NCBI GenBank assembly: GCA_003242085.1
Contig: QBML01000011.1
Location: 1 to 64,000, forward strand
From: Pseudanabaena frigida
GTDB taxonomy: Bacteria; Cyanobacteriota; Cyanobacteriia; Pseudanabaenales; Pseudanabaenaceae
Reading direction: 5' to 3'
DNA: 64,000 bases
Part shown: positions 1-64,000 of the stretch, piece by piece
Layout of the letters: every line of letters starts with the position of its first letter
Numbering within the stretch: the first letter of the stretch is position 1
Program-made: the position numbers and the translations under genes
Notes under the pieces: model-generated
Told to the model about the DNA's origin: nothing
Seen by the model: the letters and a program-made list of their open reading frames with translations, nothing else
The model's database searches: none

Positions 1-17
1 CCGCAACTCTCTTCTGG
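1..17. repeat. Right arm of a hairpin element cut by the window edge
   Basis: The first 17 bases are identical to the right arm of the hairpin at 22168-22220 (bases 22199-22215). The left arm would lie before the window. This is the only case here where two hairpins share arm sequence; most have unrelated arms. A short inverted repeat TGTCA-N5-TGACA follows at 57-71 and could be an operator, but that is speculative. Confidence 0.5.
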
Positions 18-169
18 GTTTTTCTTTTGTCCTAACATAACTGGCTACTGCTATATTGTCATGTTTTGACAGGTGTTTAATAGCCGTCAGTTAACTTATC
101 TATGTGCTAGACTGCATAGCTTATTTTGGATAATTAAATCAGTATCAAACGCAGTATCAATTGAAAATT

Positions 170-1270
170 ATGAGAATGCGATCTCAAGATCTTTTATCTT
201 CTTTTGTGCGCGTTGTCTTTGCCTCCTATATATTTGCTTTTATCTCGCTAAGTGGGAGTACTCAAAAAAATATTTTTGGGGTAAAAGCTCTGGAAGCTAA
301 AGAAAATCCCGCCAATAAATCTAATAGCAATCTTTTTCTATTTATAGATTTGCAAAATCATTGGTCTCGCCTATTTGTCGAGGGATTACTGTCAAATCAG
401 GCTTTGAGTGCTGTATTAGTTGATTCTGACTTAATCAGTCGATTTCAGCCCGATCGCCCAGTTACTCGCGCCGAACTAGCAAATATCTTAGATATTGCTT
501 TTGCTAATCGAGGAGTTCCTAAGATCGCAACGCGTCTGAATGAAGTTGCTACTAAATCCGAAACCCTTGTGGCAATTGCGCGTGAGCTCAATCTAAATAG
601 CAAAGCTGTTAAAACACCACAAACATATTTGCTCTCAATGTATCGAGACGCATCTCAAGTTCCTGATTATGCTATTCCTGCGATCGCCGCACTTACTCAG
701 GAAAGCTTAGTTACCAATTATCCTGACCCGCGTATTCTTTCCCCTAAGGATGCTATCTCTAAAGGTGAACTGGCAGTATTGCTCTATCAAGCGCTTGCCT
801 ATCAGAAAAAATTACCACTACTAAGATCTCCTTATACAATTAATCCCAATCGGCAGTTGTGGGATAGGAATCTCATGCAGGTGACAAGACTTGAAGTAAG
901 TATCAGTCGCCGTACGGTTACAGCATTTCATGGTGAAATTGCTCTTAAAACCTATCCTGTAGCAGTTGGTCGTCAAGGTTGGAGTACACCAGTGGGCGAT
1001 CATCGCGTTTTACAAACTATCGAATATCCTGCTTGGCAAAATCCTTTTACTGGTGAAGTAATTCCTAGCCGAGATCCTGATAATCCTCTAGGCGATCGCT
1101 GGATTGGTTTTTGGACAAATGGCAAAGACTGGTCTGGCTTTCACGGTACACCTAACCGCGATTCAGTTGGCACGGCTGCATCCCACGGTTGCATTCGGAT
1201 GTATAACGAAGATGTGCGAGAACTATTTAGTCAAGTGACAATCGGAACCATAGTTAGAGTGTCTCCATAA
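170..1270 (+). CDS. SLH-domain L,D-transpeptidase (YkuD family)
   Basis: Predicted exported peptidoglycan enzyme that forms 3-3 cross-links or anchors proteins to peptidoglycan. A hydrophobic N-terminal segment (about residues 8-30) acts as signal or anchor. Two SLH-like repeats follow: one ending in RPVTRAELANILDIAFA and one around YPDPRILSPKDAISKGELA. They suggest binding to secondary cell-wall polymer or outer-membrane-linked glycan. The C-terminal 140 residues are a YkuD domain with the signature HG...SHGCIRM; the catalytic Cys is about residue 341. The frame also opens with TTG at 161, but the ATG at 170 (or 176) is the better start. A strong hairpin terminator follows. SLH plus YkuD is seen in other cyanobacteria. 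The family is clear; the exact substrate is not known. Confidence 0.9.
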   Translation: MRMRSQDLLSSFVRVVFASYIFAFISLSGSTQKNIFGVKALEAKENPANKSNSNLFLFIDLQNHWSRLFVEGLLSNQALSAVLVDSDLISRFQPDRPVTRAELANILDIAFANRGVPKIATRLNEVATKSETLVAIARELNLNSKAVKTPQTYLLSMYRDASQVPDYAIPAIAALTQESLVTNYPDPRILSPKDAISKGELAVLLYQALAYQKKLPLLRSPYTINPNRQLWDRNLMQVTRLEVSISRRTVTAFHGEIALKTYPVAVGRQGWSTPVGDHRVLQTIEYPAWQNPFTGEVIPSRDPDNPLGDRWIGFWTNGKDWSGFHGTPNRDSVGTAASHGCIRMYNEDVRELFSQVTIGTIVRVSP

Positions 1271-1293
1271 TATTTAGGGACGTACAGTAAAAT

Positions 1294-1348
1294 AAAAAAC
1301 CGATTTTTTGTGGCGCGGCAAAGTCGCGCCACAAAAAATCGGTTTTTT
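1294..1348. terminator. Long perfect hairpin terminator
   Basis: Two 24-base arms (1294-1317 and 1325-1348) are perfect inverted repeats around a 7-base loop. The arms start and end in runs of A and T, so the hairpin could terminate transcription in both directions. It lies just after the YkuD gene and before the convergent gene that ends at 1397. Confidence 0.8.
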
Positions 1349-1367
1349 ATGAAATCGCAGAACCCTT

Positions 1368-1403
1368 AACATAAAAAAAGGGGCAAAGCCCTTTTTTTAT
1401 GTT
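1368..1403. terminator. Bidirectional terminator
   Basis: Arms 1368-1382 and 1389-1403 are complementary, with seven A before the GC core and seven T after it. The inner GGGC-AAA-GCCC closes on a triloop, with one unpaired G. It overlaps the last codons of the minus-strand gene ending at 1397. Confidence 0.75.
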
Positions 1404-2179
1404 CTGAGAACTCTTACTACTGTGCTTTGCGGTAGGCTACTAACATTAAGCTCTAAACTGGAGCCTTCCAATTTTTTGATGCTGTCCTTAGGCATGAGTG
1501 CGAGAAACTCGTCTACAGAGGCTAGTTGACAAGACTTACTAGATTTATCAGTACGGTAATAAACTGGAATAACAATTCGCGGATTGAGTTCTTGCACGAT
1601 CGCAAATGCTTCTGTGGGGGAATAGGATTTTGCGTGCATCGGATCGTTGCTTTGCGTGCTACCGCCAACTGGCAGAATTAGCACATCAGGACGACCCATC
1701 AGAATCCTTTGCGAGGCAGTAATCGGCGCTGCGGCTCCGCCAAGATGCAACACAAAAATACCTGACTGTTTCCATCTCCATGCCACATTGCGCCCAAATC
1801 GACGACCACCGATGCGATCGTGATCCATCGTAATTCCTTGAAGATTTATCCCTTTAATGTTGTAGGAACCTGGTTCAGAAAGAACTCGCGTTTCTTTAGG
1901 TAAATTTTCTAAATACCCTTCATCGAGTAACCGAGAGCTAACTAAGATATAGTCAGATGCCGCTGTGGGTGCAGGTAAATTAGCTGTGCAACCCGCAGGA
2001 CGAAATGGATGGGTTAAAAACCTAATACCATCCCCTGACACTAAAAATGACATATGCCCCAGCCACTGAAGTTTTAGTGTCGAATTAGTTTGAGAATTGG
2101 CTGCGTCAGCAATGATTCCTGCTGTAAATGCTGAAATTAGTCCACCTTGGGCGAGTCGAAGAATTTGTCTGCGGCGCAT
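1397..2179 (-). CDS. Metallo-beta-lactamase-fold protein with Tat-like leader; metal motif degenerate
   Basis: A 260-residue protein with N-terminal MRRRQILRLAQGG, which looks like a twin-arginine export leader, followed by a hydrophobic stretch. The mature part resembles the UlaG-like branch of the MBL fold: LKLQWLGHMSFLVSGDGIRF for the first strands, then TMDHDRIGG, and ILPVGG near the C-terminal half. In active members the second motif is HxHxDH. Here the same place reads SRLLDEGY, so at least the first two metal histidines are gone. It may be a non-hydrolytic or altered-metal member. The fold call is good; activity is doubtful. Neighbours give no functional hint. Confidence 0.7.
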   Translation of the reverse strand: MRRRQILRLAQGGLISAFTAGIIADAANSQTNSTLKLQWLGHMSFLVSGDGIRFLTHPFRPAGCTANLPAPTAASDYILVSSRLLDEGYLENLPKETRVLSEPGSYNIKGINLQGITMDHDRIGGRRFGRNVAWRWKQSGIFVLHLGGAAAPITASQRILMGRPDVLILPVGGSTQSNDPMHAKSYSPTEAFAIVQELNPRIVIPVYYRTDKSSKSCQLASVDEFLALMPKDSIKKLEGSSLELNVSSLPQSTVVRVLRT

Positions 2180-2258
2180 GTTGTTTTGTTAATTGAGTAT
2201 TTGGGATTACGTGAGGACTGTCCCACAGTCTTGCAAGGGCGGCGCAAAGCCGTCTTTA

Positions 2259-2858
2259 TCAGACTGTGACGCTTAATCCTTTTAAGAAGTTTCTCAGCAA
2301 GTCTTTACCAGCCTCAGTCAAAATGCTTTCAGGATGAAATTGTACGCCTTGGACGTGAGGATATTCCTTGTGTCGGACTCCCATAATTATGTCATCTTCA
2401 GTCCATGCCGTAACTTCAAGTACATCAGGGCAATTGTGACGATCGATAACCAAACTATGATACCGAGTTGCGGTAAATGGATTGTCTAGTCCTGCTAAAA
2501 TGCCGACTCCAGTATGGTAGATTTGTGAGGTCTTGCCATGCATTAAGTATGGTGCTGAAACGACTTTGCCGCCATACATCAAGCCCATACTCTGATGTCC
2601 GAGACAGACACCCAAAATTGGAGTATTTGCACCCATTTCCTGAATGATGTCGAGTGATACGCCTGCTTCTTCAGGGCGACCTGGACCTGGCGAAATTACG
2701 ACTCCAGCGGGATTGAGTTGTTTGACAGCTTCGATATTTATTTCATCGTTTCGCTTAACTAATATTTCGCCTAATGCAGGAAACTCTGGCAAGAGCTCCC
2801 CAAGATACTGCACGAGGTTATATGTAAAGCTGTCGTAATTGTCGATAACGAGAATCAT
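2259..2858 (-). CDS. trpG: Glutamine amidotransferase of anthranilate / aminodeoxychorismate synthase
   Basis: Class I glutamine amidotransferase of 199 residues, the normal length. It supplies ammonia from glutamine to the chorismate-using partner (TrpE or PabB) for tryptophan or folate synthesis, in the cytoplasm. The start [20 protein letters not shown] is diagnostic. The nucleophile is Cys85 in GVCLGHQS, with His175 and Glu177 in QFHPES completing the triad; SPGPGRP is also present. No trpE or pabB is adjacent, as is usual in cyanobacteria, so TrpG versus PabA cannot be decided; many organisms use one amphibolic protein for both. Confidence 0.92.
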
Positions 2859-3007
2859 GGTTACAGTTCTTTTATTGGTAAGGCTTTGGGCTTGAAAGCG
2901 ATCGCCAATTACTTACTCGATTTAACCTTCTCAATTTAACATTCTTTGGCAAACAGTCAGATTAGCAAAGATTTTGAAATCTCATTGGTTAAAGTGCAGT
3001 TAATACC

Positions 3008-3041
3008 AATTCACAAAGGTGTGACGATACTTTTGTGAATT
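3008..3041. repeat. Inverted repeat between divergent genes
   Basis: Ten-base arms AATTCACAAA (3008-3017) and TTTGTGAATT (3032-3041) are perfectly complementary with a 14-base spacer. It is AT-rich and lies in a divergent promoter region, so it may be an operator or a weak hairpin. Confidence 0.45.
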
Positions 3042-3067
3042 AAAAATCAAACCCAGTAAGGATTTTA

Positions 3068-3100
3068 AAAGCACAAAATGGCGTAGCCATTTTGTGCTTT
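3068..3100. repeat. Perfect 15-bp hairpin with GTA triloop between divergent genes
   Basis: Arms 3068-3082 and 3086-3100 pair perfectly around the three bases GTA. It resembles the terminator-like hairpins elsewhere in the window, but both flanking genes point away from it, so it does not follow a gene end on either strand. Confidence 0.7.
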
Positions 3101-3208
3101 GGTATAAGAGCTTTGCAACCATTGATAACTTATTGATTTAAAAAAATTTGTAAGCTAAATTTGTTAAGATTTGGGGATTCGACTGGCATCAACACGAAAT
3201 TTGATTTT

Positions 3209-4135
3209 ATGAAACCAGTTTTGGGCATTTTCGCGTCGGTCTTATCGGTTTTGCTAGTTAGTACATATTGGGATGATGTCGCGATCGCCCAACTTCGGCA
3301 AAAGCCACCTCAAAAAATTCAACCGCAACAGCAGCAGATTGTAATCCCACCGAATGAGAATGCCGATCAGCTTTTAGAGCGCGGCAATGCTTATGTTCGC
3401 CTTGGTAATTTAGAAGGTGCAGTGGTGATTTTTCGGGCGGCAATTAAGAAAAATCCCGAACTAACCGCAGCATATTACAATCTTGGGCTTGCTTATGCGC
3501 AAGCAGGTAATCTCAAAGATGCGATTTATTCTTTTCAGAGAGCAACTCGACTCGATCCCAAGTTTGCGATCGCCTATAGCAACTTAGGGGCAGCACAGTT
3601 GCAGTCAGGGAACGCTAGTCAAGCAATTCCCAACTTACAAAAGGCTGTCCAACTCGATCCAAATCTTTCAGTTGCTTATTACAATCTTGGACTGGCGCAT
3701 AAAGAAAAAAAAGATGTGAATAGCGCGATCGCCAATCTTAATAAAGCTCTCAAACTGAATCCTCAAGCACCTGAAACTATTTATAACTTGGGGCTATTGA
3801 TTCAAACACAAGGTGATATTCAGAAAGCGATTGCTTATTACGCCAAAGCGCTACAACTGAATCCTGAATATGCAGAGGCTTATTACAATTTGGGAGCAGC
3901 TTTGTTAATTCAAGGTCAAACAGAGAACGCGATCGCTCAACTCAGTAATGCTTTAAAGTTCCGCAAGGAATATGCCGAAGCTTTTTATACGCTTGGTGTC
4001 GCACAAGTAAAGGCAGGCAAAAAGCAAGAGGCGATTCAGTCTTTCATTCAGGCGCAAGCGTATTTTAATCAACAAAAAAATTTACAATGGGCGCAACAGA
4101 GCGATCGCCAGATTCAACGGCTGCGCAGTAGCTAA
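3209..4135 (+). CDS. Exported tetratricopeptide-repeat protein
   Basis: About 308 residues. The N-terminus (MKPVLGIFASVLSVLLVSTYW... up to VAIAQ) reads as a cleavable signal peptide. A Gln/Pro-rich linker follows, then seven TPR units of 34 residues from about residue 50 onward, with the usual pattern AYYNLGLAY...G...AI..F..A..L.P. The TPR array should be a periplasmic or thylakoid-lumen protein-binding scaffold; its partner is not visible. The start is the ATG at 3209. An upstream TTG at 3161 would add 16 residues in front of the signal peptide and is less likely. It converges on the WD40 gene through a shared terminator. Confidence 0.85.
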   Translation: MKPVLGIFASVLSVLLVSTYWDDVAIAQLRQKPPQKIQPQQQQIVIPPNENADQLLERGNAYVRLGNLEGAVVIFRAAIKKNPELTAAYYNLGLAYAQAGNLKDAIYSFQRATRLDPKFAIAYSNLGAAQLQSGNASQAIPNLQKAVQLDPNLSVAYYNLGLAHKEKKDVNSAIANLNKALKLNPQAPETIYNLGLLIQTQGDIQKAIAYYAKALQLNPEYAEAYYNLGAALLIQGQTENAIAQLSNALKFRKEYAEAFYTLGVAQVKAGKKQEAIQSFIQAQAYFNQQKNLQWAQQSDRQIQRLRSS

Positions 4136-4157
4136 TCGAGAAAATTTTCTCGATTAG
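4132..4157. terminator. Loopless 26-bp palindrome, convergent terminator
   Basis: Thirteen bases on each side form a perfect palindrome with no spacer, with AAAATTTT at the centre. It covers the stop codon of the TPR gene and the 3' end of the convergent WD40 gene. Confidence 0.7.
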
Positions 4158-5356
4158 GGAATCCTCCATATATGGATATTGCAATCTTCTCCACCACTGA
4201 CTAAGGTTTGTCCGTCGTGGCTTAGGGCGATCGCATTAATCAGGTTGATATGCCCATTGAGAACTTGAATTTGTTTACCTGTTTCTAAATCCCAAATCCG
4301 CATCTCTTTATAACTGGCACTGATTAGTGTTTTGCCATCACGACTAATAATTAAAGATTTGACCCAGCCCCAATGTCCCTCAAGAGTATGAATTGCTTTA
4401 CCTGTTTCTAGATCCCAAACTTTGATGCGAGTATCGAGACTACCGCTTACGAGAGTGCTTCCGTCGGGACTGATGGCAAATGAGAGAACTCGCGCTGAAT
4501 GTCCAATAAATTCCCAGCGTAGTTTTCCAGAGATTAAATCCCATATTCGAATCGTAGTATCCCAACTGCAACTGGCGATCGCTTTTCCATCAGGACTAAG
4601 CGCAACGGAATCAACAAGGCTGGTGTGGCCGCGCAGAGTGCGAATCTCTTGACCTGTCCTGATATCCCACAGTTTAATCGTGGTGTCTTGGCTACCAGTA
4701 ACTAGAGTTCTGCCATTGGGAGTAATCGCTACGGAGTTGACGTAACCGATATGTCCTGTAAGTGTGAGTAATTCTTGTCCCGATCGCGCATCCCAGAGTT
4801 TGATTGTCTTATCGCGACTGCCACTGACTAATATTCTCCCGTTAGCACTTAGGGCGATGGAGGTAACAATATGATTGTGTCCGCGAATTGTGCCAATCTG
4901 TTTGGTTTGGCTAGCTCCTTGCCCCAAATCCCAAACCTTAATTGTGAAATCAGCTCCAGCACTATACAAAATCCGCCCATTTGCAGATAAGGCAAGGGAA
5001 ATAATTGCCTCTGCGTGACCTTGCAAAGTATCGACAATATCAAATAGCTGATATTGGCTATAGTCTGTGAGTAATTGACGGATATGTGATTCCGATCTGC
5101 GCCAAAGTAAAAGTAGAGCAGTCCGCTGGACTTTGCTTGATTCATCTTGTAGCCCTTGCAGAACTAAGTTTAGTCCTGTTTCACCATAATTAATGGCTTC
5201 ACGCAGAGCTGCAATTCTTGGCACGATCGCCGAGCTAGCAAATTTTCTCTTTACTCCTTCAATACCGCCAAGTACAACACCACCAAGGGGTGGTGGCGAT
5301 TGACCACCAAGGACTGCATCCTGCGCTTTGGGGTGTTGTTTGGGCTTTAAGGTCAT
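4154..5356 (-). CDS. Seven-bladed WD40 repeat protein
   Basis: About 400 residues. After a Pro/Gly-rich N-terminus there is a short helical HEAT-like stretch (ALREAINYGETGLNLVLQGL, about residues 42-61). It is followed by seven WD40 units from about residue 95 to the end, each with GH...V..[LI]A.S.DG..L.SGS.D.TIK[LV]WDL. Seven units close one beta-propeller, so the protein is a cytoplasmic protein-interaction platform of unknown partner. The reading frame is open to 5395, but that would overlap the next gene upstream; the ATG at 5356 leaves an 11-bp gap. HEAT-like plus WD40 architecture is common in cyanobacteria. It is probably co-transcribed with the 5368-5688 gene. Confidence 0.88.
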   Translation of the reverse strand: MTLKPKQHPKAQDAVLGGQSPPPLGGVVLGGIEGVKRKFASSAIVPRIAALREAINYGETGLNLVLQGLQDESSKVQRTALLLLWRRSESHIRQLLTDYSQYQLFDIVDTLQGHAEAIISLALSANGRILYSAGADFTIKVWDLGQGASQTKQIGTIRGHNHIVTSIALSANGRILVSGSRDKTIKLWDARSGQELLTLTGHIGYVNSVAITPNGRTLVTGSQDTTIKLWDIRTGQEIRTLRGHTSLVDSVALSPDGKAIASCSWDTTIRIWDLISGKLRWEFIGHSARVLSFAISPDGSTLVSGSLDTRIKVWDLETGKAIHTLEGHWGWVKSLIISRDGKTLISASYKEMRIWDLETGKQIQVLNGHINLINAIALSHDGQTLVSGGEDCNIHIWRIP

Positions 5357-5367
5357 AAAGCGATTGC

Positions 5368-5688
5368 TTAGATTTCTGTAAATGTGACAGCACAAGTATT
5401 TGTGCCTTCACCCATCCCTTTGTGATAAAAAGTTAGCTTGTAATTAGGAAATTTTTTTGATTTCTGCACCATATCTGAGGCTACAAGCAACAAATGGCGA
5501 TCGCTTGCTGGCAGATGTAATAGTCCGCGTTTAATTCCATTTTTGACGCCATCTTCGAGGGTGCTAGTTAGCCGCGCAATGACCTTATCTAACTCAAGGC
5601 GATCTATAACAATCTCTTCTTCTATCTCATTGTCTGATGGCGTTATTTTCTCGTTGGGATTCGCAATAGACATGTTTGCTTCGGACAT
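5368..5688 (-). CDS. Small acidic protein of unknown function
   Basis: I do not recognise the family. About 106 residues from the ATG at 5688; the frame is open 15 codons further upstream but would run into the hairpin at 5721-5749. The N-terminal third is acidic and probably disordered (NEIEEEIVIDRLELDKV). The rest is a compact alpha/beta stretch ending NYKLTFYHKGMGEGTNTCAV. It is soluble, with no signal or membrane segment. It lies 11 bp upstream of the WD40 gene and downstream of queD on the same strand, so it may be expressed with the WD40 protein. Confidence 0.65.
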   Translation of the reverse strand: MSEANMSIANPNEKITPSDNEIEEEIVIDRLELDKVIARLTSTLEDGVKNGIKRGLLHLPASDRHLLLVASDMVQKSKKFPNYKLTFYHKGMGEGTNTCAVTFTEI

Positions 5689-5720
5689 AGGGAAATGTTT
5701 CTTTTCAAACTTTACTTGTA

Positions 5721-5749
5721 AGATAGGTGGCACTTTGTGCCACCTATCT
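5721..5749. terminator. Perfect 13-bp hairpin with TTT triloop
   Basis: Arms 5721-5733 and 5737-5749 pair perfectly. It lies immediately after the stop of queD (minus strand) and before the next gene, so it probably ends or attenuates the queD transcript. A clear T-run is missing. Confidence 0.65.
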
Positions 5750-5752
5750 AAA

Positions 5753-6625
5753 TTAAGCTGATTTCGCTAAAGCTTCTTCTAAGGAGTATTCGATGTCCGA
5801 GAGTTGGTATTCCCCGTAAACTTCACAGGAGTTATTCGGGCTTTCGATCAGTTTGATGCTATGCAATTTTGCGCCAATCTCACGGATTGGTTGGGTAAGC
5901 ACCTTTTGGATATAGACAGCAATATTTTCGGCTGTTGGGACAACTTCGGCGAAGTATGGAATATCTTTATTAAGGAAAGTATGATCCATCGGATCGAGAA
6001 CGTAGAGATCGAGAGCTTTTTGAAAGTCGCTCAAATCGGCAATCATGCCCGTACGCGGATCGATTTCGCCAGCGATCGCCACTTCTAAGTGGTAATTATG
6101 TCCATGACCGTGCACGCGAGCGCATTTGCCATAGATTGCAGTATTCTCTTCGAGTGAGAGTGCATCCAGAGCGAGGCGATGAGCAGCCGAAAAATGAGTG
6201 CTAATTGTTAAATATGCTTGCATGTCGTTACCTTTGTAATCAGCCCAGAGTTCAGGATGTTCGTATAAGCGGATATTGACCAATGGCAGGTATGGTTCTA
6301 GACGCTGCCAAATGATGCGGGCAATATTTTCGGTAGTTGGTAATGTTTGTTGAAACTCTTCCCATGCTTGATTGAGATAGGAAAAATTAAGTTGAGCCGT
6401 GACTTCACGGGCGATCGTGTGCTTGACATCTGAGAGGTTAAGTACCATGCCAGTGTTATCAATCTCTCCTTGCATCCCAACGTACAGAACATAGTTATGA
6501 CCGTGGGGCGGGAAGTTGGTACATGCTCCAAATTTCGCCAGATTTTCTTCGTCTGGGATTTCGGGCAGCCAGTAGCGATGACTAGCAGAAAATTCGGCTC
6601 GGCGATTAATTACACATTTAGCCAT
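5753..6625 (-). CDS. Tandem two-domain 6-carboxytetrahydropterin synthase family protein (QueD/PTPS)
   Basis: 290 residues, twice the usual QueD length, with two PTPS domains. Domain 1 (about 1-135) has FSASHRYW and HGHNY for zinc binding and TTENIARIIW. Domain 2 (about 136-290) has FSAAHRL, YGKCARVHGHGHNYHLEV, DHTFLNKD, TAENIA and ESPNNSCEVYGE. QueD makes 6-carboxy-tetrahydropterin from dihydroneopterin triphosphate for queuosine or other 7-deazaguanines, in the cytoplasm. Domain 2 keeps the catalytic Cys in CARVHGH. Domain 1 has a Cys in a longer loop (CTNFPPHGH), so the halves may differ in activity. No other que gene is adjacent. Confidence 0.87.
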   Translation of the reverse strand: MAKCVINRRAEFSASHRYWLPEIPDEENLAKFGACTNFPPHGHNYVLYVGMQGEIDNTGMVLNLSDVKHTIAREVTAQLNFSYLNQAWEEFQQTLPTTENIARIIWQRLEPYLPLVNIRLYEHPELWADYKGNDMQAYLTISTHFSAAHRLALDALSLEENTAIYGKCARVHGHGHNYHLEVAIAGEIDPRTGMIADLSDFQKALDLYVLDPMDHTFLNKDIPYFAEVVPTAENIAVYIQKVLTQPIREIGAKLHSIKLIESPNNSCEVYGEYQLSDIEYSLEEALAKSA

Positions 6626-7102
6626 CAGGAATAAGCCACTAAAGACAAGGCTTGAGGAATTGTAAATTTATCTTAATAGGTTAACATTTTCAGCGATCGC
6701 ATCGAAGCTCTGTATATTTGCCGCGATCGCCATAATTAAAAAATATCTTTAAAATCCCCCTGCTGTCGGTGCGATCGCATTGTTTGAGCTTTGACTAAAA
6801 TCAATGATGCAATTATCGTGACCGTGGCGGTGTTGGGCAATTATTTAGCAGGAAAATTTGCTGAGCGATCGCTTATTATCCTTACCAATCGATTTTTAAA
6901 TTACGTGTAGGATTTTGCCAGATTGCGGGTTGCCCCCAATGTGATGGTAATTTTTAATATTCCGCGACAACCCTACGACAATTACAAAATTTGCGAAATA
7001 GGGCAAATGCAGAGTTTTTACATAGTTTGCTTTTACTTAACCTGCATCTAAGATTGATCGCGCTATCATTAACGGGAGTTCAACCAACAATGGAAAAACA
7101 TT
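6626..7102. other. Intergenic region with HIP1 sites and a possible gene remnant
   Basis: A 477-base spacer between queD and the SPFH gene. It contains several GCGATCGC octamers. A short open stretch at 6788-6910 (plus) encodes a hydrophobic peptide including VTVAVLGNYLAGKF and stops at TAG. It could be a decayed membrane-protein fragment, but nothing confirms this. The rest shows no clear RNA gene. The promoter of the SPFH gene should be at its right end. Confidence 0.4.
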
Positions 7103-8068
7103 ATGGACTTATGGAGTTTTGTGATTGGTGCAGGTGTCTTCTTTGGCATGGGAAGTACATCTTTTAAAATCGTTAACCAAGGCGAAGAAGCACTGGTTGC
7201 GTCCTTTGGTAAATACAAACGCAAACTGCCACCGGGCCCCCACTTTATCCTGCCTTTTATTGACACCATAAGCTACAAAGGCTCAATCAAAGAGCAAGTA
7301 TTAGATATTCCCGCCCAGCAATGCATCACCCGCGACAATGTGCCAATTACCGCCGATGCGGTTGTCTATTGGCGTGTTGTCGATATGGAAAAAGCCTATT
7401 ACCGCGTCGAGAACTTGCGTCAAGCGATCGTTAATATTGTGCTGACTCAGATCCGCTCTGAATTAGGTAGCCTAGAGCTTGATGAGACATTCACCGCCAG
7501 AAATAAAATCAACGAACTATTGTTACGAGATCTCGATGATGCTACCGAACCTTGGGGTGTGAAGGTTACGCGAGTAGAGTTGCGAGATATTTTGCCAGCA
7601 AAGGCTGTTCAAGAGTCGATGGAACTGCAAATGACCGCAGAGCGCAAAAAACGTGCCGCAATTCTCACATCTGAGGGCGATCGCGAGGCAGCGATTAACA
7701 AGGCTAAAGGTTTAGCGGATTCCCAGCTACTTAACGCTGAAGCGTCACAAAAAGCGGCGATCCTAGAGGCAGAGGGGCAGAAACAGTCACGAATTTTGCG
7801 TGCTGAGGCGGAACGGCAGGAACAGGTACTTAAAGCTCAGGGGACGGCTCAGGCAATGCAAGTACTATTACAATCTATGAAGGGTAATCCCCAAGCTCAA
7901 GAAGCCTTGCAGTTTTTGCTAGCCCAAAGCTATATCTCCATGGCATCGACGATCGGTTCCAGTGGTAGCAGCAAAGTGATGTTTATGGATCCGCGATCGC
8001 TGCCTTCGACTTTAGAAGGTTTGAAATCAATAGTTGATAGCCCAGAGACGGGTGATTGGACTAAGTAA
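7103..8068 (+). CDS. SPFH/Band 7 (stomatin/prohibitin-like) membrane protein
   Basis: 321 residues. A short hydrophobic N-terminus (about residues 3-18) is followed by the SPFH domain ([58 protein letters not shown]). After that comes a long Ala/Glu/Gln-rich coiled coil (about 185-255, [20 protein letters not shown]) and a conserved C-terminal stretch. Such proteins form large membrane-bound rings that organise membrane microdomains and modulate FtsH-type proteases. Length and order match the stomatin/QmcA type, not HflK/HflC. No NfeD-type partner is adjacent. It ends in a perfect hairpin shared with the convergent cyanophycinase gene. Confidence 0.9.
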
Positions 8069-8101
8069 ACAAAAAGGCTCGCGAAGCGAGCCTTTTTGTT
8101 T
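8067..8101. terminator. Perfect 16-bp hairpin with GCGAAGC tip, convergent terminator
   Basis: Arms 8067-8082 and 8086-8101 pair perfectly around GAA; the tip heptamer GCGAAGC is at 8081-8087. A-rich and T-rich outer arms allow termination in both directions for the SPFH gene and the convergent cyanophycinase gene, whose stop codons it overlaps. Confidence 0.85.
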
Positions 8102-9038
8102 ATACCGATGGACTAATGGGAATGCGTTTAAGTAAGTGGTATTTGCAACCTGCGGCAAGAATATGCACGCGCAAATTGTGGATTGTTAGTGGTGCAGAGC
8201 CGCTAACCCATAGTTGATTACTATAAGAAACTTCACCAGGATCGACTACGGTGACCGTGCCGCGACCGAGAACGCGCATCGTATTATTTGGCTCAAAGAT
8301 CGCCACAGTATCTTCATCAATGCCAATCCCGATTTTATCAGGATGAGCAGCGATCGCAGTCATTAGACGAGCCATCCGATTGCGATTGTGAAAATGTTGA
8401 TCGACAATGATTTCAGGCAATATATTTAAGCCAGTGCCCATATTGACAAGTTCTTTGTGAGGAGACTCGCCGCTGCTACCACCTGAAATCATGTGATAAC
8501 CCATTGCAGCTGCACCCGCACTAGTTCCAGCAAGAACCAAACGAGTTTCATCAATCCGCTTGGCGATCGTAATTGCAAAGGGAGTATCGGCGATCAGTCC
8601 ACACAGGCGGAGTTGGTCGCCACCTGTCATAAAAATACCTGTAAATCTATCTACTAAAGCTTCGGCTTCGGGATAGTCATAGTGAGGACGTTCGCGGATG
8701 TCTAATACCTCAACGGCACTTGCACCGAGTTCGGTGAAGATATCATGATAAATTCGTCCGATAATGTCGGGCTCTCTCGAGGCGCAAGGAATTATAGCAA
8801 TGCGTGCTTGGGAACCGCCAGAATTTTCTACAAAGGCTTTGAGAATCTTGCGGTCTTGGACTTTGTCCTCTCCACCACCAATTACCATTACCGCCGACTT
8901 AATAATTTGAGTCATGCCCCTATCTATCGCCACATCTTCGTCTAGATTCAGCATATTAGCAGATTGGTCAACAAATTGTTTTAGGCGATCGATTAGGCTA
9001 ACACCTTGACTCGTTTTTTTAGCTTGTTGACTCCCCAA
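8100..9038 (-). CDS. cphB: Cyanophycinase (peptidase S51)
   Basis: Hydrolyses the storage polymer cyanophycin (multi-L-arginyl-poly-L-aspartate) to beta-Asp-Arg dipeptides in the cytoplasm. 312 residues with the S51 motifs: VMVIGGGEDK, FMTGGDQLRL, the nucleophile Ser173 in GTSAGAA, and DQHFHNRNR. The N-terminus is about 40 residues longer than the usual start near MTQIIKSAV (residue 42), so an internal start is possible. Cyanophycin synthetase (cphA), often the neighbour, is not next to it here. The convergent SPFH gene shares its terminator. Confidence 0.93.
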   Translation of the reverse strand: MGSQQAKKTSQGVSLIDRLKQFVDQSANMLNLDEDVAIDRGMTQIIKSAVMVIGGGEDKVQDRKILKAFVENSGGSQARIAIIPCASREPDIIGRIYHDIFTELGASAVEVLDIRERPHYDYPEAEALVDRFTGIFMTGGDQLRLCGLIADTPFAITIAKRIDETRLVLAGTSAGAAAMGYHMISGGSSGESPHKELVNMGTGLNILPEIIVDQHFHNRNRMARLMTAIAAHPDKIGIGIDEDTVAIFEPNNTMRVLGRGTVTVVDPGEVSYSNQLWVSGSAPLTIHNLRVHILAAGCKYHLLKRIPISPSV

Positions 9039-9205
9039 TGGTTTGAATTACCTCCATTGATGCTTACATGTTTAGCAAAGCTGCTATACACAACTGAATT
9101 GTATAGCTTTTATGTTGTTAAAGGCTATAACCTCATCAAAATATAATGACTTTAGACCGAGAAAGTTGAGAGGTCGTAAAATGCCCCCTCAACTTTCTAG
9201 ATTTA

Positions 9206-9427
9206 TTAATCACTTTGCCAGCATTCATGGCTTACTAAATCACAAATGCGATCGCGAAGTAGGTAATGATTATCTTCCAATTCTCGCTCGATTTGACACC
9301 ATTCGCGATCGCGGAAGAATCGACAAAGGGCATGTATTGGTTGGCTGCGAGTGAGCCTTCCACTTTCGATTAGATGTCTTGCTTCGTCTTGAATAGCGCC
9401 GATGGAATAGTAAAGTGAGTGCAACAT
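9206..9427 (-). CDS. DUF4327 family small cyanobacterial protein
   Basis: 73 residues from the ATG at 9427; a TTG two codons earlier is less likely. A GAGAG stretch about ten bases upstream can serve as ribosome binding site. The sequence YYSIGAIQDEARHLIESGRL, QPIHALCRFFRDREW, ELEDNHYLLRDRICDL matches my recollection of DUF4327, a conserved family confined to cyanobacteria with no known function. It is soluble, with no signal. The plus-strand frame at 9112-9354 is its shadow. It is isolated, with 640 bases of apparently non-coding DNA upstream. Confidence 0.75.
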   Translation of the reverse strand: MLHSLYYSIGAIQDEARHLIESGRLTRSQPIHALCRFFRDREWCQIERELEDNHYLLRDRICDLVSHECWQSD

Positions 9428-10070
9428 AACCAAACTCTCTCTGTAGGTTTTTGCGTAAAAGTCAATGTTTGCTCAATGACTTAAATGGTCTAGCAATCAT
9501 TTCGGATTGTGTTAAAGAATACAAACTCTAATTATTTTCCCACGAGGTTCTCCCCTCTTCATAAAATTAAATGAAACTCAAAGTAAGAAAATATTTCTCC
9601 AATCTTAGGAGCTCAATTCTATGCTCAGAAAAGAAAGTCATTAATATACCTGCATCGTTAGTGCTAAAGATGGCGCGATTTAGAGTATAGGCAGCGCGAA
9701 GCGCTGCCTATACTCTACGTCTTTACATTGAGCTAGAGCCCCGTTTAACTGTTAACTTGATTCGGTGTGCCTTGTGTGCGAACCTGCGGTATTAAAGAGC
9801 ACTTCGATGCTTTATGGCTAAACAAGAGGCAGTGAAAAAAATGCATTTTGTTTAGAGGTTTTGTGACAGTAGCTATACAAATTAATAACCGATCGCTACG
9901 TGATTATGACTTCATGGGTTTCAGCATCATGGCGATCGCTATAGAATTAAGAAGGCTTCGATCTGTCTTGATTGGTTTAAACTCTACAATCCTCTTTTAC
10001 AGTCTGGAAAAGATAGAGTTATAGATTTGATATTTTTGACAAATACTTAACTAGCACATAGAGAAAAAAT
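9428..10070. other. 643-base intergenic region; hairpin and possible small RNA
   Basis: No convincing open frame on either strand. It contains the 17-bp hairpin at 9681-9717 and HIP1 sites near 9890-9940. The stretch 9730-9840 is rich in short complementary words (for example GTTTAAC near 9752 with GCTAAAC near 9816, TGCCT near 9779 with AGGCA near 9828), so it could fold into a structured RNA. I cannot name a family. The promoter for the Rieske gene should be at the right end. Confidence 0.4.
9681..9717. repeat. Perfect 17-bp hairpin with GCGAAGC tip
   Basis: Arms 9681-9697 and 9701-9717 pair perfectly around GAA; GCGAAGC is at 9696-9702. It is more than 250 bases from the nearest gene on either side. 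If it is a terminator, it ends an unannotated transcript in this spacer. Confidence 0.75.
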
Positions 10071-10527
10071 ATGGATCGACGTAAGTTACTTTCTTGGTTT
10101 GGGATGGGTAGTGAGTCTTCTTCCTTCTTCGTTAGTTGGCTGTACTGAATCAAAGTCAACGTCAGATACTGCTACAACTCCTGCGTCAACAACCGCACCA
10201 GCACCCGAAAGTGTAGCCGCTGCGCCTGCTGGTAGTTTTAAGGTAATTGGCTCTGTTGCCCAACTCGATAAAGAAGGCAAGTTGGCATCTAACAAAATCT
10301 TAGTAGTGCGCGATCCTAAAGACCCAAATAAGGTTTTGGCTGTTAATGCTGTCTGTACCCATAAAGGTTGTGATGTGAAGTGGAAATCCGATAAAAAACA
10401 ATATGTTTGTCCTTGCCATGATGCTGAGTTTGCTGCTGATGGCGCAGTTATTGCGGGACCTGCTAAAACACCACTTCAACGCTATGCATCCAAAATTGAT
10501 AAGGGACAAGTATTAGTTAGTTCATAA
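10071..10527 (+). CDS. Rieske [2Fe-2S] protein, lipoprotein-type; frameshift in the signal peptide
   Basis: The C-terminal 90 residues form a Rieske-type domain with CTHKGCDVKW and VCPCHDAEF, i.e. C-x-H and C-x2-H ligands for a 2Fe-2S cluster, in a small redox protein. Upstream is a Thr/Ala/Pro-rich linker and a lipobox-like SSLVGC. The ATG at 10071 encodes MDRRKLLSWFG, a twin-arginine leader, but that frame hits TGA at 10146. The Rieske frame is open only from about 10099. Removing one G from the GGG at 10101-10103 joins them as RRKLLSWFGWVVSLLPSS. So the gene is either broken by one inserted base or misread. A folded Rieske domain fits Tat export. The function of the partner chain is unknown. 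Confidence 0.8.
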
Positions 10528-10537
10528 AAAATTAAGA

Positions 10538-10564
10538 AAAGAGGTGACATTGTCTCGCCTCTTT
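10538..10564. terminator. Terminator after the Rieske gene
   Basis: Arms AAAGAGGTGA (10538-10547) and TCGCCTCTTT (10555-10564) pair with one G-T pair. It is located 10 bases after the stop. Confidence 0.65.
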
Positions 10565-10650
10565 ATCTTTTAGGGGCTTGTATGGCAAAAAAAATCTAAA
10601 AGCTATGATAAAAAAAGCTACTGAGGACTTGAGATTGAGGTCTTAGGGTT

Positions 10651-12459
10651 ATGAAAAAATTTCTGCTCTCTTGCTTGTTTTTTGCGGGTCTATTTTGGGT
10701 GCTCTCGACCTACAAAGGTTTGGCAGTCGAAGGGCAATATGACTCAATGGTGTTGAATTTTCGTGATAGTCTGTCACCCGCTCAGGTCGATCTCGAACTC
10801 ATTTCAATTGCCAAAAAATATGGCATTGAACCCAAGTTTAATAGTGCTTTTTCTAAATCCGATCGTCTTTATATTGTCAAAGGTGATGCTCAAGAACTTG
10901 AAAAGCTGAAACAGTTGCCAGAAATTCGTGACTTGACTGAGTATGTTGAGGCGAATTATGTATATTCGATGGATTTTATCGGTGGCTCGACTCCTAACGA
11001 CCCGATGTATAAGGATCAATGGAACCTGAAAGCGATCGAGGTTGAAAAGGCTTGGCAAAAAACGAAAGGTAAGGGAATTACGATCGCGGTGATCGACACG
11101 GGTGTAAGTCGTGTTGAAGATCTGAAAGATACTAGCTTTGTAAAGGGGTACGACTTTGTCAACGATCGAGAAGATGCTAGTGATGATAATGGGCATGGAA
11201 CCCATGTAGCAGGGACGATCGCCCAATCGACTAATAATAATTTCGGTGTGGCAGGTATTGCCTACGAAGCTAACATCATGCCGCTCAAAGTGCTGTCAGC
11301 ATCTGGCGGTGGCACGATTTCTGATATTGCCGAGGCAATTATTTTTGCGGCGGACAATGGTGCAAATATTATCAATATGAGCTTGGGTGGAGGCGGTGAA
11401 AGCAAACTCATGCAAGAGGCGATCGACTATGCCTATAAGAAAGGTGTGACCATCATCGCTGCCGCAGGTAATTCCAACCGTAATGCTGCTTTTTATCCTG
11501 CCCGTTATCCCAAAGTAATTGCGGTATCGGCTACAGGTATTACGGGTGAGAAAGCTCCCTATTCCAACTATGGTGCTGGTGTTGATGTGGCAGCTCCTGG
11601 GGGAGCGATCGCTAAGGGTAAAGATGCGGATACTTCTGGAGGCATTTTACAAAATACGATCGATCCAAAAAATAAGCAGTCAGTATTTCGTTCTTTCCAA
11701 GGAACGAGTATGGCAGCGCCCCATGTTTCAGGTGTAGCGGCATTGATCGAAGCTTCGGGTGTTAAAGATCCTGAAAAAGTATTTCAAGTTCTCAAACAGT
11801 CATCGCGCAAAGTGTCTGATGATACGCTCAACTATTATGGGGCTGGTCATTTGAATGCGGCAGAAGCTGTCAAGATTGCATCCGCAGGTCAACTTGGGGT
11901 AAATGACTTCTTGCGGTGGGCGCGCGATAATGGCTATTTGAGTCCCAGATTTTGGATTGATGGTGGCGCTGTGGCTTTAATTCCCAAATTGATTATGGTT
12001 ATTGGTTCCTACTTGTTAGCATGGCTGCTCAACCGCTGGTTTCCTTTCCGTTGGAATTGGTCATTTTCTAATGGAGTTTTCTTTGGTGGCGCTGGTCTGT
12101 TCTTCTTGCGTGGATTCTATGTATTTGATATCACGCAACTTCCTTTCCGTATTGCAGGAAGTTCGCTGCCTGAGTTAGGTAATGCTTTCTCAAATACTAA
12201 TGCTCTCAATCCAATTACGGCAAGTGTGTTATTGCCTCTTGGCTTACTGCTAATTCTTCTGGGACATCCTCAATGGAAATGGTTTGCAATTGGTGCATCA
12301 ATTGGGACTTCCGCTTGCTTGGCGACGAGTGCAGTTCTTTCGCCACAGATGATGTGGATTGGTGATGGCATGTCTGCGATCGCCTTCCTAAGCGTTAATG
12401 CAATACTTTGCTTTGGTTGTGCCTATCTATCAATTAAATCGGAGACTGCTAGTATCTAA
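10651..12459 (+). CDS. Subtilisin-like serine protease with C-terminal membrane domain
   Basis: 602 residues, S8 peptidase. Signal peptide at about 1-25, an inhibitor-like prodomain to about residue 115, then the catalytic domain with Asp149 (AVIDTG), His182 (NGHGTHVAG), oxyanion Asn274 (AAAGNS) and Ser353 (GTSMAAPH). It ends near ASAGQLG at about 414. The remaining roughly 190 residues are very hydrophobic, with about five predicted membrane spans (for example KLIMVIGSYLLAWLL, ASVLLPLGLLLILLG). The protease domain would face the periplasm or lumen while tethered to the membrane. A clear terminator follows. The substrate is unknown. Confidence 0.92.
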   Translation: MKKFLLSCLFFAGLFWVLSTYKGLAVEGQYDSMVLNFRDSLSPAQVDLELISIAKKYGIEPKFNSAFSKSDRLYIVKGDAQELEKLKQLPEIRDLTEYVEANYVYSMDFIGGSTPNDPMYKDQWNLKAIEVEKAWQKTKGKGITIAVIDTGVSRVEDLKDTSFVKGYDFVNDREDASDDNGHGTHVAGTIAQSTNNNFGVAGIAYEANIMPLKVLSASGGGTISDIAEAIIFAADNGANIINMSLGGGGESKLMQEAIDYAYKKGVTIIAAAGNSNRNAAFYPARYPKVIAVSATGITGEKAPYSNYGAGVDVAAPGGAIAKGKDADTSGGILQNTIDPKNKQSVFRSFQGTSMAAPHVSGVAALIEASGVKDPEKVFQVLKQSSRKVSDDTLNYYGAGHLNAAEAVKIASAGQLGVNDFLRWARDNGYLSPRFWIDGGAVALIPKLIMVIGSYLLAWLLNRWFPFRWNWSFSNGVFFGGAGLFFLRGFYVFDITQLPFRIAGSSLPELGNAFSNTNALNPITASVLLPLGLLLILLGHPQWKWFAIGASIGTSACLATSAVLSPQMMWIGDGMSAIAFLSVNAILCFGCAYLSIKSETASI

Positions 12460-12496
12460 GATTAAGGGTGAGAGATTAGCTCTCACCCTTAATCTT
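12458..12496. terminator. Hairpin terminator of the subtilase gene
   Basis: 17-bp perfect stem (12458-12474 with 12480-12496), five-base loop, ending in CTTTT. It overlaps the stop codon. Confidence 0.82.
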
Positions 12497-12516
12497 TTGT
12501 AACGTAATTAAAGTAT

Positions 12517-12741
12517 ATGGATATTCAAATTGTCGGCACAGTGGAATATATCGATATTGGTACGGGGACATGGGCGATCGTGACCGATACTGATGAGCAG
12601 TACGAGATCTGGCAACCTTCACCAGAAGAGATTTTGCAAGAAGGATTGAAGGTGAGTGTGACTGCTAAAATTCGTGATGATGTAATGTCGATCGCCACGA
12701 TCGGTGATGTAATAGAAATCGAAGATTTCCAAATTCTATAA
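12517..12741 (+). CDS. Small beta-rich protein of unknown function
   Basis: 74 residues, acidic and soluble, with no named family that I recognise. The pattern (IQIVGTVEYIDIGTGTWAIV, YEIWQP, GLKVSVTAKIRDDVMSIATI) suggests a small five-strand barrel of OB or SH3 type. It starts 20 bases after the subtilase terminator and precedes a secreted protein by about 35 bases, so it may form a two-gene unit with it. Confidence 0.65.
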   Translation: MDIQIVGTVEYIDIGTGTWAIVTDTDEQYEIWQPSPEEILQEGLKVSVTAKIRDDVMSIATIGDVIEIEDFQIL

Positions 12742-12776
12742 GCAGAAATGGTTTTCTAGCAATTTATGTGAGATTT

Positions 12777-13292
12777 ATGATGACAAATATTGACAAAGAC
12801 AAACAACTTTCTTCTAAATTTAGCTTGGTTTTATTTGGTGCGATCGCTTCATTCACGATGGCGATCGCTAATTACGTTCCGTTCTTTTCTTTGCAATCAG
12901 TTCAAGCATCTGAAGCGTCAACAGTTGTCACAAAGCAAAAACAAGCTGAATTAGGAGTTGCTAAACTTGTAGGGACTTATAGAGTTGTTTTTACTCCCGA
13001 ATTTTTAGCTAATTCTAAAAAATCAGGAGTGCAATCGATTTCAGGACAATGGACGATCAAACCTAATGGCATATTTGAAGCTTTTGTATATACCATTGTG
13101 GCTAGTGGTAAATCACAGACAATCAAAACCTCAGGAAGAGTTTCAGTTGTCAATGGTAAGGTGTTCTCTCAAATAGAAACTATCAATGGGAAAAAACCTG
13201 CAAAGCTTCCTCCCACTCAATCCTATACACTCTTGCCAGATGGAAAGACTATACAAGCCGATCGTCAACCAGTGAAGCTCGTGAGACTGTAA
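12777..13292 (+). CDS. Secreted protein of unknown function
   Basis: About 171 residues. After a polar N-terminus there is a hydrophobic segment (FSLVLFGAIASFTMAIANY) and a probable cleavage region near VQASEA, so it should be exported. The mature part is beta-rich, with GTYRVVFTPEF, SISGQWTIKPNGIFEAF, TSGRVSV and YTLLPDGKTI. This resembles lipocalin-like or YbbD-type barrels only loosely, and no family name is claimed. The frame opens with GTG at 12768, but ATG-ATG at 12777/12780 is the likely start. It converges on mtnA. Confidence 0.65.
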   Translation: MMTNIDKDKQLSSKFSLVLFGAIASFTMAIANYVPFFSLQSVQASEASTVVTKQKQAELGVAKLVGTYRVVFTPEFLANSKKSGVQSISGQWTIKPNGIFEAFVYTIVASGKSQTIKTSGRVSVVNGKVFSQIETINGKKPAKLPPTQSYTLLPDGKTIQADRQPVKLVRL

Positions 13293-13296
13293 AAAA

Positions 13297-13357
13297 GATC
13301 TCATTCCATAAATTAGAGGCGGTGCTTAGCACCGCCTCTAATTTATGGAATGAGATC
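13297..13357. terminator. 29-bp perfect hairpin overlapping the mtnA stop codon
   Basis: Arms 13297-13325 and 13329-13357 pair without mismatch around TTA. It serves two convergent genes. The right arm contains the last codons and stop of mtnA (stop at 13343-13345), so the hairpin constrains its coding sequence. Confidence 0.85.
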
Positions 13358-14446
13358 GAGAAACATCCCTGATATTGAAGTTTCATTTGCTTCGCAAATG
13401 CCCCGCTCGGTGATTAGACCTGTAACTAATCTGGCAGGAGTAACATCAAATCCATAATTTAAAGCTGTAGTTTCTAGCGGTGCAACGCGCACTTTGCCGA
13501 TCGCACCATCAGCCTGAAGACCTTGCATATAGAGAACTTCATCTGCGCTACGGGTTTCGATCGCAATCTCTTTGACTCCATCCGAGATTTGCATATCAAA
13601 AGTGGAACTTGGCAGGGCAACATAAAAGGGAACATTATTGTCAAAGGCAGCGAGAGCTTTGAGATATGTACCGATTTTATTAGCAACATCGCCGCTACGG
13701 GTGGTGCGATCGGTTCCGACGATACAGAGATCGACTTTGCCATATTGCATTAAGAGTCCGCCTGTATTGTCGGCAATTAATGTATGGGGAATCTTTGATT
13801 GTCCGAGTTCCCATGCGGTCAAGTTTGCGCCTTGATTACGCGGACGGGTTTCATCGACCCATACATGAATATTAAGCCCGCGATCGCTTGCTTCATAAAT
13901 TGGCGCTAAGGCACTGCCACGATCGACGATCGCTAACCATCCTGCATTGCAATGGGTGAGAATATTTACGGGTTCGCCCTTGGGCTTGGTTTTGGCGATC
14001 GCCTCAATTAGTTCGCAGCCATATTTGCCAATATTGCGCGTGCCAATCACATCTTCATCGGAAATGGCGATCGCTTCTTTGAGGGCGACTTCTACTAAGT
14101 CAAGTTTTTGGGCTGCGGCTTTTTCTAATACGGCAATGAGGCGATCGACTGCCCACATTAGATTTACAGCGGTGGGACGCGCAAGACGAATTACTGCTGA
14201 AAGTTCTTTGGTTTTGGCAAGATCGCCTTTGCTTTCTCTAGCGGCTAAGTACACGCCAAAGGCGGCAACGTTGCCGATTACGCCTGCGCCGCGCACGGTC
14301 ATGTCTTTGATGGCGAGTGTTGCATCGGCGCTAGTTTTGAGGGTTTTGGTCACTAGGCTAAAGGGAAGTTGAGTCTGGTCAATCACCACGAGATTGCCGT
14401 CTTCTAGCCAAAATGCTTTCCAAGATTGGTTATATGTAGAATTCAT
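13343..14446 (-). CDS. mtnA: S-methyl-5-thioribose-1-phosphate isomerase
   Basis: Converts 5-methylthioribose-1-phosphate to methylthioribulose-1-phosphate in the methionine salvage pathway, in the cytoplasm; eIF2B-alpha-like fold. About 367 residues from the ATG at 14446, preceded by GGAG five bases upstream; nine further upstream codons are open but less likely. Key motifs: MTVRGAGVIG, the catalytic Cys in NILTHCNAGWLA, and the catalytic Asp in CIVGTDRTTRSGDVANKIGT. The usual RGAPAIG reads RGAGVIG here, so a related sugar-phosphate isomerase of the same family is a minor alternative. No other mtn gene is nearby. Confidence 0.87.
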   Translation of the reverse strand: MNSTYNQSWKAFWLEDGNLVVIDQTQLPFSLVTKTLKTSADATLAIKDMTVRGAGVIGNVAAFGVYLAARESKGDLAKTKELSAVIRLARPTAVNLMWAVDRLIAVLEKAAAQKLDLVEVALKEAIAISDEDVIGTRNIGKYGCELIEAIAKTKPKGEPVNILTHCNAGWLAIVDRGSALAPIYEASDRGLNIHVWVDETRPRNQGANLTAWELGQSKIPHTLIADNTGGLLMQYGKVDLCIVGTDRTTRSGDVANKIGTYLKALAAFDNNVPFYVALPSSTFDMQISDGVKEIAIETRSADEVLYMQGLQADGAIGKVRVAPLETTALNYGFDVTPARLVTGLITERGICEANETSISGMFLDLIP

Positions 14447-14584
14447 AATTTCTCCTCGGATATCCTCGGACAATAGAGCTATCTTTTCTCAATCATGCTC
14501 TAAGTGCATCCCAAGCGCAAATTTATTTGTGGTTATGCGATCGCCTATCAGGACATCGACAAGTCGATCGCACAACATTAACTA

Positions 14585-14998
14585 TCAATTTCTCATCAAA
14601 GGATTGTAACCTGCTTGTTCAAAGTGTTTATCGTAGGCAAGAGCTTCAGAAATTCCCATATCTTCCATTATTTTGAACGATACACAATCTGTGTGACTCC
14701 ATGCTTTGTCTTTGCGTTGTTGGTATAACCTCAAGCCTTGTTCAAATTGCTCACTGGTTTGGGGAACAATGCGAACATTAGGGTTAGAACGCAAGTTTTG
14801 AGTTAGCTCTATGGCTAAGTCACGAAAATACTCACCGCGCTTAGAGAAGTCGTTTAAAACTTCGATGAGTACGGCTTCACTGGTAACAATGTAGACGGGA
14901 TGCAATGTTTTTGATAGATGAGCAGCTTTTTTATGCAAATTATCACTAGGGTTAAGTAGGGCAACCCAATAACCTGTATCGGCGAAAACGACTCTCAC
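14585..14998 (-). CDS. PIN-domain ribonuclease toxin (VapC-like)
   Basis: 137 residues with the acidic PIN residues in place: Asp7 (VFADTGYW), Glu46 (VLIEVLND), Asp104 (SHTDCVSF) and Asp123 (AYDKHFEQAG). PIN toxins cut RNA, often tRNA, and are neutralised by a partner encoded just upstream. The GTG start shares one base with the TAG stop of the specificity-subunit gene (TAGTG), so translation is coupled. No separate antitoxin gene exists; the C-terminal 60 residues of the upstream protein look like one. It is the third gene of the restriction-modification operon. Confidence 0.88.
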   Translation of the reverse strand: MRVVFADTGYWVALLNPSDNLHKKAAHLSKTLHPVYIVTSEAVLIEVLNDFSKRGEYFRDLAIELTQNLRSNPNVRIVPQTSEQFEQGLRLYQQRKDKAWSHTDCVSFKIMEDMGISEALAYDKHFEQAGYNPLMRN

Positions 14999-16638
14999 TA
15001 ACTATCCTGTTGCTGTTGATAATGGTCAAAGTTTTGGGCTAAGTCTTTTGGTAGTTTTGCCCATTCTTCATTGGGAACTTTGGCAGACAGTCGGGCGGCT
15101 AATTCCCAGATTGGTTCTGCATTATAGTCAAATTTAATATTTGCTAAAGAGAATCTCTCGATAGGTGTTTGATTATTCATAGGTGTATTTGATTTAGAAG
15201 AAATTAGTTTTTCTAATTTAGAAATTGCTTCTTGTTCATTGCGCCAAGCCTGATCGCGTAGTTGGTTAGCTTTGAGAACTAGATCGCCAATTTCATTTCT
15301 AATAGCTGGCTTAGGTAATGGAATATGGACAGAAGCAAGCATAAATCGGTCAAATTCAAGAATTACTGAACCATAAGCGTGACGAGTCATGAGACTGTAT
15401 CCGTAATCTGAAGCTAACCAAGCATAGAGATATCCAGCATTAATATCATCTGAAGCTAACAAACGATTAGCGTGTTGATTAGCTGTCCAGTTTTCCATGT
15501 ACTTAGGAATGATTTGTACTCGCCCAATTGTGCCTGAGCAGGTAACAGCAATCATATTTTCTTCGAGCTGAATTTCGGGCAGGTCTTTTGTATGTGCGCC
15601 TTTTGCTAACTTTTTAACATCAATTGGATCGACTTGAAAAAGCTGCTTACTACTTAATAGCGGAATTCCACCTTTTTCGACATAGGTTCGCGCTCGGAAT
15701 CTTGTAATTGCTCTAACTTCTTTGGTAACTCGCCGATCGCCAATTTTAGTCATTTCAACAGGTAATTTCGCTAATTGTTTTTCAGCAGCGATCGCTTCGG
15801 GATTGTGAAAACTGCCCTCTAAGCGTCCCATCAATTGTGAGGCTTTGATTGTAGTCGTAAAAGACGCACTACCACGCGGAGCAATATCTTTGAGATAAGG
15901 TAAGTTTAAACGTTCATGGAGAGAGCGATCGGCTTCATCTAACAAATGATTTGCTTCATCACGCAATTTAACGGCTTCACACATTAATCGTCCAATCTCA
16001 ATTTGACGGATTGGCGGTAAATCTGGAATTAAAACTCTGTCAAGGTGTTTAGGTTCAATATGGACAATAACTGAACCGTAAGTAGCTTGAGCTAACTGTG
16101 GACGGCCATATCGACTTCTTAAAAATGCTGATATGTAGCCCGCTATATCAGCATTGCTTGACCGTAAGCGTATTGCATCTTGAGATAATGCTTTTCCTGT
16201 AAATATTTCTCCCGCTAAACTAACGTTTCCAATTGTTCCAGAGCAAGAGATTAAAACATCCCATTTTTGAATTAGTAAATAATTTAATTTTTGTGTATAT
16301 TTACGACTTAAAAAACGTTCATTTCTTAGGCGTATACTAATAATGTCTGAACCCAGAAGAAACGGAATACCATGTTCAGCGTCTACATAAATTCTCTTGA
16401 AACGAAAAGCGTTATGTGCTTCTTGACAAAGACCACCTTCACCATAAAGAGGGATGAGAGGTAAACCACTATTTGTCAAAGCTGTAACTGCATTATGAGC
16501 CTCAATGCTAAAAGCAGAAGCCTCTAATCGCACACCCGCAGCAAATACTTCACTGAGTTTGATAGTCGTTGACAATTTCTCCGACTCATCATCAGGTATC
16601 TCTGGCGTGTAATCAGGTTTAAAAGCGTAACTTACCAT
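14998..16638 (-). CDS. hsdS: Type I/IIB specificity subunit (HsdS-like) with antitoxin-like C-terminus
   Basis: About 546 residues from the ATG at 16638, which overlaps the methyltransferase stop by seven bases. It has two target-recognition domains, each with the HsdS signature: ISCSGTIGNVSLAGEIFTGK ... YGSVIVHIEPKHLDRVLIPD, and VTCSGTIGRVQIIPKYMENW ... YGSVILEFDRFMLASVHIPL. Each is followed by a helical spacer (IGRLMCEAVKLRDEANHLLD). It should set the DNA sequence recognised by the RM partner. The last 60 residues, starting at an internal Met (MNNQTPIERF, ATG at 15178-15180) and including NEEWAKLPKDLAQNFDHYQ, do not belong to HsdS. They resemble short cyanobacterial antitoxins paired with PIN toxins. 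No good ribosome site precedes this Met. Confidence 0.85.
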   Translation of the reverse strand: MVSYAFKPDYTPEIPDDESEKLSTTIKLSEVFAAGVRLEASAFSIEAHNAVTALTNSGLPLIPLYGEGGLCQEAHNAFRFKRIYVDAEHGIPFLLGSDIISIRLRNERFLSRKYTQKLNYLLIQKWDVLISCSGTIGNVSLAGEIFTGKALSQDAIRLRSSNADIAGYISAFLRSRYGRPQLAQATYGSVIVHIEPKHLDRVLIPDLPPIRQIEIGRLMCEAVKLRDEANHLLDEADRSLHERLNLPYLKDIAPRGSASFTTTIKASQLMGRLEGSFHNPEAIAAEKQLAKLPVEMTKIGDRRVTKEVRAITRFRARTYVEKGGIPLLSSKQLFQVDPIDVKKLAKGAHTKDLPEIQLEENMIAVTCSGTIGRVQIIPKYMENWTANQHANRLLASDDINAGYLYAWLASDYGYSLMTRHAYGSVILEFDRFMLASVHIPLPKPAIRNEIGDLVLKANQLRDQAWRNEQEAISKLEKLISSKSNTPMNNQTPIERFSLANIKFDYNAEPIWELAARLSAKVPNEEWAKLPKDLAQNFDHYQQQQDS

Positions 16639-18614
16639 CCTAGTACCACCTTTTTCTTCCAATCGATAAACTCATTAGCTACCAAATCCGTATCATCGTC
16701 TTCAACTTTCTGGCGCGGTAGCGGTCTAGCCACACCTTCACCCGTTGCTGTTCGCTCAATCAAAGGGATTGAATTTGGATTAGTAGGAACCAGTATCTCC
16801 TCACCCTCCTCATTACGTCTGTATGTGATATTACCTCGCTTATCATGCCCGATCGCCTTCACCTGCGCCATAAATATTTCATAATCAGGCATTGTTCCTT
16901 GATCGATTTCCTTTTCAGTCTTCTTCTGAAGAATCAAAACCGAAGTTTGTGTTCCATTGCGCGGTTGGAAAGTGTCAGGATGCAGGTCAATCGAAGCAAC
17001 AATTCGGCAATGCTTAATTAACCAATACCGCACATAAAGCAACCCAGGAGCGCCCAAAATTGCATCAGGTAAAACTATTCCCATCCGTCCCTCTGGCTTC
17101 AAAAATTGCCAGCATCGTTCAATAAATAGGATTTCGGGAGATGCTGAGCCTTGAAGTTGTTCTGTAGGCTCCCAACCAGACTCAGTTTCTTTCCAAACAT
17201 GGGCAAGCTGATATTGCTTTAAGGTTTCTTCATCCTTAATGGGTAACTTTGAACCAAAAGGCGGATTCGTTGCAATTACATCAAAACGAGCTAAATCCTT
17301 GGGATTGCGTAGCTCTTTAGGGTCAACGTCTAAGGCTTTAGCAAACTGCTTACGAAAACTATCTTCCCATTGATGAGGATGCAACAAAGAATCTTGTCTA
17401 AGAATGTTTCCAGATCCGTCATTGTTCATCACCATATTCATTTTGGTAGCTTTAACTAAATCTGGATTAATATCAATTCCAAAGAAATTGACTTTAGCCG
17501 TATCTCTAATTTTTGAATTTAGTGCATCCTTCATCCAAACATCTGACTTTTCATTTACTCCAGCTTGTTGGCTTAATTTTTCAATGACTTCATTCATTGC
17601 GATTACCAGAAATCCACCCGTTCCACAGGATTGATCGAGAATCCTATCTGTGATTTTTGGCGCAAGCATCCTAATTGTCATTTTCTGAACATTTCTTGGT
17701 GTAAAAAACTCACCGCGATCGCCTCTTAAATTTGCGCCAACAAGCTCTTCATAGGCTTTCCCCTTAACATCAATATTCGTACTCAAAAAGCTATAGCGTT
17801 GAAGCTCACCGATAATATAGGCTAAAGAACGAGGTTGAAGTTTAATCTCATCATTCGCATCAAAAATAGCAGGATATTGCTTTTTAACTGCACTAAAAAT
17901 TTTACTAATACGATTGAAAACAGTTAATCGACCATCATTACTCTTTTTTTCCTTTGCCGTTGCATAAAATTCTAAGGGATTAGGAAAATTGCGCTCATCA
18001 TGAATCTTGCAAAAAATAACCTTTAAAAGCTCAAAAAAAGCAGGTTGTTTTTGTAGCCCGTCAGTTACATAAATATGATCGTGACAAATCTTAAAAGAAA
18101 ACAGTAAATTATCGCCAACTGCATTCTTTAAAGCGTCACGAGTTGGGCGATCAACTTCCTCAACATTGCCATTTTTGGAAGGGATATCATTAGGCTCTTC
18201 ATACTCAATGCCTTCCTCTGTTCTAATGCGGCGCAAAACAGTTTTTTTCTTGCCGTTTGTCCACATTCCCCATTCAGAGTTATCACAAGCCGCCATATAA
18301 GATCGAAGTTGCTCAATCCCGTCTTTACTAGCAGATGGCGATATCGAGTCTTTTTTGCATTCGATAATAATCCAAATATTTTCCTGATTATGTTGATCGC
18401 CCTCACGGAAAATAGCCAGATCGACTCGAACAGTCTTACTACCTTGTTTAATTGGATACTCAACCTCGATCTGCTCTGGCAAATAGCCTAACTCCATCAC
18501 CAAACGACGCTCGATGTTTTGACGAACATACTCTTCGGGCGTATCGTTACGGATTTTCTGATCTATGAAATCACAGACCTTACCATCTGGAAGTGTTGCT
18601 AAGAGCTTAGACAT
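16632..18614 (-). CDS. hsdM: Fused restriction nuclease / N6-adenine DNA methyltransferase (RM subunit)
   Basis: 660 residues. The N-terminal domain (about 1-130) is an HsdR_N-like PD-(D/E)xK fold with Asp65 (VRVDLAIF) and Glu85-x-Lys87 (IIIECKK). The rest is a type I-style gamma-class methyltransferase: helical N-terminal part, GEFFTPRNVQK, motif I DQSCGTGGFL (327-336) and motif IV NPPF (450-453). Cleavage and methylation would thus be in one chain, directed by the overlapping S subunit. The arrangement RM plus S, without a DEAD-box HsdR, resembles the type IIB BcgI system. Alternatively a distant hsdR exists elsewhere and the N-terminal domain is regulatory. It is the first gene of the operon. 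Confidence 0.88.
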   Translation of the reverse strand: MSKLLATLPDGKVCDFIDQKIRNDTPEEYVRQNIERRLVMELGYLPEQIEVEYPIKQGSKTVRVDLAIFREGDQHNQENIWIIIECKKDSISPSASKDGIEQLRSYMAACDNSEWGMWTNGKKKTVLRRIRTEEGIEYEEPNDIPSKNGNVEEVDRPTRDALKNAVGDNLLFSFKICHDHIYVTDGLQKQPAFFELLKVIFCKIHDERNFPNPLEFYATAKEKKSNDGRLTVFNRISKIFSAVKKQYPAIFDANDEIKLQPRSLAYIIGELQRYSFLSTNIDVKGKAYEELVGANLRGDRGEFFTPRNVQKMTIRMLAPKITDRILDQSCGTGGFLVIAMNEVIEKLSQQAGVNEKSDVWMKDALNSKIRDTAKVNFFGIDINPDLVKATKMNMVMNNDGSGNILRQDSLLHPHQWEDSFRKQFAKALDVDPKELRNPKDLARFDVIATNPPFGSKLPIKDEETLKQYQLAHVWKETESGWEPTEQLQGSASPEILFIERCWQFLKPEGRMGIVLPDAILGAPGLLYVRYWLIKHCRIVASIDLHPDTFQPRNGTQTSVLILQKKTEKEIDQGTMPDYEIFMAQVKAIGHDKRGNITYRRNEEGEEILVPTNPNSIPLIERTATGEGVARPLPRQKVEDDDTDLVANEFIDWKKKVVLGW

Positions 18615-18780
18615 TGCCTTTAAGTCAAAACCTCAAGAAAATTTGCTTTCTTTACAGTTTTACCAGTAATTGCTCTAGATATGTGCAATTACTTATTTTA
18701 GATTTACATTTTTCATTGAAACTAGAGCATAACTAAGCTAAAACTGCGATCGCTAAAATTACCAGCCTTAAGGCTAAAAA

Positions 18781-19047
18781 TTACGCACTCTCCCATGAGT
18801 CCCCATGAATCTCCCTCATACAGATCTGTACACCGCCCTCCAAAGCTAAAAGCGCATCATCCATCGAATCATACTCATCCTCACCTTCCCAAAAGGTTCC
18901 ACCAATATCAAAAGCACGAACAAACGCACTGGTATAACCATTATCTCTCCAGCCAATTTCGATGATTCCATTCTCTCTATTCACCCAACGAGAGATATTT
19001 GGATATCTCTCTTCAAAGGATTTCTTAGGCAAAGATTTCTTAGGCAT
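18781..19047 (-). CDS. Small acidic protein of unknown function
   Basis: 88 residues. A Lys-rich N-terminus (MPKKSLPKKSFEERYP) is followed by a compact acidic domain with WVNRENGIIEIGWRDNGYTS, FDIGGTFWEGED and DDALLALEGGV. Similar small proteins occur widely in cyanobacteria as hypotheticals. No membrane segment. It is separated from the restriction operon by about 165 AT-rich bases without visible features. Confidence 0.65.
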   Translation of the reverse strand: MPKKSLPKKSFEERYPNISRWVNRENGIIEIGWRDNGYTSAFVRAFDIGGTFWEGEDEYDSMDDALLALEGGVQICMREIHGDSWESA

Positions 19048-19158
19048 AGACGGATAATAGTGTTGCGGCTTGAATTATAGGCAAATTATGGGCTTAAAAA
19101 GCGATCGCATGATGACTGTGAGAAGTAAGGCTATATAATAATATCTGCTCAGCTTTAC

Positions 19159-20526
19159 ATGAAAATGATCGACATTTTTACTGTCATTTTAATCGCCCTT
19201 GGCGGATTCGTCATGTTTCTTTCTATCAAAGAGACACAACGGATTCTAGACTTACTCAAAGACAGTAAATATCAAAAGCTTTGGTACATCCTCAGAGCGC
19301 TGATGATTTTCTTTCTCTTAGGATACTTGGGAGTAATTGTACTATTCCCTCTAAAAATACAGTGGTTAATCTTAGTTCTGACAGGAGTTATCTTCTTCTT
19401 TGGTGCTTTATTTGTTTACATGGTCGTCAAAATCGGCTTCCTAACAATTCGGGATTTATTGAAAACTAATATCTTAAGACTGCAATTGCAACAAGAAAAG
19501 GAAACTGCCGAAGAGATTGCGCGGATTAAGTCGGAGTTTTTAGCCACCATGAGCCATGAGATTCGCACGCCAATGAATGGAGTAATTGGCATGACGAATC
19601 TATTGCTTGGCACTGCTCTAGATTCAGAACAACGTGAATATGTAGAAACCATCAATACAAGTGGTGAATCTCTATTGATGATCATTAATGATATTTTAGA
19701 CTTCTCAAAGATTGAAGCTGGCAAGGTTGATTTGGAAGTACAACCTTTTGAACTTAAAGAATGTCTAGAAAGAGTTTTTAGTTTATTTATCCCTAAATCC
19801 CATGAAAAAGGATTGAAGCTACATTATTCTATTGATATTAATGTTTCCCAGTTCATTGAAGGAGATATTAACCGTTTACAGCAGGTTTTGATTAATCTCG
19901 TGGGTAACTCGATTAAGTTTACGGCTATAGGGGAAATTTTTGTAAACATTAAAAAGTACAACGAAGATCAGCTCCTATTCTCAATCGAAGATACAGGTAT
20001 TGGCATCCCCTCTAATAAATTGGATAAACTATTTAAACCTTTCTCTCAAGTAGATTCCTCTACAACACGCAAATTTGGCGGTACTGGTTTAGGTTTAGCG
20101 ATTTCTCAAAACCTGACAAGGTTGATGGGAGGAGATATTTGGGTGGAGAGTGTGTCGGGTGAAGGTACAACCTTTGCCTTTACGATCGCCTATCATCCCG
20201 CAGACAAGGAGGTTTTAACCAGTCATTCTATTCCAGTCATTGATAAATTAGATCATTTATTAGACTTAGGACTAACGCATTCTCCCGAAGATCATCTATC
20301 TAAAACACCTTCTAGTAATGTTCCAAAATTAGCGGATAAACTACCTTTCAAGATTTTATTAGCTGAAGATAATCCTGTAAACCAGAAATTAGCAAATCGA
20401 CTTTTTGAAAAGATGGGTTATGACATTGATGTGGCAATAAATGGCGTAGAAGTACTCGAAGCCATTCAAAAAAGAATTACGATCTCATTTTTATGGATAT
20501 CCAAATGCCTGAAATGGATGGCTTAG
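19159..20526 (+). CDS. Hybrid sensor histidine kinase, N-terminal part (frameshifted)
   Basis: 455 residues before a premature stop. Three N-terminal membrane spans (about 5-20, 43-62, 69-92), a short helical linker, HisKA with the phosphoacceptor in [13 protein letters not shown], and HATPase_c with [29 protein letters not shown] and [11 protein letters not shown] receiver domain then begins at [14 protein letters not shown] but loses frame at the six-A run 20468-20473. Adding one A restores [17 protein letters not shown] and joins the fragment at 20493-20756. So this is one gene of about 532 codons, either disrupted, mis-sequenced, or using slippage. The signal is unknown. Confidence 0.9.
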
Positions 20527-20756
20527 AGGCAACCCGACAGATTCGCACTAAGGAGAGACTGTCTCAAACAGATTTCACAGATCTTGATGCAGTTCCAAAA
20601 TCTATTCAGATTATTGCGATGACGGCTAATGCGATGAAAGGCGATCGCGAAAAATGTCTAGAAGCAGGCATGAATGATTACGTGACAAAACCGTTTAAGA
20701 TCGGGCAAATTCAAACTGCGATCGAGAATTGTGCTCAACATCTGCAAAAGTTTTAA
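20493..20756 (+). CDS. Receiver-domain C-terminal part of the frameshifted hybrid kinase
   Basis: The frame opening at 20493 holds the second half of the receiver domain: the phosphoacceptor Asp in [19 protein letters not shown] for the signalling Thr, and YVTKPF with the conserved Lys. It overlaps the upstream frame by 34 bases and has no start signal of its own, so it is the continuation of the 19159 gene in the -1 frame, not a separate protein. It ends six bases before the convergent lipoprotein gene. Confidence 0.85.
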
Positions 20757-20762
20757 CCTTCC

Positions 20763-21602
20763 CTATTGAGAAATAAGCGCGAAACTATTGGCAAACTGCT
20801 CAAAAGCTTTTGCCGTTGGACTATTCGGATCGTTCTTAGCAACAGGTTGATAGTAGCGAACTGTATAGAGGAATTTGTCAGCTTCGAGAGTTAAGATTTG
20901 CACTTTCCAGTTGTTTGATGCGATCGCCGTTGTAAATTCCTTCTTAGATCCCGACTTTGCTCCTTTCACCTTCGCATCAAAAGGAACTGTGACCAAATCT
21001 TTCGCATTTTCGGAACCATCGGTAGCGATCGCCTTGCTATCAAATGCGCGCCTTTCTACGACTACGTAAACCTGTTGGCTCTGTTGCAGCTTTTGCAAAA
21101 GCTTGTCTAAATTGTTATCACCAGCCAAATTAACATCGCGACTGGGCGTAAAAATTACCGTACTTGCACCCGAAGCTTCCAAACCGAGATCGATCGCCTT
21201 CCAATCGGAGGGATATCGCAAAATATAACCCGCGCCCGTATACTTACCAGTTGTCTCTGGCTTGGCATCCTCAGAACGACAAACCTCAATTTTGCTAGCG
21301 TCTTGACTGGTCTGCAAGGTATAGCGCATATCCTCCGCAATCAGTACGATCTCAAAACCATCTTGAGTCGGAGCAGTCGTTTGACATAGATCGCTAGTAT
21401 TGGCTGGATTTGGCTTTTGGGACTCCGCCACGATCGCCACATTTGGCGACAGCTTAAGCTGCGATCGCAGGTAAGTAATCGCCTTTTCCGTAGCAAGATT
21501 ATTGGTTGGTGTTGAAGTAGGGGGTGTTGATGGAGTCTGCTGACAGCTCACAACTAAACCCGCGATCGCGGCAATTCCGATATAGATTTGAAACTTTGGC
21601 AT
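20763..21602 (-). CDS. Putative lipoprotein of unknown function
   Basis: 279 residues with a typical lipoprotein leader (IAAIAGLVVSC, modified Cys at about residue 20). A Thr/Pro-rich linker and a two-part mature region follow. The first part has EKAITYLRSQLKLSPNVAIV and QDGFEIVLIAEDMRYTLQTS. The second (RYPSDWKAIDLG, KVQILTLEADKFLYTVRYY) resembles the PsbP/DUF1795-like fold seen in cyanobacterial lipoproteins; this is from pattern only. It should be membrane-tethered outside the cytoplasm. It converges on the kinase gene with a gap of only six bases. Confidence 0.72.
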   Translation of the reverse strand: MPKFQIYIGIAAIAGLVVSCQQTPSTPPTSTPTNNLATEKAITYLRSQLKLSPNVAIVAESQKPNPANTSDLCQTTAPTQDGFEIVLIAEDMRYTLQTSQDASKIEVCRSEDAKPETTGKYTGAGYILRYPSDWKAIDLGLEASGASTVIFTPSRDVNLAGDNNLDKLLQKLQQSQQVYVVVERRAFDSKAIATDGSENAKDLVTVPFDAKVKGAKSGSKKEFTTAIASNNWKVQILTLEADKFLYTVRYYQPVAKNDPNSPTAKAFEQFANSFALISQ

Positions 21603-21642
21603 AACATAAAACCAGATATAGCAATCATCATAATGCTTAGGA

Positions 21643-21671
21643 GTAGAAGGGATGCTTTGTGCCCCTTCTAC
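21643..21671. repeat. Hairpin between divergent genes
   Basis: Arms GTAGAAGGG (21643-21651) and CCCTTCTAC (21663-21671) with an inner GC-TTT-G stem. It lies in the roughly 100-base divergent region upstream of both the lipoprotein and MAPEG genes, so it is not at a gene end. Confidence 0.55.
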
Positions 21672-21699
21672 CTGCCATAAACTGACAACTAAAAACTAA

Positions 21700-22107
21700 A
21701 TGGACATCAAAACACTCGTATTTCCCGCGATCGCTACCATCGGCGCATTGCTCGTTTACTTTGGCTTAGGTATTGGTGTAGGTGTTGCCCGCGTTAAGTA
21801 CAAAATCATGCCGCCACAAACCACAGGCAACGAGGACTTTGAGCGAGTTTATCGCGCCCACCAAAACACCCTTGAGCAAATTGTGATTTTTTTGCCTTGC
21901 CTCTGGCTATTCAGCATTTTTGTAAATCCTAACTGGGGCGCGATTTTAGGTGCGGCGTGGATTGTGGGGCGGATTGCTTACGCTTGGGGATATTACATCG
22001 AAGCTAATAAACGAGCCGCAGGAAACGCGATCGCCTCTTTAGCCACCCTTGCACTTATGTTTGGGACACTCTTCAACCTCGTGCGCGGATTATTCTTTCC
22101 TGCTTAA
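21700..22107 (+). CDS. MAPEG family membrane protein
   Basis: 135 residues with four predicted membrane helices. The family signature FERVYRAHQNTLEQIVIFLP (E-R-x2-R-A-H-x-N-x2-E) is complete. MAPEG proteins are membrane glutathione transferase or peroxidase-like enzymes; the bacterial substrates are mostly unknown. It is followed by two adjacent hairpins. A second MAPEG gene of a different subtype lies at 59681-60115. Confidence 0.88.
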   Translation: MDIKTLVFPAIATIGALLVYFGLGIGVGVARVKYKIMPPQTTGNEDFERVYRAHQNTLEQIVIFLPCLWLFSIFVNPNWGAILGAAWIVGRIAYAWGYYIEANKRAAGNAIASLATLALMFGTLFNLVRGLFFPA

Positions 22108-22112
22108 AAGGT

Positions 22113-22163
22113 AGGCTTCGGCTTCGCTCAGCCACCAGTGCTGGCTGAGCGAAGCCGAAGCCT
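22113..22163. repeat. 22-bp perfect hairpin
   Basis: Arms 22113-22134 and 22142-22163 pair perfectly around seven bases. Both arms carry the GCTTCGC/GCGAAGC word. It lies six bases after the MAPEG stop and four bases before a second hairpin. Confidence 0.75.
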
Positions 22164-22167
22164 TACT

Positions 22168-22220
22168 AAGCACCAGAAGAGAGTTGCGGTGCGAAGCGCC
22201 GCAACTCTCTTCTGGTGCTT
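22168..22220. repeat. 25-bp hairpin with GCGAAGC tip; arm repeated at the window start
   Basis: Arms 22168-22192 and 22196-22220 pair with one G-T pair around GAA. GCGAAGC is at 22191-22197. Bases 22199-22215 are identical to bases 1-17 of the window, so this element has a second copy that begins before the window. Confidence 0.8.
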
Positions 22221-22328
22221 TAACTATAAAATTGACGAACCTCTTCAACTTGATGGATAGAACTAAAGTGAGTGTAAATGCAATAATCAAATGCGTATTA
22301 ATACTCAGCGAAATTAGTAACTAGAACT

Positions 22329-22850
22329 ATGTCTAAACTTGTCGCGATCGCCGCGAGTCTATATTTTGTCACTCTTGCTTATTTCGGATTTGTCCCTGCT
22401 GCATCAGCACATTCACTTACTCACTCCCTCAATTCTGCGATCGCAACACCTATGGCACTATTTTCTTTTTCTGGCACACGTCCTAGCAATCTGGGCGTAA
22501 CCGACGGCAAACTGCTGGCTTGTCCCGACTCTCCCAACTGCGTCTCCAGTCAAAGTACCGATGCAGAACATAAGATTTCACCTCTGACCTATACAGGAGA
22601 TCCTGCAAAGGCTTTAGAGGATCTCAAAGCCGTAATTTCCAGCTTGCCCCGCACCAAAATTATCACAGCCGAAAATAACTACCTATACGCAGAGTTTACC
22701 AGCTCTCTGATGGGTTACGTCGATGACGTTGAGTTTTATATAAATTCTGACAAGGGCATTATCGAAGTCCGCTCTGCCTCACGTTTGGGCAAATCCGATC
22801 TTGGTGTAAACCGCGATCGTATCGAATCTATTCGTGCCCAGCTTGCTTAA
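22329..22850 (+). CDS. DUF1499 family exported protein
   Basis: 173 residues. The signal peptide (about 1-27, ending near ASAHS) is followed by the DUF1499 domain with CPDSPNCVSSQ, TYTGDPAKALEDLKAVI, YLYAEFTSSLMGYVDDVEFY and EVRSASRLGKSDLGVNRDRI. The family is widespread in cyanobacteria and plastids; its function is unknown. It should act outside the cytoplasm or in the thylakoid lumen. A strong terminator follows. Confidence 0.88.
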   Translation: MSKLVAIAASLYFVTLAYFGFVPAASAHSLTHSLNSAIATPMALFSFSGTRPSNLGVTDGKLLACPDSPNCVSSQSTDAEHKISPLTYTGDPAKALEDLKAVISSLPRTKIITAENNYLYAEFTSSLMGYVDDVEFYINSDKGIIEVRSASRLGKSDLGVNRDRIESIRAQLA

Positions 22851-22887
22851 ATCACCCAAAAAGGTGCAAAGCAACTCTTAAAAAGAT

Positions 22888-22928
22888 AAAAAGATAAAGA
22901 GTTCACTTCGTGAACTCTTTATCTTTTT
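22888..22928. terminator. 19-bp perfect hairpin terminator
   Basis: Arms 22888-22906 and 22910-22928 pair perfectly around TTC, followed by further T. It ends the DUF1499 transcript. Confidence 0.85.
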
Positions 22929-23049
22929 TTATATCGCAAATAAACGATACGTATCATTCAATCGATACCATTGAGATTTATGATGGAGTTTGATAAAAAA
23001 GCGTTATTTGATTACTTAATTAGCTTATTTGCAGGCTCAAGGAAATTTT

Positions 23050-23376
23050 ATGGGAATCGCAGTTGGTTTGGTTGAGGTGCTGGGGCATCCTCCCGCACTT
23101 TCCGTCGCTGACACAATGGTTAAAGCTGCAAATGTTACTTTTGTTGGCTATGAAAAAGTTAGTGGCGCTCGCCTAACCATCATCGTGCGCGGTCCCGTTG
23201 GCGATGTGCAAAAGGCTGTAGCCGCAGGGGTAGAAGCTGCCAAACAAATTGAAGTGCTAAGTTCTAAGGATAAAGCTCTATTTCTTTCCGCCACCGTAAT
23301 TCCTCGTCCCCATGCCAATGTTGAAGTAATTACCAAGACTATGCGCTTTAGCGATGCACTAGAACAATTTCGTTAA
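23050..23376 (+). CDS. ccmK: Carboxysome shell protein, CcmK paralogue (BMC domain)
   Basis: 108 residues from the ATG at 23050; the frame is open seven codons upstream but MGIAVGLVEVLGHPPAL is the natural start. It has a single BMC domain with ADTMVKAANVTFVGYEK, pore loop KVSGAR, VIPRPHANVE and the C-terminal SDALEQFR. BMC proteins form hexamers tiling the carboxysome shell facets. The pore loop and the insertion VLSSKDKALFLSA differ from the main CcmK1/K2 form, so this is an accessory paralogue. It is not next to ccmL, ccmM or ccmN, in line with satellite ccmK loci. Confidence 0.92.
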   Translation: MGIAVGLVEVLGHPPALSVADTMVKAANVTFVGYEKVSGARLTIIVRGPVGDVQKAVAAGVEAAKQIEVLSSKDKALFLSATVIPRPHANVEVITKTMRFSDALEQFR

Positions 23377-23438
23377 GGCAATTTCGCTAAGTTATTTCTT
23401 TGGATTTATAAAAAATAACCACAAAACAAAGGCAGAAA

Positions 23439-23885
23439 ATGAAAATTTTGGTTCTGCATGGGCCAAACCTGAATATGCTAGGTTTGCGTGAACCTGAGGT
23501 ATATGGCACGACGACATTAGTGCAAATTAACGATCGCCTAGCTCAAGATGCTCGGGAGTTGGGTGCAGATTTAAGCTTTTTGCAATCCAATCATGAGGGA
23601 GTGCTGATCGACACGATTCATGCTGCTTTTCAAGTACAGCAAGGGATCTTGATCAATCCTGGAGGATTTACACATACAAGTGTGGCACTACGAGACGCGA
23701 TCGCCTCAGTGAATATCCCGACCGTAGAAGTGCATCTCAGCAACATTCACAAACGCGAAGAGTTTCGCCATCATTCATTTATCGCCCCGATCGCGATCGG
23801 GCAGATTTGTGGTTTTGGCGCTGAGAGTTATCGTTTAGGATTACGAGCATTAGTTGCTCATTTACAGCACTTTGTTTTGAAATAA
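23439..23885 (+). CDS. aroQ: Type II 3-dehydroquinate dehydratase
   Basis: Third step of the shikimate pathway: 3-dehydroquinate to 3-dehydroshikimate, cytoplasmic dodecamer. 148 residues, the normal length. Motifs: [16 protein letters not shown] with catalytic Tyr22, [37 protein letters not shown] with catalytic His, and a GFG near the C-terminus. It follows ccmK by about 60 bases and precedes the metalloprotease gene by ten, so it may be cotranscribed with the latter. Confidence 0.95.
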
Positions 23886-23895
23886 AAAACTAGTC

Positions 23896-24855
23896 ATGGA
23901 AGTAATTTGGCTGATTTTAGCTATCTTGCTATTTTTAGGTTTATCGATCGCATATTGGCAAAAACTTAAAAAAGAATATATAGAATATCATTCAGCAGAT
24001 TCGCAAAACTCTCAGCCACGGGTAGAGGCACTAACATCAAAGTTACAGGAGCAAGAAATTGTCTTACAATCATTACCAGATTTAACCCAAATATCTTTAT
24101 CTTCGACCACAGAAAATCAAGATTTTAGTGATTTAGAGTTACAGTTGGAAGAACTTGCCAAGATTGGTTGGGCAAAAGATGAAACCTGTTGGATTTCAAA
24201 ACCTACACTCAGTTGTAACGATCTTAGTAACAAGATTTCACCAGCACAAGTTATCGAAATTTTATTAGCTCATGCTAGACAATTTTCCCCAGAATTCAAT
24301 GTCCCTTATCTGATTCCCCGCACAATTGTAGAAGCAATGCCTTCGGCAGCAGGTCAGTTTGAAGTAGATGAAGAAGGTTGGGTAACAATAAAAATAAGCC
24401 CTAACTTCTTTGATGATCGATTAGCAGCAAACGCGATCTTAGCCCATGAAGCGTGTCACTATATTTTAGAAAATTCAGGAATACGTTACAGTGATTTTTA
24501 TCTTAATGAACGTTATACCGATCTATGTATGTTTATCTGTGGTTTTGGTCAAATCTTCCTTACTGGATATAGAAGGGAACCAGCACAAAATCAGTATCGC
24601 CCAGGTCATCGTTTAGGTTATTTAACAGATGCCGAGTATCAGTTTGCTAATCAATATGTCATCAAACTTCGTGAATTATATAAACAGAAACTTCAAAGCA
24701 AATTAAATGTTAAGAGAAAACGATTATTGCAATTAGTTCATGGTGATGAATCTACTCTTAAACGGCTTGTTGAATATGAACGTCTACGTAGTCCTGACAA
24801 GTTAGAAGAGTTATTGTATGAAAGCGCAATTGATCGTCTTGAAAGAGGAAGATAA
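23896..24855 (+). CDS. Membrane-anchored putative zinc metalloprotease
   Basis: 319 residues. One N-terminal membrane helix (about 3-20), a linker with coiled-coil character, then a domain with the zincin motif HEACH (His184, Glu185, His188) preceded by LAANAIL. A possible third ligand, Glu205 or Asp209, lies in YLNERYTDLC. The pattern matches small Zn metallopeptidase-like domains; I do not recognise a named family. The C-terminal 80 residues are charged and helical. Start codon ten bases after aroQ. The proteolytic role is inferred from HExxH only. Confidence 0.65.
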   Translation: MEVIWLILAILLFLGLSIAYWQKLKKEYIEYHSADSQNSQPRVEALTSKLQEQEIVLQSLPDLTQISLSSTTENQDFSDLELQLEELAKIGWAKDETCWISKPTLSCNDLSNKISPAQVIEILLAHARQFSPEFNVPYLIPRTIVEAMPSAAGQFEVDEEGWVTIKISPNFFDDRLAANAILAHEACHYILENSGIRYSDFYLNERYTDLCMFICGFGQIFLTGYRREPAQNQYRPGHRLGYLTDAEYQFANQYVIKLRELYKQKLQSKLNVKRKRLLQLVHGDESTLKRLVEYERLRSPDKLEELLYESAIDRLERGR

Positions 24856-24934
24856 TTAGTTTGTAGATTATCTAGAGTATTTGGATTGTCAGTTAGTATT
24901 TTTTAGATTTATCATAATAGAGTAAGTTAAAGCT

Positions 24935-26269
24935 ATGCCAGTACCTTCGCATTATTGGATTATTAATGTTCGGATTCCTGATTGTTTTATTGATAGTGCA
25001 ATTCGAGAACAAAATTTAGAAAGTAATCTCTCGACAACATTGCAACGCGATCGCCTATTCCCTTGCCATCTTGAAATTAGTGATGGTCAAATATTACAGC
25101 TCGTCCCAGATTTTCAAGATTCTCAAATTCCCATAACCAATCTACCAATTGTCGATGCAAAGCAAGGAATCATAATCCCTTGCTTTGTAGATTTACATAC
25201 CCATCTTGATAAAGGACATTTATGGGAACGTAATCCTAATTTGGATGGTACATTTCAAGGTGCACTCCAAGCCGTACATCGGGATTGCGCGGAACAGCGC
25301 AATTGGAACTATGATGACCTCTATCGTCGTATGGAATTTGGTCTAAAATGTAGTTACGCTCATGGGACGAAAGCAATTCGCACTCATTTGGATTGCCCTC
25401 CGCACCAAATTAAAACTAGTTTTCAAATATTTCGAGAATTACGAGAAAAATGGAAAGGGAAGGTTTCCCTTCAAGCAGTTTCCTTAGTTCAACTTGCTTA
25501 TTTTGAAACTCAAGAGGGAGAACAGTTTGCCGATATGATTGCGGATATCGGCGGGATTATGGGTGGAACTGTCCGTATGAGTCCAGACTTAGATCGTTAT
25601 CTAGATCGCATTTTCACATTAGCTAAAGAAAGAAATCTTTGCCTTGATTTTCATGCTGATGAGAATGATAATCCAGAATCACGGACGCTACATCATATTG
25701 CAGAAACTGCTTTAAAACATGGTTTTAGTTCGCAAATTGTTTGTGGTCATTGCTGTAGTTTGGCAGTACAGGATGAAGAAACTGCTAAGGAGACGATCGC
25801 TCTCGTTAAGCAAGCGGGTATTGGGATTGTAAGCCTACCCATGTGCAATTTATATCTACAAGATCGTGTTGCGGAGAGAACGCCCCGCTGGCGTGGAGTC
25901 ACGCTTGTCCGCGAACTGGATGCCGCGGGTGTAAGTGTGGCTCTATCTAGTGATAATTGCCGCGATCCTTTTTATGGATTTGGCGATCATGATATGTTGC
26001 AAGTTTTTAGTATGGGTACAAAAATTTGTCATCTCGACACACCTTACGACAACTGGATTGAGTCTGTAACCTCCCGTCCTGCAGCTTTAATGGGTTTGTC
26101 GGATATCGGTAAAATTAGTATCGGTCAACCTGCGGATTTAGTTCTATTTAAAGCTCGAAGCTATAGTGAATTACTGTCTCGCCCTCAAAGCGATCGCATT
26201 GTAATTAGAAATGGCGTTGCGATCGATACTACCCTGCCCGACTATTCAGAACTTGACGATTTACTTTAG
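24935..26269 (+). CDS. CodA-like amidohydrolase (cytosine deaminase family)
   Basis: 444 residues of the amidohydrolase superfamily. Metal and active-site motifs: LHTHLDKGH (His88, His90), IRTHLDCP, LDFHADEND, VCGHCCSL and LSSDNCRDPFYGFGDHDML. These are the marks of the CodA/cytosine-deaminase branch, which removes the amino group from cytosine or related heterocycles. The C-terminal IGQPADLVLF belongs to the composite beta sandwich. Substrate assignment rests on family only; isoguanine or creatinine-type activities are possible. No codB permease is next to it. Confidence 0.85.
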   Translation: MPVPSHYWIINVRIPDCFIDSAIREQNLESNLSTTLQRDRLFPCHLEISDGQILQLVPDFQDSQIPITNLPIVDAKQGIIIPCFVDLHTHLDKGHLWERNPNLDGTFQGALQAVHRDCAEQRNWNYDDLYRRMEFGLKCSYAHGTKAIRTHLDCPPHQIKTSFQIFRELREKWKGKVSLQAVSLVQLAYFETQEGEQFADMIADIGGIMGGTVRMSPDLDRYLDRIFTLAKERNLCLDFHADENDNPESRTLHHIAETALKHGFSSQIVCGHCCSLAVQDEETAKETIALVKQAGIGIVSLPMCNLYLQDRVAERTPRWRGVTLVRELDAAGVSVALSSDNCRDPFYGFGDHDMLQVFSMGTKICHLDTPYDNWIESVTSRPAALMGLSDIGKISIGQPADLVLFKARSYSELLSRPQSDRIVIRNGVAIDTTLPDYSELDDLL

Positions 26270-26591
26270 GCATTCGATGCACCAAGCTACAATTTTTACA
26301 TTCTTAAGCCAAGTTTGTTAGAGGAAATAAACTTGCAAGTATATGAACGCTCTTCAAAAGAGTAGATTTTCTTAAGTAAAGTCATAATTACCGTAAACTA
26401 CTTCAGAATGGCAATATCAAGCTTGAGGTACTCATTTAAACTACATCTTTTGATTAGATAACCTTAAAAGCTTGTTAGTATAAGAATTATTAAAAAATCT
26501 CATCTAATGAGCTTAATTCCTTCTTGTCTATTGGAGTTTGTAAAATTAGGGCACAGTCCAAAACGATTTTAACTTACATAGGAAAGTCCGT
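26270..26591. other. Intergenic region upstream of the polysaccharide locus
   Basis: A 322-base AT-rich spacer with no open frame or strong hairpin. It presumably carries the promoter for the 26592 gene. Composition becomes more AT-rich from here into the surface-polysaccharide genes. Confidence 0.4.
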
Positions 26592-27695
26592 ATGGTTTTC
26601 TCCCATTTAAAGGTTTTATGGCGAAAACTTTTTCTGATGATAATGAATAGTAAATTTAAGAAAAAGTTGATAGGAAGAATAACAGATGAAATAATTCAAG
26701 GACAAAGAACAGCAGAAAATCAACGGCCGAACCTTACAGTCATTAATCAAAGAATTCTATTTAGCTCAGATACATTACGTTCTAATATTAAGGCTCTAGG
26801 CGATGAGTATGCTCGAAGTTTGCAAAAAAGTTTAAAAATTCCGGATAACTTATCGCTTACAACAGTAGGATTAGTCTCTAAGGCTTGTCAGCAGCAAGAT
26901 ATTGAATCAGAGTGGTTGGCTTATTGGAGTCAACAGATGGGAATTACTGTAGCTTATCAACGTAAATTATGGGAGCACTGCTACATTCTTCAAGTAATGT
27001 ATGAGTATAATTTACTGAAGCCTAGACTTAAAGGAATTGGCTTTGGGTGTGGGGAAGAACCTTTGCCTAGCTTACTTGTATCTTATGACATAGAAATTAC
27101 TGTAACGGACTTAAATCCTGAAGAATCATCGGCAAAAGGTTGGATCGATACTAATCAAAATGCATCCTCTAAAGAGAAGATTTGGCGGTCTAAATTGTGC
27201 ATGCAAGAATTGTTTGAAAAAAATGTTAGTCTCAGGTATGTTGATATGAACAATATTCCTACTGATTTGGACGGAAAGTATGATTTTTGTTGGTCTTCAT
27301 GTGCATTAGAACATCTTGGCAGTATTGAAAATGGTCTTCATTTTATTGAGAACTCTCTCAATACGCTTTTGGCTGGAGGGGTTAGTATCCATACTACGGA
27401 ATTTAACTATTTAGAAGAAGAGGAGACTATTGATAATTGGAGAACAGTTCTATTTAGAAAGAAAGATTTTACAAAACTATTCCAAAAGTTAACTGCTCAA
27501 GGACATCAAGTTGCACCTTTAGATTTTGATATTGGAACTGGTTTCTTGGATAAATTTATTGATATTCCTCCCTATACAGAAGAACTACATGCACATTTAA
27601 AGTTACTATTAGATGGCTTTACTACAACATCCTTTGGTATAGTTATCAGAAAATCTTCCTGTCCTAATTTGAAGCCGAATTTACTAGTTCATTAA
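26592..27695 (+). CDS. SAM-dependent methyltransferase-like protein
   Basis: 367 residues. The N-terminal 140 residues are helical and poorly conserved. A Rossmann methyltransferase core follows: GIGFGCGEEPLPS (148-160), acidic residue after strand 2 (TVTDLN), YVDMNNIP, and SSCALEHLGS where other members have a post-I motif. IHTTEFNYLEEEETIDNW completes it. It probably methylates a sugar, lipid or peptide at the surface-polysaccharide locus. It is the first plus-strand gene there, followed 90 bases later by a glycosyltransferase. Codon use is clearly AT-rich compared with the genes before it. Confidence 0.75.
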   Translation: MVFSHLKVLWRKLFLMIMNSKFKKKLIGRITDEIIQGQRTAENQRPNLTVINQRILFSSDTLRSNIKALGDEYARSLQKSLKIPDNLSLTTVGLVSKACQQQDIESEWLAYWSQQMGITVAYQRKLWEHCYILQVMYEYNLLKPRLKGIGFGCGEEPLPSLLVSYDIEITVTDLNPEESSAKGWIDTNQNASSKEKIWRSKLCMQELFEKNVSLRYVDMNNIPTDLDGKYDFCWSSCALEHLGSIENGLHFIENSLNTLLAGGVSIHTTEFNYLEEEETIDNWRTVLFRKKDFTKLFQKLTAQGHQVAPLDFDIGTGFLDKFIDIPPYTEELHAHLKLLLDGFTTTSFGIVIRKSSCPNLKPNLLVH

Positions 27696-27786
27696 AGATC
27701 CTAGAATTCTTTATACCTAGTTTTCTATCTTGTTTTCGAGCTATCCTAGCTTTTTCCTTCAATACAATGTTATCTACTAAAAGTTT

Positions 27787-28713
27787 ATGGAAATAAAGAT
27801 TTCACTTATAACTATATGCAAAAATTCAGAGGCTACTCTTGAAAGAACTTTGCAAAGTGTAATTTCTCAAAGTTATAAAAACATAGAATACATTGTTATT
27901 GATGGAAACTCGTCCGATAAAACTAAGGAGATTATTGAGAAATATCGAGATAGCATACACTACTATATAAGTGAACCAGATCGGAATTCGAGTGATGCCT
28001 TGAACAAGGGAATTCGGGTAGCAACAGGAGACTACATAAGTTTTGTCAATTCTGATGATTACCTTGTTGATAGTAATGTTGTAAAAGATGTAGTAGAAGC
28101 AATAAATAGCAATCGAAACTGTCTGATTTTCTATGGAGATGTTGAGATCAGACCAAACCCAAAATTATCAAACGATATTACTATATTTAAGCCCCCTTCT
28201 CCAGATGACTTACTTGATAATATCACTCTAAACATAGACCCTTTCCTTGGTGCTTCTTACTACAGTAGCAAAGTATTTGCTACTGTAGGTTATTTCAATA
28301 TTTCTACTGTCTATGCTAATGATTTAGAATGGTTTCTTAAGGTTTTTGCGTACTGGGAAGCAAAATATTTCTACTACATCCCACGAACAATTTTCTCTTA
28401 TTCCATGTGTGGAGAATCATCTAGGGATATAGAAGTTACGTTGAAGGCAGCATATGAATTTATTGATAATGCGCCCATGTTTCAAACTGAGTATTGGTTG
28501 AAAAGAAGAATTAGAAATATGCAGCAAAAAATTATATATCTAGAAAAATTTTGTCAAGATACACAAGAATTATCCATGAATAGGCTTATTATTATTCAAG
28601 AAGTTACAAAGCAAGTTCAATTTACTACAATATTTAAGAATTTCCTGAGAGAAAAATTTTTTGTGCCTTTTAGGTACTTGTTAAATAGGGTTTATAGAAG
28701 AGATTTTAAATAG
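27787..28713 (+). CDS. Family 2 glycosyltransferase
   Basis: 308 residues, GT-A fold. The N-terminus is typical: ISLITICKNSEATLERTLQS, YIVIDGNSSDKT, and the metal-binding FVNSDD (DxD-like). It transfers a sugar from a nucleotide donor to a growing glycan on the cytoplasmic side. The sugar cannot be told from sequence. The C-terminal 90 residues are Lys/Arg-rich and helical, perhaps membrane-associating. It lies at the left end of the polysaccharide locus with the preceding methyltransferase. Confidence 0.88.
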   Translation: MEIKISLITICKNSEATLERTLQSVISQSYKNIEYIVIDGNSSDKTKEIIEKYRDSIHYYISEPDRNSSDALNKGIRVATGDYISFVNSDDYLVDSNVVKDVVEAINSNRNCLIFYGDVEIRPNPKLSNDITIFKPPSPDDLLDNITLNIDPFLGASYYSSKVFATVGYFNISTVYANDLEWFLKVFAYWEAKYFYYIPRTIFSYSMCGESSRDIEVTLKAAYEFIDNAPMFQTEYWLKRRIRNMQQKIIYLEKFCQDTQELSMNRLIIIQEVTKQVQFTTIFKNFLREKFFVPFRYLLNRVYRRDFK

Positions 28714-28814
28714 AGTAAATTTTGGTTCAGTAGATATATAAAATTGAATAATAAGGTTTAGAAATTACTATATCGCAATCTACTGAAATCTTATTGTAAG
28801 GAGTAAATAATTTA

Positions 28815-29552
28815 CTAGTAGACGCTTTCAAGATAGGATTTCACTACTTTATCAGAATCTCCCATTAGCTGAATACTTCCTCTATCCAACCAAATTGCCT
28901 TATTACAGGACTGCTGAATAAACTCCATTGAATGAGAAACAACTAATATCGTGACATGAGATTCCCAAAATTGATCTATACGTTTTTGGCATTTATGTTT
29001 AAAACTTTCGTCTCCAACTGATAGTACTTCATCTAATATCAAAATCTTTGGCTGTACGTCTGTAGCGATCGCAAATCCCAACCGAGCTACCATGCCTGAT
29101 GACAGGCTTTTTACTGGAGCTTGAGAGTATTCCTGCAATTCTGCAAATTCTAAAATTGATTGTGTTCTTTCTTGCATATGAGATCTAGAAAATCCCAGTA
29201 ATACTCCATAGAAAATAATATTGTTCACTACAGAAATCTCTGGATCGAAACCAGCTCCCAGTTCAATTAGTGGAGCAATATTGCCACGTACACGTACATT
29301 CCCACTTGTCGGCTGTAAAATCCCACAAATAACTTTTAATAGGGTTGACTTGCCTGCACCATTACTCCCAATAATGCCAATTTTTTCGCCAGAATTTATT
29401 GCTAAATCAACCTTGTCAAGCACTAGCTTTTTAGCAGGTTGACGATATTTCCCCTCCAATGCCATTAATACAGTCTTCTTAAGATCATAAGAAAACTCTT
29501 CTTGAGTTCTTCTCCACAAAGAAACCCGATCTAGACGAATAACTTCTTCCAT
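28815..29552 (-). CDS. Polysaccharide ABC exporter, ATP-binding subunit (Wzt/TagH type)
   Basis: 245 residues with Walker A GSNGAGKST, signature LSSGMVAR, Walker B ILILDE and the switch His in VVSHS. It opens with VIRLDRVSLWRRTQEEFSYD, usual in polysaccharide and teichoic-acid exporters. It powers export of undecaprenyl-linked glycan across the inner membrane with the permease directly upstream. It lacks the C-terminal carbohydrate-binding domain found in some Wzt proteins, so export is probably not tied to a terminal sugar cap. Its start codon abuts the permease stop (TAAATG). Confidence 0.93.
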   Translation of the reverse strand: MEEVIRLDRVSLWRRTQEEFSYDLKKTVLMALEGKYRQPAKKLVLDKVDLAINSGEKIGIIGSNGAGKSTLLKVICGILQPTSGNVRVRGNIAPLIELGAGFDPEISVVNNIIFYGVLLGFSRSHMQERTQSILEFAELQEYSQAPVKSLSSGMVARLGFAIATDVQPKILILDEVLSVGDESFKHKCQKRIDQFWESHVTILVVSHSMEFIQQSCNKAIWLDRGSIQLMGDSDKVVKSYLESVY

Positions 29553-30359
29553 TTACAACAAATCCATAAACTGATGTCGCCATGAGTGAAAACAGAACCA
29601 ACCAACAATTAGTATAATCATTCCACTCAGTAGAGCACCCCAGATCAGTCCTAAGTCTGGTAGTGAACCAGACAAGCTAATCTGACGAAGACTCTCAACA
29701 ATTGGTGATAAGGGATTTAAGTTCAAAAATGGCTTCACTTTGTCTGGCACAATCGCCGCTGGATAAAATATAGGACTGCTCAGCCAAATCACAAAGGTAA
29801 TTAGTTCATAAAAGTAAGGTAAGTCTCTAAAAAATACGTATAGTGCACTCACCAAAAAACTAATACCCGTACTGACCAAAATCAGTGCTAGGAAAGGAAA
29901 GATGAGAGCTAACACATTTAATAGGCTTTTAGAATTAATAAAAGTAATGATTGCTAATAAGGGCAGTGCACCCACTGAAAACTGAAATACATTCGCAGCA
30001 ACCATCGACAATGGAAAAATACTAACTGGTAGTCGAATTTTATTTAATAAAGCACCACTTCCAACAACACTAACAAGTGCTTGAGATGTTGAAGCAACAA
30101 AAAAATTGAGAACGACCAATCCTGTAAATGCTGCTAGCACATAATTGGAGATGGAATGACCATAATAAGAGGAAAATGTTGCTCCAAAAATGGCAGTGTA
30201 CAGTCCTGTCATAATAAGTGGATTGAGCAATGACCAGTACATTCCTAGAAATGAACCTCGGTAACGCACTTTTAAATTGCGAAAAACTAAAACATGTAGC
30301 AATTCCACATAGCGGTGCACTGCCAGCATATTCAAATTATTTTTCAATGACAGAGTCAC
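29553..30359 (-). CDS. Polysaccharide ABC exporter, permease subunit (Wzm/TagG type)
   Basis: 268 residues with six predicted membrane helices (ABC-2 type), including LLHVLVFRNLKVRYRGSFLG at the N-terminus and YELITFVIWLSSPIFYPAAI in the C-terminal half. It forms the channel with the ATPase that follows without a gap. The two-gene unit indicates ABC-dependent export of the glycan built by the surrounding enzymes. No Wzx/Wzy pair was seen in the window. Confidence 0.93.
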   Translation of the reverse strand: MTLSLKNNLNMLAVHRYVELLHVLVFRNLKVRYRGSFLGMYWSLLNPLIMTGLYTAIFGATFSSYYGHSISNYVLAAFTGLVVLNFFVASTSQALVSVVGSGALLNKIRLPVSIFPLSMVAANVFQFSVGALPLLAIITFINSKSLLNVLALIFPFLALILVSTGISFLVSALYVFFRDLPYFYELITFVIWLSSPIFYPAAIVPDKVKPFLNLNPLSPIVESLRQISLSGSLPDLGLIWGALLSGMIILIVGWFCFHSWRHQFMDLL

Positions 30360-30599
30360 TCTTTAAGATCTCTACAGGCTACAAATTATTCTTTGATAGT
30401 TTATTATACTAAGTGATCGTAAAAGTACCACTCCTTCTAGCTCAATAATCTACGGTAAAGCGAGCTAGTCGATTTATTAATATAACTTGCAGACTATACA
30501 AAATATATGGAATGCTAACTCTAAGCACGCACAAAGATCTGCTCAAAGCTTGCATTCCATACTATAGGCATTAAAGTTGGCGTAGCAGAAACCCTTTTT

Positions 30600-32105
30600 T
30601 TAGGCGTATACTCGTTCCAGTTTATGGGCAGCCATATCTTTGATGTGCTGCATAGTTTCAATGCCAAACTTTTTCTCAATCATATCTAAGTATTTGGGAC
30701 TACTAAAATACTGTTGAAAAGCGCGATCGCGGAAACTTAACACTTCTGAGGCAGTCAGATGTTTGGTCGGTAGTGGTAAAGTATCAACCGCATGTTGAGA
30801 AAAGCCAGACCATGTTTTAGGTAATGCCCACCCATCTGCGATCGCATTGTTATAGAGTTGAGACCCTGGATAAGCCATTGCTGAATAAAAGTTGGCAAAT
30901 TCGCAGTTGAGGTCAAGCGCTAAATCAAGAGTTGCCTGCATCGTTTCTAGATCGTCTTCAGGTAAGCCAAAGATATAGTTACCGATTATATTGATCCCAG
31001 CATCTTGAATCTTTTTGATGGTTTTATAGACATCTTCCTGATCGAAGCCCTTTTGTACATCGTCACGTACGCGATCGCTGGCTGCTTCGATGCCCAAAGC
31101 TAACCAGTTAAAACCTGCGCGCTTTAATTTGTCAAGCATTTCATCCTTGATGGTATCGACTCTGGCATAAGCCCAAATATTTAGGTCATAACCGCGATCG
31201 ATAATTGCGTCACAAATTCCTAGTACGTGCTTAGGATTTAACACAAACATCTCATCAGCAATCTTAATATTTCGTACGCCATACTGATTGACTAAGATGT
31301 CAATTTCTCGCATTACCGCCTCAGGGCTCCAAAAGCGATAGCTATTTGTAACTTCTCGATAGCCAAGCTCATGTTCGCCACTCTTAAACGGAGCTTGGAT
31401 GCAACAAAAACTGCAATGGAAAGGACAGCCAAGAGTTGTGTAAATTGCGGCATAGGGCTGACGCTGTAAACCATCAAAACAGTGCCAATTGTGGGCGCGA
31501 TATTTTGACATAGGCAGTAAATCCCAAGCAATTCCAGGCATTTCTTGCTCTACATTCATGAGCAAAGGAGCAGGAGCGTTTGATTTGACTGTTTTGCCTT
31601 CCCAGTACCATAGACCGCGAACTTTACTGTAATCTGGCTGTTCAGTTTTAAGAGCTTGGATTAGTTCTAGCAGAGTGTATAAACCTTCACCTGCTGCCAC
31701 GAATTCAGCATCTTCTTCTCGTAGGGTTCCTTCAGGTAGAGATGCCACATGCCCACCCAACAGTAACACCTTAAGGTTGGAATATTGTTGTTTGATTGCT
31801 GTACACACAGCACTAGCCCCTGCCATCACCTGCGTTGAGGCAGAAGGCTGCTGGCCGTAAACCACAACGGCTGTTAAGAGCGGATTTAATTCAGCAGTTC
31901 TATCCGCGGTCTGGCTAGGGGTTAGTTCGTCAGCACTGGCATCGACAATTTGTAATGTAAAGCCTTTATTGCGGATAAAGGTTGCCATTAGACCAGCCCA
32001 TACAGGTGGCTCAATCGCGGATATACCTGTGGAGAGCGATTGATAAATTTGTCCGCGATTGCCAGGATTAACTAGTACTAAATCCAGCTGTGACTTGATT
32101 GCCAT
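30600..32105 (-). CDS. B12-binding radical SAM protein
   Basis: About 501 residues from the ATG at 32105, which has AAGGAG seven bases upstream; 33 open codons further upstream are discarded. The N-terminal cobalamin-binding-like domain runs from LDLVLVNPGNRG to LLLGGHVASLPEGTL. The radical SAM core has TLGCPFHCSFCC (CxxxCxxC for the 4Fe-4S cluster), then IKIADEMF and WLALGIEAASD. Enzymes of this type often do C-methylation or rearrangement at unactivated carbons of lipids, sugars or antibiotics. The substrate is unknown; position in the polysaccharide locus suggests glycan or lipid modification. Confidence 0.87.
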   Translation of the reverse strand: MAIKSQLDLVLVNPGNRGQIYQSLSTGISAIEPPVWAGLMATFIRNKGFTLQIVDASADELTPSQTADRTAELNPLLTAVVVYGQQPSASTQVMAGASAVCTAIKQQYSNLKVLLLGGHVASLPEGTLREEDAEFVAAGEGLYTLLELIQALKTEQPDYSKVRGLWYWEGKTVKSNAPAPLLMNVEQEMPGIAWDLLPMSKYRAHNWHCFDGLQRQPYAAIYTTLGCPFHCSFCCIQAPFKSGEHELGYREVTNSYRFWSPEAVMREIDILVNQYGVRNIKIADEMFVLNPKHVLGICDAIIDRGYDLNIWAYARVDTIKDEMLDKLKRAGFNWLALGIEAASDRVRDDVQKGFDQEDVYKTIKKIQDAGINIIGNYIFGLPEDDLETMQATLDLALDLNCEFANFYSAMAYPGSQLYNNAIADGWALPKTWSGFSQHAVDTLPLPTKHLTASEVLSFRDRAFQQYFSSPKYLDMIEKKFGIETMQHIKDMAAHKLERVYA

Positions 32106-32284
32106 TAAGATCTCCTTTGCTCCAGCTACTTTGACACTAATTTTAATTACATTTGAAATATCTAGAAGTTTAAACAAACCTCTAGAATTCACAAAAAACT
32201 GCAAAGTGTTTTTTTATGAATGCTTTAAATATACAACCTAGAGACATCTGTATGTGTTCTAAGAAACTATGATGCTCTTCCACC

Positions 32285-32322
32285 TTAACTATATAAATGA
32301 TTTAAATCATTTATATAGTTAA
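32285..32322. terminator. Loopless 38-bp perfect palindrome
   Basis: Nineteen bases on each side (32285-32303 and 32304-32322) are perfectly complementary without spacer, with TTTAAA at the centre. It lies downstream of the DegT-family gene (stop at 32348) and so probably ends it. It is very AT-rich. Confidence 0.65.
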
Positions 32323-32347
32323 AACTGCCTTATACAGGTAATCCTGT

Positions 32348-33529
32348 CTACAGACTATTCAGTAATGCACAGAGGTCTAGAATTTTTGACTTTTCTAGAG
32401 TGGGATAGTTGCCGATGTAAAACCCGTAAAAATGAATGTGGTTGACATTTGGGTATTTGCTATATTCTTCACCGAATAGCTTGCGTAGGTATGGCTGCCG
32501 CAGTTGGTTGCCTCCTCCTGATGTTCCTCGGCGGAATTCTACTTTATGTTCGCGTAGTGCTGTCGTTACCTTTTCATAAAGGATTTGATCTGCTTGTCGC
32601 AACACTAGTGTAAAAGCATAGTTACAACTACCTTCGATCTCGAAATCAGTTTGATATTTGGTTGTGTCCAAATTGCTGAGGAATAGCTTTAAATTCTCTG
32701 TTCGCAGTTCATTGTTTTTATCAAGGCGTTTGAGTTGCGATCGCCCGATTACAGCATTAATTTCTGTACTTCTAACATTGTAGGCAGGAAACGCAAAGAT
32801 AAAGTCGGGATTAAGATCGGGGTAAGCTTCCCAGTATGACTTTTTCAGCTCATCTGAAGTAGACTCTCTAACCATGCCGTGCGATCGCAACATGCGTAAG
32901 GTTTCATAGATATTTTTGTCATTGGTACAAACCATACCTCCTTCAATAGTGCTCATATGATGAGCGTAATAGAAGGAAAAGTTAGAAATCAGACCATACG
33001 AGCCTAGTTTGCGTCCCTCAAATGTCGCCCCATGGGATTCGCACACATCTTCAATTAGCGGAATATTACGGGCTTTTAATGCATCTAGAAGCTCTTGATT
33101 AAGAGCGTTGTAGCCGAGTATGTGCGTGAGAAAAACGGCTTTGGTATTAGGAGTGATTTTTTGTAATACCTGTTCGACATCCATGCCGAGGGTTCTGGGA
33201 TTGATATCCACAAACACAGGTTTAAAACCCGCCTGCAAAACTGAAGAAATATCGGAAACCCAAGTCAAAGTCGGGACGATTACTTCGCCTAGCCCGTAGG
33301 TCTCTCTGAGCGCACACATCGTAATAACATTAGCCGATGAACCCGAATTTACAAAAACACTGTACTTTACACCCAGCCAATCCGACCATTCCTGTTCAAA
33401 TGCTTTTACCTGAGTTGACTGGGTCAAGATCGGATCGTCCTGCTGCAAGAACGCGATCGCAACATCGAGATCTTCTCTCGTAATGTTATTTTGCATTAAT
33501 GGCAGATTCAGCGTCTTTAAATTGGTCAT
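32348..33529 (-). CDS. DegT/DnrJ-family PMP enzyme with Lys-to-His change (ColD-like sugar 3-dehydratase)
   Basis: 393 residues of the sugar aminotransferase fold (NSGSSANVITMCALRETYGL, EDVCESHGATFEGRKLGSYG, RRGTSGGGNQLRQPYL). At the PLP-lysine position the sequence reads SFYYAHHMSTIEGG, so Lys is replaced by His190. This is the mark of PMP-dependent 3-dehydratases such as GDP-4-keto-6-deoxymannose 3-dehydratase (ColD) and the E1/RfbH enzymes. The length fits ColD, and the Cys cluster of iron-sulphur E1 enzymes is not evident. It should make a 3,6-dideoxy sugar for the surface glycan. It is transcribed away from the 33989 gene. Confidence 0.85.
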   Translation of the reverse strand: MTNLKTLNLPLMQNNITREDLDVAIAFLQQDDPILTQSTQVKAFEQEWSDWLGVKYSVFVNSGSSANVITMCALRETYGLGEVIVPTLTWVSDISSVLQAGFKPVFVDINPRTLGMDVEQVLQKITPNTKAVFLTHILGYNALNQELLDALKARNIPLIEDVCESHGATFEGRKLGSYGLISNFSFYYAHHMSTIEGGMVCTNDKNIYETLRMLRSHGMVRESTSDELKKSYWEAYPDLNPDFIFAFPAYNVRSTEINAVIGRSQLKRLDKNNELRTENLKLFLSNLDTTKYQTDFEIEGSCNYAFTLVLRQADQILYEKVTTALREHKVEFRRGTSGGGNQLRQPYLRKLFGEEYSKYPNVNHIHFYGFYIGNYPTLEKSKILDLCALLNSL

Positions 33530-33988
33530 AGCTTAGTTGAACACCCTTATGAAAAATATAAATTCCTAGCGGTAAATATTTACATCACATAGCATCGCAT
33601 ATCTTTACTAAGAATCAAAAACTTGGCAAAAAAGAAGTCTACAACTTCAATTCTCATTATGAAATATTTGTAATAAATTTAGAGCCTTCAAAAGTTATCT
33701 AGACAAACATCTAAACGAAAAATTTAGGTTTTAGTCGTTGGAGATACTAAAAGAGCAGCTTTTATAAATGTCCAATTTTTTATTTCAAATTTGGACATTA
33801 TAAAGGCAGTTGAAATTCATGAATTTCAACTGCCTTGTACATAATAGATTTGCAAAGTGCTGTGAATATATTATGTATATCGATGATATTGAGGAAATGA
33901 AAGTTTATATTCAAGATCGTGAGATACTAAAGCTTGCCATCCATCAATAACGCATCCTTTGAAATTTTTACCTCATTAACTCAATCCT
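33530..33988. other. Divergent intergenic region with two palindromes
   Basis: 459 AT-rich bases between genes on opposite strands. It holds an imperfect hairpin at 33767-33799 (arms AATGTCCAA / TTGGACATT) and a perfect palindrome at 33803-33836. No open frame of note. Both promoters must lie here; -10 boxes are not assigned. Confidence 0.5.
33803..33836. repeat. Loopless 34-bp perfect palindrome
   Basis: Arms 33803-33819 and 33820-33836 are perfectly complementary with TTCATGAA at the centre. It lies in a divergent spacer, not directly at a gene end, only four bases from another hairpin. Confidence 0.75.
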
Positions 33989-35461
33989 ATGAGATTTCAT
34001 CTTTGTTTTGCCAATCATAATCCTATGGGCAGACAGACTCTCCTCGATATGGCAGATTGGTTCGAATGTGGTCTATTAGAATTGGGGCATCAGGTTTCTC
34101 GTAGTGATAGCCAGTTAGATCCTAATGCCGTTAATATTTTATGGGAGTACTTTCTGCCAGGATTTGGGAAAGCCATCCGTGATACAGGTGTAGTTTATGG
34201 CATTGTTGCTACTGAAATTCCTGATGGTGATGGATTTAATTGGCGGCGAGATGGCGAATGGTGTCAAAGATGGCAGGGTTTCTCAGAAGCTGCTGAAGGA
34301 GCAGATTTTATATGGACAATGGTAGAAGAAACAGTTCCATTTTATAGCCAATTTGCACCTACAGCGTATATGGAGCTTGGTTTCTCTCAAGCTCTAGTAC
34401 CATTGTTAAAACCATCTCAACGAGAAATTGATTTTGGCTTTTGGGGTCTGGCAACACCCTATCGACTGTCAGTGATTGAGAGATTACAGAAGTATGTACG
34501 GGTCGAATGGCCGCAAAAACTTCTCTCAACATCTCAGCTTCAAGACTTTATGTCTCATATTAAAATTGGCTTATCTTTTAAGCAGTCCGATCAGTGGCCT
34601 GTTCCTTCTCCCACTCGACTAGGACGCTTACTCCATGCAAGGGTAGGTATTGCTGCTGAGCGCACTAGAGTTACTACTCGTCAAAGTGCATTAGTGAAAA
34701 CCGTTCCTGATGGGTCTGATTTTGTCGATTTTGCGCTAGAGCTACTTCATGGCACGTGGAAAGAAGAAGCGGAAAATGCTTTTGAGCAGTATCGTCAGAA
34801 ATTACCAATGCGTCTGATTATGGAAGAAATCTTAGATAAGACGGTATCGGACGATATTATCGCGGGGAGGAGTAATAATATTTCTGGTAGGATTAAGCTG
34901 AATCTCCCTTGGCAGCCACTTCTAATAGAAATGTTGAATAACTACAATATTTTGGAATGGAAAGATATATATTATGGAATACCTCAATCATTAGGTAGCC
35001 TTGACATCACTTCTCAGGATTGTAGTCAACTACCAGAAATACTTATAGCAGAGTCCCCTGAACTTCTTAAAATACAAATCTTGCAAAAGCGCCTTCAAAA
35101 GTTAGAAGCCCATCTTGCAGATAGCAAAGAACTAGAGTTGTTTGACTCAGAATCTCCACAATTAGTCAAGTCTTTACAAGACTACAACATTGTTGCTTAT
35201 AAAAATATGGTGTTTGGTATTCCGCAATCTCTTGGAGCGATCGATTTCTCTCAAGTGGATGTTTTATCTCTGGAAGGAGTCGTAACAGGTCTTTCAGTTA
35301 GGGAGGTTCAAAAAGAGATCGAAATCTTGGATTTAGTTTCAAAAAACTCTCAATTGCAATTGGAAATGGAGCAATTACAATCGCAAATCCAAATAATAGA
35401 AAGTAGCAAGTTTTGGAAACTACGTTCATTGTGGCTACGCTTGAAGAACACTACAAAATAA
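33989..35461 (+). CDS. Glycosyltransferase-like protein with two YYGIPQSLG modules
   Basis: 490 residues. The N-terminal 300 residues resemble a nucleotide-sugar enzyme of GT-B style without a family I can name (FANHNPMGRQTLLDMADWFE, ILWEYFLPGF, IDFGFWGLATPYR, PVPSPTRLGRLLHARVG). Two copies of a repeat module follow: residues about 317-360 (NNYNILEWKDIYYGIPQSLG) and about 398-440 (DYNIVAYKNMVFGIPQSLG). Each runs on into an acidic D-L-x-G-V stretch and an amphipathic helix. A coiled coil leads to the final ESSKFWKLRSLWLRLKN, a basic amphipathic tail shared with three neighbours. It probably docks on a membrane-bound glycan-assembly complex; this is inference. Confidence 0.75.
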   Translation: MRFHLCFANHNPMGRQTLLDMADWFECGLLELGHQVSRSDSQLDPNAVNILWEYFLPGFGKAIRDTGVVYGIVATEIPDGDGFNWRRDGEWCQRWQGFSEAAEGADFIWTMVEETVPFYSQFAPTAYMELGFSQALVPLLKPSQREIDFGFWGLATPYRLSVIERLQKYVRVEWPQKLLSTSQLQDFMSHIKIGLSFKQSDQWPVPSPTRLGRLLHARVGIAAERTRVTTRQSALVKTVPDGSDFVDFALELLHGTWKEEAENAFEQYRQKLPMRLIMEEILDKTVSDDIIAGRSNNISGRIKLNLPWQPLLIEMLNNYNILEWKDIYYGIPQSLGSLDITSQDCSQLPEILIAESPELLKIQILQKRLQKLEAHLADSKELELFDSESPQLVKSLQDYNIVAYKNMVFGIPQSLGAIDFSQVDVLSLEGVVTGLSVREVQKEIEILDLVSKNSQLQLEMEQLQSQIQIIESSKFWKLRSLWLRLKNTTK

Positions 35462-35482
35462 GTAATGTACAACATTAGTAAT

Positions 35483-35511
35483 TAGTTTCGATGTTTACAA
35501 CATCGAAACTA
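35483..35511. terminator. 13-bp hairpin, convergent terminator
   Basis: Arms 35483-35495 and 35499-35511 pair perfectly around TAC. It lies between the plus-strand gene ending at 35461 and the minus-strand TIR-like gene ending at 35520. Confidence 0.72.
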
Positions 35512-35519
35512 CAATCGTA

Positions 35520-35963
35520 CTAGACCTTCAACGAAACTCCACTTACCTTGTAAACAGCATTCACAATTTCATCACTATTCCAAGCTACTTTAATATCGAC
35601 TAAATTATCTGGAATATCATCAATATTTCCACCATTAGCAGCAGGAATACCAATAATTGGCTTGTTATGCTTTCTAGCCATTTCCACTTCAATTTCTAGC
35701 CAGTTGCGAAATGTTTTTGACTTGGCAAAAACACCATGTAGTAAGATTACTACATCGGATGGAATTATTTGGGACTCTAGATAATTTAATATGAATTGCT
35801 TTCCAACTTCAGTGTGAGGAACCATTGCAGGATCGTGCCAAGGCACACTGAAGTTTCGCCATTTCTTTCCCAAAGCCTGATTTAAAACCTGTGATAGCTG
35901 GTTCCAATCTTCATGAAAGTACCATGCGTGGGTAATAAATATATCTAAAGTTCTTTTTTCCAT
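35520..35963 (-). CDS. TIR-like protein of the MTH538/ThsB type
   Basis: 147 residues covering only the TIR-like fold (DUF1863, also called ThsB TIR-like). Signatures: LDIFITHAWYFHEDW at the first strand, WRNFSVPWHDPAMVP, ILNYLESQIIPSDVVILLHG, RNWLEIEVEMARKHNKPIIG and VAWNSDEIVNAVY. Members of this group make signalling nucleotides in Thoeris defence or have unknown roles. Here no Thoeris effector (ThsA) is adjacent. The gene lies five bases after the module-array gene, so the two are almost surely cotranscribed. It sits inside a polysaccharide locus, which is unusual. Confidence 0.8.
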   Translation of the reverse strand: MEKRTLDIFITHAWYFHEDWNQLSQVLNQALGKKWRNFSVPWHDPAMVPHTEVGKQFILNYLESQIIPSDVVILLHGVFAKSKTFRNWLEIEVEMARKHNKPIIGIPAANGGNIDDIPDNLVDIKVAWNSDEIVNAVYKVSGVSLKV

Positions 35964-35968
35964 CTTGT

Positions 35969-37378
35969 TTATTGTTTAGAAGGCTTTACTACAGCCTTAA
36001 TCTTTTTTAGCACATTCTTTACACGAAACCATAAGCCACGAAGTTTCCAGAACTTGCTAGACTCCATTGCAGTAATTTTTGCCGTTGCATTATTTAATTC
36101 AGTAAGTAGTTTTTGCAGTTGGACTTGTTGCTGCTCGTTTGTATGTGTAATATTTTTCAATTCATCTTGCTGTCGAACTACCACATCTCTAATGTGCTGC
36201 ATTTGAGATGTGCCAACTGGTGTCTGAGGAGTAGAATCTTTGGTTTTTTTAGGCTGACTGGTCTTTTCAGCAATATAATCTTCAATGACATATAGAGAGA
36301 CATCACGAACAATCTCAGGCACATTCATAAAGTCTATCTCTAATAGATCTATAGGACCCAAAGATTGCGGAATTGCAAAGTAATACCCACCAAAAAAGAC
36401 AATATTGTATTCGCTCTCTGCTCTAAGAAATATTGGAACATCCGATCCACCAGAAGCAATTAGTCGATCGTAATTTGGCTCGTTTATTCTTTGTTGTTCA
36501 GCAAATGACTTTAAAGCATCTAATGAGTCTGAAAATATCACTCCTTGGGGAATTTCAGAAATTATCTTCTCTAGATTACTATGCCCCAAACTATATGGAA
36601 CGGCATAGTAAAGCCCCGCATAGAAAACATAGTTGATTGCTAAGGTGTCATCTGTTAAGAGCACCACAGGTGCAGCAGACGAAGATTCCTCGTTAGTGTC
36701 AGCAGTGCCAGCACCTTCAATTTTTAGTTGTATTTTGATATAAGCAATGGCATCTTTGGTATTACTAAAACAACGGACTCCTACCTTATTATCGATCGCC
36801 CCAGAACGCCAATCAATATCATCAATCGGCACTCCTTGCTTTACAGCAAACATTTTTGTATCAAAGGATACGAGGTTATAGTTGCCAAAGGTGGAAATTA
36901 ATTCTGGTTGAGACGAGGCATAGTAAGCATTAACAATAGTCGAATCGAGGTCACTTAGATTCTGCATAGGTAACTCGTCAGGAGTAACAAAAAAGTAACT
37001 ATCCAACTCCTTGACGTACATAACTTTACCTGATGGCAAAGCAGGACTAATATTACTATCACCTAACTGATTGTCGTGAACTGATTCCGCTTTCATTAAA
37101 GCGCCTTTTACTTTCTGGCGAAACCTATTGTCAAAGTTTCCTCTAGAATTAGAAAAGGATATCGCTTCTTCTATTTCATCTTCCATCTGCAACAGAGCAG
37201 AGGCTGACAGACTACATTGATTTACGGCAACCTTCCGCAAAACAAGTTCTCCATAATCGGATGTAAGTGCGTAATAGCGCTCCTCAACAAAAAATACATT
37301 AAATCCTTTGTAGTTTTTAACTAGAGTTGCTAAATCATTAGGATTGCTTACGTATTTATTTGTGTGGTCTTCTTGCAT
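35969..37378 (-). CDS. Module-array protein without catalytic domain (YYGIPQSLG repeats)
   Basis: 469 residues with no known enzyme fold. It consists largely of divergent copies of the same module as its neighbours: KGFNVFFVEERYYALTSDYG; SYFFVTPDELPMQNLSDLD; NYNLVSFDTKMFAVKQGVP; INYVFYAGLYYAVPYSLG; and the clearest copy, EYNIVFFGGYYFAIPQSLG. A linker and coiled coil (VRQQDELKNITHTNEQQQVQ) lead to the tail ESSKFWKLRGLWFRVKNVLK. The array suggests a binding or scaffold protein, perhaps for a repeating glycan or for the module-bearing enzymes. It is followed by the TIR-like gene and preceded, 75 bases away, by a B12 radical SAM gene on the same strand. Confidence 0.75.
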   Translation of the reverse strand: MQEDHTNKYVSNPNDLATLVKNYKGFNVFFVEERYYALTSDYGELVLRKVAVNQCSLSASALLQMEDEIEEAISFSNSRGNFDNRFRQKVKGALMKAESVHDNQLGDSNISPALPSGKVMYVKELDSYFFVTPDELPMQNLSDLDSTIVNAYYASSQPELISTFGNYNLVSFDTKMFAVKQGVPIDDIDWRSGAIDNKVGVRCFSNTKDAIAYIKIQLKIEGAGTADTNEESSSAAPVVLLTDDTLAINYVFYAGLYYAVPYSLGHSNLEKIISEIPQGVIFSDSLDALKSFAEQQRINEPNYDRLIASGGSDVPIFLRAESEYNIVFFGGYYFAIPQSLGPIDLLEIDFMNVPEIVRDVSLYVIEDYIAEKTSQPKKTKDSTPQTPVGTSQMQHIRDVVVRQQDELKNITHTNEQQQVQLQKLLTELNNATAKITAMESSKFWKLRGLWFRVKNVLKKIKAVVKPSKQ

Positions 37379-37453
37379 AATTTCCCTAGAGCTATCTAGT
37401 TTGTCTATCTCGTTAACTAATGCGGATGCGGATACTAAACCATGTATTGCGGT

Positions 37454-39622
37454 TTATTCGGTAGCAGTAGGATTGTAAAAACTACCTTTATTTTCTGTTC
37501 CAGAAGAAGAAACACCGCCATGAACCTTTTTCTTGACATCTTCTACTAGACGGGCTGCCCAATCGCCAAGAGGGAAACCTTCTTCATGCAGACTTAAAAT
37601 GATTGTATCAAAGTATTGCTTCCGTACTACGCTATCGATATACGGCTCGGTACTGTACCAAAGATCGGAAGGAATAATTCGCGTGTGATTCTTATATAGT
37701 TCTTCCTTAGGTTCTTTAAAATGAATATTATGTCCTTCTGGATTGATCCAGTAGACGCTACCGTTTACTAACATTAGCGGATTGATATTTGCAACCCTAC
37801 CAATGTAATTGCGATTTTGCAGGATTAGGTCGATGCCTTCACGGACATCGTCCATTGTTTCTCCTGGAACGCCAATCACCCAGTTAATTTCCGTGTAGAT
37901 CCCTGCCTCCCAGCAGTCTTTTAAGTTTTGAGAAACTGTTTCAGGGGTGTAGCCTTTGGCTTGCAACTTAAGTGCGTTACGAGAGAAAGCATCAACGCCA
38001 AATCTTAATGCCACAAATCCGGCTTCGGCTAGCTTTTGGAAGAAAGCGCGATCGCTCTTCTTGTGAATCCTTAGCTGACCAGTGAGGCGAATCTTAAGTT
38101 TGCGTCTGATAATTTCATCACAAATCTCAAGTAACCTTTCAGGAGCGCCATTCAGATCGCTCTCATTAAACATGAATAGAGTGCAACCTTGGTCAATGAA
38201 CCATTCCAATTCATCGACGAAGTTAGCTGCGGAACGAATTCTCCAATAAAATCTCTCGGCACAGAAAGTACAGCGAGACCAGCGACAACCACGGCTAGCA
38301 ATAATTGGAGTCAGTTGATAGTTATCCTGATTCCTATATACTGATAGATCGAACCATTCATACTTAGGTGGCTCTAGTACATCCAGTTCGTGTGGCATAG
38401 GGGCGGGAGTAAACAAACGATCTGGATCGTCATGATGAGAGAGAATACCAGGTAGATTCTTTGGTCGATTGCCTTGAATTAAATCGCTAATCAGAGGTTC
38501 AATGGTAAGGTCTGACTCGCCAATAAACATGTAGTCACACTCAGGAAAACCTCTTAGACCAACATCGGCGTTGTAACAACTAAATCCACCGACAGTGAAA
38601 ATAACTTCTGGCAAAGCGGCTTTAACTTTATTAACTAAATGTCTGGTAAAAGTCTCATTGTTCGCTTGTAAAGAACACATGACAATCTTAGGATGAGAAG
38701 TGATAATCCTATCTGCCATTTCATCAATAATTGGCATGAAGTAAGAAATAACTTCCTCGTCTGACCATAAATCATAGTGTTCTGCTTTCCAAGGATCTAG
38801 AGGCAATTCCCTTCCAGAGTCTAGGGTGACAGTGCCACCCAAATCATAAATTCTAGATACGTGAAATCTATGATAGGTAACAATGTCTAGGTCAAAGGTT
38901 TGGGAATTGACATCCATCTGCTTCAAGACATTATGGACATATCCAAATCCATTGGGCATCAAAGACAAGTTCCGAGCTGGACAGTCTAACAATAAAACAT
39001 CCAAGTTCTCCTCAACCTTGATGTCTGGTAAATCAATTGGATAGATGTTGTATGGCAGAGGGAGCCAGCAGTCAAGGTGATTGTTAGCGCCTTCGATGCC
39101 AAGCACTGAAATGATGTCAACTACTGACAATTCCTTCTTGTGTTTCTTGGCAAATTGATTGACATACTCTTGAACTTTAAAAATAGAGCTTTGATTTTTC
39201 ATCAAAACTAAAACACGACTACTTGCTGACGTATTCTCAAGATAATTGTCTAACTTCTGACCGATTTCTTCACTTGTTGGGACATCGTATCTGACATTAA
39301 TTTCTATAATGCTCTCTCGATCAATTGCTCCAGCAGGAGTAGTGTTAATCATCTTTTGATATATCAGATGTTCAGCAAATATGATAGTGTCGGCTAGTTT
39401 TGAGAGAATATTAACTAGCAATGATAGTCTCTGTTCCCGTTGGTTAAGACTACCATTAAACAAAAAACAATATGGAGAAAAAAATACTTTGCTTGCCTTG
39501 ACGAAATGAAAATCATCTTCTCTAATTTGCCCAAGAGAAGATATTGTCTCTATGTCAGCAATATTCTTGCTTTCAGTTTCTGGATTTAGTTTCTTAAGAA
39601 CCAAAATGGAATCTGCACTCAT
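37454..39622 (-). CDS. Large B12-binding radical SAM protein
   Basis: 722 residues. The first 200 residues are not recognised. Then comes a B12-binding-like domain (VLLLDCPARNLSLMPNGFGY to IFTVGGFSCYNADVGLRGFP, CDYMFIGESD), and a radical SAM core with RGCRWSRCTFCAERFYWR. The cluster motif is C-x4-C-x2-C, a spacing seen in some B12-dependent radical SAM methylases, not the usual C-x3-C-x2-C. LRFGVDAFS and WVIGVPGETMDDV complete the barrel. It probably does a radical C-methylation or rearrangement. It sits upstream of the module-array and TIR-like genes on the same strand, spaced for an operon. Confidence 0.85.
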   Translation of the reverse strand: MSADSILVLKKLNPETESKNIADIETISSLGQIREDDFHFVKASKVFFSPYCFLFNGSLNQREQRLSLLVNILSKLADTIIFAEHLIYQKMINTTPAGAIDRESIIEINVRYDVPTSEEIGQKLDNYLENTSASSRVLVLMKNQSSIFKVQEYVNQFAKKHKKELSVVDIISVLGIEGANNHLDCWLPLPYNIYPIDLPDIKVEENLDVLLLDCPARNLSLMPNGFGYVHNVLKQMDVNSQTFDLDIVTYHRFHVSRIYDLGGTVTLDSGRELPLDPWKAEHYDLWSDEEVISYFMPIIDEMADRIITSHPKIVMCSLQANNETFTRHLVNKVKAALPEVIFTVGGFSCYNADVGLRGFPECDYMFIGESDLTIEPLISDLIQGNRPKNLPGILSHHDDPDRLFTPAPMPHELDVLEPPKYEWFDLSVYRNQDNYQLTPIIASRGCRWSRCTFCAERFYWRIRSAANFVDELEWFIDQGCTLFMFNESDLNGAPERLLEICDEIIRRKLKIRLTGQLRIHKKSDRAFFQKLAEAGFVALRFGVDAFSRNALKLQAKGYTPETVSQNLKDCWEAGIYTEINWVIGVPGETMDDVREGIDLILQNRNYIGRVANINPLMLVNGSVYWINPEGHNIHFKEPKEELYKNHTRIIPSDLWYSTEPYIDSVVRKQYFDTIILSLHEEGFPLGDWAARLVEDVKKKVHGGVSSSGTENKGSFYNPTATE

Positions 39623-39852
39623 GCTATCAGCTCACTCCTTAAATAAAAAGTAAATCTACATCCAGATAATTTCTGCCCAAACATTTATCGTTAGACTGTC
39701 GGATTTAAGATTGTAAAAGCCTTATTTAAAAGCACTTAGACATATATAATTGTTTTGCCGATAATCTTGACCAATGGTAACATATAAGTACATAATCTGC
39801 AACAGCAGAAAGTTTCTGAACGTCGATATTGGCTGAACAAAAGAAAAACAAT

Positions 39853-41574
39853 ATGTATTCTGAACAAAAAGACTTTTTGGAAGCTCGGTATGGTGAACAA
39901 GCTAATAAATATAGACCAACTAAATCTTTGACTGAATTTGATTTGCCTGAGCTTATCCGAATTGAACCGATACATACTTGTAATTTACGTTGTGTGATGT
40001 GCCATGTAAGTTACGAAAAATTGACAAACGCTAAAATCGACGTTTCTTTACTAGCCAAACGATTGAAAGGGCTAGAAGGTAAGTGGGTGGATATTGGTGC
40101 GACTCATGAACCTACTGCGCATCCAAGTTTCAGTGACCTTGTCCTTTCTTTGTCAGATCTAGATATGAAAGTAAACATGACAACTAATGGAACATTGCTA
40201 ACGCCTAATTTAGTAAAAACGATAGCTGATTGCAACTTCGAAATGGTTACAATTTCATTTGATGGATGCAGAAAAGAAACCTATGAATCGATTCGTAGAA
40301 ATGCTAACTATGAACAGACAATTTCAAGAATTTTAGATTTTAAAAATACTGTAAAAAATGATGTGTTTTTTATGGTTAATAATACTGTTATGAAAAGAAA
40401 TATGAATGAGGTCGTTGAATCTGTTGACTTTTGGGAGACAATGGATTTTAATGCCTTGTTCTTTATAGCTATGGTCGTTCGAGACTCAAATGAAATTCTA
40501 GCAAATGAGAGTTTAGCTAAACAAATGGATGCTTACTATAAGCTGCTGAACGACGCTGCTAGAAGGGTTATTGAAAAAAATTACAAAATTAGTATCGGTT
40601 CAGCTGCATTCAATCAACCATCATCTTTAAAAGAGTCTTATCCCAATAGTTTTATTGATGGCTATGTTAAATCTAGCAATATTCAATCTCGATCTCCATT
40701 TCAACCAATAGACTACTTTCAGAACGGTGATTATCCAGGAATGCATGTAGGCTGTCGATCTCCATTTAAGGCTGTCAGTATTAATTATCATGGCGATGTC
40801 TATCTTTGCCAAAATTTATTCAAAATAGGTAATATTTACGAACAAGACTTAGTGGATATTTGGTATGGTGAAGAAGCTAAGAGGGTTAGAAGAGTTCTTC
40901 TTGGAGATTCTACGGTATGTCTTAAATGTGAATATTATCTATTTTGCATTAATTCCAAAAATGTTGATTACAGCGAGGCAACTAATTTTTTCAACATTCC
41001 AGATGTTCAATATCGTCATCCAAAACTAATTGAAGAACTTGAAGGTTACAATATTGTTGCATGGGCAGGAGATTATTATGGTATTCCCCAATCATTAGGT
41101 TCTCTTGATATCAGGTTATCGAACTTAACAGAATTGAAAGGAGTCTTCCAAGAAAAATCAATTGAGGAACTAAAGTTCACAATTCAAAATTCTTTGTCAT
41201 TGAGTTTGAAATCTGATAACTCGACAAATAGTATTCTGAAAAGTCAAATAGGATTAGATCTTTTGGACGCGGTTTATCCTTATCCTACTTTGATAGAAGA
41301 TTTTGGCAAATACAACCTTGTTGCATGGAAAGGCTTCTACTACGGGCTTCCTAAATCATTGGGAAACGTAGATCTAAATTCAGATGATATTTTAAAATTG
41401 AGAGGAGTTTTTATCGATATATCTCTTGAAAGGATCAAAATGATAGTTCAAAATCATATTGAACTACAGATGGAAGTAGAAGAACTGCAATCAACAATTA
41501 CGGTAATTAAGGATAGTAAATTTTGGAAAATTCGCCAAGCACTGTCCAAGTTAAAACAACTTGTCGGTTTATAA
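39853..41574 (+). CDS. Radical SAM/SPASM protein with two C-terminal YYGIPQSLG modules
   Basis: About 573 residues from the ATG at 39853; a TTG at 39829 would add eight. Radical SAM core: IEPIHTCNLRCVMCHVSYE (CxxxCxxC), VNMTTNGTLL, MVTISFDGCRKETYESI. A SPASM-type auxiliary cluster region follows (VGCRSPFKAVSINYHGDVYL with CQN, then CLKCEYYLFC). The C-terminus has two modules: EGYNIVAWAGDYYGIPQSLG from about residue 397 and GKYNLVAWKGFYYGLPKSLG from about 485. The final tail is KDSKFWKIRQALSKLKQL. SPASM proteins modify peptides, sugars or anaerobic sulfatase-type targets. Here the modules link it to the neighbouring glycan proteins. Transcribed divergently from 37454. Confidence 0.83.
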   Translation: MYSEQKDFLEARYGEQANKYRPTKSLTEFDLPELIRIEPIHTCNLRCVMCHVSYEKLTNAKIDVSLLAKRLKGLEGKWVDIGATHEPTAHPSFSDLVLSLSDLDMKVNMTTNGTLLTPNLVKTIADCNFEMVTISFDGCRKETYESIRRNANYEQTISRILDFKNTVKNDVFFMVNNTVMKRNMNEVVESVDFWETMDFNALFFIAMVVRDSNEILANESLAKQMDAYYKLLNDAARRVIEKNYKISIGSAAFNQPSSLKESYPNSFIDGYVKSSNIQSRSPFQPIDYFQNGDYPGMHVGCRSPFKAVSINYHGDVYLCQNLFKIGNIYEQDLVDIWYGEEAKRVRRVLLGDSTVCLKCEYYLFCINSKNVDYSEATNFFNIPDVQYRHPKLIEELEGYNIVAWAGDYYGIPQSLGSLDIRLSNLTELKGVFQEKSIEELKFTIQNSLSLSLKSDNSTNSILKSQIGLDLLDAVYPYPTLIEDFGKYNLVAWKGFYYGLPKSLGNVDLNSDDILKLRGVFIDISLERIKMIVQNHIELQMEVEELQSTITVIKDSKFWKIRQALSKLKQLVGL

Positions 41575-41750
41575 CAGTGAAATTTGATATTTGTATCAAT
41601 CACTATAGATGTATTAGAGAACAACTTTAGTCCAAAATACTACAATACTATGCTTGATGACTTTAGCTGAGTCTCTTTTATTTTTGATATGTCTATCATT
41701 ATAAAAAATGTTTATTCTATTTGGTATCCTCGGAATCCCTATAAAGCCCT

Positions 41751-44216
41751 ATGTTTAATCCCCAAAACTCAACAGCGGAACTTTTTCAAGCAGGTAACTA
41801 TGCCGCTGTAGCTAGGAGTGGGAGCGATCGAGAGTGGCAAACCTATGCAGCTTGGGGATTAATCGGCAAAGCCTCAGAGGCGATCGCTGGATTAAGTCGA
41901 TTCAGTCATCTTCCCGAAGCAGTCTTCTATTTAGCTGTCACTCATTGGATCGACGGCAATGAGGAGCAAGCCGCAACGATGCTAGAAAAAATCTCCACCC
42001 CTCATGCCCAAAATCTGTTGGCACTGATTCGTCAACCTCAAATTCTGGTTTTAGCACAATTACCTTGGACTAGATCGGGTGGTTCTGATTTGTTAACTGC
42101 TATTGACCAAGACCAGAAATTTAAAGTTAAAAATATAAGCTTTCATCCAGAAGACCTACCCAATCGACCCTACGCTGATATTCATCAATTCTATGACCCC
42201 AGTCATCCTCCAAGTTTTTACATAAATAAAATGGTGGAATGGCATTTTATTCCGCCTAATTTACAAGAATTACCTTGTCCAATTTTTGGTCAAACTGGTG
42301 ATTACGACTTGCACATTCAAACCGTATATCCATGGCTACAGTTATTTGATGAAATTCTGGTGACAGATCCTAGTGAATGGCAGGATGTACAAAAGTTAGT
42401 TAAAGTCCCAGTTTCTACCTTCCCAAAATCCTTTGGGATTTCTGATGTCTTACCACCAATTCCGCAAAAATCTAGAAATATCGACCTATCACTATCTGGA
42501 ACTGTTACCCACCCTTATCATCCTGATAAAGCTCAACTTCTACACCAAATTATTAACATTCCTAACCTAAACTGTAAGATTATCAATGGCTTTGTTAGCG
42601 AACAAGATTATTATCAAAACCTCGCAAATACTAAAGTAAGTTTTACTTATATTCGACATTCAGAAGCTATGCCAACTAGGGGATTAGAAGCTTTGAGTAT
42701 GGGCTGCGGTTTAGTTGTGCAAAAAAATAGTGTCTTAACTCTCTTTGCAGGAGAATCTGAAGGGGTTTTAACTTACGAGCTGGAAGCTGATAACTTAGCA
42801 ATAGCGATTCAAAGAATTGTAAGGGAATGGCCGGAATTTGAAATAAGAGCGAGGAAAGGAGCAGAAATCATTCGCAAAGAATTTGTGTGTTCGCGAGTTG
42901 CTTCCCAATCCCTACGCTTTTTGACTTTTTTGGCAGCTAAACCGAGAGGGCAAAGACAGTTACAACCATTGGAGCAATTGGTGCAAAAACGTACGATCTT
43001 GCAAAAGGGATGGTTGCCTAATTATGATTTAAACCATAGTCAAGTTCTGAAGTGCATTGGAATTTCCAATCAGGAAGTGCTACAATCCCAACTTAATTCT
43101 GGAAATCTTTCTAGTCACTTGTTTATTGATTTAGCGCGAGAATCAATTCTTTATAATTACCATCGGGCGCTTTACAATTTGATCCCAGTTCAAGAGTGGT
43201 TCGCTGGGGTAATTAAAATTTATCAAACTGGTTTAGAAAAATTCCCTAAATCTCTTGTCCTCAGGTTTAATTATATCCGTGCGGTTTTACATTTCGGTCA
43301 ACCCTCTGAGGTCTCAGAAGTGTTGGAACTAGCACTGGAAATACTCAAGGAGGATCGCGATCGCTGGCAAGTTGATGTCATGGAAGATGTTTTCCCTTGG
43401 GACTTTTGCGATCGCTTTTTTAACTATCGGAGCTATTTCGATCTAGTTACAGAACATTTAACTACGGGTAAGTCAGTGGAATTTGACCTACAACGGTTAA
43501 TTTTGGCCTCCTTGTCTTACTATTATGGGTTTTATGCTCCTTATCAGGGATACTATTCGCTTAGCTTAGATTATTTTCGCCAAGCAACTACTCTCGATCC
43601 AGAGTTCCCTTACTACAAATTTGACTATGCCAAGCAGTTAATTGAAAGAAATTTGCTGAATGATAATACTGAAGCAGGGAGAATATTAATTGAGTTGGCT
43701 TCAGAATCTATCCTCTTTATAGAGTCTTGGATGCTTCTAGAGTTTTTGAAAGCACATCAATGTTTTAGCGATCCACAATTAGAAAAATTGGCAAGAAAAA
43801 TCAATCCAATTAAACGCCAAATTCAATTATTGGAATCTATTCCATCGTTACCACTCAAACCTAGTTTGGATCAAGTTAGTGCAAACATCGAACCTGATTC
43901 ATTTAAAACTCAATTGACCCAATTGAAATTATATCAACAGAAGAAACTTCAAGAATTGGAAAAACTACATGACAAAATCCTTTGGATGCAAACTAGTAAA
44001 TTCTGGAAACTAGGTTTAGTTTTAGATCCTAGACAGAGGCAGATAAATTTAGCGGTTAAAGATAAGGAGTTTTACAACCGTTTCAGTTCAGAAGATGATA
44101 TAAATCAACTGCAAACTATTGTGCAAACAATTGAAAAAACTCAAGCTTGGCAGATTCGACTAGCTTGGCTTGAATTGAAGAAACAAGTCATAAAAGCAAA
44201 TATCTCTAGAGATTAG
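41751..44216 (+). CDS. Glycosyltransferase (GT-B type) with TPR-like C-terminal region
   Basis: 821 residues. Residues about 1-100 are a helical repeat-like region. About 105-390 resemble a GT-B glycosyltransferase: ILVLAQLPWTRSGGSDLLTA, DEILVTDPSEW, and the acceptor-proximal SEAMPTRGLEALSMGCGLVV like the E-x7-E region of GT4 enzymes. The second half is TPR-like (YYSLSLDYFRQATTLDPEFP). The tail contains TSKFWKLGLVL and, at the end, a second Trp-rich basic helix (TQAWQIRLAWLELKKQ). It belongs to the surface-glycan locus. The sugar and linkage are unknown. Ends in a convergent terminator. Confidence 0.78.
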   Translation: MFNPQNSTAELFQAGNYAAVARSGSDREWQTYAAWGLIGKASEAIAGLSRFSHLPEAVFYLAVTHWIDGNEEQAATMLEKISTPHAQNLLALIRQPQILVLAQLPWTRSGGSDLLTAIDQDQKFKVKNISFHPEDLPNRPYADIHQFYDPSHPPSFYINKMVEWHFIPPNLQELPCPIFGQTGDYDLHIQTVYPWLQLFDEILVTDPSEWQDVQKLVKVPVSTFPKSFGISDVLPPIPQKSRNIDLSLSGTVTHPYHPDKAQLLHQIINIPNLNCKIINGFVSEQDYYQNLANTKVSFTYIRHSEAMPTRGLEALSMGCGLVVQKNSVLTLFAGESEGVLTYELEADNLAIAIQRIVREWPEFEIRARKGAEIIRKEFVCSRVASQSLRFLTFLAAKPRGQRQLQPLEQLVQKRTILQKGWLPNYDLNHSQVLKCIGISNQEVLQSQLNSGNLSSHLFIDLARESILYNYHRALYNLIPVQEWFAGVIKIYQTGLEKFPKSLVLRFNYIRAVLHFGQPSEVSEVLELALEILKEDRDRWQVDVMEDVFPWDFCDRFFNYRSYFDLVTEHLTTGKSVEFDLQRLILASLSYYYGFYAPYQGYYSLSLDYFRQATTLDPEFPYYKFDYAKQLIERNLLNDNTEAGRILIELASESILFIESWMLLEFLKAHQCFSDPQLEKLARKINPIKRQIQLLESIPSLPLKPSLDQVSANIEPDSFKTQLTQLKLYQQKKLQELEKLHDKILWMQTSKFWKLGLVLDPRQRQINLAVKDKEFYNRFSSEDDINQLQTIVQTIEKTQAWQIRLAWLELKKQVIKANISRD

Positions 44217-44223
44217 AATAGTG

Positions 44224-44276
44224 CCAAAGAAGTAAACAAGTACCGCGCTCCGCGCGGTACTTGTTTACTTCTTTGG
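44224..44276. terminator. 24-bp perfect hairpin, convergent terminator
   Basis: Arms 44224-44247 and 44253-44276 pair perfectly; an extra C-G closes a TCC loop. It lies between the plus-strand glycosyltransferase and the minus-strand E1-beta gene. Confidence 0.82.
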
Positions 44277-44366
44277 TTAAATATATTTGATTTTATGACT
44301 CAAGGACAGCATTAAGTCATCATTACTAAACTTATATTTTCTGAACTCGTTGGATGAATTTAGAGG

Positions 44367-45434
44367 TTAAAATGGCCCTTTAAACTCAATATCTTTCAAA
44401 TCTTGTCGCTCAGCAGGAAACCATTCTGAATCAACGTTCTCTATGCCTTTAACCAATTTAAAAACGGCGGCAGCAATAGTTTGCCCGTTAGGATAATACA
44501 GATTTTCTAGGTAAGGAGTTGGCGGACAGGTAACTGGTTCGAACCCCATGCGCTTAAAGCGAACGTCTCTCTTGCCCTGCAATTTCTCTGCGACCAAGGC
44601 AATAATTTCAGCACTAGCACCGCAAGCCGTCCAACCATTATCGACAACACATAGATTTCCTGTTTTGAGAACAGACTCCACAATCGTATCAATATCTAAG
44701 GGGCTAAGCCAGATTGGATCGATAACCTCAGCACTAATACCGACTTCTTCTAGATATTTCTGGGCACGCAAGCATTCGATTTGCATGTAGGAAATCCCAA
44801 CTAATGTTACGTCACTACCAGAAGTGGCAATCCTTGCTTTTCCTGGCTCAACTGTATAACTAGCTTCTGGCACATATCCTTTTTGAAAATGCAAAATTCG
44901 ATGTTCCACGTATATAACGGGATTGTTATCGCGAATTGCTGCAATCAGGCATCCCTTGGCATCGTAGGGAGTAGTGGGGGCGGCGATTTTAAGACCAGGA
45001 ATATTCATAAAAAACGAATATAATCCCTGTGAATGTTGTGCGCCTTGTCCCCAACTTTTACCGATCATCGATCGCACAACCATTGGAACAGAGACCTGTC
45101 CACCATACATATAGTGGCTTTTGGCGGCGACATTGATCAATTGATTCATCGCTAGCATCATAAAATCCATGCGAATGTGTACGTGGATCGGGCGCAATCC
45201 CGCCTGCGCCATGCCAATCGCCGCACCAGTCATTGCATCTTCTGCAAGGGGGGTACCAAAAACCCTTTCCTTCCCATATTTCTCTAACAATCCTCGTGTT
45301 GTTCCTTGAATGGCTTTGGGGTCATCGACATCTAGACCAAACACAATTACAGAGGGATCGATTGCCATTTCTTGGTCAGTTGCTTCACATACTGCCTCAA
45401 CATAGCTCAAGATGCGTGGGTTTAACATAGTCAC
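44367..45434 (-). CDS. TPP-dependent 2-oxoacid dehydrogenase E1, beta subunit
   Basis: 355 residues of the transketolase pyrimidine-binding/C-terminal type (PdhB/AcoB-like): GTPLAEDAMTGAAIGMAQAG, MPMVVRS-like VSVPMVVRSMIGKSWGQGAQ, IAAPTTPYDAKGCLIAAIRD, VEHRILHFQKG and CVVDNGWTACGASAEIIALV. With the alpha subunit upstream it forms an alpha2beta2 enzyme that decarboxylates a 2-oxoacid. There is no E2 or E3 gene here. Last gene of a seven-gene operon whose other members make a heptose nucleotide sugar, so a role in sugar chemistry is more likely than central metabolism. Confidence 0.87.
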   Translation of the reverse strand: MTMLNPRILSYVEAVCEATDQEMAIDPSVIVFGLDVDDPKAIQGTTRGLLEKYGKERVFGTPLAEDAMTGAAIGMAQAGLRPIHVHIRMDFMMLAMNQLINVAAKSHYMYGGQVSVPMVVRSMIGKSWGQGAQHSQGLYSFFMNIPGLKIAAPTTPYDAKGCLIAAIRDNNPVIYVEHRILHFQKGYVPEASYTVEPGKARIATSGSDVTLVGISYMQIECLRAQKYLEEVGISAEVIDPIWLSPLDIDTIVESVLKTGNLCVVDNGWTACGASAEIIALVAEKLQGKRDVRFKRMGFEPVTCPPTPYLENLYYPNGQTIAAAVFKLVKGIENVDSEWFPAERQDLKDIEFKGPF

Positions 45435-45506
45435 TGATTAGGGATTGGATGGTTTCTGTACGTAAGTTAGTAGTTGGAATGTAGAGCTTAGAGAAGACTC
45501 TTTTAT

Positions 45507-46463
45507 CTAGGATTTATAAGTATCCGTAAACAATTCAGAAAGTTCGGGAAATGGGCTAGATTCTGCAAATTCAAACGCAGCTTTAATCTCTGCTTCGATC
45601 TCCACCTCGATCTGCTGCCGTACTTTTTCAGGTAAAAGTGCTCCTACCTTTTGTACAGCATCGTTCTCGATCCAAGGCTCTGCATCGCTCTTGGTACGGT
45701 ATCCCATATGATAGTCATCACCAGGACCGACATGTTCTTTCAATCTATAGGTCATACATTCCAAGAAAATGGGTCCCGCATCTCCTGTCCTTAGAGATCG
45801 CACTGCCTCTTGAGTTTTAGTGTAGATAGTAAAAACGTCGCCATCCTCAATGCGTTCGGAGGGAATGCCATAGGCGCGCGCGCGATCGCAAAGATTATCT
45901 AGGGGTTGTCTTTGCAGTTGGTGGGTGTGAATTGCGTAGCGGTTATTTTCACAAATAAATAGAATTGGTAATCCTTTCAGCGAGGCGAAGTTCATGCTCT
46001 CGTGCCATACACCTTCATCTGTTGCCCCATCGCCAAAAAAACTCACCACGACCGCAGATTTACGCTGACATTTTAAGGCGTAGGCATAGCCAATTGAGTT
46101 GGCGATCGTCGTGCCCACAACTGCCGAAGTACCCATAATGTTATGGGCAACATCGATCAGGTGCATTGAGCCACCCTTTCCTTTAGAACAGCCTGTCGCT
46201 TTACCATAAAGCTCAGCGACCATACTATTTAGGTTCCCACCCTTCGCTAAATAAGCCGCATGGCTGCGATAGGTACCGAATACTACATCTTCAGGTTGCA
46301 ATGCTTTGCATACACCAACAGCCACTGCTTCTTGCCCAATTGAAAGGTGGACGGGGCTTTTGATCTTATCGGTGGGATATACACGCGCTACCTCTTCTTC
46401 AACGCGACGAATTCGGTAAAGCGAATGATATATTTGCTCGGATAATTCGTTTTGATTAGACAT
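45507..46463 (-). CDS. TPP-dependent 2-oxoacid dehydrogenase E1, alpha subunit
   Basis: About 318 residues from the ATG at 46463, preceded by GGGAGG; the upstream part of the frame overlaps the SDR gene and is discarded. The overlap with that gene is eight bases. TPP-binding motif GDGATDEGVWHESMNFASLK ending in CENN, plus YRSHAAYLAKGG and GKGGSMHLID. E1-alpha binds thiamine diphosphate together with E1-beta. Without E2/E3 it could use the activated aldehyde for carbon-carbon bond formation on a keto-sugar, or serve an E2 elsewhere. Context favours the former, as inference. Confidence 0.87.
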   Translation of the reverse strand: MSNQNELSEQIYHSLYRIRRVEEEVARVYPTDKIKSPVHLSIGQEAVAVGVCKALQPEDVVFGTYRSHAAYLAKGGNLNSMVAELYGKATGCSKGKGGSMHLIDVAHNIMGTSAVVGTTIANSIGYAYALKCQRKSAVVVSFFGDGATDEGVWHESMNFASLKGLPILFICENNRYAIHTHQLQRQPLDNLCDRARAYGIPSERIEDGDVFTIYTKTQEAVRSLRTGDAGPIFLECMTYRLKEHVGPGDDYHMGYRTKSDAEPWIENDAVQKVGALLPEKVRQQIEVEIEAEIKAAFEFAESSPFPELSELFTDTYKS

Positions 46464-47397
46464 ATGCAACCTCCCGATTGCTTTGAAGAAAATATGCGTA
46501 AGTTGACGATATCGCATTTTGGAGTGAAGTTTGCGATTTCCATCCAAGTTCAAGCAATTCGCTGGCATCTAGAGCCTTTAGGGGCATTCCGTCAGGCTTG
46601 GTAGCATCAAAGTACAATTTACCTTCAAAGCCAACAATCAACTGGATTAATTCCGCCAATTGACGAATGGATACATCTTCACCACCACCGAGATTGATTG
46701 GTTGAGATTCGTTGTAGCGATCCATGATAAAGAGGCAAGCATCAGCAAGATCGTCAGCAAATATAAACTCGCGGCGGGGATTCCCTGTTCCCCAAATTTC
46801 TACGCTATCAGCCTTGCCTTCCTTCGCTTCATGTAATTTGCGAATTAAGGCGGGAATGACATGAGAGTCTTCCAAACTAAAGTCATCACCTAAACCAAAG
46901 GCATTGGCAGGAATTGCCGTAATAAAGTTGGCATTGTATTGCTGGCGATAAGCCTGACAGAGCTTAATGCCTGCTAGTTTCGCAACTGCATAAGCTTCAT
47001 TTGTAGTTTCCAGCCCCCCCGTCCATAAAGAACTAACTTGCATGGGTTGCGGACTAAGTTTTGGATAGCTACAGGAACTGGCAAGATAGAGAAGTTTTTT
47101 AACTTTATGACAATAGGATTGATGAATCACATGACTGGCAACTAATAGGTTGTCGATCATGAGTTCGGCAGGATATTTCTGATTTGCTCGAATCCCTCCA
47201 GACTTTCCAGCAGCCAGAAATACATAGTCTGGGCTGTACGTTGCAAAGAAAGCTTTAACTTGAGCATTATCGGTGAGATCTATATCCTGATCGCTCCCAA
47301 TCAAATTAACATATCCATTTCTTTTAAGCTGACGTAAGATCGCAGAACCGATCAGCGTATCCTGTCCAGCAACAAAGATCTTGGCATTTTTTTCCAC
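46456..47397 (-). CDS. NAD(P)-dependent sugar epimerase/reductase, GDP-fucose-synthase-like
   Basis: 313 residues, extended SDR fold. Nucleotide-binding loop IFVAGQDTLIGSAI, catalytic Ser in LASSCSYP and YxxxK in EAYAVAKLAG, with IPANAFGLGDDF typical of GDP-L-fucose synthase (Fcl/WcaG) and ColC. Such enzymes epimerise and reduce a GDP-4-keto-6-deoxy sugar. In a heptose operon it could act on a GDP-keto-heptose, and together with the ColD-like enzyme at 32348 it could also serve a colitose-type pathway. The choice is open. Located 35 bases after hddA. Confidence 0.85.
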   Translation of the reverse strand: MEKNAKIFVAGQDTLIGSAILRQLKRNGYVNLIGSDQDIDLTDNAQVKAFFATYSPDYVFLAAGKSGGIRANQKYPAELMIDNLLVASHVIHQSYCHKVKKLLYLASSCSYPKLSPQPMQVSSLWTGGLETTNEAYAVAKLAGIKLCQAYRQQYNANFITAIPANAFGLGDDFSLEDSHVIPALIRKLHEAKEGKADSVEIWGTGNPRREFIFADDLADACLFIMDRYNESQPINLGGGEDVSIRQLAELIQLIVGFEGKLYFDATKPDGMPLKALDASELLELGWKSQTSLQNAISSTYAYFLQSNREVAYV

Positions 47398-47432
47398 AAT
47401 TCTCTCCTTACAATTAAAAAATCTGTTAAAAA

Positions 47433-48512
47433 TTAGCCCATCGCTATAAAACTGTCGTGAGGATTTAACTCTCGAAAAGGCACTACAGTCTGCTCGGAGC
47501 GAATTTGGTCTAGCGCTGAATAGTCCTGTTGAGGCTCAAAGAAAATAATCTGACTACCAGAAAATTCAAATTTAAAGGGAACGTAGATTAAATTTTTGAG
47601 TTGCTCTCGGACGATTGCTTGCTTTTCGGGCGGTACAAATAGAAGTAAGAATCCACCACCACCAGCACCAGTTAATTTGCCACCGATCGCACCCGCATTG
47701 CGAGCATGTTCGTATAGTTCGTCCACCTGTGCGTTAGATACTTTCTCGCTGAGGCTGCGCTTTGTTTGCCATGCCTCATGAAGAAGCTCGCCAAAACCAT
47801 GTAGATCGTGATTGTTGCTAAGGATAGATACGCTCTCATCCACGAGATCTTTCATGATCCGTAACTGACGTTTTTTGGATTCAATATCATTGACATAGCT
47901 AGTAGCAATATCTGAGGCAGTACGTTTGATACCCGTATAAAACAGCATTAAATGTGAATTTAATTCCTCAATTCGAGCAGGTGCGATCGTAATCGGTCTG
48001 ACCGAAATTTCACCATTGCTGAGAAAGTTGACATGATTAAATCCGCCATAGGCTGCAAGGACTTGATCTTGCGAACCAACCGTTTCCTGCAAGCGTTCTT
48101 GCTCCACGTAAATGCTTTCCTTAGCTAGCTGTGATTTGCTAGGCATCCGTCCTGTAAGAGAATAGAGCGCATTGAGTAAGCCCACAGTAAAGGCAGAACT
48201 TGAACCCATGCCACTTCTAGCGGGAAGGTCACCATCATGGTGAATCTCAATGCCTCGCTCTATCTTTAGATACTGCAAAATTTCGCGAACAGAAGGATGT
48301 GAAATCTCCGCAGCAGTCTGGCAACTCTCAATTTTTGAATAGACTACTCGAATCCGATGTTCGAAAAATGGCGGTAGATAGCGACAGGATAGATAGCAAT
48401 ATTTATCAATTGTAGAAGCTAGGACAGCTCCCCCGTGTTGACGGTACCAGCCAGGGTAGTCTGTACCACCTCCAAAAAAAGAAATACGGAATGGGGTTCT
48501 GCTGATAATCAT
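47433..48512 (-). CDS. hddA: GHMP kinase, heptose 7-phosphate kinase-like
   Basis: 359 residues with the GHMP motifs ISRTPFRISFFGGGTDYPGW, LPARSGMGSSSAFTVGLLNA (phosphate-binding loop) and GAIGGKLTGAGGGGFLLLFV. This close set matches D-glycero-alpha-D-manno-heptose 7-phosphate kinase (HddA), which phosphorylates C1. It fits between GmhA and GmhB in the GDP-heptose pathway, and both are in the same operon. Fucokinase-type activity is a less likely alternative. Confidence 0.87.
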   Translation of the reverse strand: MIISRTPFRISFFGGGTDYPGWYRQHGGAVLASTIDKYCYLSCRYLPPFFEHRIRVVYSKIESCQTAAEISHPSVREILQYLKIERGIEIHHDGDLPARSGMGSSSAFTVGLLNALYSLTGRMPSKSQLAKESIYVEQERLQETVGSQDQVLAAYGGFNHVNFLSNGEISVRPITIAPARIEELNSHLMLFYTGIKRTASDIATSYVNDIESKKRQLRIMKDLVDESVSILSNNHDLHGFGELLHEAWQTKRSLSEKVSNAQVDELYEHARNAGAIGGKLTGAGGGGFLLLFVPPEKQAIVREQLKNLIYVPFKFEFSGSQIIFFEPQQDYSALDQIRSEQTVVPFRELNPHDSFIAMG

Positions 48513-48565
48513 CTTTACTCCTTCAATTCAATCATTTGAGCTGGTAATAAGAACTAGACATCTGT

Positions 48566-49024
48566 TTACCGAATCACGCCAAAAAGATCGCCAGCTAGGT
48601 CTCGCAAAGGCGACCTAGCTGGTGGCACGATATCTAAGGGTAAGCGATCGAGCGCAAAAAACTGCAAATCTTCGCTTTCTTCACTACAAACTAGCTGCAC
48701 GTCTTCATCGCAAATGCTCGCCTCTAAGACGATATCCACTAAATGAACGACGCAATCAGGAAAAGTAACAATGCGATCGGCCGGTTCTGAGTAAACCCCT
48801 AGCAACTTCGATACTTTTATCGTGAGCCCAGTTTCTTCTTTTACTTCTCGGATTGCTGCATCCTCTAAAGACTCGCCTGCTTCTACCCTTCCACCTGGAA
48901 GTCCCCACATGCCGCAGTCACTACGTTTTTCTAGAAGAATCATTCCCTGTTGATTGCGTACTACAACGCCAACACCCACTCTTACGAGTGTATGGGTGTC
49001 AGCTTTTCTGAGGGTATACATCAT
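48566..49024 (-). CDS. NUDIX hydrolase
   Basis: 152 residues with a complete Nudix box (GGRVEAGESLEDAAIREVKE, then ETG), which hydrolyses nucleoside diphosphates linked to another moiety. It may remove misformed nucleotide sugars (as GDP-mannose mannosyl hydrolase does) in this operon. The substrate is not determinable. It starts 18 bases after gmhA. Confidence 0.87.
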   Translation of the reverse strand: MMYTLRKADTHTLVRVGVGVVVRNQQGMILLEKRSDCGMWGLPGGRVEAGESLEDAAIREVKEETGLTIKVSKLLGVYSEPADRIVTFPDCVVHLVDIVLEASICDEDVQLVCSEESEDLQFFALDRLPLDIVPPARSPLRDLAGDLFGVIR

Positions 49025-49042
49025 TGGTTAAGATTGCAAAAA

Positions 49043-49741
49043 CTAGATGAATTTAGTATTGGCAGCAGTTGATATTTCATCTCGTTCGGGGAACAAGAGG
49101 CACTCTACTAACTCACATAGGATGTGTTCGATCGAGAGATGACTTTCTTGGATGTGCTGTGTATTTGTGCTGGGAACAGCAATGGTTACGTCAGCCAACT
49201 GCATTAGCTTACCACCACTACCTGTAAGAGCGATCGCGCCGATGCCGAGAGATTTTGCTAATACTACAGCTTGCATGACATTAGCGGAATTGCCGCTCGT
49301 GCTAATGCCTAGTAAAACATCACCTGACTTGCCAATCGCTTGTACTTGGCGGGCAAAGACACTTTCAAAGGCACAGTCATTGGCATGAGCAGTGATGAAT
49401 GAGGTATCGGTTGTAAGTGCGATCGCTGCTAGTCCGGGGCGTTCAAAGTCTTTGGTCAACCAGTTAACCAACTCCGCTGCAATATGCTGACAGTCTGCGG
49501 CGCTGCCACCATTCCCGCACAGGAGTAGTTTGCCGCCAGAGCGCAAGCTTTCTGCTATCAGTTCAGCCGCCGCCAGAATCTCCTTCAAGCAGTGTTTTGA
49601 GACTTGGTGCTTTAGTTCAGCACTAGCTAGAAGGCGAGATTGCACAATTTTCTCGTGTTTAGACGAGTTTGGCGATCGCTTTAGTGGATCTAGAGAATCC
49701 TGCAATGAATCCTCTAGAGTTGGGTCAGTAGGTGGGTTCAT
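49043..49741 (-). CDS. gmhA: Sedoheptulose 7-phosphate isomerase
   Basis: 232 residues, SIS domain: LLLCGNGGSAADCQHIAAEL, TTDTSFITAHANDCAFESVF, GISTSGNSANVMQAV and a C-terminal HIQESHLSIEHILCELVE with the active-site Glu/His. It converts sedoheptulose 7-phosphate to D-glycero-D-manno-heptose 7-phosphate. About 35 N-terminal residues are extra relative to standard GmhA. The ATG overlaps the gmhB stop (ATGA), so translation is coupled. Confidence 0.92.
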   Translation of the reverse strand: MNPPTDPTLEDSLQDSLDPLKRSPNSSKHEKIVQSRLLASAELKHQVSKHCLKEILAAAELIAESLRSGGKLLLCGNGGSAADCQHIAAELVNWLTKDFERPGLAAIALTTDTSFITAHANDCAFESVFARQVQAIGKSGDVLLGISTSGNSANVMQAVVLAKSLGIGAIALTGSGGKLMQLADVTIAVPSTNTQHIQESHLSIEHILCELVECLLFPERDEISTAANTKFI

Positions 49742-50283
49742 TCGACTAATTGAGAAATTTTTTGAGCAGCGTCTTTTAGATTATCAACAATGTAATCTGC
49801 TTTAGCATAACCATCAGCCTCGACTTTCGCGCCATAACCCGTGCGGACTAAAAAAGTAGTTGCACCAATCTGTTGCCCTAGTTCAATATCACAAGGCTTA
49901 TCTCCGATGACAAAACTGGCGATCGGATCAAAGTCTAAATCCTGCACTGCTCTATCGACCATACCTGAATTCGGCTTGCGACAAGCGCAGCGTTCTTCTG
50001 GTAAATGAGGACAGTAGTAGATTCCATCTAAATGTACTCCTTCGTTTGTTAGTAGTAAGCGCAGGCGTTGGTGAATTTCCTCTAAACGCTTTTCGTCAAA
50101 AAGGCCTCTGTTGATTGGGGATTGGTTGGTAACAACGACCAATCCAAGCCCCATTGCTTGTAGCTGACGCATTCCCTCTGCTGCGCTGGGTAAAAGCTCT
50201 ACCAATGCAGGATCGGAGAGATAATGGCATTCCTTAATAATCGTTCCATCGCGATCGAATACAGCAAAATGTTTAAGTGACAT
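49738..50283 (-). CDS. gmhB: Heptose 1,7-bisphosphate phosphatase
   Basis: 181 residues, HAD superfamily. Nucleophile motif FDRDGTII, VVVTNQSPINRG, zinc-binding loop with CPHLPEERCACRKP, and IGDKPCDIELGQQIGA. It removes the 7-phosphate from heptose 1,7-bisphosphate before nucleotide activation. First gene of the heptose operon (gmhB, gmhA, NUDIX, hddA, SDR, E1-alpha, E1-beta). A nucleotidyltransferase (HddC) is absent from this operon. Confidence 0.92.
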   Translation of the reverse strand: MSLKHFAVFDRDGTIIKECHYLSDPALVELLPSAAEGMRQLQAMGLGLVVVTNQSPINRGLFDEKRLEEIHQRLRLLLTNEGVHLDGIYYCPHLPEERCACRKPNSGMVDRAVQDLDFDPIASFVIGDKPCDIELGQQIGATTFLVRTGYGAKVEADGYAKADYIVDNLKDAAQKISQLVE

Positions 50284-50368
50284 GAGTTTTAGCGTATCGA
50301 ATTTAAAATAGTATCAAAGATAGTCGTATCCTACATAATTCAATTTACTAAAAATGCCGATTCCAACA

Positions 50369-51502
50369 TTAATCTGAAATCTTTTCAAGCAGTTGTTTAG
50401 GCATTTTTCGGAATTTTTTATCGATAGGTTTTTCTATACAATAGACAAGTGCAAGAGAGAATAAAATAGTCCAAAATATTATCAATATACTTTGAGTACT
50501 AGTTTTATAACCAGTTGAGTTTATAACAATACCAATAATCAATCCATGTATGACATACATTGGATATGATAGCTGTCCAATTAAGTTATCAATTTTCGAT
50601 CCTTTAGTTAAATTGAATAAAAATGGGATTGTAACGGTTATTAGTATATAGAACAACCATTCTTCTAGAGTGTCGTAGTTTTCATAAGGATTATGAGTAA
50701 AAACACCATGATTAACAACTACATTGCTCACAATAAATACCGCTACAACAACAATCAATGCCCAACCAATAAAATTTCTTTTTCTCACCGAAATTGCATT
50801 GATTGATTTGTAGATTTGGTATGAAAAGCAACCGAGTATAAAAAACAATAAAACACTTGGGAAAAATCGCATAAGCCAAGCTGGCGTTGAATAAACCTCA
50901 GGATTCATGACAAAAAATATTCTAACTAGTAAGCTACAGATTGCAAGAACAATTAGTGTCTTTTTTGATTTAACAATAAAAGGTGCAAGCAGATAAAATA
51001 CTATTTCTATTCCCAAAGTCCAAGCTTGTCCAACTAATAAATAGTTTTGCTTGAATGCTTCTTCTCCAAAAAAATTAGTTATATGTCCAATTATAGGAGG
51101 AATATTTGCTTGGTAGCCTTGTTGTGTAAGTATTGTTTGCCATAAATCCTGTCCAACTATAAACAAGTTCATAAATATCAATACAATACGTGATTGTAGA
51201 TTAAGATCAGGAGCATGAGTAAATACAGTGGGGTTGTTTGTTTTTAAGTACCAGATAAATTCTATGAAACAAAAAACTAGATAAACTGGCATTAACTTCA
51301 AAACTCGATTGGAATAAAATTTTCCTATCCATTTTTCTTCTAAGCCAACAGAGTATTTATCATTAATTACTAATGACATGTAAAATCCAGATATGATGAA
51401 AAAAATTATGACTGCTATTCCACCATGAAATATTAAAAAATTATGATTTGGCATGTGCCAAAACAATACGGAAAGAGCTAATATCAGTCTTAAAATTCCC
51501 AT
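50369..51502 (-). CDS. Acyltransferase family 3 membrane protein
   Basis: 377 residues with about ten membrane helices. It begins ILRLILALSVLFWHMPNHN, with the active-site-like His, and has IAVIIFFIISGFYM, both typical of the OafA/NodX acyltransferase family. It probably O-acetylates a sugar of the surface glycan in the inner membrane. It lacks a C-terminal SGNH domain. Strongly AT-rich. Confidence 0.87.
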   Translation of the reverse strand: MGILRLILALSVLFWHMPNHNFLIFHGGIAVIIFFIISGFYMSLVINDKYSVGLEEKWIGKFYSNRVLKLMPVYLVFCFIEFIWYLKTNNPTVFTHAPDLNLQSRIVLIFMNLFIVGQDLWQTILTQQGYQANIPPIIGHITNFFGEEAFKQNYLLVGQAWTLGIEIVFYLLAPFIVKSKKTLIVLAICSLLVRIFFVMNPEVYSTPAWLMRFFPSVLLFFILGCFSYQIYKSINAISVRKRNFIGWALIVVVAVFIVSNVVVNHGVFTHNPYENYDTLEEWLFYILITVTIPFLFNLTKGSKIDNLIGQLSYPMYVIHGLIIGIVINSTGYKTSTQSILIIFWTILFSLALVYCIEKPIDKKFRKMPKQLLEKISD

Positions 51503-51597
51503 TTAAGTATGCCTGTTGTTAAACTTGTAATAGCTGAATTGAAGATAAAAACAAGTAAGATTGCCCATCAACCTCGTCTTATCTTATTTCGATTGAA

Positions 51598-52029
51598 CTA
51601 TCTTTTGAAGCACATTTTTTTAATTAAATATCCTATCTTTTGTTTGTTAACTGCTGATTCATTTATAGTCAAGTTAATAGCTATGATGAATGAAGCAATT
51701 AAAAATAATAGTGGTGCAAAAGAAAAACTTGTCGCGCTAGGAATAGCAAAAAAAACTATAAGTGAAAGCAAAAACAAAAGCCACGCGATCTGTGATGGGG
51801 CTAGTAAGAATTTTACGATTTTTAGATGATTGAGCATATTGACTGTTGATTCACTTATAGTCAAGTTAATAGCTATGATGAATGAAGTAATTAAAAATAA
51901 TAGTGGTACAAAAGAAAAACTTGTCGCGCTAGGAATAGCAAAAAAAACTATAAGTGAAATTAAAAATGAAAGCCATGCAATCTGTGGTGGAGTTAGTGAG
52001 AATTTTATAATTCTTAGATGGTTTGGCAT
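51598..52029 (-). CDS. Tandemly duplicated small membrane protein
   Basis: 143 residues made of two nearly identical 64-residue units (each beginning MPNHL or MLNHL, with IVFFAIPSATSFSF and FIIAINLTI) plus a short basic tail. Each unit has two membrane helices, so four in all. No family recognised. The duplication is also plain at DNA level with period 192. The plus-strand frames over the same DNA (51509-51829, 51830-52042) are hydrophilic shadows. It precedes the acyltransferase on the same strand and might modulate it; that is a guess. Confidence 0.6.
   Translation of the reverse strand: MPNHLRIIKFSLTPPQIAWLSFLISLIVFFAIPSATSFSFVPLLFLITSFIIAINLTISESTVNMLNHLKIVKFLLAPSQIAWLLFLLSLIVFFAIPSATSFSFAPLLFLIASFIIAINLTINESAVNKQKIGYLIKKMCFKR
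51646..52029. repeat. Tandem direct repeat, two units of 192 bp
   Basis: Units about 51646-51837 and 51838-52029 match with only scattered substitutions and no indels. For example GATTC begins at 51656 and again at 51848. The period is 64 codons, keeping frame in the minus-strand gene. The high identity indicates a recent duplication. Confidence 0.85.
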
Positions 52030-52316
52030 AAAAAAATTCTAAACTGGAGCGATTTGATAATAAAGTTTTGAGAATTCAAACATGTGAAACTATATCTTAA
52101 AATCTGCCAATTTAAGTTTTTGAAGTGCAACATTTGCTCAGACTAATACATATCACTAGAAGCAATTTTACATTGCTCGAAATGATTTTGGGCGTATAAG
52201 TCATGATGTTGCACCTCATTTTTAAATCTACAAAGCAAATCAGCTAAAGCGTCTTAAATAAATGCAACCAACTGAATCCTTACAATCTGCAATGTGTCAC
52301 TACAAATCCTAATTTT

Positions 52317-53255
52317 TTAATAATTTTTAAATTGTCCTCGTCCTATCATCCGATACCCTTTAATCAGTTCTTTAATGCCATCGTCTAAAGTGCGTTTTGC
52401 CTCGAAGCCTGCTTCACGCAACCTTTGGTTGGACACAATGTAATTTCGCTTGTCTGGATCGCTACCGATCTCCCCAAAGTGGATGTAGAAATTAGGTACG
52501 TATTCCTTCACTTTCAGCGCTAGCTCCTCTTTAGACAAGTTAGCAGCATCTAGTCCTACGTTAAAAGGACGACCAACCATGCGATCGCTATTTTCAATGC
52601 AATAAATCATGCAGTCTGCAACGTCTCTAATATGGACGTAATTACGCTTGAAATCCTTCTCAAAAATCACAATGTACTTGTCTGTAACTGCTGTATAAAC
52701 AAAGTGGTTGACCAAAAGATCTAAACGCATTCTAGGCGACATCCCAAATACAGTTGCCAACCTCAATGTGATCGTGTTTGTCGCTCCTAGAACCTCTTGC
52801 TCCGCTTGTACCTTAGTCAAGCCGTATAGAGAAATTGGTTCAAGGGGTGTTTCCTCTGTGCAATAGGTATCGCCTGATTTTGTCCCGTAACCGCTGTTGG
52901 TGGTTGGATAAACTACAAGTTGTTGTGGACTGCGTAGGCGATTGATGAGTTGAATTGCCTCTAGATTCACTGACTTAGCAAAATACGGATCGCGATTACA
53001 AGCAGGTGCTCCGACGAGAGCCGCTAAGGGAATAATTGCGTCAACATCCTTAAGCAATCCCTTGATTAAGTCTTCATCACGCGCATCTCCGTTCACAAAC
53101 TCAAAGTTAGGGTTGGCACAAAAATGAAATAAAGAATTTTGTCCAAACATCAAGTTGTCAAGGGCTGTAACTCTATACCCAGCCGCAAGTAAATGTTCGC
53201 AAAGAATGGAGCCGAGATACCCTGAAGCACCTGTAACCAAGATATGAGATTTCAT
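52317..53255 (-). CDS. NAD-dependent epimerase/dehydratase (extended SDR)
   Basis: 312 residues. Rossmann motif VTGASGYLGSIL, catalytic Thr/Ser region VYPTTNSGYG, YxxxK in SLYGLTKVQAE, and RNYVHIRDVADCMIY. It acts on a nucleotide-activated sugar (epimerase, dehydratase or reductase); the substrate cannot be told. It stands alone between two long spacers, upstream of the tandem-repeat protein. Confidence 0.85.
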   Translation of the reverse strand: MKSHILVTGASGYLGSILCEHLLAAGYRVTALDNLMFGQNSLFHFCANPNFEFVNGDARDEDLIKGLLKDVDAIIPLAALVGAPACNRDPYFAKSVNLEAIQLINRLRSPQQLVVYPTTNSGYGTKSGDTYCTEETPLEPISLYGLTKVQAEQEVLGATNTITLRLATVFGMSPRMRLDLLVNHFVYTAVTDKYIVIFEKDFKRNYVHIRDVADCMIYCIENSDRMVGRPFNVGLDAANLSKEELALKVKEYVPNFYIHFGEIGSDPDKRNYIVSNQRLREAGFEAKRTLDDGIKELIKGYRMIGRGQFKNY

Positions 53256-53710
53256 AGATAATAGATACGAGAATTAAGTTTATAAAGGTAAAGGAAGCCA
53301 GAGCTCTTATAGAAATACTTCTAAAACCATCAGAAATTTTTTCTAATGCGACTTGCTTACGTCCTAAATTGTTTCAAGAATCAGGACATTGATTTAGGTG
53401 CTAATAGTACCTGAATTATAAGCAAGAGTCTGGAAAAATTTAAGTGAATGAGACCAAGCATTGATGACGACTTAAGATTTTTAGTGATTGTCTAAGTAAA
53501 TCATTGTAATTTGTAACTATATGACGAATAATCTACTAAATTAGAGGATTTAGACTTTCCAATCCTGTCTTGTTAGAACAAGCATATTTTCTATCTAGAG
53601 ATCGCAACTCAGTATAAATTACAAAAGTAACAAATCCTAGCCATTGTCATTTGCGCCAAGGTCATAAACATCTGCAAGCAAAGAATTAGGGGGAATTACA
53701 CATTTACTTC
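53256..53710. other. Intergenic region, nothing recognised
   Basis: 455 AT-rich bases between rfbA and the SDR gene, both on the minus strand. No open frame, no strong hairpin, no HIP1 cluster. It should hold the SDR promoter and the end of the rfb operon transcript. Confidence 0.4.
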
Positions 53711-54784
53711 CTACATTATTTCAAGTTGAGAGTCATCGCCGACGAGAAAGCGTAATGCTTGGGGACGTTTGGGCGAAACTTGCATCTTTACTCTTTGACC
53801 GATCACACTATCCACAATGCGCTGATGAATGCCGATAATCTTGGTGTCGCTTAAAATTACACTATGTTCGATGTCAGTGTCGATGATGGTGACGCGATCG
53901 CTGATGCTGGTATAGGGGCCGATATAGGCTTGATCGAGGTGGCAATTTTCGCCAATGACTACGGGACCACGAATTTTGCAGTTAGTCACTTGAGAGCCGA
54001 TACCGATTTCAACACGTCCGCTAATATCGCTGGTCGGATCGACTTCGCCTAAATTTTTTGATTTGAGTCTGGCATCAAGCACAATTTGGTTAGCGGCGAG
54101 GATGTCGTCTTTTTTCCCTGTGTCTAGCCACCAGCCATCGAGTTCCGATGCTTCAACATTTTTGTTAGTATCAATTAATTTTTGAATGGCATCAGTAATT
54201 TCTAGTTCACCTCTAGCTGATGGAGATATTTGGGCGATCGCCTCGTGAATTGTTGCTTTAAAAAAGTACAAACCGACTAGAGCTAGATTAGACGCAGGAT
54301 TTTTCGGTTTCTCGACCAGTTGAATCACTTTGCCGTTTGCATCAACCGTGGCAACACCAAAGGCACTAGGATCGGGAACTTGACGTAATAAAATCAGCGC
54401 ATCTAGTTGCTTTTGCTTGAAATTGTGCAAGAAGATATCAAGTTGCGACTCGATCAGGTTATCTCCAAGAAACATGATGAACGAGGAGTCGCCGAGAAAT
54501 GGCTGGGCAATTTTGACAGCGTGGGCTAGTCCTGCGGGTTGAGCTTGAAGAATATATTCGATTTTTGCCCCAAAGCGATCGCCATTCCCTGTTTTGCTTT
54601 TGACTTCTTCACCAGTTTCGGGGCTGATGACGATGCCAATATCGGTAATGCATGCGGCGACAATACTTTCGATGCAGTACCAAAGAATAGGTTTATTAGC
54701 GACAGGTACTAGTTGTTTTGCCCCTGTGTAGGTGAGGGGACGTAACCTTGTGCCTTTGCCACCAGAGAGAATTAGAGCTTTCAT
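53711..54784 (-). CDS. rfbA: Glucose-1-phosphate thymidylyltransferase, long form
   Basis: Makes dTDP-glucose from dTTP and glucose-1-phosphate, first step of dTDP-rhamnose synthesis. 357 residues with MKALILSGGKGTRLRPLTYT, FMFLGDN-type metal site (FIMFLGDNLIE), VEKPKNPASNLALVGLYFF and WWLDTGKKDDIL. A C-terminal left-handed helix domain with hexapeptide-like repeats (GRVEIGIGSQVTNCKIRGPV) makes it longer than the 290-residue short RmlA. Last gene of the rfbC-B-D-A operon, about 60 bases after rfbD. Confidence 0.93.
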   Translation of the reverse strand: MKALILSGGKGTRLRPLTYTGAKQLVPVANKPILWYCIESIVAACITDIGIVISPETGEEVKSKTGNGDRFGAKIEYILQAQPAGLAHAVKIAQPFLGDSSFIMFLGDNLIESQLDIFLHNFKQKQLDALILLRQVPDPSAFGVATVDANGKVIQLVEKPKNPASNLALVGLYFFKATIHEAIAQISPSARGELEITDAIQKLIDTNKNVEASELDGWWLDTGKKDDILAANQIVLDARLKSKNLGEVDPTSDISGRVEIGIGSQVTNCKIRGPVVIGENCHLDQAYIGPYTSISDRVTIIDTDIEHSVILSDTKIIGIHQRIVDSVIGQRVKMQVSPKRPQALRFLVGDDSQLEIM

Positions 54785-54845
54785 GTTTTTGGTGTTTGTG
54801 TAGTGATTGCTAGAACTGGCAGCGCGAAACGATACTTAATCCTAG

Positions 54846-55724
54846 TTAACAGTATGATTTTTCTGCTAAATAGGCAGCAAGGGCTTCTTGCCAAGGTCGC
54901 ATTTTAAAATTGGTAATGTCACCTAGGCGATCGCTAATGAGTGCGGAATTCATCGGTCGAGTGGCTTTGGTCGGAAACGCAGATGCGGGTATAGCTTCAA
55001 TCGGATGATCGATATTGGCTAGGCTCAGAATCTGGGTGGCAAACTCATGCCATGAGCAATTATCAGAATTGGCTCCATGAATAATTCCTGTTGTGCCAGC
55101 CTTTAACAATTCGTCTAAGAGTATGGCAGCGTCGTAGGTGTAGGTTGGCGACATAAACATGTCATTGACAACTTTGAGCGGATCGCCTGCCTTGGCTTTT
55201 TTAATCATCGTTTCTACAAAGTTGCCACCTTTACCACTTGCACCTGCTTTACCAAACACACTCGATATTCGCAAAATTAGCGATCGCGGTGCAGTTTGTT
55301 TGACTAGGTACTCGCCCGTAAGTTTTGATGTCCCATAAATGCTAATGGGGTCAGGCATATCATCTTCGGTATAGGGATCTGGGCGATCGCCGCGAAATAC
55401 GTAATCGGTGCTGATATAGACACACAAGGCCCCAATATCCCGACTTGCCCTAGCCACATGCAAAGCTCCGATCGCATTAACGTTAAAGGCAGTCTCGACC
55501 TCTTGCTCGCAGTCATCAACACGCACATAGGCGGCGCTGTTAATCACCACATCAAATTTTTGACTAGTTAAGATCCGATCTACGTCATCAGCTTTTCTAA
55601 TGTCGATATCGGTGCGAGTTAAGGTTGTGAGTTGATAGCGATCGCTCTGCGAAAAGTGATTGACTATATCCGATCCTAATTGTCCATTTGCACCAATCAG
55701 GGCAACTTTGAGGGATTGACTCAT
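54846..55724 (-). CDS. rfbD: dTDP-4-dehydrorhamnose reductase
   Basis: Final step to dTDP-L-rhamnose. 292 residues from the ATG at 55724, which overlaps the rfbB stop as ATGA; four upstream codons are ignored. Motifs: ALIGANGQLGSDIV, VINSAAYVRVDDCE, STDYVFRGD and the catalytic YGTSKLTGE, then LILRISSVFGK. Cytoplasmic. Normal length. Confidence 0.94.
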   Translation of the reverse strand: MSQSLKVALIGANGQLGSDIVNHFSQSDRYQLTTLTRTDIDIRKADDVDRILTSQKFDVVINSAAYVRVDDCEQEVETAFNVNAIGALHVARASRDIGALCVYISTDYVFRGDRPDPYTEDDMPDPISIYGTSKLTGEYLVKQTAPRSLILRISSVFGKAGASGKGGNFVETMIKKAKAGDPLKVVNDMFMSPTYTYDAAILLDELLKAGTTGIIHGANSDNCSWHEFATQILSLANIDHPIEAIPASAFPTKATRPMNSALISDRLGDITNFKMRPWQEALAAYLAEKSYC

Positions 55725-56761
55725 CGGGCGTACCACTGATTGTAATGTTCCTGAAATACTTTTTTGTCTTTAACGGCTTGCCACCAATCCGAGTTCTGTT
55801 TGTACCAATTAACCGTCTGTGTCATGCCATGCTGAAAATCCCATTGGCGTTGCCATCCCAATGCTTCAGTGGCGCTAGGATCGACGGAGTAGCGATAGTC
55901 ATGTCCTGGGCGATCGCTGACGGATTGCATTAGGGATTCGGGGCGATCGAGTAATCCTAAAATGGTTTTGGCGACTTCAATGCCATCGACTTCCATTCTT
56001 GCACCGAGATTATAAGCATTGCCGCTTTTGCCCTTGTGTAAAACCGTGTCAATGCCCGAACAGTGATCTTCAACGTAAAGATAGTCGCGGACGGCGGAAC
56101 CATCACCATAGATGGGTAGAGATTTTGACTCCAGAGCATTGGTAATGAAGAGTGGAATAATCTTTTCGGGATATTGATACAGCCCGTAGGTATTGGAACC
56201 GCGCGTAATCACGACATCTAATCCGTAGCTAATGCCATAGGAAAATACTAGATGTTCTGCCCCTGCTTTTGAGGCGGCGTAGGGACTGCGTGGTGATAAA
56301 GCATCTGTTTCAAGTGAATGACGATCGCTACCGACGAGATCGCCATACACCTCATCAGTAGAGACATGCAGAAATCTTTTGATTTGATGTTTCTTTGCCG
56401 CTTCCAATAGTAGTAATGTGCCTTCGATATTGGTGCGGATAAAAGGAAGTGGGTCGCGCAAACTGCGATCGACATGACTCTCAGCAGCAAAGTTGAGGAT
56501 TGCATCGACACCATTTACGGCTTTGTCCACATCTTCAGGATTGGCGATGTCGCCTTGAATAAAGGTAATGTGATCGCTGACATCTTTGAGATTATCTAAA
56601 TTACCTGCATAGGTGAGCTTATCTAAGACCACAATCTCCCAAGTTGGATGATTGGCGAGGGCGTAATGCACATAATTAGAGCCAATAAAACCTGCTCCAC
56701 CTGTGACGAGTACCTTTTGAAATGTTTCTGGAGATGGCTTTGAAGATTCTTCTGGGTTCAT
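55721..56761 (-). CDS. rfbB: dTDP-glucose 4,6-dehydratase
   Basis: Converts dTDP-glucose to dTDP-4-keto-6-deoxyglucose. 346 residues, extended SDR: VTGGAGFIGSNYVHYAL, NFAAESHVDRSL, STDEVYGDL (Thr/Asp/Glu of the dehydratase site), SPYAASKAGAEHL (YxxxK) and RDYLYVEDHCSGID. Overlaps rfbC and rfbD by four bases each (ATGA), so the three are translationally coupled. Confidence 0.95.
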   Translation of the reverse strand: MNPEESSKPSPETFQKVLVTGGAGFIGSNYVHYALANHPTWEIVVLDKLTYAGNLDNLKDVSDHITFIQGDIANPEDVDKAVNGVDAILNFAAESHVDRSLRDPLPFIRTNIEGTLLLLEAAKKHQIKRFLHVSTDEVYGDLVGSDRHSLETDALSPRSPYAASKAGAEHLVFSYGISYGLDVVITRGSNTYGLYQYPEKIIPLFITNALESKSLPIYGDGSAVRDYLYVEDHCSGIDTVLHKGKSGNAYNLGARMEVDGIEVAKTILGLLDRPESLMQSVSDRPGHDYRYSVDPSATEALGWQRQWDFQHGMTQTVNWYKQNSDWWQAVKDKKVFQEHYNQWYAR

Positions 56762-57303
56762 ACAAATAACTCTGCTTCTTTTAATGATTTACCAACAGCA
56801 TCTTTAGGAGACAAGATTGGTTGTCCGTCAAGTTGCCATGCGATCGCCACATCAGGATCTTCCCATAATAAGCAACGCTCTTCACTAGGTGCATAGTAAT
56901 CTGTGGTTTTATAGGCAACTTCTGCTATGTCTGACAAGACCGCAAATCCATGGGCAAATCCTACGGGAATCCACAGTTGTTGATGGTTCTCGCTACTTAG
57001 GATGTAGCTAACTGATTTACCAAATGTTGGCGAGCTTTGACGTAAATCGACAGCAACATCTTGAATTGTTCCTACCAAAGCTCTAACTAATTTGCCTTGA
57101 GGTTTGCCAATTTGATAATGCAATCCCCGTAAAACATTTTTTTGCGATCGCGAATGATTGTCTTGAACAAAGGTGATATTTAGTCCCGTTTTTTCTCCAA
57201 AAGCCTGATGATTGTAGGATTCATAGAAAAATCCTCTTGCATCTGCAAAAACTTTAGGGGTAATTAGTAAAACGTCAGGAATTGCTGTTGTTTCGACATT
57301 CAT
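56758..57303 (-). CDS. rfbC: dTDP-4-dehydrorhamnose 3,5-epimerase
   Basis: Cupin epimerase of 181 residues, normal length. Motifs: GFFYESYNHQAFGEK, QDNHSRSQKNVLRGLHYQ (catalytic His), GTIQDVAVDLRQSSPTFGK and YKTTDYYAPSEERCLLWED (catalytic Tyr). First gene of the rfb operon; its promoter should lie in 57304-57390. Confidence 0.95.
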   Translation of the reverse strand: MNVETTAIPDVLLITPKVFADARGFFYESYNHQAFGEKTGLNITFVQDNHSRSQKNVLRGLHYQIGKPQGKLVRALVGTIQDVAVDLRQSSPTFGKSVSYILSSENHQQLWIPVGFAHGFAVLSDIAEVAYKTTDYYAPSEERCLLWEDPDVAIAWQLDGQPILSPKDAVGKSLKEAELFV

Positions 57304-57393
57304 GCAATTTGTACTAGAGCTTATTCTAATAGACGTATAAATTTAGGCATACATTAACATTTTCTGTGTATATATAGCAGTCCTAAATGAATT

Positions 57394-57448
57394 AAAACCC
57401 AGATCAAGAAAGGCGGCGCGAAGCGCCGCCTTTCTTGATCTGGGTTTT
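57394..57448. terminator. 26-bp perfect hairpin with GCGAAGC tip
   Basis: Arms 57394-57419 and 57423-57448 pair perfectly around GAA; GCGAAGC is at 57418-57424. It lies just after the glycosyltransferase gene ending at 57459 (minus strand), followed in that direction by a TTTT run, so it is a good terminator for that gene. Confidence 0.85.
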
Positions 57449-57458
57449 ATAGCCTAAG

Positions 57459-58400
57459 CTAACCTTGCGTTGCTATAAAAATATTTCTAGTAGAACTAAG
57501 CCAAAATTTACGGCGTAGCTTGGCGATGAGACTGCGACTAAATATGAGGTTTTGGGTAAAAGTATCTGCTTGCCGATCGCGAATTATTGCAACTGGGTGT
57601 TTCAAAGGAAATTCCATTGGCTGGACAGGCAAATTCGCAAATAGATTTCTATGCAATGTATGGGTTGCTTCCTGATTAAATCCAATATTTGAGACTAGAT
57701 TAGTATTAGGCAAAATGCTCAAACCGCTCTGTAACCAACAGGCAAAAGTCCATTGATAATCCCAAGTATCGGTAATGCGGTCATAGATTTTTTGATAGTT
57801 TTGATTCCATTCCCTTACAGCCGAGCGATCTTGAAGTATATCTAGTAGCCAATCACCATCACGAATCCGATCCCATAAGCGCATGTCCACGTCATAGTGC
57901 TGCCATGCACGTCGCCAACTTGCCCAACCCCAGCAATGGTTATAGTTAGAAAAGTAGTAACTATCAGTAGTTCGACTCTTTTGTGTTTGAAAATTATCAC
58001 CAGAAATATGCATAACTCGCAGATCGTGACGATATTTTACTAATAGTTCTTCACAGAATCGAAAGAAGGTGGGGTGCGGCAAGCAGTCATCTTCTAAAAT
58101 AATCGCTTCGGGAACTTCGGCGAAGATCCAGTCAAGCCCAGATGCTACGCGATCGCGACAACCTAGGTTGCGATCGCTATAATTTGTTAACACCTCGCAA
58201 TCCCAATCAATTTCGGCGACTATGGCTCGGCTTTCAGCACAGTTTTGGCGATCTCTAGGGTGATTTTCCCGCGCGCCATCGGCTACGATTAACAGCTTGG
58301 GTGGTTTCGCTTGACGAATCGCCTCAAAAACTTTTCGGGTTGTATCTGGTCGATTAAAAATTATTAGAGCAACTGGAGTCGTTAACTGCCAAGTGGTCAT
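57459..58400 (-). CDS. Glycosyltransferase (GT-A, GNT-I/GT2-like)
   Basis: 313 residues. PVALIIFNRPDTTRKVFEAI at the N-terminus, LIVADGARE, the metal site in AIILEDDCLPHPTFFRFCEE, and HCWGWASWRRAWQHYD, found in a glycosyltransferase group resembling eukaryotic GNT-I. It should add a sugar to the surface glycan; donor unknown. Divergent from the kinase-like gene with only 27 bases between the start codons. Confidence 0.83.
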   Translation of the reverse strand: MTTWQLTTPVALIIFNRPDTTRKVFEAIRQAKPPKLLIVADGARENHPRDRQNCAESRAIVAEIDWDCEVLTNYSDRNLGCRDRVASGLDWIFAEVPEAIILEDDCLPHPTFFRFCEELLVKYRHDLRVMHISGDNFQTQKSRTTDSYYFSNYNHCWGWASWRRAWQHYDVDMRLWDRIRDGDWLLDILQDRSAVREWNQNYQKIYDRITDTWDYQWTFACWLQSGLSILPNTNLVSNIGFNQEATHTLHRNLFANLPVQPMEFPLKHPVAIIRDRQADTFTQNLIFSRSLIAKLRRKFWLSSTRNIFIATQG

Positions 58401-58427
58401 AGGAGAACCGCAATATTATCAAAAATT

Positions 58428-59543
58428 ATGGATCGAAATAATCAACTTAACCAGCTTATAGAAATAGGTGATCAATTCAGCCAGCAAGGACAAATTGCGA
58501 ATATACAGACCTTTGGCAGTGGCAATATTAATGACACTTTTTTAGTTTCTTTGCAAGCAGCAAAGCCTTTTATCTTGCAGCGCCTAAATACTAAGGTATT
58601 CCGCGAACCAAAACTGGTGATGCAGAATATGAGGATCTATGCAGAACACGTGCGCGATCGCCTCCATAAAAATCCTCTAGATCGCCAATGGGAAGTACCG
58701 CAAATTTTGCAAACTTCGCAGGGACTGGATTATTTTCAGGCTGAAAATGGTGAATTCTGGCGATCGCTGAGTTTTATCGAAGGTTCTCAATCTTTTGACA
58801 AAATGGAAAGCCTCGAGCAAGCAAGCGAAGTTGGCTATGCGCTAGGAACATTCCATCATTTGACTAGCGATCTAGCGCCAATGCGCTTAGAAGATACTTT
58901 GGAAGGCTTTCACGTTACGCCGCGATACTTACAGCAGTATGAAGAAGTTTTAGCAAATTGCTCTTCTTTAGCTGATGGGAAGCGATCGCCTGAAGTTAAT
59001 TATTGCTTGCAGTTTGTGAGTGCTCGTCAAGGTTTGGTAAATGTTTTAGAAGATGCGAAAGCTTTGGGCAAGTTATCTTTGCGAACAATGCATGGAGATC
59101 CAAAAGTAAATAATATTTTATTTGACAAGCAAACAAATTTAGCGATGAGTGTGGTCGATCTCGATACTGTCAAATCGGGATTGGTGCATTATGACATTGG
59201 TGATTGCCTCCGATCGGGTTGCAACCCTGTGGGTGAAGAGTATGAAGATTGGGAAAATGTGCGATTTGAAACAGAACTCTGTCAAGGAGTTTTGCAGGGA
59301 TATCTCTCGATGGCGAGATCATTTCTGACGGAATATGACTATGTCTATATTTATGAAGCAATTCGTGTAATTACGTTTGAGTTGGGATTGCGTTTTTTTA
59401 CCGATTATCTCGCAGGAAATATCTACTTCCATGTGAAATATCCCGAACATAATCTTTTGCGATCGCTAGTGCAGTTTCGTCTAGTTGAGAGCATTGAGTC
59501 GCAAGAGTCAATGATTAATAAAATCATAAATCCACTCAAATAG
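58428..59543 (+). CDS. Phosphotransferase of the aminoglycoside-kinase fold, sugar 1-kinase-like
   Basis: 371 residues, APH/choline-kinase fold: FGSGNINDTFLVS (nucleotide loop), FILQRLNTKVF (ATP-binding Lys region), MHGDPKVNNILFD (catalytic Asp) and VVDLDTVKSGLVHYDIGD (metal-binding). The VDLDTVxxG motif and HGDxKxNN match N-acetylhexosamine 1-kinase (NahK) and its relatives. It may make a hexosamine 1-phosphate for activation. Substrate not certain. Located at the right end of the polysaccharide locus. Confidence 0.82.
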   Translation: MDRNNQLNQLIEIGDQFSQQGQIANIQTFGSGNINDTFLVSLQAAKPFILQRLNTKVFREPKLVMQNMRIYAEHVRDRLHKNPLDRQWEVPQILQTSQGLDYFQAENGEFWRSLSFIEGSQSFDKMESLEQASEVGYALGTFHHLTSDLAPMRLEDTLEGFHVTPRYLQQYEEVLANCSSLADGKRSPEVNYCLQFVSARQGLVNVLEDAKALGKLSLRTMHGDPKVNNILFDKQTNLAMSVVDLDTVKSGLVHYDIGDCLRSGCNPVGEEYEDWENVRFETELCQGVLQGYLSMARSFLTEYDYVYIYEAIRVITFELGLRFFTDYLAGNIYFHVKYPEHNLLRSLVQFRLVESIESQESMINKIINPLK

Positions 59544-59680
59544 GTCTAAATCATGCAGATGATCGGGCAGGTTAGAACTCTTGTAGAACCGAAAAGAGCC
59601 TGAAATAAAGGCTTTCGCCAAAGTATAGATTCTCAAGGCAATCAAATTAGACTTTCTAAATGCTAATGAGTCGGTGGCTA

Positions 59681-60115
59681 TTAGTTAAAGTGTGTCAGAG
59701 ATGCACGAATTACCATAAACCATAGGGCGATCGCTGAAACTAGATAGAGATAAAATCTTAGTAAGATCTGATTGAATGTGCAATGTACAGCACTATGTAA
59801 TATCCGAAATGCCACAAAGAGCCATGCAGCATTGACATATACTGCGTCTACTTGCTTTGTGATAAAAAGATAGAGAACAAGGGCATAAAAAATTATTGGC
59901 ATCTCGAATAGATTTTTGAAGTTATCCGATGGATTGGATACACTTACAGGAGAAATCTGTGCCAGTACCGCACTATTTGCTGCTAGCTCCTGTGGGCGAA
60001 TTTTTTTGCTTGATATGAAGTTGATGCGCCGAATATACATGTAGATCCAGACTAATAATGTTAAAAACACCATCGCAAAGAATGGGCTAAAAATAGACTC
60101 TTGAATAATTTTCAT
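59681..60115 (-). CDS. MAPEG family membrane protein (second subtype)
   Basis: 144 residues with four predicted helices. Motifs: NPSDNFKNLFEMPIIFYALV and RILHSAVHCTFNQILLRFYL, typical of the MAPEG branch found in proteobacteria and cyanobacteria whose role is unknown. Only distantly similar to the MAPEG protein at 21700. The start is 95 bases from the divergent LuxR gene. Confidence 0.85.
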   Translation of the reverse strand: MKIIQESIFSPFFAMVFLTLLVWIYMYIRRINFISSKKIRPQELAANSAVLAQISPVSVSNPSDNFKNLFEMPIIFYALVLYLFITKQVDAVYVNAAWLFVAFRILHSAVHCTFNQILLRFYLYLVSAIALWFMVIRASLTHFN

Positions 60116-60210
60116 TTCATGCTGTTGTGGAGACTTCAGGGTTAATATTAAGTTGAGTGCTTTAATCTTTCTAGACCTCGATCGAGTACAGTTCGCGGAA
60201 ACTTTGAGCT

Positions 60211-60879
60211 ATGACAAGCCCCTTAAAGCTTCTATTTTCAGAAATCAATCAGGCTATGGATAAAAATGATTTGCGATCGCGGATTGCACCAAAAATTGGC
60301 GAATATTTTTTAGCTAAGCGATCGGCAATCTTTTACTTCGAGCAATTGCATTTAGAAAATAGAGAAATTCAGAGAATTGTAAACTTAGCTCTATCGGTTG
60401 AGCACAATCCCATTGCGCGTTATATCGTCGAACACCATTCTCCTGCCCATGAAGGTTTGGTCGTTACGCCCAAAGTCTGGTCATTAATTTGTCCCCGTCT
60501 CGATCATTGGCATGTAATGGCAGGCCCTATCGTAAATAGCGGTCAATTAGTGGGCGCAGTTGGCTGCACTCGTGAGAAGGCAATGACTAGCTTTAATACG
60601 CAAAACTTAGCCGATTTGAGCGCGATCTGTTTGCATTTATCAGCTTTGCTAGCAACAAATACATTTCAGCGTCAATCTATGAGCAGCGATCGCTTAACGC
60701 CTCGCGAGTTACAAATTGCGGAACTGGTTGCTCTTGGCAGAACAAATGCACAAATTGGGATTGAGCTTTGGATTACAGAAAATTCGGTAAAGCAAGCTTT
60801 AAAGAGAATGTTCCGTAAGCTTGAGGTTTCATCGCGGGCTGAGATGGTTGGACAACTCTCTACGAAGCAATATCATTGA
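60211..60879 (+). CDS. LuxR-family transcription regulator with GAF-like sensor
   Basis: 222 residues. Residues about 10-150 look like a GAF domain (IAPKIGEYFLAKRSAIFYFE, MAGPIVNSGQLVGAVGCTRE). The C-terminal 60 are a LuxR/GerE helix-turn-helix: LTPRELQIAELVALGRTNAQ, ITENSVKQALKRMFRKLEV. It should bind DNA in response to an unknown signal. It is divergent from the MAPEG gene, a candidate target. A hairpin at 60912-60942 follows. Confidence 0.88.
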   Translation: MTSPLKLLFSEINQAMDKNDLRSRIAPKIGEYFLAKRSAIFYFEQLHLENREIQRIVNLALSVEHNPIARYIVEHHSPAHEGLVVTPKVWSLICPRLDHWHVMAGPIVNSGQLVGAVGCTREKAMTSFNTQNLADLSAICLHLSALLATNTFQRQSMSSDRLTPRELQIAELVALGRTNAQIGIELWITENSVKQALKRMFRKLEVSSRAEMVGQLSTKQYH

Positions 60880-60911
60880 TTGTCAAATTAGGACAAACAT
60901 CAAAACTACGA

Positions 60912-60942
60912 GATACTTGCGACGCTTCGCACCGCAAGTATC
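60912..60942. terminator. Hairpin with GCTTCGC tip after the LuxR gene
   Basis: Arms GATACTTGCG (60912-60921) and CGCAAGTATC (60933-60942) pair perfectly. The inner GCTTCGC (60924-60930) is the reverse complement of the GCGAAGC tip seen in other hairpins. No T-run follows, so termination is uncertain. Confidence 0.6.
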
Positions 60943-61049
60943 CCAACTATCTATTTCATTGCTATAGCGAGTAAGCAAACATGGTGAGCATCTTCCTGCT
61001 TCTAAAACCTTGTGTTCGTAGGCTTAATTTTAGTTTTACAAGATGTCTA

Positions 61050-62279
61050 TTATTCTGTAGGTAAAGTTACTGTAAATTCCGTACCAACATTTAATCGATT
61101 CTTTACAGATATTTCCCCTTTGTGTAGATCCACGCAGTTTTTAACTATGGAGAGCGCTAAGACATTTCCAGATAGCATATCGGTATTTTTTCCACTATTA
61201 AACGCACTAAATAAGTTCTTTAAATCATCTTTATCAATGCCGCTCCCGCGATCGCTAACCACAATATCAATATGTCCATCATGGATTATAAATTGACAAT
61301 CAATATTGCTTCCTTTAGGCGAACAGATGCTGGCGTTGATAATTAGATTGCAAACAATCAAGCTGAATAGCTTTTTCGCCATTCTCACGATCGCAGATGG
61401 TAGTGATGACAATTGGTGAGGATTATGAATCGATATGTTCTCGGAAGGTACTGAGAAAGATGTTTGCAATGTATGATTATAGTTTTTATCCAAATCAATT
61501 TGTATTTGGCATAGTAATTGACAACAGAAGCCTAATACGTCGAACTCAGTAGAATTAATCTCAAGCCTATTCGCATTAATACTACTAAGGAATGACACGT
61601 CTTCCATTAATAATGTCGTTTTACTAACTTCAGTTTGAATTTGCTGCAACTGCTCGACTTTTTCTTCTTTTGTCCATTCATAATATCCGAGTAATTCCGC
61701 CGCACTCTGAATGGTAGTGAGGGTTGCACAAAACTCATGTAAAGCAGAAGAAACAAAGCTTGATTTGGTCTGACTGATGATTTGTTCTTGCTCTAGCGAT
61801 TGTGATAGCAATGAAGCTGACAATAGTAATTGTTCGTTTTTTGATTGTAATTTCTTTTGTAATAGACCTAGCTGTAAATGTGTTTCTACTCTAGCTAGTA
61901 CTTCCGTTAAATAAAATGGTTTGCAAATGTAATCTACTCCCCCTGATTCAAAAGCTTTAACTTTTTCAGATGGATTTGCTAATGAACTAACAAAAATGAC
62001 TGGAATGCTATGGGTTAAAGGGTTTTCTTTTAATATGGTACATATTTCATAGCCATCAATATCAGGCATTAAAATATCAAGCAATATTATGTCAGGCGAT
62101 TGTTTGTCGATAAAATCTAAAGCTTCTATACCACTTATAACTTGTTTGACTTGATAACCCTTGTTGGCTAACATTAGTGACAAAACTTTAAGATTACTAA
62201 TGTTATCGTCAACTAATAGGATTAGGTAATTGCCCGAATCCTTCTCTTCTTTAGCGTGATGTAGTTCTTGACTATGCAT
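61050..62279 (-). CDS. Response regulator fused to a histidine-kinase-like module
   Basis: 409 residues, no membrane segment. N-terminal receiver: ILLVDDNISNLKVLSLMLAN, phosphoacceptor Asp68 in LLDILMPDIDG, and YICKPF. A coiled coil (about 135-175) leads to a degenerate HisKA (SALHEFCATLTTIQSAAELL, His followed by EFCATL in place of the usual EFRTPL). The HATPase_c has LIVCNLIINASICSP, VSDRGSGIDKDDL and GNVLALSIVKN. The N and G boxes are partly altered, so kinase activity is uncertain. It converges with the LuxR gene across 170 bases. Confidence 0.87.
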   Translation of the reverse strand: MHSQELHHAKEEKDSGNYLILLVDDNISNLKVLSLMLANKGYQVKQVISGIEALDFIDKQSPDIILLDILMPDIDGYEICTILKENPLTHSIPVIFVSSLANPSEKVKAFESGGVDYICKPFYLTEVLARVETHLQLGLLQKKLQSKNEQLLLSASLLSQSLEQEQIISQTKSSFVSSALHEFCATLTTIQSAAELLGYYEWTKEEKVEQLQQIQTEVSKTTLLMEDVSFLSSINANRLEINSTEFDVLGFCCQLLCQIQIDLDKNYNHTLQTSFSVPSENISIHNPHQLSSLPSAIVRMAKKLFSLIVCNLIINASICSPKGSNIDCQFIIHDGHIDIVVSDRGSGIDKDDLKNLFSAFNSGKNTDMLSGNVLALSIVKNCVDLHKGEISVKNRLNVGTEFTVTLPTE

Positions 62280-62559
62280 TGCATAAAAAAGTATTTTTTG
62301 AATGTTACTCTCTTTTTGTTGGGATTGTCAATTATTTTTCTTGTTAGGTATTATTATCATTAGATCTTGTTAGAGGTTTTAATATAATTTTAATTAATTA
62401 ATCTGCTTTATAAAAGCTCGTAGTTAACGTGACAATATTTTGTTTCTTATAGTTGTTAGATGTACATCTAGTTTGTGATATTTTAATTGCTTTAGCTATT
62501 GTCGGTTTTGGCTTTCTATTGCTATAGATGCTCTTTAATGCAATCTTCTGTTAATATTT

Positions 62560-63189
62560 ATGGAATCGCCGCAACAAATTTTGGAGTTTCTAGATCGCCG
62601 TTTTGCTGCGATTGAGATGCCTTGTTTGAGAAATATGAATGTTGATTATATTTTCTCAAGGCTAATTGCTTTTCTCGATGATAGTCGTTGGATGATCTTG
62701 TTTAACTCGATTACTTGGTGTCCTGCAGGTGAAGGGCTGACGACGTTGGTGGAATGTGTTGGCAATTGTGTAAATGGTAGGCAGGGAATTGACAACGATC
62801 GCTATTTTATTACTGGTCAAATTCGATATGACGAACTACTCAATCTCTACAATGTGAGCGTTCGCGGTCAAGCTATTCCTATTTCCGAATTAGATATTAT
62901 TCCTCACCCTGATTTATTTACTGAGCATGAAATTGCCATAGCGATCGCGCTTTTAGAAAACTACCGCGAAGATTTACTTGCTTCTAACAATGAATATCAA
63001 GTCTTTCTTCCAGAAGGACTAACTGAAGTGTTGCGGCTAAATGAATGGCATCATCCAGATTGGAATTGCCCACCGAGCCAGACGGAGAGCTTCCCTTTGA
63101 TTGCAGAGGTTCTATTTACGGGCAACTCCGCTCTATACAAACCACCAGCAAGTCCCAATACTAATTGGCGATTTTGGTTTCCCAAGTAG
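62560..63189 (+). CDS. Soluble protein of unknown function
   Basis: 209 residues, acidic, with no signal or membrane segment and no recognised family. Features: EFLDRRFAAIEMPCLRNMNV, DDSRWMILFNSITWCPAGEG, NDRYFITGQIRYDELL and a C-terminal PNTNWRFWFP. The preceding 280 bases (62280-62559) are AT-rich and hold no visible gene. It converges on the last gene with four bases between. Confidence 0.65.
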   Translation: MESPQQILEFLDRRFAAIEMPCLRNMNVDYIFSRLIAFLDDSRWMILFNSITWCPAGEGLTTLVECVGNCVNGRQGIDNDRYFITGQIRYDELLNLYNVSVRGQAIPISELDIIPHPDLFTEHEIAIAIALLENYREDLLASNNEYQVFLPEGLTEVLRLNEWHHPDWNCPPSQTESFPLIAEVLFTGNSALYKPPASPNTNWRFWFPK

Positions 63190-63193
63190 GGAT

Positions 63194-64000
63194 TCAGAGT
63201 TTGCCAAATTGCCATTGAGTTACTTGCAATCTAGATTCTCGTCCAGTTATATTCCAATCTCGATAGTCTCCGTAGGTCGTGATAGTTAGTTTTGAACTAT
63301 TGGCTTGATTCGTGAAACTCATGAGGCAATAGCCATCACCACTGCATACTTCTAATTCAGGGATTTCACCGCAGATCGGAGCTTTGCCGCCAACATTGTT
63401 CTTGCAGTTCGGATTGCTTGTAGGTAGCCAATTATTTTTTAGTAAGGCACTTCGTAAATCTGCGTAAGCCATTTGCTTCGTCAAAATTGCTGCTACAGAG
63501 GCTTCGCTGCTATCGATCTGCGATCGCAAAGATGGTTGAGATTGTAGTTTTTGGGTCAGATTCCAGCATCCATTGCGATGCTCAAAAATGTAAGCATTCG
63601 GTTCTCCATAGGTTTTAACAAGGGTTTCTTCTAGATCTTTATCAGTTCCTGCATATCGATATTGGGCTTTAATGTAATCCACTCGAAATGTCTTTTCATT
63701 AACTTTCTGGATGTCTATCTTCAGTCTGGTGTAAGGGCTATTATCAACTTGTGAAGGAACTAGTTGTACCCATTTATAGTCTCTGAGGTCAATGCTGAAT
63801 TCATCATTTTTTCTACTCATGACCTCTAAGAGCTTACTTGGATCTTGGTAATCTCTAACTTGTACATATGGTGAAGTATAGATATAGCGTATGTCATTGC
63901 CTGGATTATCTTTACCGCGCACAAATTGCTCAAAAAAGCTTTTATACTCTTCTGTCGCGCATGATTGTGGAAGAGCCGCATTGATTTGGGTGTCAACTTT
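63194..64000 (-). CDS. Protein of unknown function, N-terminus beyond the window
   Basis: At least 268 residues; the frame is open to the window end with no start needed before it, and the GTG at 63922 lies inside it (upstream codons read VDTQINAALPQSCATEEYKS). The visible part has YKWVQLVPSQV, FRVDYIKAQYRYAGTDKDLE, a Cys pair region NNVGGKAPICGEIPELEVCS, and a beta-rich C-terminus LTITTYGDYRDWNITG. The spread Cys residues suggest an exported protein with disulphides, but the leader is not visible. No family recognised. Confidence 0.65.
   Translation of the reverse strand, partial: KVDTQINAALPQSCATEEYKSFFEQFVRGKDNPGNDIRYIYTSPYVQVRDYQDPSKLLEVMSRKNDEFSIDLRDYKWVQLVPSQVDNSPYTRLKIDIQKVNEKTFRVDYIKAQYRYAGTDKDLEETLVKTYGEPNAYIFEHRNGCWNLTQKLQSQPSLRSQIDSSEASVAAILTKQMAYADLRSALLKNNWLPTSNPNCKNNVGGKAPICGEIPELEVCSGDGYCLMSFTNQANSSKLTITTYGDYRDWNITGRESRLQVTQWQFGKL

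What the first reader, a model, noticed from the sequence alone, without database searches (positions are those of the whole stretch)
14585..15180. HsdS-like subunit carries a PIN-toxin antitoxin at its C-terminus
The last 60 residues of the specificity subunit (from the internal ATG at 15178-15180) look like short cyanobacterial antitoxins, with P-I-W-E-L-A...P-N-E-E-W-A-K-L-P-x-D-L...F-D-H-Y. The very next gene, overlapping by one base, is a PIN toxin with all acidic residues and no other antitoxin. This would couple a restriction-modification system to a toxin: loss of the RM complex would free the toxin. No good ribosome site precedes the internal Met, favouring a true fusion.
Basis: partly seen in the sequence, partly recalled or inferred. 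Interest (0 to 1): 0.75.

Follow-up and report, generated by a model that had tools for sequence, protein, structure and literature searches.

The report
Restriction subunit carrying a toxin's antidote
In some cyanobacteria the DNA-recognition protein of a restriction-modification system ends in what looks like the antidote to an RNA-cutting toxin made by the next gene, and some phages of the bloom-former Microcystis carry a free copy of that same antidote, which suggests a booby-trapped antiviral defence and a viral answer to it.

Summary
Confirmed, and stronger than stated. Window 14998-16662(-) encodes a complete HsdS-like (MAD5-like) specificity subunit plus a 60-residue tail; the next gene, overlapping by one base, is a VapC20-like PIN protein. 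The tail recurs as the C-terminus of short stand-alone antitoxin-like genes: 22 of 30 tail-selected loci have a PIN directly downstream, and 30 of 30 PIN-selected loci have a tail directly upstream. Twelve distinct M–S::tail–PIN operons were found; five S relatives without the tail have no such PIN beside them. Two operons lack any ATG/GTG/TTG in the last 81 codons, so there the tail is made only as a fusion. The tail's divergence follows PIN (r 0.93) better than S (0.46). One genome lost M and most of S but kept S-start::tail–PIN in frame. Microcystis phages (Ma-LMM01, MaMV-DL01/02, 13 viral contigs) encode exactly this tail as an intact 61-aa gene without S or PIN, while sister phages lack it: a probable decoy antitoxin. 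Best reading: an antitoxin tethered to a modification complex, guarding or addicting the cell to it. Neutralisation, toxicity, RNA target and release trigger are inferred, not shown. Eight of 30 tail-selected loci have no PIN directly downstream, and selection within phages is not demonstrated.

The parts
16632..18614 (-). M subunit, 660 aa: HSDR_N_2-like N-terminus with a D...E-x-K motif, N6-adenine methylase core with NPPF; MAD2-like, nearest solved sequence RM.BsaXI
14998..16662 (-). S::tail, 554-aa specificity subunit (MAD5-like) with C-terminal antitoxin-like tail; start TTG 16662 or ATG 16638
16005..16364 (-). first hypervariable stretch of S (likely first target recognition domain)
   Evidence: 63-83% DNA identity between close relatives; naming as recognition domain is inference
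15375..15734 (-). second variable stretch of S (likely second target recognition domain)
   Evidence: 74-82% against Microcystis
15199..15309 (-). second long conserved helix, where tail-less S relatives end
   Evidence: model residues 444-480; Roseofilum S ends at residue 490
15148..15192 (-). disordered linker between S and tail
   Evidence: model residues 483-497, pLDDT under 50
15001..15180 (-). antitoxin-like tail, 60 aa (PIWELA...VPNEEWAKLPKDL...FDHY)
15178..15180 (-). internal ATG at which the phage copy of the tail starts
14585..14998 (-). VapC20-like PIN protein, 137 aa, predicted ribonuclease toxin

Best explanation
The last 60 residues of S are the toxin-neutralising half of a type II antitoxin whose own N-terminal half has been replaced by a whole DNA-specificity subunit. 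The M–S modification (possibly restriction) complex thereby holds a VapC20-like PIN ribonuclease in check. Shown by sequence: the fusion, the three-gene operon, tail–PIN co-inheritance, and a free tail gene in lytic phages. Inferred: the tail binds and silences PIN; PIN cuts an essential RNA (by its nearest solved relative, perhaps the 23S sarcin-ricin loop); when the M–S complex is lost, inhibited, degraded or not resupplied during phage takeover, PIN is freed and the infected cell stops translating. Some Microcystis phages answer with a captured free copy of the tail.
For: Tail homologues stand upstream of PIN genes (22 of 30 tail-selected loci; 30 of 30 PIN-selected loci). 12 of 12 tailed S genes are followed by PIN. 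Tail identity tracks PIN (r 0.93, partial 0.92 given S) rather than S core (0.46); G103 and G045 share 94% of S core but carry tail and PIN of different lineages. G244 lost M and most of S but kept S-start::tail–PIN in frame. No start codon near the junction in two members. Model of S: complete subunit, disordered linker, separate helical tail. PIN fold closest to VapC20. Phage stand-alone tail without S or PIN, ORF intact in 15 of 15 copies read, absent from sister phages.
Against: Nothing here shows binding, toxicity or phage defence. 8 of 30 tail-selected loci have no PIN directly downstream, two of them with strong tails (L016 before a Cap4 nuclease gene, L017). Tail and PIN are neighbours on the DNA, so linkage alone could give part of the correlation. 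In the PIN tree two stand-alone PINs nest among fused ones, and support is modest. Tail helices have low model confidence. Within phages 7 codons vary by replacement and 2 silently, so selection in the phage is not shown; the 10 silent differences between phage and Microcystis copies may predate capture. M may itself carry a nuclease site, so PIN need not be the effector.
Confidence: 0.6

Rival explanations
1. Active sensing: the M–S::tail complex is a sensor. Binding unmodified phage DNA or a phage anti-restriction protein changes the complex and releases PIN, which acts as the effector in place of a separate HsdR.
For: No HsdR-like gene among the flanking ORFs scanned and none over the HsdR cut-off in the window's own genome; variable recognition stretches show S is an active, diversifying reader; phages carry the tail.
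Against: No evidence for a DNA-triggered change; M may already hold a nuclease site; four of six genomes checked have HsdR elsewhere.
Confidence: 0.2
2. Pure addiction: the fusion only makes the methylase genes hard to lose; phage infection is not sensed.
For: The operon sits in varied neighbourhoods of sporadic hosts (3 of 12 Microcystis genomes; 7 of 388 class genomes); G244 lost M and S but kept the tail with PIN.
Against: A lytic phage gains nothing obvious from carrying the antitoxin unless PIN acts during infection.
Confidence: 0.2
3. The tail is normally made as a separate small antitoxin from the internal ATG, and the open frame into S is incidental.
For: Internal ATG present in five members including the window; phage genes start at exactly this Met; low silent divergence in the tail between window and Microcystis could reflect an overlapping signal.
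Against: G103 and HT58-2 have no ATG, GTG or TTG in the last 81 codons; no Shine-Dalgarno-like stretch before the ATG.
Confidence: 0.12
4. S replaces the antitoxin's DNA-binding half mainly to autoregulate the operon.
For: N-termini of this antitoxin family are exchangeable; antitoxins often pair a DNA-binding with a neutralising part (recalled knowledge).
Against: Recognition stretches differ between near-identical operons, which fits a fixed operator poorly; operators were not searched for.
Confidence: 0.07

Closest known systems
EcoprrI–PrrC (type IC RM with anticodon nuclease); passages in PMC12707154
   Same: An RNA-cutting toxin encoded with an RM system and activated when the RM enzyme is inhibited by a phage protein.
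   Different: Here the toxin is a PIN protein and the link is an antitoxin tail covalently joined to the specificity subunit; activation is not shown.
Type II VapBC toxin-antitoxin modules, VapC20 as nearest solved toxin
   Same: PIN toxin preceded by an overlapping antitoxin-like gene.
   Different: The antitoxin's N-terminal part is a complete DNA-specificity subunit instead of a short domain.
RptR–RMS–DarTG2 island; passages in PMC12255303
   Same: A toxin-antitoxin pair encoded within an RM operon.
   Different: Separate genes lying between hsdS and hsdR; no antitoxin–HsdS fusion in the passages seen.
AdfB of phage ICP1 against DarTG; abstract of PMC11481870
   Same: A lytic phage encodes a functional antitoxin against a host toxin-antitoxin defence.
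   Different: Here the phage gene looks like a direct copy of part of the host fusion gene; its function is untested.
ASCH–HsdS fusion in Methanohalophilus; passage in PMC7641849
   Same: A domain of a PIN-GNAT-EVE toxin operon fused to HsdS.
   Different: There ASCH is proposed to read modified bases, not to neutralise the toxin.
MADS (MAD2/MAD5) and type II RM enzymes such as BsaXI
   Same: M and S are homologous to MAD2 and MAD5, and M to RM.BsaXI.
   Different: Both score below the MADS cut-offs and no other MAD gene was found beside them; tail and PIN are additional.

Membership tests
Type II toxin-antitoxin (VapBC-like) | PIN-fold toxin with conserved acidic residues | tested here: met
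Type II toxin-antitoxin (VapBC-like) | antitoxin gene directly upstream, usually overlapping the toxin gene | tested here: met
   one-base overlap in the window; upstream tail genes in 30 of 30 PIN-selected loci
Type II toxin-antitoxin (VapBC-like) | toxin inhibits growth and is neutralised by binding of the antitoxin protein | not testable with these tools
   needs expression and binding assays
RM guard systems (PrrC, PARIS) | toxin encoded together with an RM system | tested here: met
   12 of 12 tailed S genes
RM guard systems (PrrC, PARIS) | toxin released or activated when the RM system is inhibited | not testable with these tools
   no functional data; the phage tail gene is indirect support only
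MADS | MAD2 and MAD5 above NCBIfam cut-offs | tested here: not met
   M 611 bits under 720, S 340 under 400
MADS | other MAD genes in the locus | tested here: not met
   10 flanking ORFs of the window, no MAD family
Type I RM | HsdR gene with M and S | tested here: not met
   none in the window's flanks or among 19 flanking ORFs of 10 other operons scanned with Pfam (not every flank was scanned); none over cut-off in the own genome
Type IIB/IIG-like RM (BsaXI, BcgI) | nuclease and methylase in one subunit plus S | tested here: inconclusive
   D...E-x-K motif kept in 12 of 12 M proteins; BsaXI match covers the methylase part; activity unknown; BcgI is recalled

The most novel reading that the evidence does not exclude
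A modification/restriction complex physically arms a ribosome-cutting PIN toxin through its specificity subunit, so that phage interference with the complex (or unmodified DNA bound by it) triggers abortive infection, and Ma-LMM01-type Microcystis phages have excised exactly that antitoxin segment and carry it as a counter-defence gene.
Probability: 0.4. Interest if true: 0.85.

Novelty: new variant of a known kind. Interest (0 to 1): 0.72.

Why it matters
It would be a covalent link between a restriction-modification system and a toxin-antitoxin system, making the guard idea known from PrrC and PARIS testable with three genes, and it comes with a candidate phage counter-gene that hints at an arms race in bloom-forming Microcystis. 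It would also give a function to a 61-aa phage ORF that is unannotated in Ma-LMM01 and 'hypothetical' in MaMV-DL01.

Tried and rejected
Rejected: chance resemblance of the tail; tail as a normal part of the S family (five tail-less S relatives); MADS membership; internal-start-only reading for all members. Withdrawn on re-check: a statement that the phage copies are under purifying selection. Phage and Microcystis copies differ by 10 silent and 1-4 replacement changes (three phage copies against one host copy), but those silent changes are shared by the phages tested and may predate capture; among 8 distinct phage copies 7 codons vary by replacement and 2 silently. The probability of the novel case was lowered from 0.45 to 0.40 for this reason. 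Also added on re-check: 8 of 30 tail-selected loci have no PIN directly downstream.

Led nowhere: Pfam, NCBIfam, PHROGs and PDB sequences gave no name for the tail; the tail is not on plasmids; one MADS literature search was swamped by unrelated papers, and the exact phrase gave 3 papers, seen as a listing, none on this system by title. Papers: listings; passages by 'find' in PMC10865869, PMC2701414, PMC12707154, PMC5780444, PMC7641849 and PMC12255303; abstract and section list of PMC11481870. That no antitoxin–HsdS fusion is in print rests in an open-access library only. BcgI, Ocr and the general layout of antitoxins are recalled.

Full report
What is there. On the minus strand the window holds a three-gene operon: M (18614-16632), S (16662-14998) and PIN (14998-14585). 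As listed, M and S overlap by 31 bases and S and PIN by one. M has an HSDR_N_2-like N-terminus and an N6-adenine methylase core; S is a specificity subunit; they are relatives of MAD2 and MAD5 but below those families' cut-offs. M's nearest solved sequence is RM.BsaXI over its methylase part, and a D...E-x-K motif in its N-terminus is kept in 12 of 12 operon members, so M may be a combined nuclease-methylase; this is untested. No HsdR or MAD gene is among 10 flanking ORFs of the window, nor an HsdR-like family among 19 flanking ORFs of ten other operons (one protein belongs to the tail-less Roseofilum locus, and not every flank was scanned). The window's own genome has no HsdR over the family cut-off, whereas four of six operon genomes do, elsewhere.

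The tail. The AlphaFold model of S (mean pLDDT 76.6) shows a full specificity subunit ending in its second long helix (model residues 444-480), a disordered linker (483-497) and three short helices (within 510-545, low confidence). S relatives without the tail end just after that helix: Roseofilum (69% identical, last residue 490) and a Skermanella plasmid (55%), with no homologue of this PIN following; the Skermanella one has a ParDE pair beside it on the other strand. Three more distant cyanobacterial S proteins also lack the tail and the PIN.

How common. S was searched in 97 relatives (4 genomes hit at E<=1e-20, 3 with the tail) and in 388 genomes of the class (10 hit at E<=1e-40, 7 with the tail). 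That makes 12 distinct tailed S genes, each followed directly by a PIN gene; in CCP3 that PIN is 117 aa and altered after residue 105, and in one Microcystis the tail loses its last six residues to a stop. Of 12 Microcystis genomes 3 carry the operon. In the S tree the fused proteins form one group, support 76/95.

The tail is probably an antitoxin half. Selected on the tail (34 matches in 97 genomes, 30 with a locus), 22 of 30 loci have a PIN directly downstream. The eight others are L002, L016, L017, L022, L026, L032, L035 and L036; L016 has a Cap4 nuclease gene instead, L026 looks broken in both parts, and L036 has a PIN about 300 bases further on. Selected on PIN (96 of 388 genomes at E<=1e-25; the 30 best loci examined), the upstream gene ends in the tail motif in 30 of 30, with N-termini of several short types or S itself. 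A tail profile hits 31 of 522 ORFs in those loci, all directly upstream of a PIN (30 by script, L095); some of these sequences had gone into the profile. Among the 12 fused members tail identity follows PIN (r=0.93) rather than the S core (r=0.46; partial r=0.92); G103 and G045 have 94% identical S cores but tail and PIN of different lineages, as if exchanged as one block. Linkage on the DNA explains part of this. In G244, M and most of S are gone, yet the first ~50 residues of S are joined in frame to the tail and PIN is whole; this is what one expects if the tail cannot be lost while PIN works, though an assembly error is not excluded. In G103 and HT58-2 no ATG, GTG or TTG occurs in the last 81 codons, so there the tail is made only as part of S.

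The toxin. The PIN model (pLDDT 94.9) matches VapC20 best (TM-score 0.85, 30% identity; sequence E 4.3e-10). The PDB title calls VapC20 a sarcin-ricin-loop-cleaving toxin, so a ribosomal target is a fair guess, no more.

The phage copy. The tail was found in phage records only in Microcystis phage LMM01 (two records), MaMV-DL01 and MaMV-DL02, and in 14 viral contigs (the same number with a tail profile). In LMM01, DL01 and 13 contigs, all read here, it is an intact 61-aa ORF starting exactly at the Met found inside S, with no S, M or PIN in the fetched stretch; it overlaps an anti-repressor gene in the neighbourhoods listed. DL02 was judged by the tables. The 14th contig (L063) holds an S remnant, an intact tail and a PIN interrupted by a stop; a scan with PIN found no other viral contig. 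Phage DNA matches host DNA from that ATG to near the end of the tail, including linker residues special to this S clade, so the likely donor was the fusion. Three phage copies differ from one Microcystis copy by 10 silent and 1-4 replacement changes, but among 8 distinct phage copies 7 codons vary by replacement and 2 silently, so constraint within the phages is not shown. Sister phages MaMV-DC, CH01 and DH01 lack the tail gene and part of the anti-repressor at that place, CH02 by the tables. This is the pattern of a gained or lost counter-defence gene.

Mechanism. Most likely S::tail within the M–S complex holds PIN inactive, and PIN is freed when the complex is lost, blocked or not renewed during infection; free tail from a phage would then mop up PIN. 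Shown: architecture, conservation, co-inheritance, phage gene. Inferred: binding, toxicity, RNA target, trigger. Pure addiction and DNA-sensing activation remain open.

Known or new. Guarding of an RM system by an RNA-cutting toxin is known (PrrC, passages), TA genes inside an RM operon are known, and phage antitoxin mimics are known. An antitoxin fused to a specificity subunit, and a phage copy cut from it, did not appear in the searches made, which cover an open-access library only. I therefore file it as a new variant of a known kind.

Noticed in passing
L016 1351-2801 (G005): The same antitoxin-type gene is followed, one base overlapping, by a Cap4-like nuclease gene (Pfam PF14130, E 4.7e-13) instead of a PIN.
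   Followed up: partly
window 15001-15180: Silent changes in the tail between the window and Microcystis are unusually few (2 of 54 codons against 117 of 395 in the S core; no core stretch as low), though PIN next door diverges normally. Overlapping signal or recent exchange; unexplained.
   Followed up: partly
L077 6001-6186 (phage LMM01): The phage tail has K instead of E at the near-invariant PIWE position and at one further conserved E, in some but not all phage copies.
   Followed up: no
L113 7300-8066 (G244): In-frame deletion joining the start of S to the tail, PIN intact, beside a separate HsdR-M-S-like gene set.
   Followed up: partly
L063 5001-5728: An 87-kb viral contig with an S remnant, intact tail and a PIN interrupted by an in-frame stop.
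   Followed up: no
L048 9576-9929 and L055 4147-5793: CCP3 PIN is shortened and altered after residue 105 near a contig end; one Microcystis tail loses its last six residues to a stop.
   Followed up: no
L060: A contig binned as an uncultured proteobacterium carries the whole operon: transfer beyond cyanobacteria, or a binning error.
   Followed up: no
window 16005-16364: Window and G027 differ strongly in the first variable stretch of S (68-81%) but are 96-98% identical in the second: a recognition-domain swap between close relatives.
   Followed up: no
L057 489-764 and L056 8233-8881: Other toxin-antitoxin-like genes flank the operon in Microcystis: a ParE-like gene upstream and a second small gene plus PIN downstream.
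   Followed up: no
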